Shown here in pieces: positions 1 through 33,784 of a stretch of 33,784 nucleotides of DNA (position 1 is the stretch's first letter; each line of letters begins with the position of its first letter). This DNA is from Pelagibacteraceae bacterium AG-325-J13 (GTDB lineage Bacteria; Pseudomonadota; Alphaproteobacteria; Pelagibacterales; Pelagibacteraceae). Both the position numbers and the translations under genes were made by a program. The stretch lies in NCBI GenBank assembly GCA_003282835.1, contig QBYL01000007.1:1-33784 (forward strand). The letters run 5' to 3'. The notes under the pieces are model-generated. The model was not told the origin of the DNA. It saw nothing but the letters and a program-made list of their open reading frames with translations, and did not search any database.

Positions 1-776
1 CCCATCATTTTAGCAAAGTCATCATCAATTTTATTATCTTTAGACTCTTTTATATTTTTAATGCTACATTTAAATATTGTTTTTTTGTTTGCTAATTCTT
101 TTTTTGGATGATTAGGAGGCAAAGTTGCTCTTACTTCTTTAACATCGTTTTTCTTTACGTCAATTAACTGTTCGTCAAATCCTTTAAGAAATAAATCTTT
201 CCCAAGCTCAATTTGCACACCTTTGCCTTCACTGCCTTCAAATATCTTTCCATCAACTGTAGCTGAATAATCAAAAGTTACCTGATCTCCTTTTTTTGCT
301 TTTTCATTGTCTTTTTTTTCTTTAAACTGCTTATTCTGAATTGAAATTTCTTTTATCTTTTCGTCAACTAATTTACTCTCAACTTTAACTTTGTATTCTG
401 TCGCTTTATATTTTTCAAAAGAGTTTAATTTAATTTCTGGAAGAGAATCAATTTGTAATTCATAGTTTAAATCTTTGCCTTCTCCAAAAGTTTTTAAGTC
501 TATTTTTGGTTGACCAGCAATTTTAATTTTTTTTTCTTCAATTGCTTGTCTAGATGTTTCGCGAAGTATTTTGTCTATAACTTCACCATAAATTGATTTG
601 CCAAATTGACTTTTTATTACTGAGATAGGAACCTTGCCGACTCTGAAACCTTTTAAAGAAACCTCTTTTTGTATCTCACTTAATCTTTCTTCCAATTTCT
701 TCTCTATAGATTTTTTATCTACAATTATTGATAAAGTAGTTCTTAAACCTTTTTTTGATTGAATTACTGTTTTCAT
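1..776 (-). CDS. tig: Trigger factor, N-terminal part (cut by window edge)
   Basis: Ribosome-bound chaperone and peptidyl-prolyl isomerase that meets nascent chains at the tunnel exit. About 258 codons are visible from an ATG at 776; the gene continues beyond base 1. The ribosome-docking signature GFRVGKVP lies at residues 43-50, where the family has GFRxGKxP. An FKBP-like region follows after about residue 160, with KKGDQVTFDYSATVDGKIF and an ELGKDLFLKGFDEQL stretch. The start sits only 7 nt after the encoded CCA of tRNA-Leu, with no Shine-Dalgarno sequence in that gap, so the mRNA 5' end is probably set by tRNA processing or read-through (inference). Family assignment is secure; the C-terminal substrate-binding part is outside the window. 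Confidence 0.95.
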   Translation of the reverse strand, partial: MKTVIQSKKGLRTTLSIIVDKKSIEKKLEERLSEIQKEVSLKGFRVGKVPISVIKSQFGKSIYGEVIDKILRETSRQAIEEKKIKIAGQPKIDLKTFGEGKDLNYELQIDSLPEIKLNSFEKYKATEYKVKVESKLVDEKIKEISIQNKQFKEKKDNEKAKKGDQVTFDYSATVDGKIFEGSEGKGVQIELGKDLFLKGFDEQLIDVKKNDVKEVRATLPPNHPKKELANKKTIFKCSIKNIKESKDNKIDDDFAKMM

Positions 777-783
777 AATTTTT

Positions 784-868
784 TGGTGGGCAAGAAGAGA
801 CTCGAACTCTTAAGCCTTGCGGCACTGGTTTCTAAGACCAGCGCGTATACCAATTCCGCCACTTGCCC
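784..868 (-). tRNA. tRNA-Leu (anticodon UAG), CCA encoded
   Basis: Read on the minus strand, the acceptor arms GGGCAAG (868-862) and CTTGCCC (794-788) pair fully, followed by discriminator A and an encoded CCA (786-784). The anticodon stem CTGGT/ACCAG encloses the loop CTTAGAA, giving anticodon UAG, which reads CUN leucine codons. A long variable arm (TGCCGCAAGGCT region) makes it a class II tRNA, as expected for Leu, and the T arm carries GTTCGAGTC. It lies 26 nt downstream of the phosphoglycosyl transferase stop and 7 nt upstream of tig, all on the same strand, so it may be part of a mixed mRNA/tRNA transcript. Confidence 0.96.
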
Positions 869-894
869 AATTAGTAAAGTTTTTATATATCAAT

Positions 895-1956
895 TTAATT
901 TTTTGTTAAACGATAAAGTCTAATATAGATAATACTATAAATTGTAATCAATGAAAAAAACCAGTACTTGCAAATTAATCCATTGTCAGCAAAAATAATG
1001 CTTGGTCCAACAAATATGAAGAATATCAGATTTATGCTTAGAGATACTAGGTAATTACTTTTATAAGCGCCAAATTTTTTGAAGAAAAATTTATAAACTA
1101 GCATGTGTAGATGTTCTTGGTCTGGATGAAAGGGTGACTTATTTTGTTGAATTTTTCTTAAAAAAGAGAAAAAGACCTCAAAAAATAAATAAAATAATAA
1201 AATACAAAAAAAGAAAGATGATATTTGTGGATTCAAATTGTTAGTAATGATGGTGTTTAACGCAACTAAAGATCCATAAAGATAAGAACCGCTGTCACCT
1301 AAAAACATTTTAGCTTTTGGAAAATTAAACAAAAGAAATGAGATTAATATAATAATTTGAGCAGTTATCAAAAATGAAAATTCTATTTGATTATTTTTAA
1401 GATTAATCGCTAACAAAAGTGAGTTTATTATAATTAAATTAATAACTAAGAGGCCATTAAAACCATCAACTAAATTTGCACCATTTATTATAAATAAAAA
1501 ACATAGTAAAACAAAAATTGTCGAAAATATTTTATTTTCTAGTATGTAATTTAAAAAAACTAAATCTATGTGTTCAATTTCAATTGAAAGCGTAAGTATA
1601 TACACTGTCAAGAAAACTGCCATTAAAGCAAGTCTCTTTTTTGGATTGATTTGAATTTTTACATCATCCAAATAACCTAATAAAAACAAACTTAGACAAA
1701 CAAATATATATTCATAAAGTAAAGTAGAATAAAGAATATAATAAATAATAAAAAATAAAATTAAGCTAATTACACTAGCAATGCCTCCACATCTAGAAAT
1801 TGGTTCATCATGAAATGCTTGAGGCTTCACAAAGTCTTTATCTAAAAGAACATTGCTAAAAAAACTCTCTGAAAACTTGTTTGTAATTAAAAATATGAAA
1901 AATGTTAGGAATGCAAAAACAGATAAAAAACTTGTTTCAATCATATCAGTTTGCAT
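895..1956 (-). CDS. WecA/MraY-family undecaprenyl-phosphate sugar-1-phosphate transferase
   Basis: Membrane glycosyltransferase (family 4) that transfers a sugar-1-phosphate from a UDP-sugar to undecaprenyl phosphate, the first step of a surface polysaccharide or O-antigen. The 353 residues form roughly ten hydrophobic segments. Family motifs in order: HDEPISRCGG (49-58), the Mg-binding DD pair (97-98), NLVDGFNG (161-168), FLGDSGS (218-224) and DQEHLHML (279-286). The last corresponds to the HIH-type sugar-specificity loop of WecA/TagO/WbpL enzymes and is unlike MraY, so this is probably not the peptidoglycan MraY (inference). The start ATG lies 1 nt after the stop of the upstream transporter gene; a second ATG four codons in is possible. 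The exact UDP-sugar cannot be read from sequence. Confidence 0.88.
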   Translation of the reverse strand: MQTDMIETSFLSVFAFLTFFIFLITNKFSESFFSNVLLDKDFVKPQAFHDEPISRCGGIASVISLILFFIIYYILYSTLLYEYIFVCLSLFLLGYLDDVKIQINPKKRLALMAVFLTVYILTLSIEIEHIDLVFLNYILENKIFSTIFVLLCFLFIINGANLVDGFNGLLVINLIIINSLLLAINLKNNQIEFSFLITAQIIILISFLLFNFPKAKMFLGDSGSYLYGSLVALNTIITNNLNPQISSFFFCILLFYLFFEVFFSFLRKIQQNKSPFHPDQEHLHMLVYKFFFKKFGAYKSNYLVSLSINLIFFIFVGPSIIFADNGLICKYWFFSLITIYSIIYIRLYRLTKN

Positions 1957-1957
1957 T

Positions 1958-2845
1958 TTATTTTTTATAACCTTTATTATTTTTTTTTACTATATAAATC
2001 CCTAATATTATTATAATCAATGATATTAAAACTCGCCAAGTTATTATTTCATCCATAAGAAAATATCCAAATATTACACCAAAAATAGGAATTAAATAAG
2101 CAACCTGAGTTTGAAAGACTAAACCATTTACAGTTAAAATTCTAAACCTTATAAGCCAAGCTAAACCTGTTGCGACAACACCTAGATAAAACAATGCTAA
2201 TGTAGACTCTACAGATGGTGTTGTTGTCCAAGGTGTTTCAAAAACAATTGATAAAGGAAGTAAAAAAATAACTGACCAAAGTGTAGTTGAAGTCGTAACA
2301 TTCTCATTTCCTTTGGTTTTAAGTTTTAAAGTTAAAATTCCCCCAATTGAATAAAAAGTTGATCCAAGAATAGTTATCAAAGCATACAAATAATTATTTT
2401 CGTTAATAATCAATTTGTCAAAAAATAAAAACACTATTCCTGAAAAACCAACCAAAATACCAATAGATTTTAAAAATGTAATTTTTTCGTCATTAGTAAA
2501 AAAGTGAGCAAGTAAAGATCCACTCAAGGGCGTAGTGCTCATTAAAATTGCTGCAAGATAACTATTTATTTGACTAGTCCCAACAGCAATTAAGGTAAAT
2601 GGAATTGTTATATTGCAAAGACCTATAATTGCATAAGGTTTCCAGTTTTTAGTAAATGCTTGGATCTTAATTTTTTTGTACTTGCAAAGTAAGTAAAGAG
2701 GTATGCTAGCGAAAAATACTCTTACCAACGCTAATGTGAATGGGTCATATGAGTAAGTTGCAATTTTAATATTGAAAAAAGACGATCCCCAAATTATCCC
2801 TAAAATGGTAAGTAAAATCACATCAATTGATTTAGCTTCTCTCAT
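1958..2845 (-). CDS. EamA (DMT superfamily) inner-membrane transporter
   Basis: A 295-residue protein with about ten hydrophobic helices arranged as two EamA repeats, the usual length for the 10-TMS drug/metabolite transporter family. The N-terminal repeat has the typical GIIWGSSFFNIKIA start, followed by FTLALVRVFFASIPLYLLC. A second LALFYLGVVATGLAWLIRF block and a basic tail (IVKKNNKGYKK) close the protein. Family members export or import amino acids, nucleotide derivatives and other small metabolites; the substrate cannot be inferred here. It is the first gene of a minus-strand unit running into the phosphoglycosyl transferase with a 1-nt gap, and it is divergent from glnA across 130 bp. 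Confidence 0.85.
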   Translation of the reverse strand: MREAKSIDVILLTILGIIWGSSFFNIKIATYSYDPFTLALVRVFFASIPLYLLCKYKKIKIQAFTKNWKPYAIIGLCNITIPFTLIAVGTSQINSYLAAILMSTTPLSGSLLAHFFTNDEKITFLKSIGILVGFSGIVFLFFDKLIINENNYLYALITILGSTFYSIGGILTLKLKTKGNENVTTSTTLWSVIFLLPLSIVFETPWTTTPSVESTLALFYLGVVATGLAWLIRFRILTVNGLVFQTQVAYLIPIFGVIFGYFLMDEIITWRVLISLIIIILGIYIVKKNNKGYKK

Positions 2846-2886
2846 TTCAAGCGGTGATTGTATCTATGTATAAAACGCATATCAGG

Positions 2887-2906
2887 TATATAATTTTAAT
2901 TATATA
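2887..2906. repeat. AT-only perfect inverted repeat in glnA/transporter intergenic region
   Basis: TATATAATT and its exact complement AATTATATA are separated by TT. It lies in the 130-bp gap (2846-2975) between the divergent transporter gene and glnA, about 70 bp upstream of the glnA ATG. It also contains a TATAAT hexamer (2889-2894). It could be an operator, part of a promoter, or chance in AT-rich DNA. I saw no recognisable glutamine riboswitch or sigma-54 GG-N10-GC promoter in this gap. Confidence 0.35.
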
Positions 2907-2975
2907 TTTAAAAAAACTAGAGTATATATGTTCTTGTGTGCTAGATAGCAATTATAAACTTTTAAATACAAAACA

Positions 2976-4382
2976 ATGAGCTCTAAAAATATCCTAAAAC
3001 TGATTAAAGAAAAACAGGTCGAATTTTTAGACCTAAGATTTACAGATCCAAAAGGGAAGCTTCAACATTTAACGATGGACACTACCGTTGTAGACGAAGA
3101 TTTGCTAAACAATGGTGTTTTTTTTGATGGCTCATCAATTGCTGGTTGGAAGGCAATCAATGAGTCCGACATGATATTAAAGCCAGATCTTGATAGACCT
3201 ATAATTGATCCTTTTAATTCGCATACAACACTAAATTTATTTTGTGATATTTTAGACGCTGTAAAAAAGACGCCTTATGAAAGAGACCCAAGAGGAACTG
3301 CAAAAAAAGCTGAAGCTTATTTAAAAAAAACAGGAATAGGTGATAAATCTTTTTTTGGTCCAGAACCAGAATTTTTTGTTTTTGATGACGTTAGATTTAA
3401 AAATGATATGAACGAAACTAGTTTTAGCATTGATAGTTCAGAGGGACCTTATAATACAGGAAAAAAATATGAGAACGGCAATATGGGTCATAGGCCGACA
3501 ATTAAAGGAGGTTACTTTCCAGTGCCACCAGTTGACAGCGCTCAAGACATGAGAGGTGAATATTTAAAAGCTTTAAAAGATATGGGTGTAAAGGTTGAAA
3601 AACATCATCATGAGGTAGCGCCTAGTCAACATGAACTTGGCATGTATTTCGGAACTTTAACAAATATGGCAGATAATCTTCAACTTTATAAATACGCCGT
3701 TCAAATGGTAACTCATTCTTTCGGTAAAACTGCAACATTTATGCCGAAGCCTGTTAAAGGCGATAATGGTTCAGGGATGCACTGTCACCAATCTATATGG
3801 AAAGGTAATACTCCTCTTTTCATGGGTAAAGAGTATGCAGGATTATCTAAAGCAGCATTATACTATATAGGTGGTATTTTAAAACACGCTAAAGCTATTA
3901 ATGCATTTGCTAACGCTACTACAAATAGCTACAAAAGATTAATTCCAGGATTTGAAGCTCCAGTAATTTTAGCATATTCAGCTAGAAATAGATCTGCGTC
4001 ATGCAGAATACCTATTATTATGAATCCTAAAGCAGCCAGAATGGAGATTAGATTTCCCGATGCTGCGGGCAACCCGTATTTAACTTTTGCCTCGATGCTT
4101 ATGGCAGGAATAGACGGCATAAAAAATAAAATTGATCCGGGTAAATCGTTTGATCAAGATCTTTATACCTTGTCTGAAGATGAAGTTAAAAAGTTACCTA
4201 CAGTATGTGGCTCTCTAAGAGAAGCTATGGAAAATTTAGATAAAGATAGAAAGTTTTTAACAGCTGGAGGGGTATTCACAGACGATCAAATTGATGCCTA
4301 TATTGATTTAAAATTTCAAGAAATCTATAAATTTGAACATACACCTCATCCCATTGAGTTTGAGATGTATTATAGTGGTTAA
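2976..4382 (+). CDS. glnA: Glutamine synthetase, type I
   Basis: Cytoplasmic dodecameric enzyme making glutamine from glutamate, ammonium and ATP; the main ammonium entry point. The 468 residues match the usual type I-beta length. Visible motifs: DGSS (51-54), the metal-site GPEPEFFVF (128-136), HHEVAPSQHE (211-220), ATP/glutamate-site NGSGMHCHQS (264-273), NRSASCRIP (338-346) and RFPDAAGNPYL (359-369). The adenylylation tyrosine is present as DLY at exactly residue 397, as in enteric enzymes, so GlnE-type covalent control is possible (inference; glnE and glnB are not in this window). It is a stand-alone plus-strand gene whose end lies 12 bp from the convergent end of the suf operon. A TATAAA candidate -10 lies at 2953-2958, but I found no convincing -35. 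Confidence 0.98.
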   Translation: MSSKNILKLIKEKQVEFLDLRFTDPKGKLQHLTMDTTVVDEDLLNNGVFFDGSSIAGWKAINESDMILKPDLDRPIIDPFNSHTTLNLFCDILDAVKKTPYERDPRGTAKKAEAYLKKTGIGDKSFFGPEPEFFVFDDVRFKNDMNETSFSIDSSEGPYNTGKKYENGNMGHRPTIKGGYFPVPPVDSAQDMRGEYLKALKDMGVKVEKHHHEVAPSQHELGMYFGTLTNMADNLQLYKYAVQMVTHSFGKTATFMPKPVKGDNGSGMHCHQSIWKGNTPLFMGKEYAGLSKAALYYIGGILKHAKAINAFANATTNSYKRLIPGFEAPVILAYSARNRSASCRIPIIMNPKAARMEIRFPDAAGNPYLTFASMLMAGIDGIKNKIDPGKSFDQDLYTLSEDEVKKLPTVCGSLREAMENLDKDRKFLTAGGVFTDDQIDAYIDLKFQEIYKFEHTPHPIEFEMYYSG

Positions 4383-4394
4383 ATTTAAAACACA

Positions 4395-4730
4395 TTAAAT
4401 CTTAAAAGATTCTCCACATCCACATCGCTCTGTTTCATTCGGATTATTAAAAACAAATTGTGATGAAAAATTTTCTTTTTTGTAGTCCATTTCTGTTCCA
4501 AGCAAATATATTATTGCTTTAGGGTCTATTAATACTTTAACTCCCTTATCTTCAATTACTTCTTCATTTGGTTTAACTTCAGAGGCATATTCCATTACAT
4601 AGGACATTCCAGCGCAGCCACCTGATTTTACTCCGACTCTAACACCTATTGTAGTCTTCTGAGCTTGAGCCATAATTTTTTTAATTCTATTTGCAGCGTT
4701 TTCGCTAATCTTAATTATTTCTTTACTCAT
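4395..4730 (-). CDS. sufA: A-type Fe-S carrier protein (SufA/IscA family)
   Basis: Small HesB/IscA-like protein that receives Fe-S clusters from the SufBCD scaffold and passes them to apo-targets. It has 111 residues, normal for the family. The three cluster-ligand cysteines are all present: C39 in SGGCAGMSY, and C103 and C105 in ERCGCGESF. It is the last gene of the suf operon; its ATG overlaps the stop of sufT by 4 nt (ATGA), implying translational coupling. The name sufA rather than iscA or erpA rests on its position in the operon. Confidence 0.95.
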   Translation of the reverse strand: MSKEIIKISENAANRIKKIMAQAQKTTIGVRVGVKSGGCAGMSYVMEYASEVKPNEEVIEDKGVKVLIDPKAIIYLLGTEMDYKKENFSSQFVFNNPNETERCGCGESFKI

Positions 4731-5029
4731 AAATTTAGTTCAAGTTTTGCAGCTTCAGACATTTTATCCTTAGTCCAAGGTGGATCCCAAACAAGTTTGA
4801 GATCAACGTCGTTAACTTCCTCAAGACTTAATATATTATTTTTAACCATCTTTGGCAAACTGTCTGCAACTGGACAGTTGGGTGTTGTAAGGGTCATATC
4901 AATAACAACTTTTTGACCATCAATTATCTCTATATTATAAATTAGACCTAATTCGTAAATATTTACTGGAATCTCTGGATCGTAAATCTTCTTTATTTCT
5001 GCTATAATTTTTTCTTTTAAATTGTTCAT
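4727..5029 (-). CDS. sufT: SufT, MIP18/DUF59 Fe-S assembly factor
   Basis: A 100-residue DUF59 (MIP18/PaaD-like) protein, an auxiliary Fe-S maturation factor often encoded in suf operons. Signatures: DPEIPVNIYELGLIY (17-31), MTLTTPNCPVADSLP with the conserved C52, and the C-terminal WDPPWT...MSEAAKLEL typical of suf-linked members. It starts 2 nt after the sufU stop and overlaps sufA by 4 nt. A PaaD-type role in phenylacetate degradation is unlikely because every neighbour is a suf gene. Its precise biochemical action is not settled for the family. Confidence 0.92.
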   Translation of the reverse strand: MNNLKEKIIAEIKKIYDPEIPVNIYELGLIYNIEIIDGQKVVIDMTLTTPNCPVADSLPKMVKNNILSLEEVNDVDLKLVWDPPWTKDKMSEAAKLELNL

Positions 5030-5031
5030 CT

Positions 5032-5475
5032 TTAATTTTTTTTATCAAATGCTGACAAAAGTGTATGCCAAGCCATAGTTGCACATTTTATTCTCATCGG
5101 AAACTCTTGCACTCCTGACAATGAAGAGATTGTTGTAATCTGATCTTCTGACAGACTATTAAGAGTTATTTTAGTTTTATTTTTGAGCATATTTAAAAAA
5201 TCATCAGCAACTTTTTTTGAAATTTGTAAATTTTTTCCTTTAAGCGTATCTGTCAAAATTGACGCTGATGCAAGTGAAATAGCGCAACCCTCACCTTCAA
5301 AAGAAAGTCCTGAAATATTTTTATTACTATCTAGTTTTAAATAAATGTGAACTTTATCACCACAAAGAGGATTATGAGCTTTAGCATCGTGGCTATATCC
5401 CTCACACTTTCCTTTGTTACGAGGATTTTTTGCATGATCTAAAATTATTTCTTGATATAATTCTTTTAATTCCAT
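5032..5475 (-). CDS. sufU: SufU-like NifU/IscU-family protein
   Basis: A 147-residue IscU-fold protein. Metal-site residues are conserved: C38 and D40 in LCGDKV, C64 in GEGCAIS, and C131 in RIKCATMAW. The insertion between the second and third cysteines, longer than in IscU (about 66 residues from C64 to C131), is the SufU hallmark. In characterised SufU proteins the site binds Zn and the protein takes sulfur from SufS rather than acting as a scaffold. Its place immediately downstream of sufS (no gap) supports that role here. No sufE is seen in the operon, so SufU is the likely sulfur acceptor (inference). Confidence 0.92.
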   Translation of the reverse strand: MELKELYQEIILDHAKNPRNKGKCEGYSHDAKAHNPLCGDKVHIYLKLDSNKNISGLSFEGEGCAISLASASILTDTLKGKNLQISKKVADDFLNMLKNKTKITLNSLSEDQITTISSLSGVQEFPMRIKCATMAWHTLLSAFDKKN

Positions 5476-6690
5476 TTAAATTTCAAAAACTTTCTTACAT
5501 TTATTTATTGACTCACATAATATATCAATATCTTCTTTACTATTATAAATCCCAATTGAAGCTCTAGCTGATGCAGAAATTCCAAGTTTGTCATGCAGTA
5601 TTTGGCAACAATGATGTCCAGCTCTTATTGCAACACCATCATCATCTAGAATAGTTGCGATATCATGAGGATGTATACCTTCAATAGTAAAAGACATTAT
5701 AGATGCTCTTTTTTTTGGGTTTCCAATAATTTTAATAGAATTATTTTTCTTCAGCTGCTCAATGCCGTACTCGAGAATTTCATTTTCATGACTTTCAATA
5801 TTCTTTATTCCAAGATTTTTAAAAAAACTAATTGATTTTGCAAAAGCAACCACTTCAGCTGTTTGCATGGTGCCAGCTTCAAATTTTGTAGGAGAATCAG
5901 CATAAGTAATTTTATCTTTCTTGACCTCGCTAATCATTCCCCCACCACCTTGGTATGGTGGCATTTTATCTAACCATTTTTTTTTACCATATAGAATACC
6001 TAGGCCATTTGGGCCATACATTTTGTGGCAAGAAATAGCATAAAAATCACAATCAAGATCTTGTACATCAATAGAAGTGTGAGGGGCGCCTTGAGTTCCA
6101 TCTATCAAAACTGGGATATTTTTTGATTTAGCCAGATCTATAATTTTTTTCACAGGCATCACAGTTCCTGTAACGTTTGAAATATGGGTGAATGCGATCA
6201 TCTTAGTTTTGTTAGAAATTTTATTTCTGAATTCATCTATATTTACGTCTCCATTTTCATCTACAGAAGCAAATTTGATAATAGCTCCTTTTTTTTTTAA
6301 GTAATGCCATGGCACATAGTTTGAATGATGTTCAAGTTCTGTTAACAAAATTTCATCTCCAGAGTTTATAAATGATTCTCCGAATGCAGTAGCAACTAAA
6401 TTAATTGCCTCCGTTGCTCCTTTAGTAAAAATAATTTCTTCTCTATATTTGGCGTTTATATAGTTTTTGACTTTATCTCGTGTTTCTTCAAATTTATTTG
6501 TTGCTTTAACAGCAAGAGTATGAACGCTTCTTCCAACGTTAGAAAATTCTGTTTCATAGAATTTTGAAATTTCATCTATAACAACCTTTGGTTTTTGAGA
6601 AGAATTTGCACTGTCTAAATAAACTAATGGTTTACCTTTAATCTTTTGCTTAAATATAGGAAATTCTGTCTTTATATCTTTAATTATCAT
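5476..6690 (-). CDS. sufS: Cysteine desulfurase, SufS type
   Basis: PLP enzyme that removes sulfur from cysteine as an enzyme-bound persulfide for Fe-S assembly. It has 404 residues, normal for group II desulfurases. PLP-site features: H121-H122 after TELE, D197 in VLIDGTQG, and Schiff-base lysine K223 in ISCHKMYGPNG. The reactive cysteine lies in RAGHHCCQI (C361, or the adjacent C362) on the short loop typical of SufS. The GGGGMI segment near 248-253 is also typical. Its start overlaps the sufD stop by 4 nt, and its stop abuts the sufU start. Confidence 0.96.
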   Translation of the reverse strand: MIIKDIKTEFPIFKQKIKGKPLVYLDSANSSQKPKVVIDEISKFYETEFSNVGRSVHTLAVKATNKFEETRDKVKNYINAKYREEIIFTKGATEAINLVATAFGESFINSGDEILLTELEHHSNYVPWHYLKKKGAIIKFASVDENGDVNIDEFRNKISNKTKMIAFTHISNVTGTVMPVKKIIDLAKSKNIPVLIDGTQGAPHTSIDVQDLDCDFYAISCHKMYGPNGLGILYGKKKWLDKMPPYQGGGGMISEVKKDKITYADSPTKFEAGTMQTAEVVAFAKSISFFKNLGIKNIESHENEILEYGIEQLKKNNSIKIIGNPKKRASIMSFTIEGIHPHDIATILDDDGVAIRAGHHCCQILHDKLGISASARASIGIYNSKEDIDILCESINKCKKVFEI

Positions 6691-7931
6691 TTTATTTGAC
6701 TTGTGAGCTTAGTTTGTAAAAATTTCTTAATAGCGGTGCTTTTAATAGTATCAATAGATTCACTTAAAAACCCCTCTACTAAAAGTTTCGTGGACTCTAT
6801 CTTATTTAAACCTCTGGACATTAAATAATAAATTGATTCTTCATCTATACTTCCTGAAGAAGACCCATGAGAACATTTAACATCATCAGCATAAATTTCT
6901 AATTCTGGTTTGGAATCAAATTCTGAGTTTTCACTTAACAAAATGGCTTTACTTAATTGGTATGCATCAGTCTTTTGTGCGATGTCTTTAACGTAAATTT
7001 TTCCTTGATAAACTCCTTTGCTTTCACCGCTCACTACTTTTTTAACCTTTTGATAGCTTTTACAATTTGGAGCTAAGTGATTAACTTTAGTTTTGATTTC
7101 TTGATGGTCATTTTGATCAAGGAACGTTGCAGCAATTATTTTACATTCACTTTCATCTCCTGATAAGTCATATTCTAGATCAAATTTATTAAATTTTGGC
7201 CCAGACGGAAATATATGTGATGAATAGTTGGATCTTTTTGATAGTTTATACCTTGCAAATTTATGAAAATAACCATCATTTACGTTATCCTGTAAGTAAA
7301 TATTTTTTAATACTGCGGATTCCTCAAGCACTGTTTCTTCGTATGTATTAGAAAAGAATTTTTTACTTGAACTTACTATTATAAAATTAATTATATGTAA
7401 TTCTGAATTTTTAGATAATTTAATTTTATTTCTAATATTTAAAAAATTTTCATTAAGTTCACTACTAAAATAATTATAAATTACGAGAACTTTTTTAAAT
7501 TTATAATCTTTATTTATATTTAGGGAATAACCTTTTTCCGATAAAGCATGATTGAGATAAATTAAAGAGTTGTTTTCATTTTTTTTTGAAAAGTCCTCAT
7601 TTTTAAATTGCGTTAGATTAATTTTATCTTTGTCTTCATATTTAAAATCACTTGATACAACTTCACCATTACTTACTAATATATAGTTGTGTTCTAAATC
7701 TTTTATAAATTCAACGTTTTGATTTTTAGACTTTACACTCTCAAAATTAAATTTGTTAAAATTTTTTGAAAATATTTCATTTACGTCAGAAAACTTCCAG
7801 TCCTCATCTCTTTTTGAAGGTAACCCTAATCTATTGAAAATGTCTAAACAATTTTTTCTATAGGTTTCTTCAGATTTTGTTAATGTTTTCAATCTCTTAA
7901 TCTCAAATCTATCTATTATTTTATTTATCAT
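6687..7931 (-). CDS. sufD: SufBCD scaffold subunit SufD
   Basis: Partner of SufB in the SufBC2D scaffold on which Fe-S clusters are built. It has 414 residues with a poorly conserved N-terminal half and the conserved beta-helix C-terminal half. The functional histidine is visible as H355 in DVKCSHGSSSGSID, equivalent to the E. coli SufD histidine needed for iron and cluster formation, with a nearby C353. The N-terminal GLPSKRDEDWKFSDV motif (36-50) is the typical SufD entry sequence. It sits 1 nt after sufC and overlaps sufS by 4 nt. Confidence 0.95.
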   Translation of the reverse strand: MINKIIDRFEIKRLKTLTKSEETYRKNCLDIFNRLGLPSKRDEDWKFSDVNEIFSKNFNKFNFESVKSKNQNVEFIKDLEHNYILVSNGEVVSSDFKYEDKDKINLTQFKNEDFSKKNENNSLIYLNHALSEKGYSLNINKDYKFKKVLVIYNYFSSELNENFLNIRNKIKLSKNSELHIINFIIVSSSKKFFSNTYEETVLEESAVLKNIYLQDNVNDGYFHKFARYKLSKRSNYSSHIFPSGPKFNKFDLEYDLSGDESECKIIAATFLDQNDHQEIKTKVNHLAPNCKSYQKVKKVVSGESKGVYQGKIYVKDIAQKTDAYQLSKAILLSENSEFDSKPELEIYADDVKCSHGSSSGSIDEESIYYLMSRGLNKIESTKLLVEGFLSESIDTIKSTAIKKFLQTKLTSQIK

Positions 7932-7932
7932 C

Positions 7933-8667
7933 TTATATGATCCCAGTGTAACCTGTTTTCTCTAATTGCTCTGCTAATTTCATATCTCCAGATTTTATAA
8001 TTTTGCCTTTTGAAAGAACGTGAACAAAATCTGGTCTAATAAAATTTAATAACCTCTGATAATGTGTAATAACCAAAAATGAATTTGTCTTGTCTCTAGA
8101 TGTATTGACTCCATTTGCAACTATCTTTAAAGCATCTATGTCTAAACCTGAGTCAGTTTCATCTAAAATTACTAGGTTAGGATTTAATATTTTCATTTGA
8201 AGTATTTCATTTTTTTTCTTTTCACCACCTGAAAATCCTACATTAAGTTGTCTAGAAAGCATTTTTTCATCCATACCTAATTCGTTAGACTTTTCTTTGA
8301 TTATTTTTAAAAATGAAAGAGCATCTACTTCTTTTTCTCCTCTAGCTTTTCTTATTTTATTAAGAGATGTTCTTAAAAAATTGTTTGTTTTTACACCTGG
8401 AATTTCAGTTGGATATTGAAATGCTAAAAATATTCCTTGTTGTGCTCTTTCATCTATTGAAATATCGTTTAAATCTTTTCCTTTGTATTTTAATTCACCG
8501 CTTGTTTTGTATCCATTTTTTCCTGACAAAACATTTGCCAAGGTGCTTTTTCCAGAGCCATTGGGGCCCATAATAGCATGAAGTTCCCCTGGCTTAATTC
8601 TAATGTTTAATCCATTAAGGATTTGTTTCTCATTGATTGAGGCGGTTAAGTTTTTAATTTCGAGCAT
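7933..8667 (-). CDS. sufC: SufC ATPase of the SufBCD complex
   Basis: Cytosolic ABC-type ATPase that drives conformational change in SufBD during cluster assembly. The 244 residues carry Walker A GPNGSGKST (34-42), the Q-loop near residues 84-88, the variant signature FSGGEKKKNE (145-154), Walker B LVILDE (165-170) and an H-loop histidine in VITHYQRLL. It lacks transmembrane segments, unlike transporter ATPases. Its ATG overlaps the sufB stop by one base (TAATG), so translation is probably coupled. Confidence 0.97.
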   Translation of the reverse strand: MLEIKNLTASINEKQILNGLNIRIKPGELHAIMGPNGSGKSTLANVLSGKNGYKTSGELKYKGKDLNDISIDERAQQGIFLAFQYPTEIPGVKTNNFLRTSLNKIRKARGEKEVDALSFLKIIKEKSNELGMDEKMLSRQLNVGFSGGEKKKNEILQMKILNPNLVILDETDSGLDIDALKIVANGVNTSRDKTNSFLVITHYQRLLNFIRPDFVHVLSKGKIIKSGDMKLAEQLEKTGYTGII

Positions 8668-10103
8668 TATCCAACGCTTCCTTCTAAACTAATTCCAACT
8701 AATTTTTGAGCTTCTACAGCAAATTCCATTGGTAATTGTTGTAAAACGTCCTTACAAAATCCGTTTACTATCAGACTCACTGCCTCTTCTTGATTTAATC
8801 CTCTTTGATTACAATAAAATAATTGATCTTCATTGATCTTAGATGTTGTAGCTTCATGTTCAATTGTTGAAGATGAATTTTTATTTTTTATATATGGAAC
8901 CGTATGCGCGCCACATTTATTTCCCATTAATAGTGAATCACACTGAGTGTAATTTCTTGAGTTAGTAGCTTTTCTATGAATATCCACTAATCCTCTATAG
9001 GTATTATCAGCTTTACCTGCGGATATACCTTTTGAAATAATTTTGCTTCTTGTGTTTTTTCCTAAATGTATCATTTTAGTTCCTGTATCTGCTTTTTGGT
9101 GATTATTTGTGATTGCAATAGAATAAAACTCTCCTACAGAATTATCGCCCTGTAAAATACAACTTGGATATTTCCAAGTTATAGCTGATCCAGTTTCAAC
9201 CTGTGTCCAAGAAATTTTTGAGTTTTTGCCTCTGCATACACCTCGTTTAGTAACAAAGTTATATATTCCACCTACTCCATTTGAGTCACCAGGATACCAA
9301 TTTTGAACTGTTGAATACTTTATTTCTGCATCGTCCAAAGCAATTAACTCTACGTTAGCTGCATGTAATTGGTTCTCGTCTCTCATGGGTGCAGTACAAC
9401 CTTCTAGATAGCTTACGTAACTACCTTTATCTGCAATAATTAATGTTCTTTCAAATTGTCCTGTCTCAGATGCATTAATTCTGAAGTATGTAGATAGCTC
9501 CATTGGACATTTTGTATTAGGAGGTATGTAAACAAATGATCCATCAGTAAAAACTGCAGAGTTTAAAGTAGCAAAATAGTGATCAGTAACAGGGATTACA
9601 GATCCTAAATATTTTTTTACTAAATCTGGATGCTTTTGAATTGCTTCAGATATAGGGCAAAAAATAATACCTTTTTTAGTTAATTCCTCTTTATAAGTTG
9701 TAGCTACAGATACAGAGTCAAAAACTGCATCAACTGCAACACCACTCAATTTTTTTTGTTCATTTAAGGGTATGCCTAATTTGTTGTAAGTTTCAATTAA
9801 CTTGGGATCAATTTCATCAAGACTTTTAGGTTTATCCTTCATGCTTTTAGGGGCTGAATAGTAGTATAAATCTTGATAATCAATTTTAGAAAACTTTGGC
9901 TTTTGCCAATTAGGTTCTTTTGAAACTTTTAATCTTTCATAAGCTTTTAATCTCCATTCTAACATCCATTTTGGCTCTTTTTTTACTTTTGAAATAAATT
10001 TGATTGTATCTTCTGATAATCCTTTTGGAGCTTTGACATTTTCAATATCAGTTGTGAAACCGTATTTATATTCTTTTTGTTGATCAAAATTTTGATTTTT
10101 CAT
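8667..10103 (-). CDS. sufB: SufBCD scaffold subunit SufB
   Basis: Core scaffold protein for de novo Fe-S assembly; accepts sulfur and forms the cluster at the SufB-SufD interface. It has 478 residues, typical length. The conserved core includes YLEGCTAPM (232-240), NFVTKRGVC (282-290) and [18 protein letters not shown], in which C388 aligns with the E. coli cysteine implicated in cluster building. E415 in [12 protein letters not shown] lies in the conserved C-terminal block. It is the first structural gene after the Rrf2 regulator, separated by 6 nt, so the regulator and scaffold share a transcript. Confidence 0.97.
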
Positions 10104-10109
10104 AGTTTT

Positions 10110-10520
10110 TTAAATATGTTTTATTAAGTCTTGTAATTTTACCCTTTCAAAAAAATTATTAATATGTTGATCTAACTCGTCCCATAAATTATGTGTAATA
10201 CATTTGGTCGACTTGTTATTGCACCCTCTTTTAGAATTTTTTTTACAACTCAATACTTTAATTTCTTCATCTACTGCAGAAATAATTTCTGAAAGTTTTA
10301 TATCTGAAGGTGATTTATCTAAAACATAACCTCCTGAAGCACCTCTAGAACTTATTACAAGTTTTTTATTTTTTAGTTTCAAAAAGATTTGCTCTAAATA
10401 AGCTAAAGATATATTTTGCCTTATAGAAATTTCTTTCAAACTAATGGGCTTAGCATTGCTGTATGAGGCTAGATCGGCCATAGCCATTACTGCGTATCTA
10501 CCTTTTGTTGTAAGTTTCAT
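10110..10520 (-). CDS. Rrf2-family Fe-S regulator (IscR-like) of the suf operon
   Basis: Winged-helix transcription regulator that senses Fe-S status. I chose the ATG at 10520 (136 residues) because MKLTTKGRYAVMAMADLA is the standard Rrf2 N-terminus. An in-frame ATG 26 codons upstream would add a non-homologous tail and bury the promoter. The DNA-binding part shows ISLAYLEQIFLKLKNK and the wing ISSRGASGGY (56-65). Cluster ligands are C92, C100 and C107 plus H110 (CITHNLW), matching IscR's three Cys and one His, but with spacing CX7CX6C instead of CX5CX5C. It heads the suf operon, so it most likely autoregulates it; a palindrome at 10530-10540 is a candidate operator. IscR orthology versus another Rrf2 subgroup is open. 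Confidence 0.93.
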   Translation of the reverse strand: MKLTTKGRYAVMAMADLASYSNAKPISLKEISIRQNISLAYLEQIFLKLKNKKLVISSRGASGGYVLDKSPSDIKLSEIISAVDEEIKVLSCKKNSKRGCNNKSTKCITHNLWDELDQHINNFFERVKLQDLIKHI

Positions 10521-10529
10521 AAATTGTTG

Positions 10530-10540
10530 TTGTAATACAA
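10530..10540. promoter_or_regulatory. Candidate Rrf2 operator: TTGTAaTACAA palindrome
   Basis: A perfect 5+1+5 inverted repeat (arms TTGTA/TACAA) lies 10 bp upstream of the rrf2 start codon and just downstream of the best -10 hexamer, so it would cover the transcription start. That is the expected place for an autorepression site. The link to the Rrf2 protein is inference; AT-rich DNA produces such palindromes by chance. Confidence 0.45.
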
Positions 10541-10542
10541 TA

Positions 10543-10573
10543 ATTATAGACGATTTCCTACAAAAATTGTCGG
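10543..10573 (-). promoter_or_regulatory. Candidate promoter of the rrf2-suf operon
   Basis: A perfect TATAAT -10 hexamer reads on the minus strand at 10548-10543. Upstream, CCGACA (10573-10568) is a 4/6 match to TTGACA but with a 19-bp spacer; GACAAT with 17 bp is an alternative reading. The predicted transcript would start near 10536, giving a leader of about 16 nt before the rrf2 ATG. Confidence 0.5.
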
Positions 10574-10651
10574 AATTAAAAAAAATTATTTGACGCATAA
10601 AAACGTGTTATAAAGATTATCTTTTTTTTGAAAATAATAATCATTACTAAT

Positions 10652-11308
10652 ATGAAACCAAAAAGTTTAGAGATTTTTATTCCAGGTCCGGCCGGAAGAC
10701 TTGAAGCTAAATACTATAAAAACCCTAAATTTGGTTCACCAGTTGCAATCGTTTTACACCCTCATCCACAGTACGGTGGAACAATGAATAATCGAGTTGT
10801 GCAGCTAATGTATAATATCTTTCTTGAGAATGGATTTTCAGTAATTAAAGTCAATTTTAGAGGCGTTGGAAAAAGTGATGGAGTTTTTGACAACGGTCAA
10901 GGAGAACTGTCAGATGCTGCGGCGGCTTTAGATTGGATTGAAAGACAAAATTTAGACTACAGTCAATGTTGGATATCAGGTTTTTCATTTGGATCATTAA
11001 TTTGTATGCAACTAATTATGAGAAGACCAGAGGTAAATAATTTTATCGCAATTTCACCTCAACCTAATGTTTACGATTTCTCTTTCTTAGCTCCATGTCC
11101 AACTTCTGGTCAAGTAATCTATAGTGAGAATGATGAATTAGTAACCAAAGAAAGTATAACTGAATTAGATAATAGAATTAAAAGTCAAAAAGGTGTTGAG
11201 GTGCTTTTTGCTAAAATTAGAAACTCTAATCATTTTTTTAAGAACAAAGAAAAAGAATTAACATCTGAAATTGAAAAATATATTAAAGAAAAAACTGCAC
11301 TCATTTAA
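10652..11308 (+). CDS. Alpha/beta hydrolase (COG2945-like)
   Basis: Cytoplasmic serine hydrolase of unknown substrate. I place the start at the ATG at 10652 (218 residues); the longer frame begins with a weak TTG and adds only eight residues. A serine-hydrolase triad is visible: nucleophile S112 in ISGFSFGS, D161 in SENDELV and H194 in NSNHFF. The oxyanion region VLHPHPQYGGTMNN (34-47) and the segment VNFRGVGKSDG are typical of this small dienelactone-hydrolase-like group. A TTGACG (10590) and TATAAA (10609-10614) lie upstream but only 13 bp apart, so the promoter is unclear. Its 3' end overlaps anmK by 8 bp. Confidence 0.85.
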   Translation: MKPKSLEIFIPGPAGRLEAKYYKNPKFGSPVAIVLHPHPQYGGTMNNRVVQLMYNIFLENGFSVIKVNFRGVGKSDGVFDNGQGELSDAAAALDWIERQNLDYSQCWISGFSFGSLICMQLIMRRPEVNNFIAISPQPNVYDFSFLAPCPTSGQVIYSENDELVTKESITELDNRIKSQKGVEVLFAKIRNSNHFFKNKEKELTSEIEKYIKEKTALI

Positions 11309-12422
11309 ATTTTATTAATTTTCCTCCAGAACAAGGCGTTTTACAACCAGTTGTCTTGGGAAAAGATATTGGTAACTTCAACATTGATCTTATAGCAAGA
11401 TATGCAAAAGCTTGGGACTCTATAAAATCACCATTAATTCCATGAGTATCTATGGGGTCTATGATTAAACTTTTTGAAGAATTAAGTTTTATTTTTTTAA
11501 TTAAGTTTTTATTTTTTCTACCTCCCCCACAAACAAGTATTTTACATCTTTTCTTTAAATTGGATATTTCATAAGATAACTCTGAACCAATTATGCTAGC
11601 GGTAAAATCTGTTAGAGTTGCCGCTCCATCTTCCAGTGAAAGACCTCTAGCAAAAGAAATATCGAAATCACTTATGTCTAACGATTTTTTTTTCGGTTTA
11701 GGCCTATTGGCAAATAATTCTTGAGCTTGTTCAAAAATTATTTCGTTTTTGGTTCCTCTTAAAGCAAACATACCGTCTTTATCAAAAAATTCATTAGAAT
11801 TATTTCTTACCCAACTATCTATCAAACAATTTCCTGGACCGATATCTCTGCTAAGTAAATAATTTAAATTAATAGGATCATCTATAATTGTAATATTTGA
11901 TATACCTCCAATGTTTAAAATACATAAAGGAAGTTTTATACTGTAATGTGTAGCAATTAATTTATGAAATATTGCCGTTAATGGAGCTCCTTCACCTCCA
12001 TTAGCAATATCGTTTGATCTAAAGTCGTAAATTATATCTTTTTTAACAAGTTGAGATAATAATCTAGCATCACCTAATTGTTTTGAAATTTTTTCTGAAG
12101 GACTATGATAAAAAGTTTGTCCATGAAATCCAATTATATCAACTGAAATACCTTTAGTAATTTTTTGAGTTACCTCAGCGTGAAATAAAGTAATTTTTCT
12201 CTCTAAAACATTCAATTGATCACTTAGTTTTTTCAAATCGTTAATATTTTGTATTCTTTCCTTAAGCGAATGTATGTCTTTTTGAATATGCCTGTCATAT
12301 TGATAGTACTTATCTTTAATGAGATTATAGCTATTGTTTCCATCCGATCTAATTATTGAGGCGTCTATACCGTCTCCAGAAGTGCCGCTCATTAATCCTA
12401 AAGATGTGTATTGTTTGTTCAT
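11301..12422 (-). CDS. anmK: Anhydro-N-acetylmuramic acid kinase
   Basis: Cytoplasmic enzyme that hydrolyses and phosphorylates 1,6-anhydro-MurNAc to MurNAc-6-phosphate in cell-wall recycling. It has 373 residues, usual length. Diagnostic motifs: GLMSGTSGDGIDA (9-21), IGFHGQTFYHSP (97-108), LNIGGISNIT (169-178), DIGPGNCLID (193-202), whose first Asp matches the catalytic residue, EDGAATLTDFTA, and ILVCGGGRKN. It is divergent from tyrS across 55 bp, an arrangement I recall from other alphaproteobacteria. The C-terminal Cys-rich tail (TTGCKTPCSGGKL) looks like the normal end of the family. Confidence 0.95.
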   Translation of the reverse strand: MNKQYTSLGLMSGTSGDGIDASIIRSDGNNSYNLIKDKYYQYDRHIQKDIHSLKERIQNINDLKKLSDQLNVLERKITLFHAEVTQKITKGISVDIIGFHGQTFYHSPSEKISKQLGDARLLSQLVKKDIIYDFRSNDIANGGEGAPLTAIFHKLIATHYSIKLPLCILNIGGISNITIIDDPINLNYLLSRDIGPGNCLIDSWVRNNSNEFFDKDGMFALRGTKNEIIFEQAQELFANRPKPKKKSLDISDFDISFARGLSLEDGAATLTDFTASIIGSELSYEISNLKKRCKILVCGGGRKNKNLIKKIKLNSSKSLIIDPIDTHGINGDFIESQAFAYLAIRSMLKLPISFPKTTGCKTPCSGGKLIKFK

Positions 12423-12449
12423 ATTTTTATTTATTTATAATAATTTATG

Positions 12450-12455
12450 TATAAT
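12450..12455 (+). promoter_or_regulatory. Candidate -10 element of tyrS
   Basis: A perfect TATAAT lies 22 bp upstream of the tyrS ATG in the 55-bp anmK/tyrS gap. The predicted leader is about 16 nt. No clear -35 is visible. Confidence 0.5.
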
Positions 12456-12477
12456 AGTGGATTACACAAATTGTTCT

Positions 12478-13719
12478 ATGAAAAATGCTTTTTTATTAGA
12501 AATGCAGTCTCGTGGTTATTTAAATCAGTGTACTGATTTAGATAAATTAGATGATGTCTGTAATAAAGGGTCGATAACTGCCTATATCGGTTTTGATTGC
12601 ACTGCCAATAGTCTGCATGTGGGAAGTCTAGTTCAAATAATGATTTTAAAATTAATGCAAAAGCATGGTCACAAGCCAATTATTTTATTGGGTGGAGGTA
12701 CTACACTAATAGGAGACCCTTCAGGAAAAGATGCAACTAGAAAAATTTTAAAACATGCAGAAATTAATAAAAATATTATAAGCATAAAAAAAGTCTTTAC
12801 TAAAATTTTAAATACAAAAGACAAAAAAACAAAACCTTTATTTGTAAATAATTTAAATTGGTTGGCGAAATTAAACTATATTGAATTTCTAAGAAATATT
12901 GGAAGTAACTTTACAATTAATAAAATGTTAACTTTTGATAGTGTCAAATTAAGGTTAGAAAGAGAACAGTCTTTAAGTTACATGGAATTTAATTACATGA
13001 TTCTACAAGCTTATGATTTTTATCAATTATTCAAAAAAAATAAATGTATTTTACAGATAGGTGGTTCTGACCAGTGGGGAAATATTGTAAATGGTGTTGA
13101 CCTTATAAGACGTATACAAAAAAAAGAAGCTTATGGTCTAACTACTCCTTTAATAACTTTATCATCTGGGACTAAAATGGGTAAAACTGAAAAAGGAGCC
13201 GTTTGGTTAAACGAAAAATTATTTTCATCTTATGATTATTGGCAATTTTGGAGAAATACTGATGATAAGGATGTAAAAAAGTTTTTAAATTTTTTTACTG
13301 AAATTGAAACTAAAAAAATCAACGAACTTTGTGAAAAAGAAAACAACATTAACAACTTAAAAATAATTTTAGCTAATGAAGCTACAAAAACACTACATGG
13401 GAACGTTGCATCTAAAAAAGCAGAAAAAACAGCTAGGCAAACTTTCACATCTGGTGGCTCGGGCCAAGGATTACCTGAAATCATTATTGGAGCTAATGAT
13501 TTAAAAACAGGTATAAGAATATTAGATTTAATTTCTGAAAATAAAATTACTACATCGAAAAGTGAAGCGAGAAGAGCAATAAAAGGTAGTGCTATTAAGA
13601 TCGATAACGAAATTTTAAAAGAGGAAGAAAAAATATTAACAAAAAACGATTTTAAAAATGGTAAAAATTTAAAAATTTCATTTGGTAAAAAAAAACATTA
13701 TATTATTAAAATTACTTAG
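12478..13719 (+). CDS. tyrS: Tyrosyl-tRNA synthetase
   Basis: Class I aminoacyl-tRNA synthetase that charges tRNA-Tyr. The start is the ATG at 12478 (413 residues, MKNAFLLEMQSRGYLNQCTD). A longer frame would run antisense into anmK and past the promoter. Motifs: IGFDCTANSLHVGS (37-50), with HVGS as the HIGH box; GGSDQWGNI (195-203); and KMGKT (233-237) as the KMSKS box. A C-terminal S4 RNA-binding domain starts near residue 345 (ILDLISENKITTSKSEARRAI). The gene overlaps the convergent AsmA-like gene by 8 bp. Confidence 0.97.
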   Translation: MKNAFLLEMQSRGYLNQCTDLDKLDDVCNKGSITAYIGFDCTANSLHVGSLVQIMILKLMQKHGHKPIILLGGGTTLIGDPSGKDATRKILKHAEINKNIISIKKVFTKILNTKDKKTKPLFVNNLNWLAKLNYIEFLRNIGSNFTINKMLTFDSVKLRLEREQSLSYMEFNYMILQAYDFYQLFKKNKCILQIGGSDQWGNIVNGVDLIRRIQKKEAYGLTTPLITLSSGTKMGKTEKGAVWLNEKLFSSYDYWQFWRNTDDKDVKKFLNFFTEIETKKINELCEKENNINNLKIILANEATKTLHGNVASKKAEKTARQTFTSGGSGQGLPEIIIGANDLKTGIRILDLISENKITTSKSEARRAIKGSAIKIDNEILKEEEKILTKNDFKNGKNLKISFGKKKHYIIKIT

Positions 13720-15892
13720 AAGATTTTGATTTTTCTAAAGCTTTAGTGATAAATCTAGGAGTTAAAGTTTTAATAGGATTAATCGTAGTTTTTGTTTTAC
13801 CTGGTAGCCCTTTTATTTTAAAACTTATACCAAATAGACCTTCACCAATTTGTTTTGGTATTATGATATCCCCTATCACAGGTATTTTTGACAAAAATCT
13901 ATTTAAGTTTTTTGCAGGAACCAAAGTACCACGTAAACTTATTAATCCTTTTTTATCTTTGTAACCCTCCATTAAAACAGAAATGCTTGGTCCAACAGCA
14001 TAAAGTTCATTTAATTTTAATAAATTTTTATCATTACTCATTTTGATCTCCATTCTTGAAAAAGATAGTCCTTCTCCTTTTGTTAAATCAGCCAATCCAC
14101 CAAAATCAGCTAATGATAAAAGTTTAATTAAACCTGGTGCGTCTTTAACTTTGAAATTTTCAATTATCAATTTAGATGTTGAAGAATTGTCATCGATAAT
14201 TGATGTAAAAGTCAATGTCCCATCAGACAAACCTTTAAAAAAATTATATTCAGACAGCAAGGGTTGTGGTAAATCGGAATAGATCTCCAAATATTTTTTA
14301 TTGCTATTCTTATCCTTTCTAAGTGAAATATCTAAAAATTTATCGTTTCCAAAATCTCCTTTGGAAGAAATTTTAATAAATTTACCTTTTTCAATTTTGC
14401 CTATCAATTTAAAATTCTTAAGTTTTTTTGATAAAGGGGTATTTATAGTTTTTAAATCAATATCTATTTTTTTGTTTATTTTTCTTAAATTATTGTTATT
14501 TGAGGATTGATTTAAATATCTATTTAAATTAGTTGCATCAAATTTGTCTCCAAAAATTTTAATTTCTTTTCCAAAATCAATCTCAAAGTTATTATTTATT
14601 TTATTATCTTTAAAAGTTTTAACTTTAATTTTTTCTAAAGATACAAATTTTTTCTTATCTAATTTTAATTTTTTGATAGAAATCAAATTATTTTTCTCAG
14701 TATACTTAAGCTCATTAACTATATTTACTAATCCCTTTTTTTGTAAATTTAAATAAATCTTTGAATCTTCGTCATTTTTTTTTTTATAATTCAAAAATTC
14801 AAAATTTAAACTAGGATTAAAGTCTACATCTAAAATTATATTGTGAATTTTTTTAGAAAATTTATTTATTATATCAAAATTTTTAAATTCTTTATTTTCA
14901 AAACTATAAAGACCATTTACTAATAACTCATTTTGATCTTTTGAGTTCAAATTTGTATCAAAAGTAATATTTTTAAAATATAATTGATTAATATCCTTTT
15001 CTAAAATAATGTTTTTTATAGAATTGTTTAAAATAAAAAATAGCTGATTTGCTTCTCCTTTATTCTTATAATCATATTTTTTTAATTTGAATGTTTTGTC
15101 TAAACTTAAATCTAAGAAATGTTTAATATTAGCGTTTATAATAATTTTTTTTTGTAATATTTCTTTTATATTTAAGTATAATAAATAATTAGAGATATTT
15201 TTCTCACTTAAAGATAATTTCGTATCAAAATCAGATTTAATATTTATTTCATTACCTTTGTTGATTTGTAAGTTTCCATTTTCAACGAAAATTCCATCAC
15301 TATTTCCATTTATATTTTTAATTAAGATATCCGTATTGTCAGCGAAAAAATCAAAATTTGAATTCTTAAATTTTAATTCATCATGCAAAACTATTTCTAA
15401 CTCTCTTACTTTTCCTCGTGTAATAATATTTGAGATTTCTTGTTTTTTATTAAGGTACAATTCAATCTCTGTGAACAATTTACCTTTGTTAACTTTATTA
15501 ACTATTAAACTATTTAAATTAGATGGTTTTACTTTAATTAAGATCCTTTTTAATTTTTGAATATTCAATTCATTTGATAAAATGACAATTTTATTAACAT
15601 TTACTTTCGAACTGAAGAATGAGGCAAGGTCTAAATATGCCTTAATGTTTTTTATTGGGATTTCTATATTTTTGTAAATAACAGTAGGTCCATTAGTCTC
15701 CACAAAAAGACTTAACTTTTTTATATCAATCTTAAATTTGATTTTTTGTAATTTTACAGAAACCTTATTGTTATTTTCTACAATTTTTTGTGAAATTATT
15801 TCATTAAACCTATCAGTTTCCAATCCTGTAATTGACAAAATTGTAATAAAAATTCCTACAACTATAATAAGAATGATACTTATCTTTTTCAT
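13712..15892 (-). CDS. AsmA-like / YhdP-type envelope protein
   Basis: A 726-residue protein with one N-terminal membrane anchor (residues 4-24, very hydrophobic) and a long Lys/Asn/Ile-rich beta-strand region, as expected for a periplasmic AsmA-like protein. The conserved part is at the C-terminus: APGLIKLLSLADFGGLADL, FSRMEIKMS, then GPSISVLMEGY, GTLVPAKNLNRFLSKIPVIG and GEGLFGISFKIKG. This resembles the AsmA_2/DUF3971 end of YhdP/TamB-related proteins thought to form lipid-conducting bridges between membranes. The middle is poorly conserved, so the exact subfamily is uncertain. It is translationally coupled to prfB (ATGA overlap), downstream of PBP1A in the same unit. Confidence 0.75.
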   Translation of the reverse strand: MKKISIILIIVVGIFITILSITGLETDRFNEIISQKIVENNNKVSVKLQKIKFKIDIKKLSLFVETNGPTVIYKNIEIPIKNIKAYLDLASFFSSKVNVNKIVILSNELNIQKLKRILIKVKPSNLNSLIVNKVNKGKLFTEIELYLNKKQEISNIITRGKVRELEIVLHDELKFKNSNFDFFADNTDILIKNINGNSDGIFVENGNLQINKGNEINIKSDFDTKLSLSEKNISNYLLYLNIKEILQKKIIINANIKHFLDLSLDKTFKLKKYDYKNKGEANQLFFILNNSIKNIILEKDINQLYFKNITFDTNLNSKDQNELLVNGLYSFENKEFKNFDIINKFSKKIHNIILDVDFNPSLNFEFLNYKKKNDEDSKIYLNLQKKGLVNIVNELKYTEKNNLISIKKLKLDKKKFVSLEKIKVKTFKDNKINNNFEIDFGKEIKIFGDKFDATNLNRYLNQSSNNNNLRKINKKIDIDLKTINTPLSKKLKNFKLIGKIEKGKFIKISSKGDFGNDKFLDISLRKDKNSNKKYLEIYSDLPQPLLSEYNFFKGLSDGTLTFTSIIDDNSSTSKLIIENFKVKDAPGLIKLLSLADFGGLADLTKGEGLSFSRMEIKMSNDKNLLKLNELYAVGPSISVLMEGYKDKKGLISLRGTLVPAKNLNRFLSKIPVIGDIIIPKQIGEGLFGISFKIKGLPGKTKTTINPIKTLTPRFITKALEKSKSSK

Positions 15893-16981
15893 GTTTTGTT
15901 AATTATTCCTGCTTCAATAAATTGATCAATATTACCATCCAAAACATCAATTGGATTTGTATTTTCGATTTTAAATCTTAAATCTTTTACCAGCTGATAA
16001 GGTTGTAATACATATGATCTAATTTGATGACCCCATCCTATATCTGTTTTTGAACTAATTTCTTTTTCGTTTTCAATTTCTCTTTTTTGCATCTCGTATT
16101 CGAAAAGACGAGCCCTTAACATTTTAAAGCAAGTTTCTTTATTTTTGTGCTGAGATCTTTCATTTTGACATTGAACAACAATTTTTGTTGGTAAATGTGT
16201 TATTCTTACTGCGCTGTCAGTCGTATTAACGTGTTGTCCACCCGCTCCACTAGACCTATAGGTATCAATTCTCAAATCTTTATCATCAATTTTAATATTA
16301 ATATCATCAGCTACAGCTGGATAAACCCAAACACTAGCGAAACTAGTATGCCTTCGAGCACCACTATCAAAAGGTGATATTCTCACTAATCTGTGAACTC
16401 CTGACTCTGCTTTCATTAATCCATAAAGAAAATCACCATTCACCTTAAGTGTTGATGACTTAATACCTGCCTCATCTCCGCGATGTTCACTAATAACTAC
16501 ATATTTAAACTTTTTTTTATCAAACCACTTCAAATACATCCTTCTTAGCATGTCTGCCCAATCTTGACTTTCTGTTCCTCCGGCTCCAGCATGAATTTCA
16601 AGATAAATATCGTTGTCGTCACTCTCTCCAGAGAGAAAGCATGTAATTTCATTTTTTTTTAATTTTTCAATTAACTCTATTATTTTTTCATCACAATCCT
16701 TTAGAATATCTTCATTCTTTTCCTCTAAAGCTAGGCTGTATAAATCTTTTAGATTTTCAATTTCTTTGTAAGAATTATTAAAAGAATTAAGAATATCCTC
16801 AAAAAATTTTTTTTCTTTTACTGTTTTTTTAACTTTATTTTTATCTTTCCAAAAGTTTTCTTCTAATAGTGTTTTTTCGATATCTTTTAATTTAAGACTT
16901 ACTTTATTTTTTTCAAAGATACCCCCTTATATTGCCAAGGGTCTTTTCTGCTTTATTTAATTTATTTTCAAAATTTTCCAT
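15889..16981 (-). CDS. prfB: Peptide chain release factor 2, expressed by programmed +1 frameshift
   Basis: RF2 ends translation at UGA and UAA. It is read as two segments: 16981-16916 (22 codons) and, after a +1 shift, 16914-15889, giving 363 residues (E. coli RF2 has 365). The in-frame TGA stop is codon 23. Evidence that the join is real: the first frame gives MENFENKLNKAEKTLGNIRG and the shifted frame continues into NFWKDKNKVKK, EIHAGAGGTESQDWADM, the UGA-specificity tripeptide SPF (RISPFDSG) and the catalytic GGQ in SSGAGGQHVN. The start overlaps the PBP1A stop by one base (TAATG), and the end overlaps the AsmA-like start (ATGA). Without the frameshift a gene caller would report a truncated protein of about 220 residues. 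Confidence 0.96.
16913..16927 (-). promoter_or_regulatory. prfB programmed frameshift signal
   Basis: On the minus strand the sequence is AGGGGGTATCTTTGA. It consists of an internal Shine-Dalgarno AGGGGG, a 3-nt spacer, the slippery CUU and the stop UGA. This equals the E. coli prfB recoding core over 15 nt; the base after UGA is A rather than C. Low RF2 would let the ribosome slip from CUU to UUU and continue, so the protein autoregulates its own synthesis (known mechanism for the family). Confidence 0.95.
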
Positions 16982-19332
16982 TAATAGAATTGTCTGTATT
17001 TAATTAGTTTATCATAACTACCGATTGATATTAATTTGTTATTATTAATATTGTTAATATCTTTTCCTTTTAAAGCTTCAATAATTGTATTTTTATTTCC
17101 TATTGTTGATTTTATTCCAGTGTCGTAATTAAGTGAGGTCAAAAATATTCCATTTGGTATTTTAAATTCTTTAAAATCCTCTTTATAAAGTGAATTTTGT
17201 ATGAAATCCTTGAAAATCGGTAATGCAGCTTTTGAGCCGGTTTCATATTTTCCTAACGTTCTTGGATTATCAAAACCGACATAAACACCAATTACTAAAT
17301 TTGACGTAAATCCGATGAACCAGGCATCATAATTATTATTGGTTGTGCCTGTTTTGCCAGCTACTGGAACTTTTAAGTCTCTTAATTTTTTTGCGGTTCC
17401 TCTTTTGACTGCTCCTTCAAGTATCGAAGTCATTTGATAAGCAGTTTCCTCGCTAAATATCCTATTATTACTATCTTTAATTTTGGGATATTTTTCTGAC
17501 TGACTTAAAAATTTATCACATCCTAAACATTCTTTATTTTTAATATTGAATATTGTTTTTCCTCTTCTATCTTGAATTCTTGTAATCAAATTTGGCTTAA
17601 TTTTTTTTCCACCGTTGGCAAAAGAGCCGTATGCTGCTGTTAAACTAATAAGAGAGGTTTCTGCTGCCCCAAGGGAAACAGATAAAAGTTCAGGTATGTC
17701 CTCGTATATATCTAATTCATTAGATAATTTAAGAATTTTGTCCAGACCTAAAGTTTTTGCAATTCTAACTGTCATTAGGTTTCGTGAGTACTCAATACCT
17801 TTCCTTAAAGTAGATGGCCCATAAAATTTTTTACCATAATTTTCAGGTTTCCAATCTTTTAATCCTACGCCCTGACTTTCTACAAAGGGTGCATCTAAAA
17901 CAATAGAATTAGGTGAATATCCATTTTCTAATGCTGCTGCATAAACTATTGGTTTAAACGCTGATCCTGGTTGTCTTTTTGCTTGGGTGACTCTATTAAA
18001 TTCACTTGATTTGAAATTAAATCCACCAACCAGCGCTTTTACATCACCTGTGTACACATCTATTGCAACTATACCTCCATTAACTTTAGGATATTGTTTT
18101 AAGCTCCATTTATTATTTGTATTTGAAACAAAAATAATATCTCCTACTTTAAATTTATCAAATATTGTTTGTTTATTGCGTATAGCCCATTTAAGACTCT
18201 GAGTTGAAATATTATTTTCTATTAATCCTTTTATTGTTTTAAACTTAAAACCATTATCATCTATATTTGTAATTTCAGCTATTTCCCAATTTAATGTAGG
18301 ATCAATTTTAAAATCTTCAATTTTTTTTTGCCAATTGCTATCTTGTAATTTATTAGTTATAGCACCTCTCCAACCATGTCGTCTGTCATATAATTCTAGA
18401 CCCTTTCGTAAAGACTCTAAAGCATTTGTTTGATAATCTATATTCAGCGGTGTTCTTATCGATAGTCCTTCTGAATATAATTTTTTAAATCCATATTTTT
18501 CTTTAATAGATCTTCTAACTTCTTCAGTATATGAATTAGCTTCATTAATTATTTCTATTTTTCTTCTTTTTAAAGTAATTTTAGTTTGTTTAAAAATCTT
18601 AAGTTGTTTTTTATTTATGTAGCCATTGTCTTCAAGATTTTTTATAACTAAATTTCTTCTAAATTTTGCTACGTCAGGATACCTGTATGGATCATACTTA
18701 CTTGGAGCTTTTGGCAGAGCAGCAAGTAATGCGGTTTCTACATAGGTTAAATCTTTAACTGATTTGTCAAAATACTCTAAACTAGCTGCAGCTATTCCAT
18801 AAGTTCCTTGTCCTAAATATATTTGGTTCAAATACAATTCTAGTATTCTTTCTTTTGAATAAGCTCTTTCTATTCTAAATGCTAATATAGCTTCCTTGAT
18901 TTTTCTTTTGAATGATACCTCGTTTGTTAACAAAAAATTTTTTGCTACTTGTTGTGTTATTGTTGAAGCTCCCTCTAACCTTTTGTTTCCACTAATATTC
19001 TTAAGATTTTTGATAAATGCTCTTAAAATTCCTTTAGCATCAACACCAGGGTGATTGAAGAAATTTTTATCCTCTGCAGATAAAAAAGAATTGATGACTT
19101 TATCTGGAATTGACTCATAAGGTATAAATAATCTTTTTTCTAAAGCGTATTCGGCTATTAATTTTCCATCATTTGAATAAACACGGCTAGATATTGGTGG
19201 TTGATAATTTGAAAGTTTTTTATAATCAGGCAGTCCAATTGAAAAATACCAGAGTGTTGAAAATACAAAAAGCAAACAGGTTAATATAAAAATTATCAAG
19301 AATTTAATTGAAAAATTTAAGAATTTTAACAT
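16981..19332 (-). CDS. mrcA: Penicillin-binding protein 1A (bifunctional)
   Basis: Class A PBP that polymerises and cross-links peptidoglycan at the outer face of the inner membrane. It has 783 residues: a membrane anchor (about 10-30); a GT51 glycosyltransferase domain with catalytic E87 in SAEDKNFFNHPG and EGASTITQQVAKN (120-132); an OB-like linker (VGDIIFVSN); and a transpeptidase domain with S457xxK460 in RQPGSAFKPI, SRN (516-518) and KTG (660-662). The 3' end shares a base with the prfB start. Candidate minus-strand -10 boxes upstream are TATACT (19352-19347) and TATAAT (19390-19385). The 147-bp gap to rne otherwise holds only promoter-like sequence. Confidence 0.96.
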   Translation of the reverse strand: MLKFLNFSIKFLIIFILTCLLFVFSTLWYFSIGLPDYKKLSNYQPPISSRVYSNDGKLIAEYALEKRLFIPYESIPDKVINSFLSAEDKNFFNHPGVDAKGILRAFIKNLKNISGNKRLEGASTITQQVAKNFLLTNEVSFKRKIKEAILAFRIERAYSKERILELYLNQIYLGQGTYGIAAASLEYFDKSVKDLTYVETALLAALPKAPSKYDPYRYPDVAKFRRNLVIKNLEDNGYINKKQLKIFKQTKITLKRRKIEIINEANSYTEEVRRSIKEKYGFKKLYSEGLSIRTPLNIDYQTNALESLRKGLELYDRRHGWRGAITNKLQDSNWQKKIEDFKIDPTLNWEIAEITNIDDNGFKFKTIKGLIENNISTQSLKWAIRNKQTIFDKFKVGDIIFVSNTNNKWSLKQYPKVNGGIVAIDVYTGDVKALVGGFNFKSSEFNRVTQAKRQPGSAFKPIVYAAALENGYSPNSIVLDAPFVESQGVGLKDWKPENYGKKFYGPSTLRKGIEYSRNLMTVRIAKTLGLDKILKLSNELDIYEDIPELLSVSLGAAETSLISLTAAYGSFANGGKKIKPNLITRIQDRRGKTIFNIKNKECLGCDKFLSQSEKYPKIKDSNNRIFSEETAYQMTSILEGAVKRGTAKKLRDLKVPVAGKTGTTNNNYDAWFIGFTSNLVIGVYVGFDNPRTLGKYETGSKAALPIFKDFIQNSLYKEDFKEFKIPNGIFLTSLNYDTGIKSTIGNKNTIIEALKGKDINNINNNKLISIGSYDKLIKYRQFY

Positions 19333-19412
19333 ATCAGTTCATCTAAAGTATAAATTTTGGCTATCTTAGGGCACAATTAAAATTATTATAAGTGCAATTA
19401 CCTTAAAAATTG

Positions 19413-19418
19413 TATACT
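19413..19418 (+). promoter_or_regulatory. Candidate -10 element of rne
   Basis: TATACT preceded directly by TG lies about 62 bp upstream of the rne ATG, implying a leader of about 55 nt. An AAGGA ribosome binding site (19464-19468) lies 11 nt before the ATG. In E. coli the rne leader mediates feedback by RNase E itself; this one is much shorter, and I see no clear hairpin in it. Confidence 0.4.
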
Positions 19419-19479
19419 ATTAGTTCATGTTAAAAAACAATTTCACAAAATTCAAAATTTTAAAAGGAATTCACCAAAA

Positions 19480-21306
19480 ATGGAAAAAAATTTATTTATT
19501 GATGCCTCGCATCCAAACGAAACACGTATTGTTCTTAAATCAGATTCTTCAATTGAAGAGTATGAATTTGAAGACAAAAATAAGTTAAATTTTAAGAATA
19601 ATATATATCTCGGTACAATCAGCAGGGTTGAGCCATCTCTTCAAGCTGCATTTGTAAATTTTGGAAGAGTAAGGCACGGCTTTTTAGCATTTAATGATAT
19701 CCAGTCAGATTATTATCAAGTTCCATCTGAAGATAAGGAAAAAATTAGGCTTGCTGAAGAGCAAATAAGAGAAAACTTAAAAAACAAAACATTAGAAAAT
19801 AATTCAGATGAAAAGAATACTAATAATGAAAAAAATAATGAAGAAAATATTGATGATAAATCACCTAATAAAAATAGTGAGTCATCAAAAAAAGAATATA
19901 GAGAAGAGTTAAAAACTTCTTATGGATTAAAGAGATATAAAATACAAGAAGTTATTAAACCAGGCCAAGTAATCTTAATTCAAGTAATTAAAGAGGAGCG
20001 AGGACAAAAAGGAGCTGCTTTAACAACATTTATTTCTTTAGCTGGAAAATATATTGTGTTAATGCCTAATACTCCCAAAGGTGGAGGAATTTCCAGAAAA
20101 ATTTTTAACTCTTCAGATAGAAACAAAGTAAGGGCTATTTTAAATCAGATTGAAATTCCAAAAAGTATGGGAGTAATTGTAAGAACTGCAGGAGCAAATA
20201 AATCAAAAAATGAGATCGAAAAGGATTTTAAAAATACTTTAAAAACTTGGGAAGTTATCGGAGAAAAAGCTCTAAATTCTAATGCCCCCTCATTAGTATA
20301 TGAGGAGGGAGATATTATCAAAAGAACTTTAAGAGACACATATGATAATGAAACTAAGAATGTTTACATAGATGGAAATGATGCTTATCAAAAGGCTAAG
20401 AAATTTATGAAGGAGTTAATGCCTAAAAATGTTAAAAATATAAAAAAATATAGAGGCAAAATTCCATTATTTCATGACGCTAATATAGAAAAAGAATTAA
20501 ATAATATTTTTGAACCTACGGTTAAATTAAAATCTGGTGGCTATATAGTTATAAATCCAACAGAAGCTTTAGTGGCTATTGACATAAATTCAGGTCAATC
20601 CACAAAACAAATTAATATAGAAAAAACGGCTCTTAATACAAACCTTGAAGCTGCAGAAGAAATAGCTCATCAAATTAAATTAAGAGATTTGTCTGGTTTA
20701 ATCGTTATTGATTTTATTGATATGATGAATTTTTATAACAGAAGATCGGTTGAGAAAAAGATGAGAGAAAGCATAAGGAAAGATAGAGCGAGGATACAAG
20801 TTGGCAGAATAAGTAATTTTGGCCTACTTGAGATGACAAGACAAAGACTTAGAGAAGGGTCAATCAAATGGGAAACTATTCTCTCTTTGGAGTCCTTTGC
20901 TCAAAAAATTATAAAAAAGATAGAACTATTAGCTTTTACTAATAAAATAAAAATAATTAAATCATACGTTCCAGAAAAAGTAAAACTTTATATAGAAAAT
21001 AAATTATTAAAAGAAATTGAATATTTTGAGAAGAAATACTCTTTAAAGATAAACTTTATGGCAGACGCTAAATTGATTATACCTGAATATAAAATAGAAC
21101 TTTTAAATAAGTCTAAAAAAATCATTAATACAATTGAAAATGTAAACAAAATATTTGAAATTGAAACAAACTTAGACTATGTGGAAAAGGTTAAAGGTAA
21201 AAAAACTGAATTAAAAGCTAATTCAAAAAAAATTAAAAAAATTAAACAAAGTAAAAAAAAAATAAAGGCGCCGAGAACTTTATGGTTTAGAAAAAAACGC
21301 TCTTAA
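19480..21306 (+). CDS. rne: Ribonuclease E/G family endoribonuclease
   Basis: Endonuclease of mRNA decay and rRNA/tRNA processing. It has 608 residues. The N-terminal RNase H-like/S1 part ([22 protein letters not shown]) is split by a Glu/Asn/Lys-rich insert (about 83-145) before S1 resumes at [25 protein letters not shown]. 5'-sensor and DNase I-like parts follow, with the Mg-binding aspartates D368 (AIDINSG) and D411 (VIDFIDM). After [10 protein letters not shown] (448-457) the family's CPxCxG zinc-link is absent; the whole protein has no cysteine. The tail is very short and basic, ending [12 protein letters not shown], so there is no large degradosome scaffold. The 4-bp 3' overlap with thiG is convergent. 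Confidence 0.94.
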
Positions 21307-22076
21307 ATTATTCCTTTAGTGGGTGAGCTTGGAATAGCAAAAAAATTTTTTTTCATGCGGCCAGCTAAAAAAGACTCTCTTCCCGACATTACTGCGTTTT
21401 TAAAAGCTTTTGCCATCAATAAAGGATTCTTGGCTTGCGCTATAGCACTATTAACTAAAACGCCATCACAACCCATTTCCATCGCAACAGTTGCATCTGA
21501 TGCAGTGCCAATGCCAGCGTCTACAATTACTGGCACTTTTGATTGTTTTATAATTAAAGCAATATTCACCTTGTTTTGTAAACCTAAACCAGAACCTATT
21601 GGTGAAGCCAATGGCATTATTGCAGATGCTCCGTAATCTTCTAATTTTTTTGCTAGCAAAGGGTCATCGGTACAATAAACCATAACTTTAAAACCTTCTT
21701 TAACTAAAATTTTTGTCGATTTAATAGTTTCAATCATGTTGGGATATAAAGTTTTTTTATCTCCTAAGACTTCTAATTTAACTAATTTCCAACCGCCCAT
21801 TTCCCTTGCGAGTCTTAAAGTTCTTAATGCATCGCTAGATGTAAAACAACCTGCGGTATTAGGTAAATAAATTATTTTTTTTGGATTCAAATAGTCCGTT
21901 AAAATTGGTTTTTTTTTATCCAAAATATTCACTCTTCTTACAGCTACTGTTACCATATCAGCCCCTGACATTTTAATTGCTTCTGCGGTTTGTTTAAAAT
22001 TTTTATATTTCCCAGTTCCTACAATTAATCGAGATTTGATTATTGTTTTATCAATTTTAAAAATATCTTTTTTCAA
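21303..22076 (-). CDS. thiG: Thiazole synthase
   Basis: Forms the thiazole phosphate of thiamine from deoxyxylulose-5-phosphate, dehydroglycine and ThiS-thiocarboxylate. It is a TIM-barrel enzyme of 257 residues with the start chosen here. The Schiff-base lysine is in LVKLEVLGD. Other motifs are [37 protein letters not shown] and [14 protein letters not shown] chose the TTG at 22076 because AGGAGG (22090-22085) lies exactly 8 nt upstream. The alternative GTG at 22085 sits on top of that Shine-Dalgarno sequence and inside thiS. The remaining thi genes are not in this window. SAR11 strains are known to lack thiC and need exogenous pyrimidine precursor, while keeping the thiazole branch. Confidence 0.95.
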
Positions 22077-22077
22077 T

Positions 22078-22281
22078 TTACCCACCTCCTATGAAGTGCA
22101 CTACTTCTAACTTATCATTCTCTTTTAAAATTGTTTTTTTTAAATTTGTTCTTGGGATAATAAAACCGTTGCATTCTATTGCTAATTTTCTGCTATCAAG
22201 CTTATATCTTTTTAAAATATCTAGCACAGATGACTTAGGTTTGATTGTAATTTTTTTTCCATTTAATTGAATTTTTGCCAT
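22078..22281 (-). CDS. thiS: Thiamine sulfur-carrier protein ThiS
   Basis: A 67-residue ubiquitin-fold sulfur carrier whose C-terminal glycine is adenylated and thiocarboxylated to deliver sulfur to ThiG. The tail EVVHFIGGG ends in three glycines, and VNGxxI-type spacing is seen in [11 protein letters not shown] (36-46). It is the first gene of a two-gene unit with thiG, one nucleotide apart, and divergent from aroQ with only 32 bp between start codons. Confidence 0.93.
22085..22090 (-). promoter_or_regulatory. thiG ribosome binding site inside the thiS tail
   Basis: AGGAGG, the strongest Shine-Dalgarno match I noticed in this window, is formed by codons of the conserved ThiS C-terminus (GGA GGT GGG TAA for the final Gly-Gly-Gly). 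Its 8-nt spacing to the TTG at 22076 decides the thiG start. Confidence 0.8.
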
Positions 22282-22304
22282 AATTGAGTTAACAAACTAG
22301 TTTA

Positions 22305-22310
22305 TATAAT
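22305..22310 (+). promoter_or_regulatory. Candidate -10 element for leaderless aroQ transcript
   Basis: A perfect TATAAT ends 3 nt before the first aroQ ATG and 6 nt before the second (22317). A start about 7 nt downstream would fall on the ATGs themselves. A TTGAGT at 22284-22289 gives a short 15-bp spacer. No Shine-Dalgarno is visible upstream. Confidence 0.45.
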
Positions 22311-22313
22311 TTT

Positions 22314-22763
22314 ATGATGCAAAAAATTATAATTCTTAATGGTCCAAACCTCAACCTTTTAGGTGAAAGAGAAAAGGAAAAATATGGAAAAGTCACTTTA
22401 GATGCAATTCGAACTAGCTGTGAAGAATTTGCTAATGAAAATAATATTGAACTCACATTTTTTCAATCAAATATAGAAGGTGAATTGGTAGAAAAAATTC
22501 AAAATGCAAGAAAAGATCAGCATGGACTAATTATTAATGCTGGAGGTTATACACATACATCTGTAGCAATACATGATGCACTAAAAATACTAAAAATGCC
22601 AATAATAGAATTGCACATAACTAATATTTACAAGAGAGAAGAATTCAGGCATAAATCATTAATAAGTAAGATTGCAACAAGTGTAATATGTGGTTTAGGG
22701 TCAGATGGTTACAAAATGGCATTACAAGGAATGTTAAATTTTTTAAAAAATGAAAATAGATAA
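22314..22763 (+). CDS. aroQ: 3-Dehydroquinate dehydratase, type II
   Basis: Third step of the shikimate pathway, dehydroquinate to dehydroshikimate. It has 149 residues, normal for the dodecameric type II enzyme. Active-site features: ILNGPNLNLLGERE (7-20), catalytic Y24 in KYGKVTL, N75 and H81 in INAGGYTHTS, H101 in ELHITNIYKREEFR, and R112. Two adjacent ATGs (22314 and 22317) are both possible starts; the second fits a leaderless transcript. It overlaps accB by 14 nt. The aroQ-accB-accC order is common in proteobacteria. Confidence 0.96.
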   Translation: MMQKIIILNGPNLNLLGEREKEKYGKVTLDAIRTSCEEFANENNIELTFFQSNIEGELVEKIQNARKDQHGLIINAGGYTHTSVAIHDALKILKMPIIELHITNIYKREEFRHKSLISKIATSVICGLGSDGYKMALQGMLNFLKNENR

Positions 22764-23175
22764 AAAACTTATCAAAGAATTAGTAGATCATCTAAATGAG
22801 TTTGGTTTGAATGAATTAGAGTATCAAGATGGAGAAAAAAAAGTAAAAGTTTCTAAAGGTTCTAGAACTATAGATCAAATTAAAACTGGTGCTGTTGTAT
22901 CTCCTACTAAAGCAGTTTTAAATGACTTTAATGACACTGAAAGTATTAGAATTAAATCTCCGATTATAGGTACTGCATATTTATCGCCTGAACCAGGGGC
23001 AAAAAAATTCGTTGAAGTTGGAGATAAAATTAAAAAAGGCCAAACCATCATGATAGTAGAAGCTATGAAAACAATGAATCACGTTCCTTCAACAAGTGAT
23101 GGGGTTATTAAAAAAATTTTGGTAAATGATGGACAACCAGTTGAATTTGGTCAACCTTTAGTAATCCTTAAATAA
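22750..23175 (+). CDS. accB: Biotin carboxyl carrier protein of acetyl-CoA carboxylase
   Basis: Carries biotin between the carboxylase and transferase halves of acetyl-CoA carboxylase, the first step of fatty-acid synthesis. It has 141 residues: an N-terminal region, a short linker, and a biotinyl domain with the biotin lysine K107 in VEAMKTMNHV. The thumb segment typical of AccB is present around YLSPEPGAKKF (78-87), which marks it as AccB rather than another biotinyl domain. Its ATG lies inside the aroQ 3' end (14-nt overlap), and accC starts 2 nt after its stop, so all three are likely co-translated. Confidence 0.97.
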   Translation: MKIDKKLIKELVDHLNEFGLNELEYQDGEKKVKVSKGSRTIDQIKTGAVVSPTKAVLNDFNDTESIRIKSPIIGTAYLSPEPGAKKFVEVGDKIKKGQTIMIVEAMKTMNHVPSTSDGVIKKILVNDGQPVEFGQPLVILK

Positions 23176-23177
23176 AA

Positions 23178-24515
23178 ATGTTCAAGAAAGTTTTGATCGC
23201 AAACAGAGGAGAAATTGCTGTAAGAATAATTCGTGCTTGTAAAGAATGGGGTATAGGTACTGTTGCTGTACATTCTGACGTTGACTCAGATGCAATGCAT
23301 GTGAGATTAGCTGATGAAAGTGTTTGTATTGGTTCGCACCAACCTCAAAATAGTTATCTCAATATTTCTTCAATAATGTCGGCAGTAGATTTAACGGGAG
23401 CTGAAGCAATACATCCAGGTTATGGTTTTTTATCTGAAAATGCAAAATTTGCAGAAATTGTAAATAAACACGGTATAAAATTTGTTGGTCCGAGTGCCGA
23501 CTTAATTTCAAAGATGGGAGATAAAATCCAGGCAAAGAGAATAGCAAAAAAATATGGTCTTCCAATTATTGAAGGATCTGAAGGTGGAGTAAAATCATTA
23601 GATGAAGCAAAATCTATCTGCAAAGAAATTGGATATCCAGTATTAATTAAAGCAGCCGGAGGTGGTGGAGGAAAAGGAATGAAAATTGTTGAAAGTGAAG
23701 ATAAGTTGAATGATTTATTTTTGCTTGCGAAAAGTGAAGCAAAAAAATATTTTGGCAATGACGAACTGTATATTGAAAAATATTTCAAACACCCTAGACA
23801 TATTGAGGTACAAATCATGTCTGGTAAAAACAAAACAGTTCATTTGGGTGAAAGAGATTGTTCAGTTCAAAGAAGACATCAAAAATTAATCGAGGAGACA
23901 CCGAGTCCAGTTTTAACTGAAGGTCAGCGAAAAGACTTGTTAGAAAAAACAGTTAAAATGGTTGAACAAATTGGTTATGAAGGAGCTGGTACTGTGGAAT
24001 TTATTTACGAAAATGGAAAATTTTATTTTCTAGAAATGAATACAAGAGTTCAAGTCGAGCATCCAGTTACAGAGGTTCAAACAGGTATTGATATTGTCAA
24101 AGAACAGTTATGGATTGCATTTACAGGTGATACTGCCTTAAAACAAAGTGATATTTCACCTAGAGGTCATTCTATTGAATGTAGGATAAATGCGGAAAAT
24201 CCTGCAATGGACTTTCAACCAAGTCCTGGAATAATAAGTGTTTGTCACCAACCATCAGGTTTTAGAACAAGGGTTGATGGATCAATTTTTCAAGGATGTA
24301 AGATTACACCATACTACGATAGCTTAATTGCAAAAGTAATTTGTAAGGGAAGAAATAGATCAGAGGCAATACAAAGAACTTTAAGATCTTTGGATGAATT
24401 TGTATTAGAGGGTATAACAACAACAATAGATCTTCATAAAAAAATTTTAAAACATGACAAATTTATAAAATCTAATTTTGATACTAATTGGCTGTCTAAA
24501 GAAAAATTCTTTTAA
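23178..24515 (+). CDS. accC: Biotin carboxylase subunit of acetyl-CoA carboxylase
   Basis: ATP-dependent carboxylation of biotin on AccB. It has 445 residues, normal for a stand-alone AccC. The N-terminal KVLIANRGEIAVRIIRACKE (4-23) begins the biotin-carboxylase fold. The ATP-grasp glycine loop GGGGGKGM is at 161-168, followed by GERDCSVQRRHQKLIEE (224-240) and the catalytic EMNTRVQVEHPVTE segment. The C-terminal domain includes RINAENP and YYDSLIAKV. The 3' end overlaps the convergent DUF2155 gene by 4 bp. Confidence 0.98.
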   Translation: MFKKVLIANRGEIAVRIIRACKEWGIGTVAVHSDVDSDAMHVRLADESVCIGSHQPQNSYLNISSIMSAVDLTGAEAIHPGYGFLSENAKFAEIVNKHGIKFVGPSADLISKMGDKIQAKRIAKKYGLPIIEGSEGGVKSLDEAKSICKEIGYPVLIKAAGGGGGKGMKIVESEDKLNDLFLLAKSEAKKYFGNDELYIEKYFKHPRHIEVQIMSGKNKTVHLGERDCSVQRRHQKLIEETPSPVLTEGQRKDLLEKTVKMVEQIGYEGAGTVEFIYENGKFYFLEMNTRVQVEHPVTEVQTGIDIVKEQLWIAFTGDTALKQSDISPRGHSIECRINAENPAMDFQPSPGIISVCHQPSGFRTRVDGSIFQGCKITPYYDSLIAKVICKGRNRSEAIQRTLRSLDEFVLEGITTTIDLHKKILKHDKFIKSNFDTNWLSKEKFF

Positions 24516-25024
24516 ATTTGATTACAATCTATTAATTGCAAATCATAAATTGCATGATCAAATGGCGCTAATGCAGGATTTGATGAAAAAGTCCATCCAT
24601 TAAATATAAACACTTTTTCGTTATCATTTTCAGAAGTATCTTTAACTTGGAGATAAGCAACATTATCCTCAAGATTATTCGTTAAAATTTTTCCACATTT
24701 TAATATCTTTATTTCTAATGGTCCGAATTTTTTAGTCTCTCCTATATTAATATCTATTTCTAAAGTTTTTGCGGTAATTTTATCCAAACCAATTAGTTTA
24801 GCGCTTGAATTATTATCTTTAAGATTTGCTTTTTTCTTCCTTTTTGTAATTATCAGATTGTTATTTATCTCATTACTTTGATCATCAACTTCTTCAAAAC
24901 TTGGTTTAAGCTCATTTAAATTTATCAAGGGCGAAGTAGAAATTTTATTTTCCGCACTTATTGATAATGAATAGAAGAATATTATTAATAATTGTAGAAT
25001 TATTTTAATGCTTCCATGTTTCAT
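24512..25024 (-). CDS. DUF2155 secreted protein
   Basis: A 170-residue exported protein of unknown function. The signal peptide is residues 1-24 (hydrophobic IIQLLIIFFYSLSI-type core, cleavage after SISA). A Lys/Asn-rich linker leads to a DUF2155 domain (about 83-168): TLEIDINIGETKKFGPLEI, then FIFNGWTFSSNPALAPFDHAIYDL. C110 and C167, the only cysteines, could form a periplasmic disulfide (inference). It overlaps the NDUFA12 gene by 20 nt and is co-transcribed with it, a pairing seen in other alphaproteobacteria. A link to complex I or envelope function is possible but unproven. Confidence 0.82.
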   Translation of the reverse strand: MKHGSIKIILQLLIIFFYSLSISAENKISTSPLINLNELKPSFEEVDDQSNEINNNLIITKRKKKANLKDNNSSAKLIGLDKITAKTLEIDINIGETKKFGPLEIKILKCGKILTNNLEDNVAYLQVKDTSENDNEKVFIFNGWTFSSNPALAPFDHAIYDLQLIDCNQI

Positions 25025-25358
25025 ATTTTTTTTCGTCTTGACCTTTTTTAATCTTTATTGGTTTATAACTTTCCTTGGTACCTGTTTTATTCTCTTGATG
25101 TTTTTTTTGCCAAATATATTTTGAATCTTTTTCATTTGGAATTTTGTCAATTGTATGATGTATCCACAGAAACCATTCTGACGTAATTTTAGTGGCCTCA
25201 ATATCACCAGAGTATATCACCCATCTTTCGTCATTTTTGCTTTTATAGTATTTATTTCCTAATTCGTCTTTTCCAACAAATTTTCCAAAAAATAATGTTT
25301 TTAAAAATGTTCCTAATGTTTGCCTATTCCACCAAGTAAAAAATATTTTAAAAATCAT
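25005..25358 (-). CDS. NDUFA12-family NADH:ubiquinone oxidoreductase subunit
   Basis: A 117-residue homologue of the mitochondrial complex I accessory subunit NDUFA12 (B17.2), found in alphaproteobacteria. Typical features are GTFLKTLFFGKFVGKDELGNKYY, then ERWVIYSGDIEATKITSEWFLWIHHTID and a basic tail ending ETWKH. No signal peptide or membrane helix is present, consistent with a peripheral subunit near the matrix/cytoplasmic arm. It is divergent from the TSCPD gene, with a 96-bp gap. The complex I core genes are not in this window. Confidence 0.9.
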   Translation of the reverse strand: MIFKIFFTWWNRQTLGTFLKTLFFGKFVGKDELGNKYYKSKNDERWVIYSGDIEATKITSEWFLWIHHTIDKIPNEKDSKYIWQKKHQENKTGTKESYKPIKIKKGQDEKKYETWKH

Positions 25359-25375
25359 TTTTAATTTTAACTAAC

Positions 25376-25390
25376 ACAATTTATAATTGT
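25376..25390. repeat. Small inverted repeat upstream of NDUFA12 gene
   Basis: ACAATT and AATTGT flank TAT, a perfect 6+3+6 palindrome in the 96-bp gap 25359-25454 between divergent genes. It could be an operator or chance. The rest of the gap is AT-rich, with a TATATC (25427-25432) that may serve the plus-strand gene. Confidence 0.3.
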
Positions 25391-25454
25391 ATAATTATTT
25401 ATATCAGACAAGTGTTATATTTGCTATATATCTATAACAAAAGATTCCAAAATT

Positions 25455-26270
25455 ATGAAAAAATTTATTGTTGAGACATATTACACCTGCACGTTTAAAA
25501 CAGTTCATTCACTTGATAGTTTAAATGAAAAAGAGCTGTCTAAAATAGATGAGAGAAACGATGGCGAAGTTGAAGTTATTGAAGTTAAATTAAATAATCG
25601 TAAAACAAGAAAAATAGGCGATAAAACAAAATCATCAGATAAAGAAAAAAAATTGGATAATTTACTATCTTCTGCTGTTTCGAAAGAAATCGTAAATGAC
25701 AAAAATATTAATAAAGAAGTAGATGTAATAAAAGTCAAAAACAAAGCTAGATTTAAAATGCCAGACCGAAGAAAAGGATATATTCAAAAAGCTCAAATAG
25801 GCGATCACAAAGTTTACTTACATACTGGTGAATACGATGATGGTAAAATTGGTGAAATTTTTATAGATACTAATAAAGAGGGTGAGCTTGTAAAAGCTAT
25901 GATGAATAATTTTGCCATTGCCATTTCACTAGGATTACAATATGGCGTGCCTCTAGATGAATATGTAGATGCATTTATTGATACAAAATTCGAACCATCT
26001 GGAAATGTTATTGGTAATGATAGAATTTTAAGTGCCTCTTCAATTTTAGATTACGTTTTTAGGGAACTTGCAATATCATATCTAGGAAAAGAGAGTTTAG
26101 CGCACACTCCTTCGATTGTTAGCGCAAAGGATATAAATGAACAAACAACAGATGATAAATTTTTAAAAATTGTAAAGAATATTACTTCGAAAGGTTTTGT
26201 TAGAAGTAATTATGAAGAAAAACTTGTTGACCTTTCTGATGTTAGAATTAACTTAAAGTCAAAAAGTTAA
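25455..26270 (+). CDS. Orphan TSCPD-domain protein related to the C-terminus of B12-dependent ribonucleotide reductase
   Basis: A 271-residue protein. Residues about 97-212 strongly resemble the C-terminal module of alphaproteobacterial class II ribonucleotide reductase Nrd[69 protein letters not shown] and [15 protein letters not shown]. The catalytic (alpha/beta)10 barrel and the radical-site cysteines are not here, and only one cysteine (C12) exists in the protein. The first 50 residues ([18 protein letters not shown]...[10 protein letters not shown]) form a separate small unit, joined by a charged linker. It has its own promoter region and no RNR neighbour. Domain identity is recalled, not searched; the function of the free-standing form is unknown. 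Confidence 0.78.
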
Positions 26271-28054
26271 TCGTTTTTTTTATCAATTTTTATTCCAATT
26301 TCTTTTAATTGTTTTAAATCTACAGTTGATGGAGCTTGCATCATTAAATCTTGAGCATTTTGGTTCATTGGGAATAAAGTAACTTCTCTTATATTTTTCT
26401 CTCCCGCAAGAAGCATCACTATTCTATCTATACCTGGAGCTATCCCACCATGAGGAGGTGCTCCAAAGCTAAAAGCATTTATCATTCCACTAAATTTTGC
26501 TTCTACTTGATCCTTTTCATAACCAGCGATAGCAAAAAGTTTATACATTAACTCTGGAACATGGTTTCTTATCGCTCCTGATGAAAGTTCAACGCCATTA
26601 CAAACAATATCATATTGATAAGCTTTAATCTTTAAAGGATCTGATAGATCTAATTTATCTAAATTTCCCTGAGGCATAGAAAAAGGATTATGGCTAAATT
26701 TAATTTTTTGAGTTTGCTCATCAAGCTCATACATAGGGTAATCAATAATCCAACAAAATGCGAATTGGTCGTCATCAATCAAATTTAAATCTTTTGCAAT
26801 TTTATCTCTAGAAATTGAGAGAATTTTTTCTACATCATTTTTATTACCACATGCAAAAAAAATACTGTCTCCTTCTTTTGCATTACACATTTTCATAATT
26901 TCTTTAATAGAATCTTCACTAAAAAATTTACCTACGGGGCCTTTTGCTGAAAATTTATCATTTTTTTCTATTGTAAAATAAGCTAAACCTGATGCTCCCT
27001 GATCTTTTGCCCATTTATCTACACTATCAAAATAACTTCTTGGTTTATCCTTGGTATCTTTTGTTACAATACATCTTACTAACGATCCTGACTTCACTAA
27101 TTTTTTGAATATATCAAATTTTACGTCTTCCCTTGTAAAAATATTTGTAATGTCGTTTATCAATAAAGGGTTTCTTAAGTCAGGTTTATCAGTTCCATAT
27201 TTTAACATTGACTCTTCAAATGGTATTTTTGGAAACGTTTTGAATGTCATTTTCTTAGATGAAAACTTATTGAATAAATTGACCATTAGTTTTTCAATGA
27301 CTTTAAATATATCTTCTTGTTCAACAAAAGACATTTCAATATCAAGTTGATAAAATTCACCTGGACTTCTATCTGCTCTAGCATCTTCATCTCTAAAGCA
27401 AGGTGCAATTTGAAAATATTTGTCAAAACCTGAAACCATAATTAATTGTTTGAATTGTTGGGGTGCTTGAGGTAAAGCATAAAATTTTCCAGGATTTAAT
27501 CTGCTTGGAACTAAAAAATCTCTAGCACCTTCAGGGCTTGACGAAGTTAAAATTGGAGTCTGATACTCTAAAAAACCTAATTTTAACATTTCACTCCTGA
27601 TAAAAGAAATGACCTCAGATCTTAAAATAATATTTTTATGCATTTCTTCTCGTCTTAAATCTAAAAATCTATATTTAAGTCTTATATCCTCAGGGTAATC
27701 TTGTTCTCCAAAAACTGGCATCGGCAATTCTTTTGCCTCTGACAAAATTTCAACTGATTTAATGTCAATTTCAATTTTTCCAGTATTTAATTCTAAATTT
27801 TCTGTTCCCTTCTCTCTTTTTTTTACTTTGCCTTGTACTTTAATTACAGACTCTGGTCTTAGTGTTTCCAATATTTTAAAAAATTTATTCTTATTTTCGA
27901 TTACACATTGAGTTAAACCATAATGATCTCTCAGGTCTATAAATAATAAATTTCCGTGATCTCTTTTTCTATGAAGCCAACCGGATAAAACAACATCTTT
28001 TCCTGAATTTTTTTCAGTCAGCTCTGCACAGTTATGAGACCTAAATTTATTCAT
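26267..28054 (-). CDS. aspS: Aspartyl-tRNA synthetase, probably non-discriminating
   Basis: Class IIb synthetase of 595 residues. It has an OB anticodon-binding domain (1-110), motif 2 in [20 protein letters not shown], a bacterial GAD insertion, and motif 3 in [14 protein letters not shown]33 ([10 protein letters not shown]) and G83 (REKGTEN) match the His and Gly that I recall marking the relaxed Pseudomonas aeruginosa AspRS (H31, G83), where E. coli has Leu and Lys. This suggests it also charges tRNA-Asn, with GatCAB finishing the job (inference). It overlaps hda by 8 nt and the TSCPD gene by 4 bp at its 3' end. Confidence 0.96.
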
Positions 28055-28706
28055 TACCTAATACTTTTTTTATTAAATTAATATTTATGGATTTTCCAGA
28101 AGATAAAGACAAATCGTCAATTTCCTTAATAAATTGAAAAATTTTTTCATAAGAACGCTCAATATTCTTTATTATATACTCTGAAGTTTTAGGACTAATT
28201 TCGATTTGTTTGTCTGAAAATGACTTAGTTATAATTACTCTTAACAATTCATCGGTGGGCAATTCTATGCCTAAAGTTATAAAACTATCTATTCTAGATT
28301 GCAAATCTCTTAATTTAAAATTAAAATCTTTTAAAGGTAACTTAGAATTGATCACTACAAATATATCTAATTGTTTTGATTGGTTAAGAATTGAATAAAA
28401 AGTATTCTCATCTATATTCTTATCAAAATTATCTAATATTATACACTCTAATCCCTCTAGTTTTGGAATAACTTCGCCATTAATATTTTTTGTATCCAAT
28501 ATCATCGAATGTTTGATTTTTTTTTTCAAGATATTCGATAAGTGAGTTTTACCGCAACCTGTTGGTCCATAAATATTAACCCATTTATCTGGCCAATGAG
28601 GCCAGTTTTCAATTAATCGATATGATGTAAAATTATTTGAAGATACATAATAATCCTGTTCATAATATTTTGTTTTGAAAGGAAATTTAAATACTAATTG
28701 ACTCAT
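28047..28706 (-). CDS. hda: DnaA-related regulatory ATPase Hda/HdaA
   Basis: AAA+ protein that, with the sliding clamp, stimulates ATP hydrolysis by DnaA to prevent re-initiation. I chose the ATG at 28706 (219 residues): it overlaps the upstream stop as TAATG and begins MSQLVFKFPF. The Q3-L4-x-F stretch fits the N-terminal clamp-binding motif of Hda proteins. An ATG seven codons earlier is possible. Walker A is GPTGCGKT (47-54), Walker B is CIILDNFD, and LRDLQSRI replaces the usual LRSRL sensor box. The DnaA DNA-binding domain IV is absent. It lies between DUF2066 and aspS. Confidence 0.88.
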   Translation of the reverse strand: MSQLVFKFPFKTKYYEQDYYVSSNNFTSYRLIENWPHWPDKWVNIYGPTGCGKTHLSNILKKKIKHSMILDTKNINGEVIPKLEGLECIILDNFDKNIDENTFYSILNQSKQLDIFVVINSKLPLKDFNFKLRDLQSRIDSFITLGIELPTDELLRVIITKSFSDKQIEISPKTSEYIIKNIERSYEKIFQFIKEIDDLSLSSGKSININLIKKVLGNE

Positions 28707-29749
28707 TAAATTATTCTTAATTGCCATTCACCTGAAATCATTTTTAATTCTATGTTTTGCTCTTTTAATTTTTTTATAATCTTACTAATTTTTCCTAGGT
28801 ACTTAATTTTGATTAATACATAATCTTTATTAAATTGTTGAACAAAAAAGCTATCTACTAAATCTATCCTCTTTAACTTATCATTAAATATTACTAGATT
28901 ATCGTTTTTTTTCATTTTTAACTCTACATTTATAAAAGAAGGAGTTTTTACATCTATTAGGTTTTCTTTTTTTACTAAGTCTTTAATAGTATCACTTATT
29001 TCTAATATTATTTGATTATTAAAATCATCATCTTTATTTTTATCCTTTTTTATATTAAATTTTTTTTTAATATTTTTACCTTCTATTCTTGAGTTTAAAA
29101 AAATTTCTGCAGAATTTTTTTTCAAATCAATCGTGACAAAAGCAACATTTGTAAATTCAAATTCTTTAAAAAAATTATTTAAATCAATTTTATAAATATT
29201 TTCTTTGTAAATATTTATTTTTTGGATATTTTCAATACTTTCGCCTGGAAGACTAAACTGCAAATAATCATCGGCTAAATTTTTGTTCCAGTTTTCATAA
29301 AAATAATTATTATTATAAATATAATATTGATTTTTTATTTTTAGGAGAGGAAAAATAATTATTTCAGAATTAATAATATCTGCATAAAGAATGTTCCTAT
29401 TGTAGAAAAAATCATGTATCTTATCTTTGTCGTAAGAAATATTGACTTTAATGTTTTCTTTTTTATTTTCAATTTCTACAGGACTTGAGATTTGGTAATA
29501 TGAGATCAGACTTGTAATGGTTTTTAAATCAATTCTTGAAATGTTTTCATAATCCTCTTTTAACAAAAGTCGATTTATTAACTGATTAAATGATTTTCTA
29601 AACGCCTGTTTAATTAATTCCTCTCTATTAATTGAAAAAGCTTTGTTTATTTCAATATTATTAACATTAAATATAGCGTTATTTGATAAAACATTTCCAG
29701 TTTTAGTTAAAATAATTATTATGTAAAATATTAAGATTAAATTTTTCAT
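28706..29749 (-). CDS. DUF2066 secreted or anchored protein
   Basis: A 347-residue protein with an N-terminal hydrophobic segment (3-16) that reads as a signal peptide or anchor. The DUF2066-like region is ELIKQAFRKSFNQLINRLLL, with later ISYYQISSPVEI and FFYNRNI segments. The protein is extremely Lys/Asn/Ile-rich and has no cysteine and no catalytic motif I can recognise. It is the first gene of the unit with hda and aspS and divergent from purM (25-bp gap). The DUF2066-hda-purM neighbourhood is, from memory, conserved in alphaproteobacteria, which supports the family call more than sequence alone does. Confidence 0.75.
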   Translation of the reverse strand: MKNLILIFYIIIILTKTGNVLSNNAIFNVNNIEINKAFSINREELIKQAFRKSFNQLINRLLLKEDYENISRIDLKTITSLISYYQISSPVEIENKKENIKVNISYDKDKIHDFFYNRNILYADIINSEIIIFPLLKIKNQYYIYNNNYFYENWNKNLADDYLQFSLPGESIENIQKINIYKENIYKIDLNNFFKEFEFTNVAFVTIDLKKNSAEIFLNSRIEGKNIKKKFNIKKDKNKDDDFNNQIILEISDTIKDLVKKENLIDVKTPSFINVELKMKKNDNLVIFNDKLKRIDLVDSFFVQQFNKDYVLIKIKYLGKISKIIKKLKEQNIELKMISGEWQLRII

Positions 29750-29774
29750 AACTAGCTAATTATCATTTTTATCG

Positions 29775-30803
29775 ATGAAAAAAATACAAAATAGTTACAA
29801 AAAAAGCGGTGTAAATATTTCGATTGCGAGCAAATTTGTAAAACATATTGCTAAATTATCTGACAAAAATGTCAAAAAAAGGGATAAATCTTTTAGTAAA
29901 CATAATATTGGTGCTTTTGGATCGGTTTTTGACATAAGCAATATCGGTATTAAAGATCCTGTAATCGTTAGTTGTACAGATGGAGTTGGAACTAAGCTTG
30001 ATTTAGCTAACAAATTTAAAAAATTTGATACTATTGGTATCGATCTAGTTGCTATGTGTGTCAATGATTTAATTGTACAGGGCGCGAAACCCTTATTTTT
30101 TTTAGATTATATAGCAATAGGAAAAATGAATTTAAAAAAAACTAAAAGTATCTTAAAAGGTATTTTGCATGGTTGTGAGTTATCTGATTGTAAATTAATT
30201 GGAGGTGAAACAGCTGAAATGCCAGGAATTTATTCAAAAGATAAATTTGATTTAGCGGGATTTAGCGTTGGTATAGTATCTAAAAAAAAAATTTTAACAA
30301 AAAACAATGTTAAAAAGGAAAATTTAATTTTAGCTATACCATCTAATGGAATACATTCTAATGGTTATTCTCTAGTCAGATCGATATTAAACAAAAAAAA
30401 TATTAGTAAAAAATTGAAATTCGAATTACTTAAACCTACGAAAATATATTCAAAAGAAATATTAAAACTCGTAAATAAAAATTTGATCAATTCAGCAGCA
30501 CATATAACAGGTGGGGGTTTAATTGAAAATATAATTAGATCTGTGCCAGATAATCTGTCAGTTGATATCGACTTATCAAAAATTAAAACAGGACAAATTT
30601 TTAAATGGCTTAAATCTAACAATATATCTGACATGGAGATGTTAAACACTTTTAACTGTGGGGTTGGCTTTTGTATAATTGTAGACAAAGCAAAGTCAAA
30701 AAAAATAAAAAAATATTTTAATAATACCTACAAACCTTATGAAATTGGCGTAATATCAAATAGAAAAAAAAAGATAAATTTATTTAATTCTATTAAATGG
30801 TAA
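29775..30803 (+). CDS. purM: Phosphoribosylformylglycinamidine cyclo-ligase
   Basis: AIR synthetase, the fifth step of purine synthesis. It has 342 residues, normal length. Motifs: YKKSGVNISIAS (8-19), the ATP-binding-like CTDGVGTKLDLA, IDLVAMCVNDLIVQGAKPLFFLDYIA, GGETAEMPGIY, IPSNGIHSNGYSLVR and HITGGGLIENI. The gene is divergent from DUF2066 and overlaps purN by 7 nt, so it is the first gene of a two-gene purine unit. The 25-bp upstream gap leaves little room for a promoter, which must lie inside the neighbouring gene start. Confidence 0.97.
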   Translation: MKKIQNSYKKSGVNISIASKFVKHIAKLSDKNVKKRDKSFSKHNIGAFGSVFDISNIGIKDPVIVSCTDGVGTKLDLANKFKKFDTIGIDLVAMCVNDLIVQGAKPLFFLDYIAIGKMNLKKTKSILKGILHGCELSDCKLIGGETAEMPGIYSKDKFDLAGFSVGIVSKKKILTKNNVKKENLILAIPSNGIHSNGYSLVRSILNKKNISKKLKFELLKPTKIYSKEILKLVNKNLINSAAHITGGGLIENIIRSVPDNLSVDIDLSKIKTGQIFKWLKSNNISDMEMLNTFNCGVGFCIIVDKAKSKKIKKYFNNTYKPYEIGVISNRKKKINLFNSIKW

Positions 30804-31360
30804 AAAAAAAAACATGCGTTTTTATTTCAGGAAATGGTTCTAATTTAAAAAACTTAATTTATAGTTCTAGAAATAATAATTTTCCAATAAGTATAGAACT
30901 TGTAATCTGTAATAATAAAAAGGCAAAAGGTATTATTTATGCAAAAAAAAATTCTATACCTTTTTTAATTCTTAACACTAAAATGAGAAATTTTGAACGT
31001 ATTGCATTAAAAGAATTAAAAAAATACAAAATTGAACTTATCTGTTTAGCGGGGTTTATGAGAATTATTTCTAAAGAATTTATAAATAAATTCAAAAGAA
31101 AAATTATTAATATTCATCCCTCTTTACTTCCCAAGTATAAAGGACTTAATACTTTTGAAAGAATTTTAAAAGATAAAGAAAAAAAAACTGGTTGCACAGT
31201 ACATTTTGTTAATGAAAATCTTGATGGAGGCAGAGTTATATTACAAAAAAGTTTTTTAATTAAAAAAAGTGATAATATCTTATCTTTAAAGCAAAAGACT
31301 CAAAACCTAGAATATAAGGCGTTTCCAGAAGCTATAGTTAAAATATTTAGATACAACTAA
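30797..31360 (+). CDS. purN: Phosphoribosylglycinamide formyltransferase (10-formyl-THF type)
   Basis: GAR transformylase, third step of purine synthesis. It has 187 residues. The SGNGSNLKNLI phosphate-binding loop is at 11-21. Catalytic residues are N105 and H107 in INIHPSLLPKYKG and D143 in NENLDGGRV, one residue earlier than the E. coli numbering. The ATG lies inside purM (7-nt overlap). The 3' end overlaps ndk by 4 bp on the other strand. Confidence 0.97.
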   Translation: MVKKKTCVFISGNGSNLKNLIYSSRNNNFPISIELVICNNKKAKGIIYAKKNSIPFLILNTKMRNFERIALKELKKYKIELICLAGFMRIISKEFINKFKRKIINIHPSLLPKYKGLNTFERILKDKEKKTGCTVHFVNENLDGGRVILQKSFLIKKSDNILSLKQKTQNLEYKAFPEAIVKIFRYN

Positions 31361-31767
31361 TCTTTAAAAAAAAAGGCAATTTCTTTTTTTGCATTGTCCT
31401 TAGAGTCGGAACCATGTACAGAATTCTTATCAATAGAAAGTCCAAATTTTTTTCTAATTGTATTTTCTTCCGCCTTTTTTGGATCTGTGGCCCCCATTAA
31501 TTTTCTGTTGGAAAGTATAGCGTTTTCACCCTCTAAAATCATAACTACAATTGGTCCTGATGATAAATAAGTGCACAAATCGTCATAAAAAGGTTTGGAT
31601 TGATGTACTTTATAAAATTCTGCCGCTTCATCTTTAGTTATATGAATCTTTTTGTTATTTTTGATTTTTAAGTCATTTTTAATAAATACAGATTTAATTT
31701 CATCAGTTAAATTTCGCTCAACAGCATCTGGTTTGATAATTGAAAGAGTTTGTTCAATGTTGCTCAT
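31357..31767 (-). CDS. ndk: Nucleoside diphosphate kinase
   Basis: Balances (d)NTP pools by phosphate transfer through a histidine intermediate. It has 136 residues. The opening QTLSIIKPDAVERNL, GPIVVMILEGENAI, RKLMGATDPKKA and the active-site H118 in NSVHGSDS are all present. It follows pepA with a 14-nt overlap. No unusual features. Confidence 0.98.
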   Translation of the reverse strand: MSNIEQTLSIIKPDAVERNLTDEIKSVFIKNDLKIKNNKKIHITKDEAAEFYKVHQSKPFYDDLCTYLSSGPIVVMILEGENAILSNRKLMGATDPKKAEENTIRKKFGLSIDKNSVHGSDSKDNAKKEIAFFFKD

Positions 31768-33217
31768 AATTATCTTCTATTAATTGATTTAATAATCTTA
31801 CACCAAACCCTGTGGCGCCTCCTGAATTCAATGCACCACCATATTTTGAGAATGCCATACCAGCAATATCTAAGTGTGCCCAAGGAGTTTTATTTATAAT
31901 GAATCTTTGTAAAAATTGAGCTGCTGTTGTTGATCCAGCTCCACCAACATAATTTATATTTTGCATATCAGCATTTTTTGAATTCATAAGTTTGTCATAA
32001 TTTTTATGAAGTGGCATTCTCCATAGTTTTTCTTCAACTTTTTCACCTGCGTTTAAAATTTGTTTAGATAACTTATCATCGTTTGAAAAAAGTCCAGCAA
32101 ATTCAGATCCCAAACAAACTATAATAGCGCCTGTTAAAGTAGCTAAATCAACTATAAATTTTGGTTTAAATTTTCTTTCAGTAAATGTTAATGCATCTGC
32201 TAAAACTAATCTTCCTTCAGCATCCGTGTTTAATACTTCTATAGTTTTGCCGCTATATGATTTAACAATGTCTCCCGGTCTTTGAGCGACACCACTAACC
32301 ATGTTTTCTACAAGCCCTACAACACCAACAGCATTAATTTTTGCTTTTCTTAATGCTAAGTTCTTCATTAAACCAACTACAGCAGCTGATCCTGCCATAT
32401 CGTATGTCATATCTTCCATGAACCTTGCTGGTTTTAAAGAGTAACCACCAGTATCAAAGGTAACTCCTTTTCCTACAAATGCTAATGGTTTAGAATTATT
32501 TTTTGCTCCATTCCATTCCATTGTTACAAGATATGATCCTCTAATACTTCCCATACCTACCCCAAGTAACGCGTTCATGCCAAGTTTTTTTAATTTTCTT
32601 TCATCGTACACGGTTACTTTCAAGCCATCTTTCTTAAGAGAGTTAATTCTTTTTGCATATTCATCTGGGTGTAAAATATTTCCTGGTTCAGAAACTAAAT
32701 CTCTTGCGTAAAACGTTCCATCTTCTAAAGCTTTAAATTTTAATTGATTTTGAGTAGAAGGTTTATTTTTACTTCCTAATACATTTATAGAAATAATTCT
32801 TGATTCTTTTTTAGTTTTATATTTTTTAAATTCGTAAGATTTTAATTTTAATCCATGAAGAAAATGCCCTATAAAATTTTCATGTTTAACTATTACGCTA
32901 TCAGTATTTATGTAGTACTCACTATTCTTTCCATAGTTTATACGTCCATAGAATTCAGCGCCTAAATTTTCTATATCAAAAATCTTTAAATCTTTTTTAA
33001 TAGATATTAAAACTATCTTTCTTTTTGAATTTAGTTCAAAAACAAACATGTTTTTTTTTAAATCACTAGTTTTCAATAAATCATTTATGTACGAAAATTC
33101 AGAGTTAGAAAGATATTTTTTTAATCCATTAGCGTTGAATTTTTCATCTGCAAATAAAACCAAATTAGATGAGGAATTACCTTTTGATTTGATAGAATAA
33201 TTTATTTTAATAGACAT
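31754..33217 (-). CDS. pepA: Leucyl aminopeptidase (M17 family)
   Basis: Two-metal aminopeptidase that releases N-terminal residues; some homologues also bind DNA. It has 487 residues. A variable N-terminal domain is followed by the catalytic domain with metal and catalytic residues K250 and D255 (GKGVTFDTGG), K262, D273, and D332, E334 and R336 in the family signature NTDAEGRL (330-337). The C-terminal GGAGSTTAAQFLQRF and WAHLDIAGMAFS blocks are typical. It is divergent from the LptF-type permease gene, as in other alphaproteobacteria, and overlaps ndk. A good promoter lies upstream at 33252-33280. Confidence 0.97.
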   Translation of the reverse strand: MSIKINYSIKSKGNSSSNLVLFADEKFNANGLKKYLSNSEFSYINDLLKTSDLKKNMFVFELNSKRKIVLISIKKDLKIFDIENLGAEFYGRINYGKNSEYYINTDSVIVKHENFIGHFLHGLKLKSYEFKKYKTKKESRIISINVLGSKNKPSTQNQLKFKALEDGTFYARDLVSEPGNILHPDEYAKRINSLKKDGLKVTVYDERKLKKLGMNALLGVGMGSIRGSYLVTMEWNGAKNNSKPLAFVGKGVTFDTGGYSLKPARFMEDMTYDMAGSAAVVGLMKNLALRKAKINAVGVVGLVENMVSGVAQRPGDIVKSYSGKTIEVLNTDAEGRLVLADALTFTERKFKPKFIVDLATLTGAIIVCLGSEFAGLFSNDDKLSKQILNAGEKVEEKLWRMPLHKNYDKLMNSKNADMQNINYVGGAGSTTAAQFLQRFIINKTPWAHLDIAGMAFSKYGGALNSGGATGFGVRLLNQLIEDNYEQH

Positions 33218-33251
33218 AAGTTTTTAAACGTTCTCTTATAGAGTTGAGTGG

Positions 33252-33280
33252 TATATATGACCATATTTGCAACATTTCAA
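33252..33280 (-). promoter_or_regulatory. Candidate promoter of pepA-ndk
   Basis: On the minus strand, TTGAAA (33280-33275) and TATATA (33257-33252) are separated by 17 bp, the best-spaced -35/-10 pair I found. The start would be near 33245, giving a leader of about 28 nt before the pepA ATG. The remaining part of the 139-bp gap contains TATACA (33341-33346), a possible -10 for lptF. Confidence 0.5.
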
Positions 33281-33356
33281 TGGAAATTTTGTGGCAGCTT
33301 ACTATCATAGGTTGAGTTTTAACCAAAGTTGCATTAATTATATACATCAAATTGCA

Positions 33357-33784
33357 ATGCTACAAAACAAAATTTATCAAAACTTTATAAAAGAAATTCT
33401 CAAAACTTTCTTTGTTATTTTACTTGGTTTATCTCTGCTTGCTTGGACGGTTAGAGCAGTGAATTTTCTAGACTTAATTGTGGAAAGTGGATACTCGCTA
33501 ACAACTTATTTTCAATATTCGATTTTAAATTTATTTGGAATTTTAACTAAATTCATACCACTTTCTTTTCTTTTAGCTTTAATCATATTTATAGTGAAAC
33601 AAATTCAAGAAAATGAATTCATCATACTTTGGACTTCGGGTGTAAAAAAATTAAAATTGATAAATTTATTTTTTTTAATTTCTGTGATTGTTTTGCTTTT
33701 TTATATCATATTTTCAACTTTTCTTACTCCTTTAGCTTTAAACAAATCTAGACAGCTTTTAAATGCTGATGGATTTAATTCTTT
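33357..33784 (+). CDS. lptF: LptF/LptG-family LPS export permease, N-terminal part (cut by window edge)
   Basis: Inner-membrane permease subunit that, with LptB, extracts lipopolysaccharide for transport to the outer membrane. About 142 codons are visible from the ATG at 33357 (MLQNKIYQNFIKEILKTFF). The first helix (FFVILLGLSLLAWTVRAVNFLDL), the helix ILTKFIPLSFLLALIIFIV and the conserved ENEFIILWTSGVKK coupling region match the YjgP/YjgQ fold. LptF rather than LptG is suggested by the position next to pepA as the first gene. The rest lies outside the window. Confidence 0.88.
   Translation, partial: MLQNKIYQNFIKEILKTFFVILLGLSLLAWTVRAVNFLDLIVESGYSLTTYFQYSILNLFGILTKFIPLSFLLALIIFIVKQIQENEFIILWTSGVKKLKLINLFFLISVIVLLFYIIFSTFLTPLALNKSRQLLNADGFNS

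Follow-up and report, generated by a model that had tools for sequence, protein, structure and literature searches.

The locus analysed here raises the question of how a ribonuclease of the RNase E type is put together, and whether it is likely to work, when the zinc-link (Zn-link) of its Escherichia coli counterpart is missing. According to the available portions of three papers, the Zn-link is a conserved element of both enzymes, RNase E and RNase G, on which the E. coli tetramer and full activity depend (PMC12510024, PMC2631609, PMC9841416). In the E. coli enzyme one zinc is shared by two CPxCxGxG motifs and the tetramer consists of dimers held together by their small domains, as described in excerpts of the 2008 structure paper, which also state that there was no known structural basis for the role of zinc, or of tetramerisation, in RNase E (PMC2631609). 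The window, by which we mean the whole stretch of DNA under analysis, comprises 33,784 nucleotides of Pelagibacteraceae bacterium AG-325-J13 (assembly GCA_003282835.1, contig QBYL01000007.1). This organism belongs to SAR11 (Pelagibacterales), hugely abundant ocean bacteria that are among the most numerous on Earth. The data indicate that the main RNA-cutting enzyme of SAR11 is without the zinc clip of E. coli, and that a shorter and apparently metal-free replacement is common to the sampled members.

The gene, an rne/rng-family ribonuclease reading frame at 19480-21306 on the forward strand, encodes 608 residues and is the single match found in a genome of 921,506 bases that is 80.8% complete. 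The protein belongs to the Rne/Rng family, scoring 331.6 bits against PF10150 (cut-off 25.5, E 5e-99) and 471.4 bits against TIGR00757 (cut-off 325.95). It falls below the curated whole-protein cut-off of the RNase E equivalog NF008074 (399.9 bits versus 908) and below that for RNase G in the narrow sense, NF008689 (288.1 bits versus 594), and the long C-terminal half is absent, the chain stopping at 608 residues. It should be emphasized that the CPxCxGxG motif is regarded here as a typical feature of RNase E and of RNase G, without being definitive of the Rne/Rng family. The DNase I-like catalytic domain, with D368, N370 and D411, spans approximately residues 345-454 (20512..20841, forward strand), as located by PF10150, a residue map and a partial structural model. 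It is followed by a shortened linker of residues 455-469 (20842..20886, forward strand), which stands in the place of the Zn-link and is recognized by an 11-column gap against relatives that carry the motif (Zn-type). The small domain (RNase_E_G_Thio, KH-like) occupies approximately residues 470-556 (20887..21147, forward strand) on the evidence of the partial model, column scans and PF20833, which matches residues 467-540 with 32.4 bits (cut-off 26.8, E 1e-7). The protein ends in a short, Lys-rich, disordered tail (21148..21303, forward strand), in which pLDDT is below 50 at residues 558-599 and 601-608. Residues 86-150 (approximately 19735-19929, forward strand) form a long Asn/Lys/Glu-rich insertion within the S1 domain, the length of which varies among relatives. 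The end of the reading frame overlaps by four bases (21303-21306) with the end of a convergent minus-strand frame of 260 residues (21303-22085), which we take to resemble thiazole synthase ThiG.

The first-pass annotation had proposed that the segment at 20821-20940, which corresponds to residues 448-487, lacks the Zn-link, and the alignments bear this out. RQRL occupies residues 454-457 with no CPxCxGxG downstream, and C404, C407, G409 and G411 of E. coli RNase E (rne from NC_000913.3) all lie opposite a gap; relative to Zn-type relatives, 11 columns are absent between residues 467 and 468. The accompanying statement that the 608 residues contain no cysteine is likewise correct on translation. 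The weight that was placed on it, however, was misplaced, because cysteine number varies freely among the relatives, from zero to four across Pelagibacterales. Indeed, of the 88 distinct sequences from the window's own family 37 contain no cysteine, 22 contain one, 25 contain two and four contain three, while the second Pelagibacterales family covers the full range of zero to four; Zn-type relatives, counted from stop to stop, commonly have about three to five. The absence of cysteine was thus rejected as a separate feature, and the complete lack of the residue in this protein is incidental.

To place the loss in its phylogenetic setting, RNase E/G sequences were read from the window's family, order and class, and from 80 further genome records. 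Not one of the 104 distinct Pelagibacterales sequences contains CxxC, and hence the Zn-link motif, neither the 88 of the window's family (71 genomes of 12 genera plus 20 further genome records) nor the 16 of the second family (15 genomes of four genera plus one further genome record). All Pelagibacteraceae genome records in which the segment is readable are likewise without CxxC. The assignment to Pelagibacterales of the second-family sequences and of those from the further genome records derives from group codes and record names and, for part of them, from the tree. What replaces the Zn-link is itself conserved: the linker follows the pattern RQRL[RK][EQ]xx[IV]xWxxxL[ST]xx[ST], the 11-residue excision is common to the Pelagibacterales sequences read, and the Trp and Leu of the pattern, W464 (20869-20871, forward strand) and L468 (20881-20883, forward strand) in the window protein, are invariant in 104 of 104 sequences, an invariance that holds down to approximately 45% protein identity. 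No rne/rng match was found in 8 of the 99 genomes of the family search or in 15 of the 147 genomes of the order search, three of the latter being more than 90% complete. Nine sequences carry no verdict in the CxxC count; L216 and L298, the second a Pelagibacteraceae fragment, end ahead of the motif, and L198, L199, L203 and L219-L222 fell outside the motif pattern, CxxC being visible in their alignments.

It could be argued that the CxxC-less state is a common alphaproteobacterial variant, a caveat that the first-pass annotation itself attached to its claim. Outside Pelagibacterales, however, CxxC is present in 182 of the 184 distinct alphaproteobacterial sequences with a readable segment, RQR and the first Cys being separated by 12 residues in every case, and the two remaining sequences are one cut off before the motif (L224) and one with an ambiguous base at the first Cys (L275). 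Beyond the class it is found in 71 of 71 sequences of other Pseudomonadota (E. coli plus 70 RNase E or G sequences, 30 from loci and 40 from a longer list), 69 of which have the full CxxCxGxG, and the common-variant explanation was thus rejected. The alphaproteobacterial set comprises 132 genomes, which represent 94 families, together with 58 further genome records; these 132, out of 289 class genomes searched, are a non-random selection consisting mostly of better matches and reduced genomes, they exclude Pelagibacterales and the two exceptional lineages described below, and a few genes are counted twice among the 184 through different loci (for example L204/L223 and L207/L225). CxxC is kept in the reduced genomes (0.6-1.5 Mb) of other alphaproteobacterial lineages, and records of Parvibaculum, the PS1 clade, Rickettsiaceae and Holosporaceae all carry it, as does one of two SAR116 records, the other having an ambiguous base. 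The available text of a 2025 paper describes CxxC as conserved across alphaproteobacterial RNase E (PMC12510024), and that of a 2023 paper lists C404 and C407 as highly conserved in RNase E and present in RNase G too (PMC9841416). No earlier report of Zn-link loss in SAR11 RNase E was found in searches of the open-licence literature; a 2017 paper, in the portion available, describes the RNase E of Rickettsiales and Pelagibacterales as short, at 720 residues or fewer, and makes no mention of zinc in the main text (PMC5436854).

Two other alphaproteobacterial lineages are without the motif. In family f25, a small-genome lineage with both zinc ligands replaced, CxxC has become [GS]IIS in five of five distinct sequences (L227-L231) with the length of the loop kept. 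In G329 (L226, contig C14), a poor draft genome, the Zn-link is gone by a separate deletion and the small domain retains an intact NEKR; little weight is given to this case because the sequence contains ambiguous bases, the 1.2 Mb genome is 80% complete and it is the sole member of its family in the sample. In trees built without the linker columns the Pelagibacterales sequences are monophyletic, with a support of 92 in a quick tree of 88 rows and 98/90 in a careful tree of 56 rows, from which 32 of the 88 had been dropped. The careful tree places f25 weakly beside a Rickettsiaceae sequence (81/62). An initial reading of the quick tree, that f25 stands apart from Pelagibacterales, was dropped, as the test of a single clade for the two gave no rejection (p-AU 0.82 for the quick tree and 0.42 for the careful tree) and the joined tree had the higher likelihood on the quick tree, on which parsimony requires three changes. 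The losses of the Zn-link would therefore number two to three. Family f25 may represent an independent loss or an intermediate in which the ligands were lost before the loop was excised, long branches making its placement unsafe.

The excision is accompanied by changes in the adjoining regions. A scan for positions that are at least 85% constant in Zn-type sequences and kept in fewer than 15% of Pelagibacterales yielded 14, most of them mild swaps, together with E398 and the small-domain positions L452-N453-x-K455-R456. At the E398 position, which adjoins W464, Lys is found in 68 of the 104 Pelagibacterales sequences, Gln in 15 and Glu in 14. The LNxKR motif (E. coli 452-456; window residues 506-510, bases 20995-21009) is lost: NxKR, scored as N, K/R, K/R, is complete in 159 of 182 Zn-type sequences versus none of 104 in Pelagibacterales, and in 99 of 104 one of F, L, M or Y stands at window residue 509, the equivalent of E. 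coli K455, the small-domain alignment on which these counts are based being more uncertain than the large-domain alignment. We know of no function assigned to LNxKR. The comparison of these sequences suggests that loss of NxKR is linked with loss of the Zn-link within Pelagibacterales only, as some divergent Zn-type sequences (L192, L207, L217) have also lost NxKR and G329 kept NEKR. Across the 104 Pelagibacterales sequences there is no column beyond residue 274 in which Cys or His reaches at least 70%, and His attains that level at positions 11, 66 and 274 only; there is thus no obvious substitute metal site, because neither the linker nor the small domain contains a conserved Cys or His. Of the E. 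coli duplex-groove residues, as listed in the available text of PMC6202311, R3, Q22, H268, Y269, Q270 and K433 are not kept in the window protein. Most of the groove residues vary in Zn-type sequences too, and R488 and R490 fall in the poorly aligned tail. The extreme C-terminus (residues 598-608; 21271-21303, forward strand) resembles a degraded form of the GWW tail by which alphaproteobacterial RNase E binds PNPase, as that tail is described in excerpts of PMC3376730. GWW is found near the C-terminal end in 16 of 16 second-family sequences, and the 60 first-family termini inspected, out of 88, include some LW-type ends and others that are plain Lys-rich tails.

The catalytic apparatus, by comparison, is untouched. 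Window residues D368, N370 and D411 correspond to E. coli D303, N305 and D346, the first-pass annotation having noted the two aspartates as retained, and the protein also has the 5'-sensor residues equivalent to R169 and T170. All 104 Pelagibacterales sequences have equivalents of D303, N305, D346, K112, R169 and T170, and 102 have those of F57 and F67, the remaining two being gaps. On this alignment the catalytic and 5'-sensor residues of the window protein are intact, and from their conservation the Pelagibacterales enzyme would be expected to be active. The full-length AlphaFold2 model (mean pLDDT 76.9, pTM 0.62) matches the large domain of E. coli RNase E (2bx2) over 382 residues at 48% identity (Z 28.2, rmsd 4.8), and linker residues 455-469 adopt no regular structure in it and belong to its weaker predictions (pLDDT 62-75 by blocks of ten). 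Because this model aligns in one piece only as far as about E. coli residue 402, a second model was built of the small domain together with the DNase I domain. The resulting model of residues 345-556 (mean pLDDT 89.0, pTM 0.54) covers E. coli residues 280-498 of 2vrt_B (Z 20.9, 197 residues) with an rmsd of 10.2 that we put down to the interdomain angle, the placement of the two domains in the model being unsure; the DNase I domain fits that of Vibrio cholerae (6x2d_B; Z 20.9, rmsd 0.9, 109 residues). The small domain is thus present, given the span of the partial model and the PF20833 match. Among the matches listed by the fold searches, FAU-1/RNase W (8wo8, 8rza) shows a partial match to the model (Z 15.7 and 15.9), in which about 150 residues align.

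The explanation to which we lean, with slightly better than even confidence, is that the window protein represents the usual Pelagibacterales form of the Rne/Rng-family endoribonuclease, active and metal-independent, in which the DNase I dimer is retained and W464 and L468 serve as a joint. In this proposal the ancestor of Pelagibacterales would have lost 11 residues through excision of the zinc-binding hairpin that lies between the large, catalytic domain and the small one, and W464 and L468 would then have become fixed on the two sides of the excision scar. The principal dimer would most likely still form through the self-complementary interface of the DNase I domain; its persistence we infer from the E. 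coli enzyme, in which the two subunits of the principal dimer build the active site at their interface (PMC6202311, as excerpted) and the DNase I self-contact dominates that dimer (PMC2631609, as excerpted). W464 and L468, probably with residue 509, could provide a hydrophobic contact by which the small domain is held in place in the absence of metal. This contact, like the mode of dimerisation, is an extrapolation, and for W464 it is a guess from conservation. Besides the dimer that the first-pass annotation put forward as a possibility, a tetramer may still assemble, as the small domain of the dimer-dimer contact is present, and that contact may be altered because LNxKR is lost. It is also relevant that a Caulobacter crescentus RNase E fragment (451-898) containing CxxC was reported, in the available text of PMC12510024, not to bind zinc in vitro. 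By analogy, CxxC may not hold zinc in every alphaproteobacterial enzyme that has it, and the loss of the motif would therefore be a smaller step. A more far-reaching version, which we hold tentatively and at less than even probability, is that the zinc hairpin, the linker acid and LNxKR were jointly replaced by the invariant Trp and Leu and a hydrophobic small-domain surface, giving an active RNase E that is differently assembled across the order, with f25 as an intermediate.

The same features might instead reflect reduction to a dimer or monomer, in which two dispensable elements, the Zn-link and the contact that makes the tetramer, decayed under genome streamlining and W464 and L468 serve the folding of the linker only. 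The small genomes of Pelagibacterales (0.7-1.6 Mb), the short protein and the loss of LNxKR together with the zinc ligands are all consistent with such a history, and Caruthers et al. in 2006 reportedly, to go by the title, found the core active even when the domain required for tetramers is missing. Decay alone, however, leaves a Trp and a Leu that are invariant in 104 of 104 sequences unexplained, the fold of the small domain is retained, and other alphaproteobacteria with genomes of 0.6-1.5 Mb keep CxxC; we thus regard reduction as possible but on the unlikely side. The error hypothesis, that the absence stems from sequencing or assembly or from a dying gene, could appeal to the draft state of a genome that is 80.8% complete, yet the identical state recurs across many separate assemblies, which supplied the 104 distinct sequences, there is no stop within the match in most genomes and the catalytic residues are kept in all. 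The relatives have already refuted this hypothesis, to which we give practically no credence, and on their combined sequences the loss of the Zn-link is neither an error nor the quirk of a strain.

Surface-ocean zinc is scarce, and the motif might have been lost to spare the metal, in keeping with the disappearance of the zinc ligands themselves. DnaJ, the one control protein, was detected in each of the 30 Pelagibacterales genomes searched and retains CxxCxGxG, with four copies in 24 of the 25 loci read and three in the other, which weighs against a general loss of CxxCxGxG and is the reason why zinc sparing is not favoured; a marine SAR116 enzyme and a PS1 clade enzyme, moreover, keep CxxC. 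Zinc sparing is accordingly improbable. Protection from copper or oxidation, whereby removal of CxxC would prevent the disulfide formation that copper drives in Caulobacter RNase E, is slightly less probable again: the available text of PMC12510024 reports that in C. crescentus the CxxC pair becomes oxidised in response to Cu2+ and RNase E condensates become more solid, but one marine SAR116 record and one PS1 record retain the pair. A different metal site in the place of the Zn-link, a possibility that the first-pass annotation had also entertained, is very unlikely given that none of the linker and small-domain columns of the 104 sequences offers a conserved Cys or His, a site built from Asp/Glu or backbone atoms being the form still compatible with the alignment. 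Streamlining, followed by the fixation of a new joint, is the plainest account of the loss of the Zn-link.

A natural Zn-link-less enzyme that extends across a clade offers a direct way to ask what RNase E gains from zinc and from tetramerisation, and is relevant to how RNA is degraded in one of the dominant bacterial groups of the ocean. Compared with the catalytic half of E. coli RNase E (1-529), the window protein shares the equivalents of D303/N305/D346, F57, F67, K112, R169 and T170; it differs in lacking CPxCxGxG, LNxKR, the six duplex-groove residues named above and the long C-terminal scaffold, and in a linker that is 11 residues shorter. E. coli RNase G, of the same family, resembles the window protein in the absence of the long C-terminal half but, according to the available text of PMC9841416, keeps the Zn-link cysteines, and second-copy, RNase G-like sequences from other classes also carry CxxC. 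The RNase E of Caulobacter crescentus, from the same class as the window protein, similarly has an insertion in the S1 domain (PMC4245959, in part) and has the GWW C-terminal motif in common with the second Pelagibacterales family. In contrast with the window protein it has CxxC at 461/464 (PMC12510024, in part), and its 1-575 fragment is a tetramer (PMC4245959 and PMC12510024, in part). Cyanobacterial RNase E also deviates from the set of quaternary elements known from E. coli, and as described in the available portion of PMC10989914 it presents the reverse of the Pelagibacterales case, for there the Zn-link is kept and it is the small domain that is absent.
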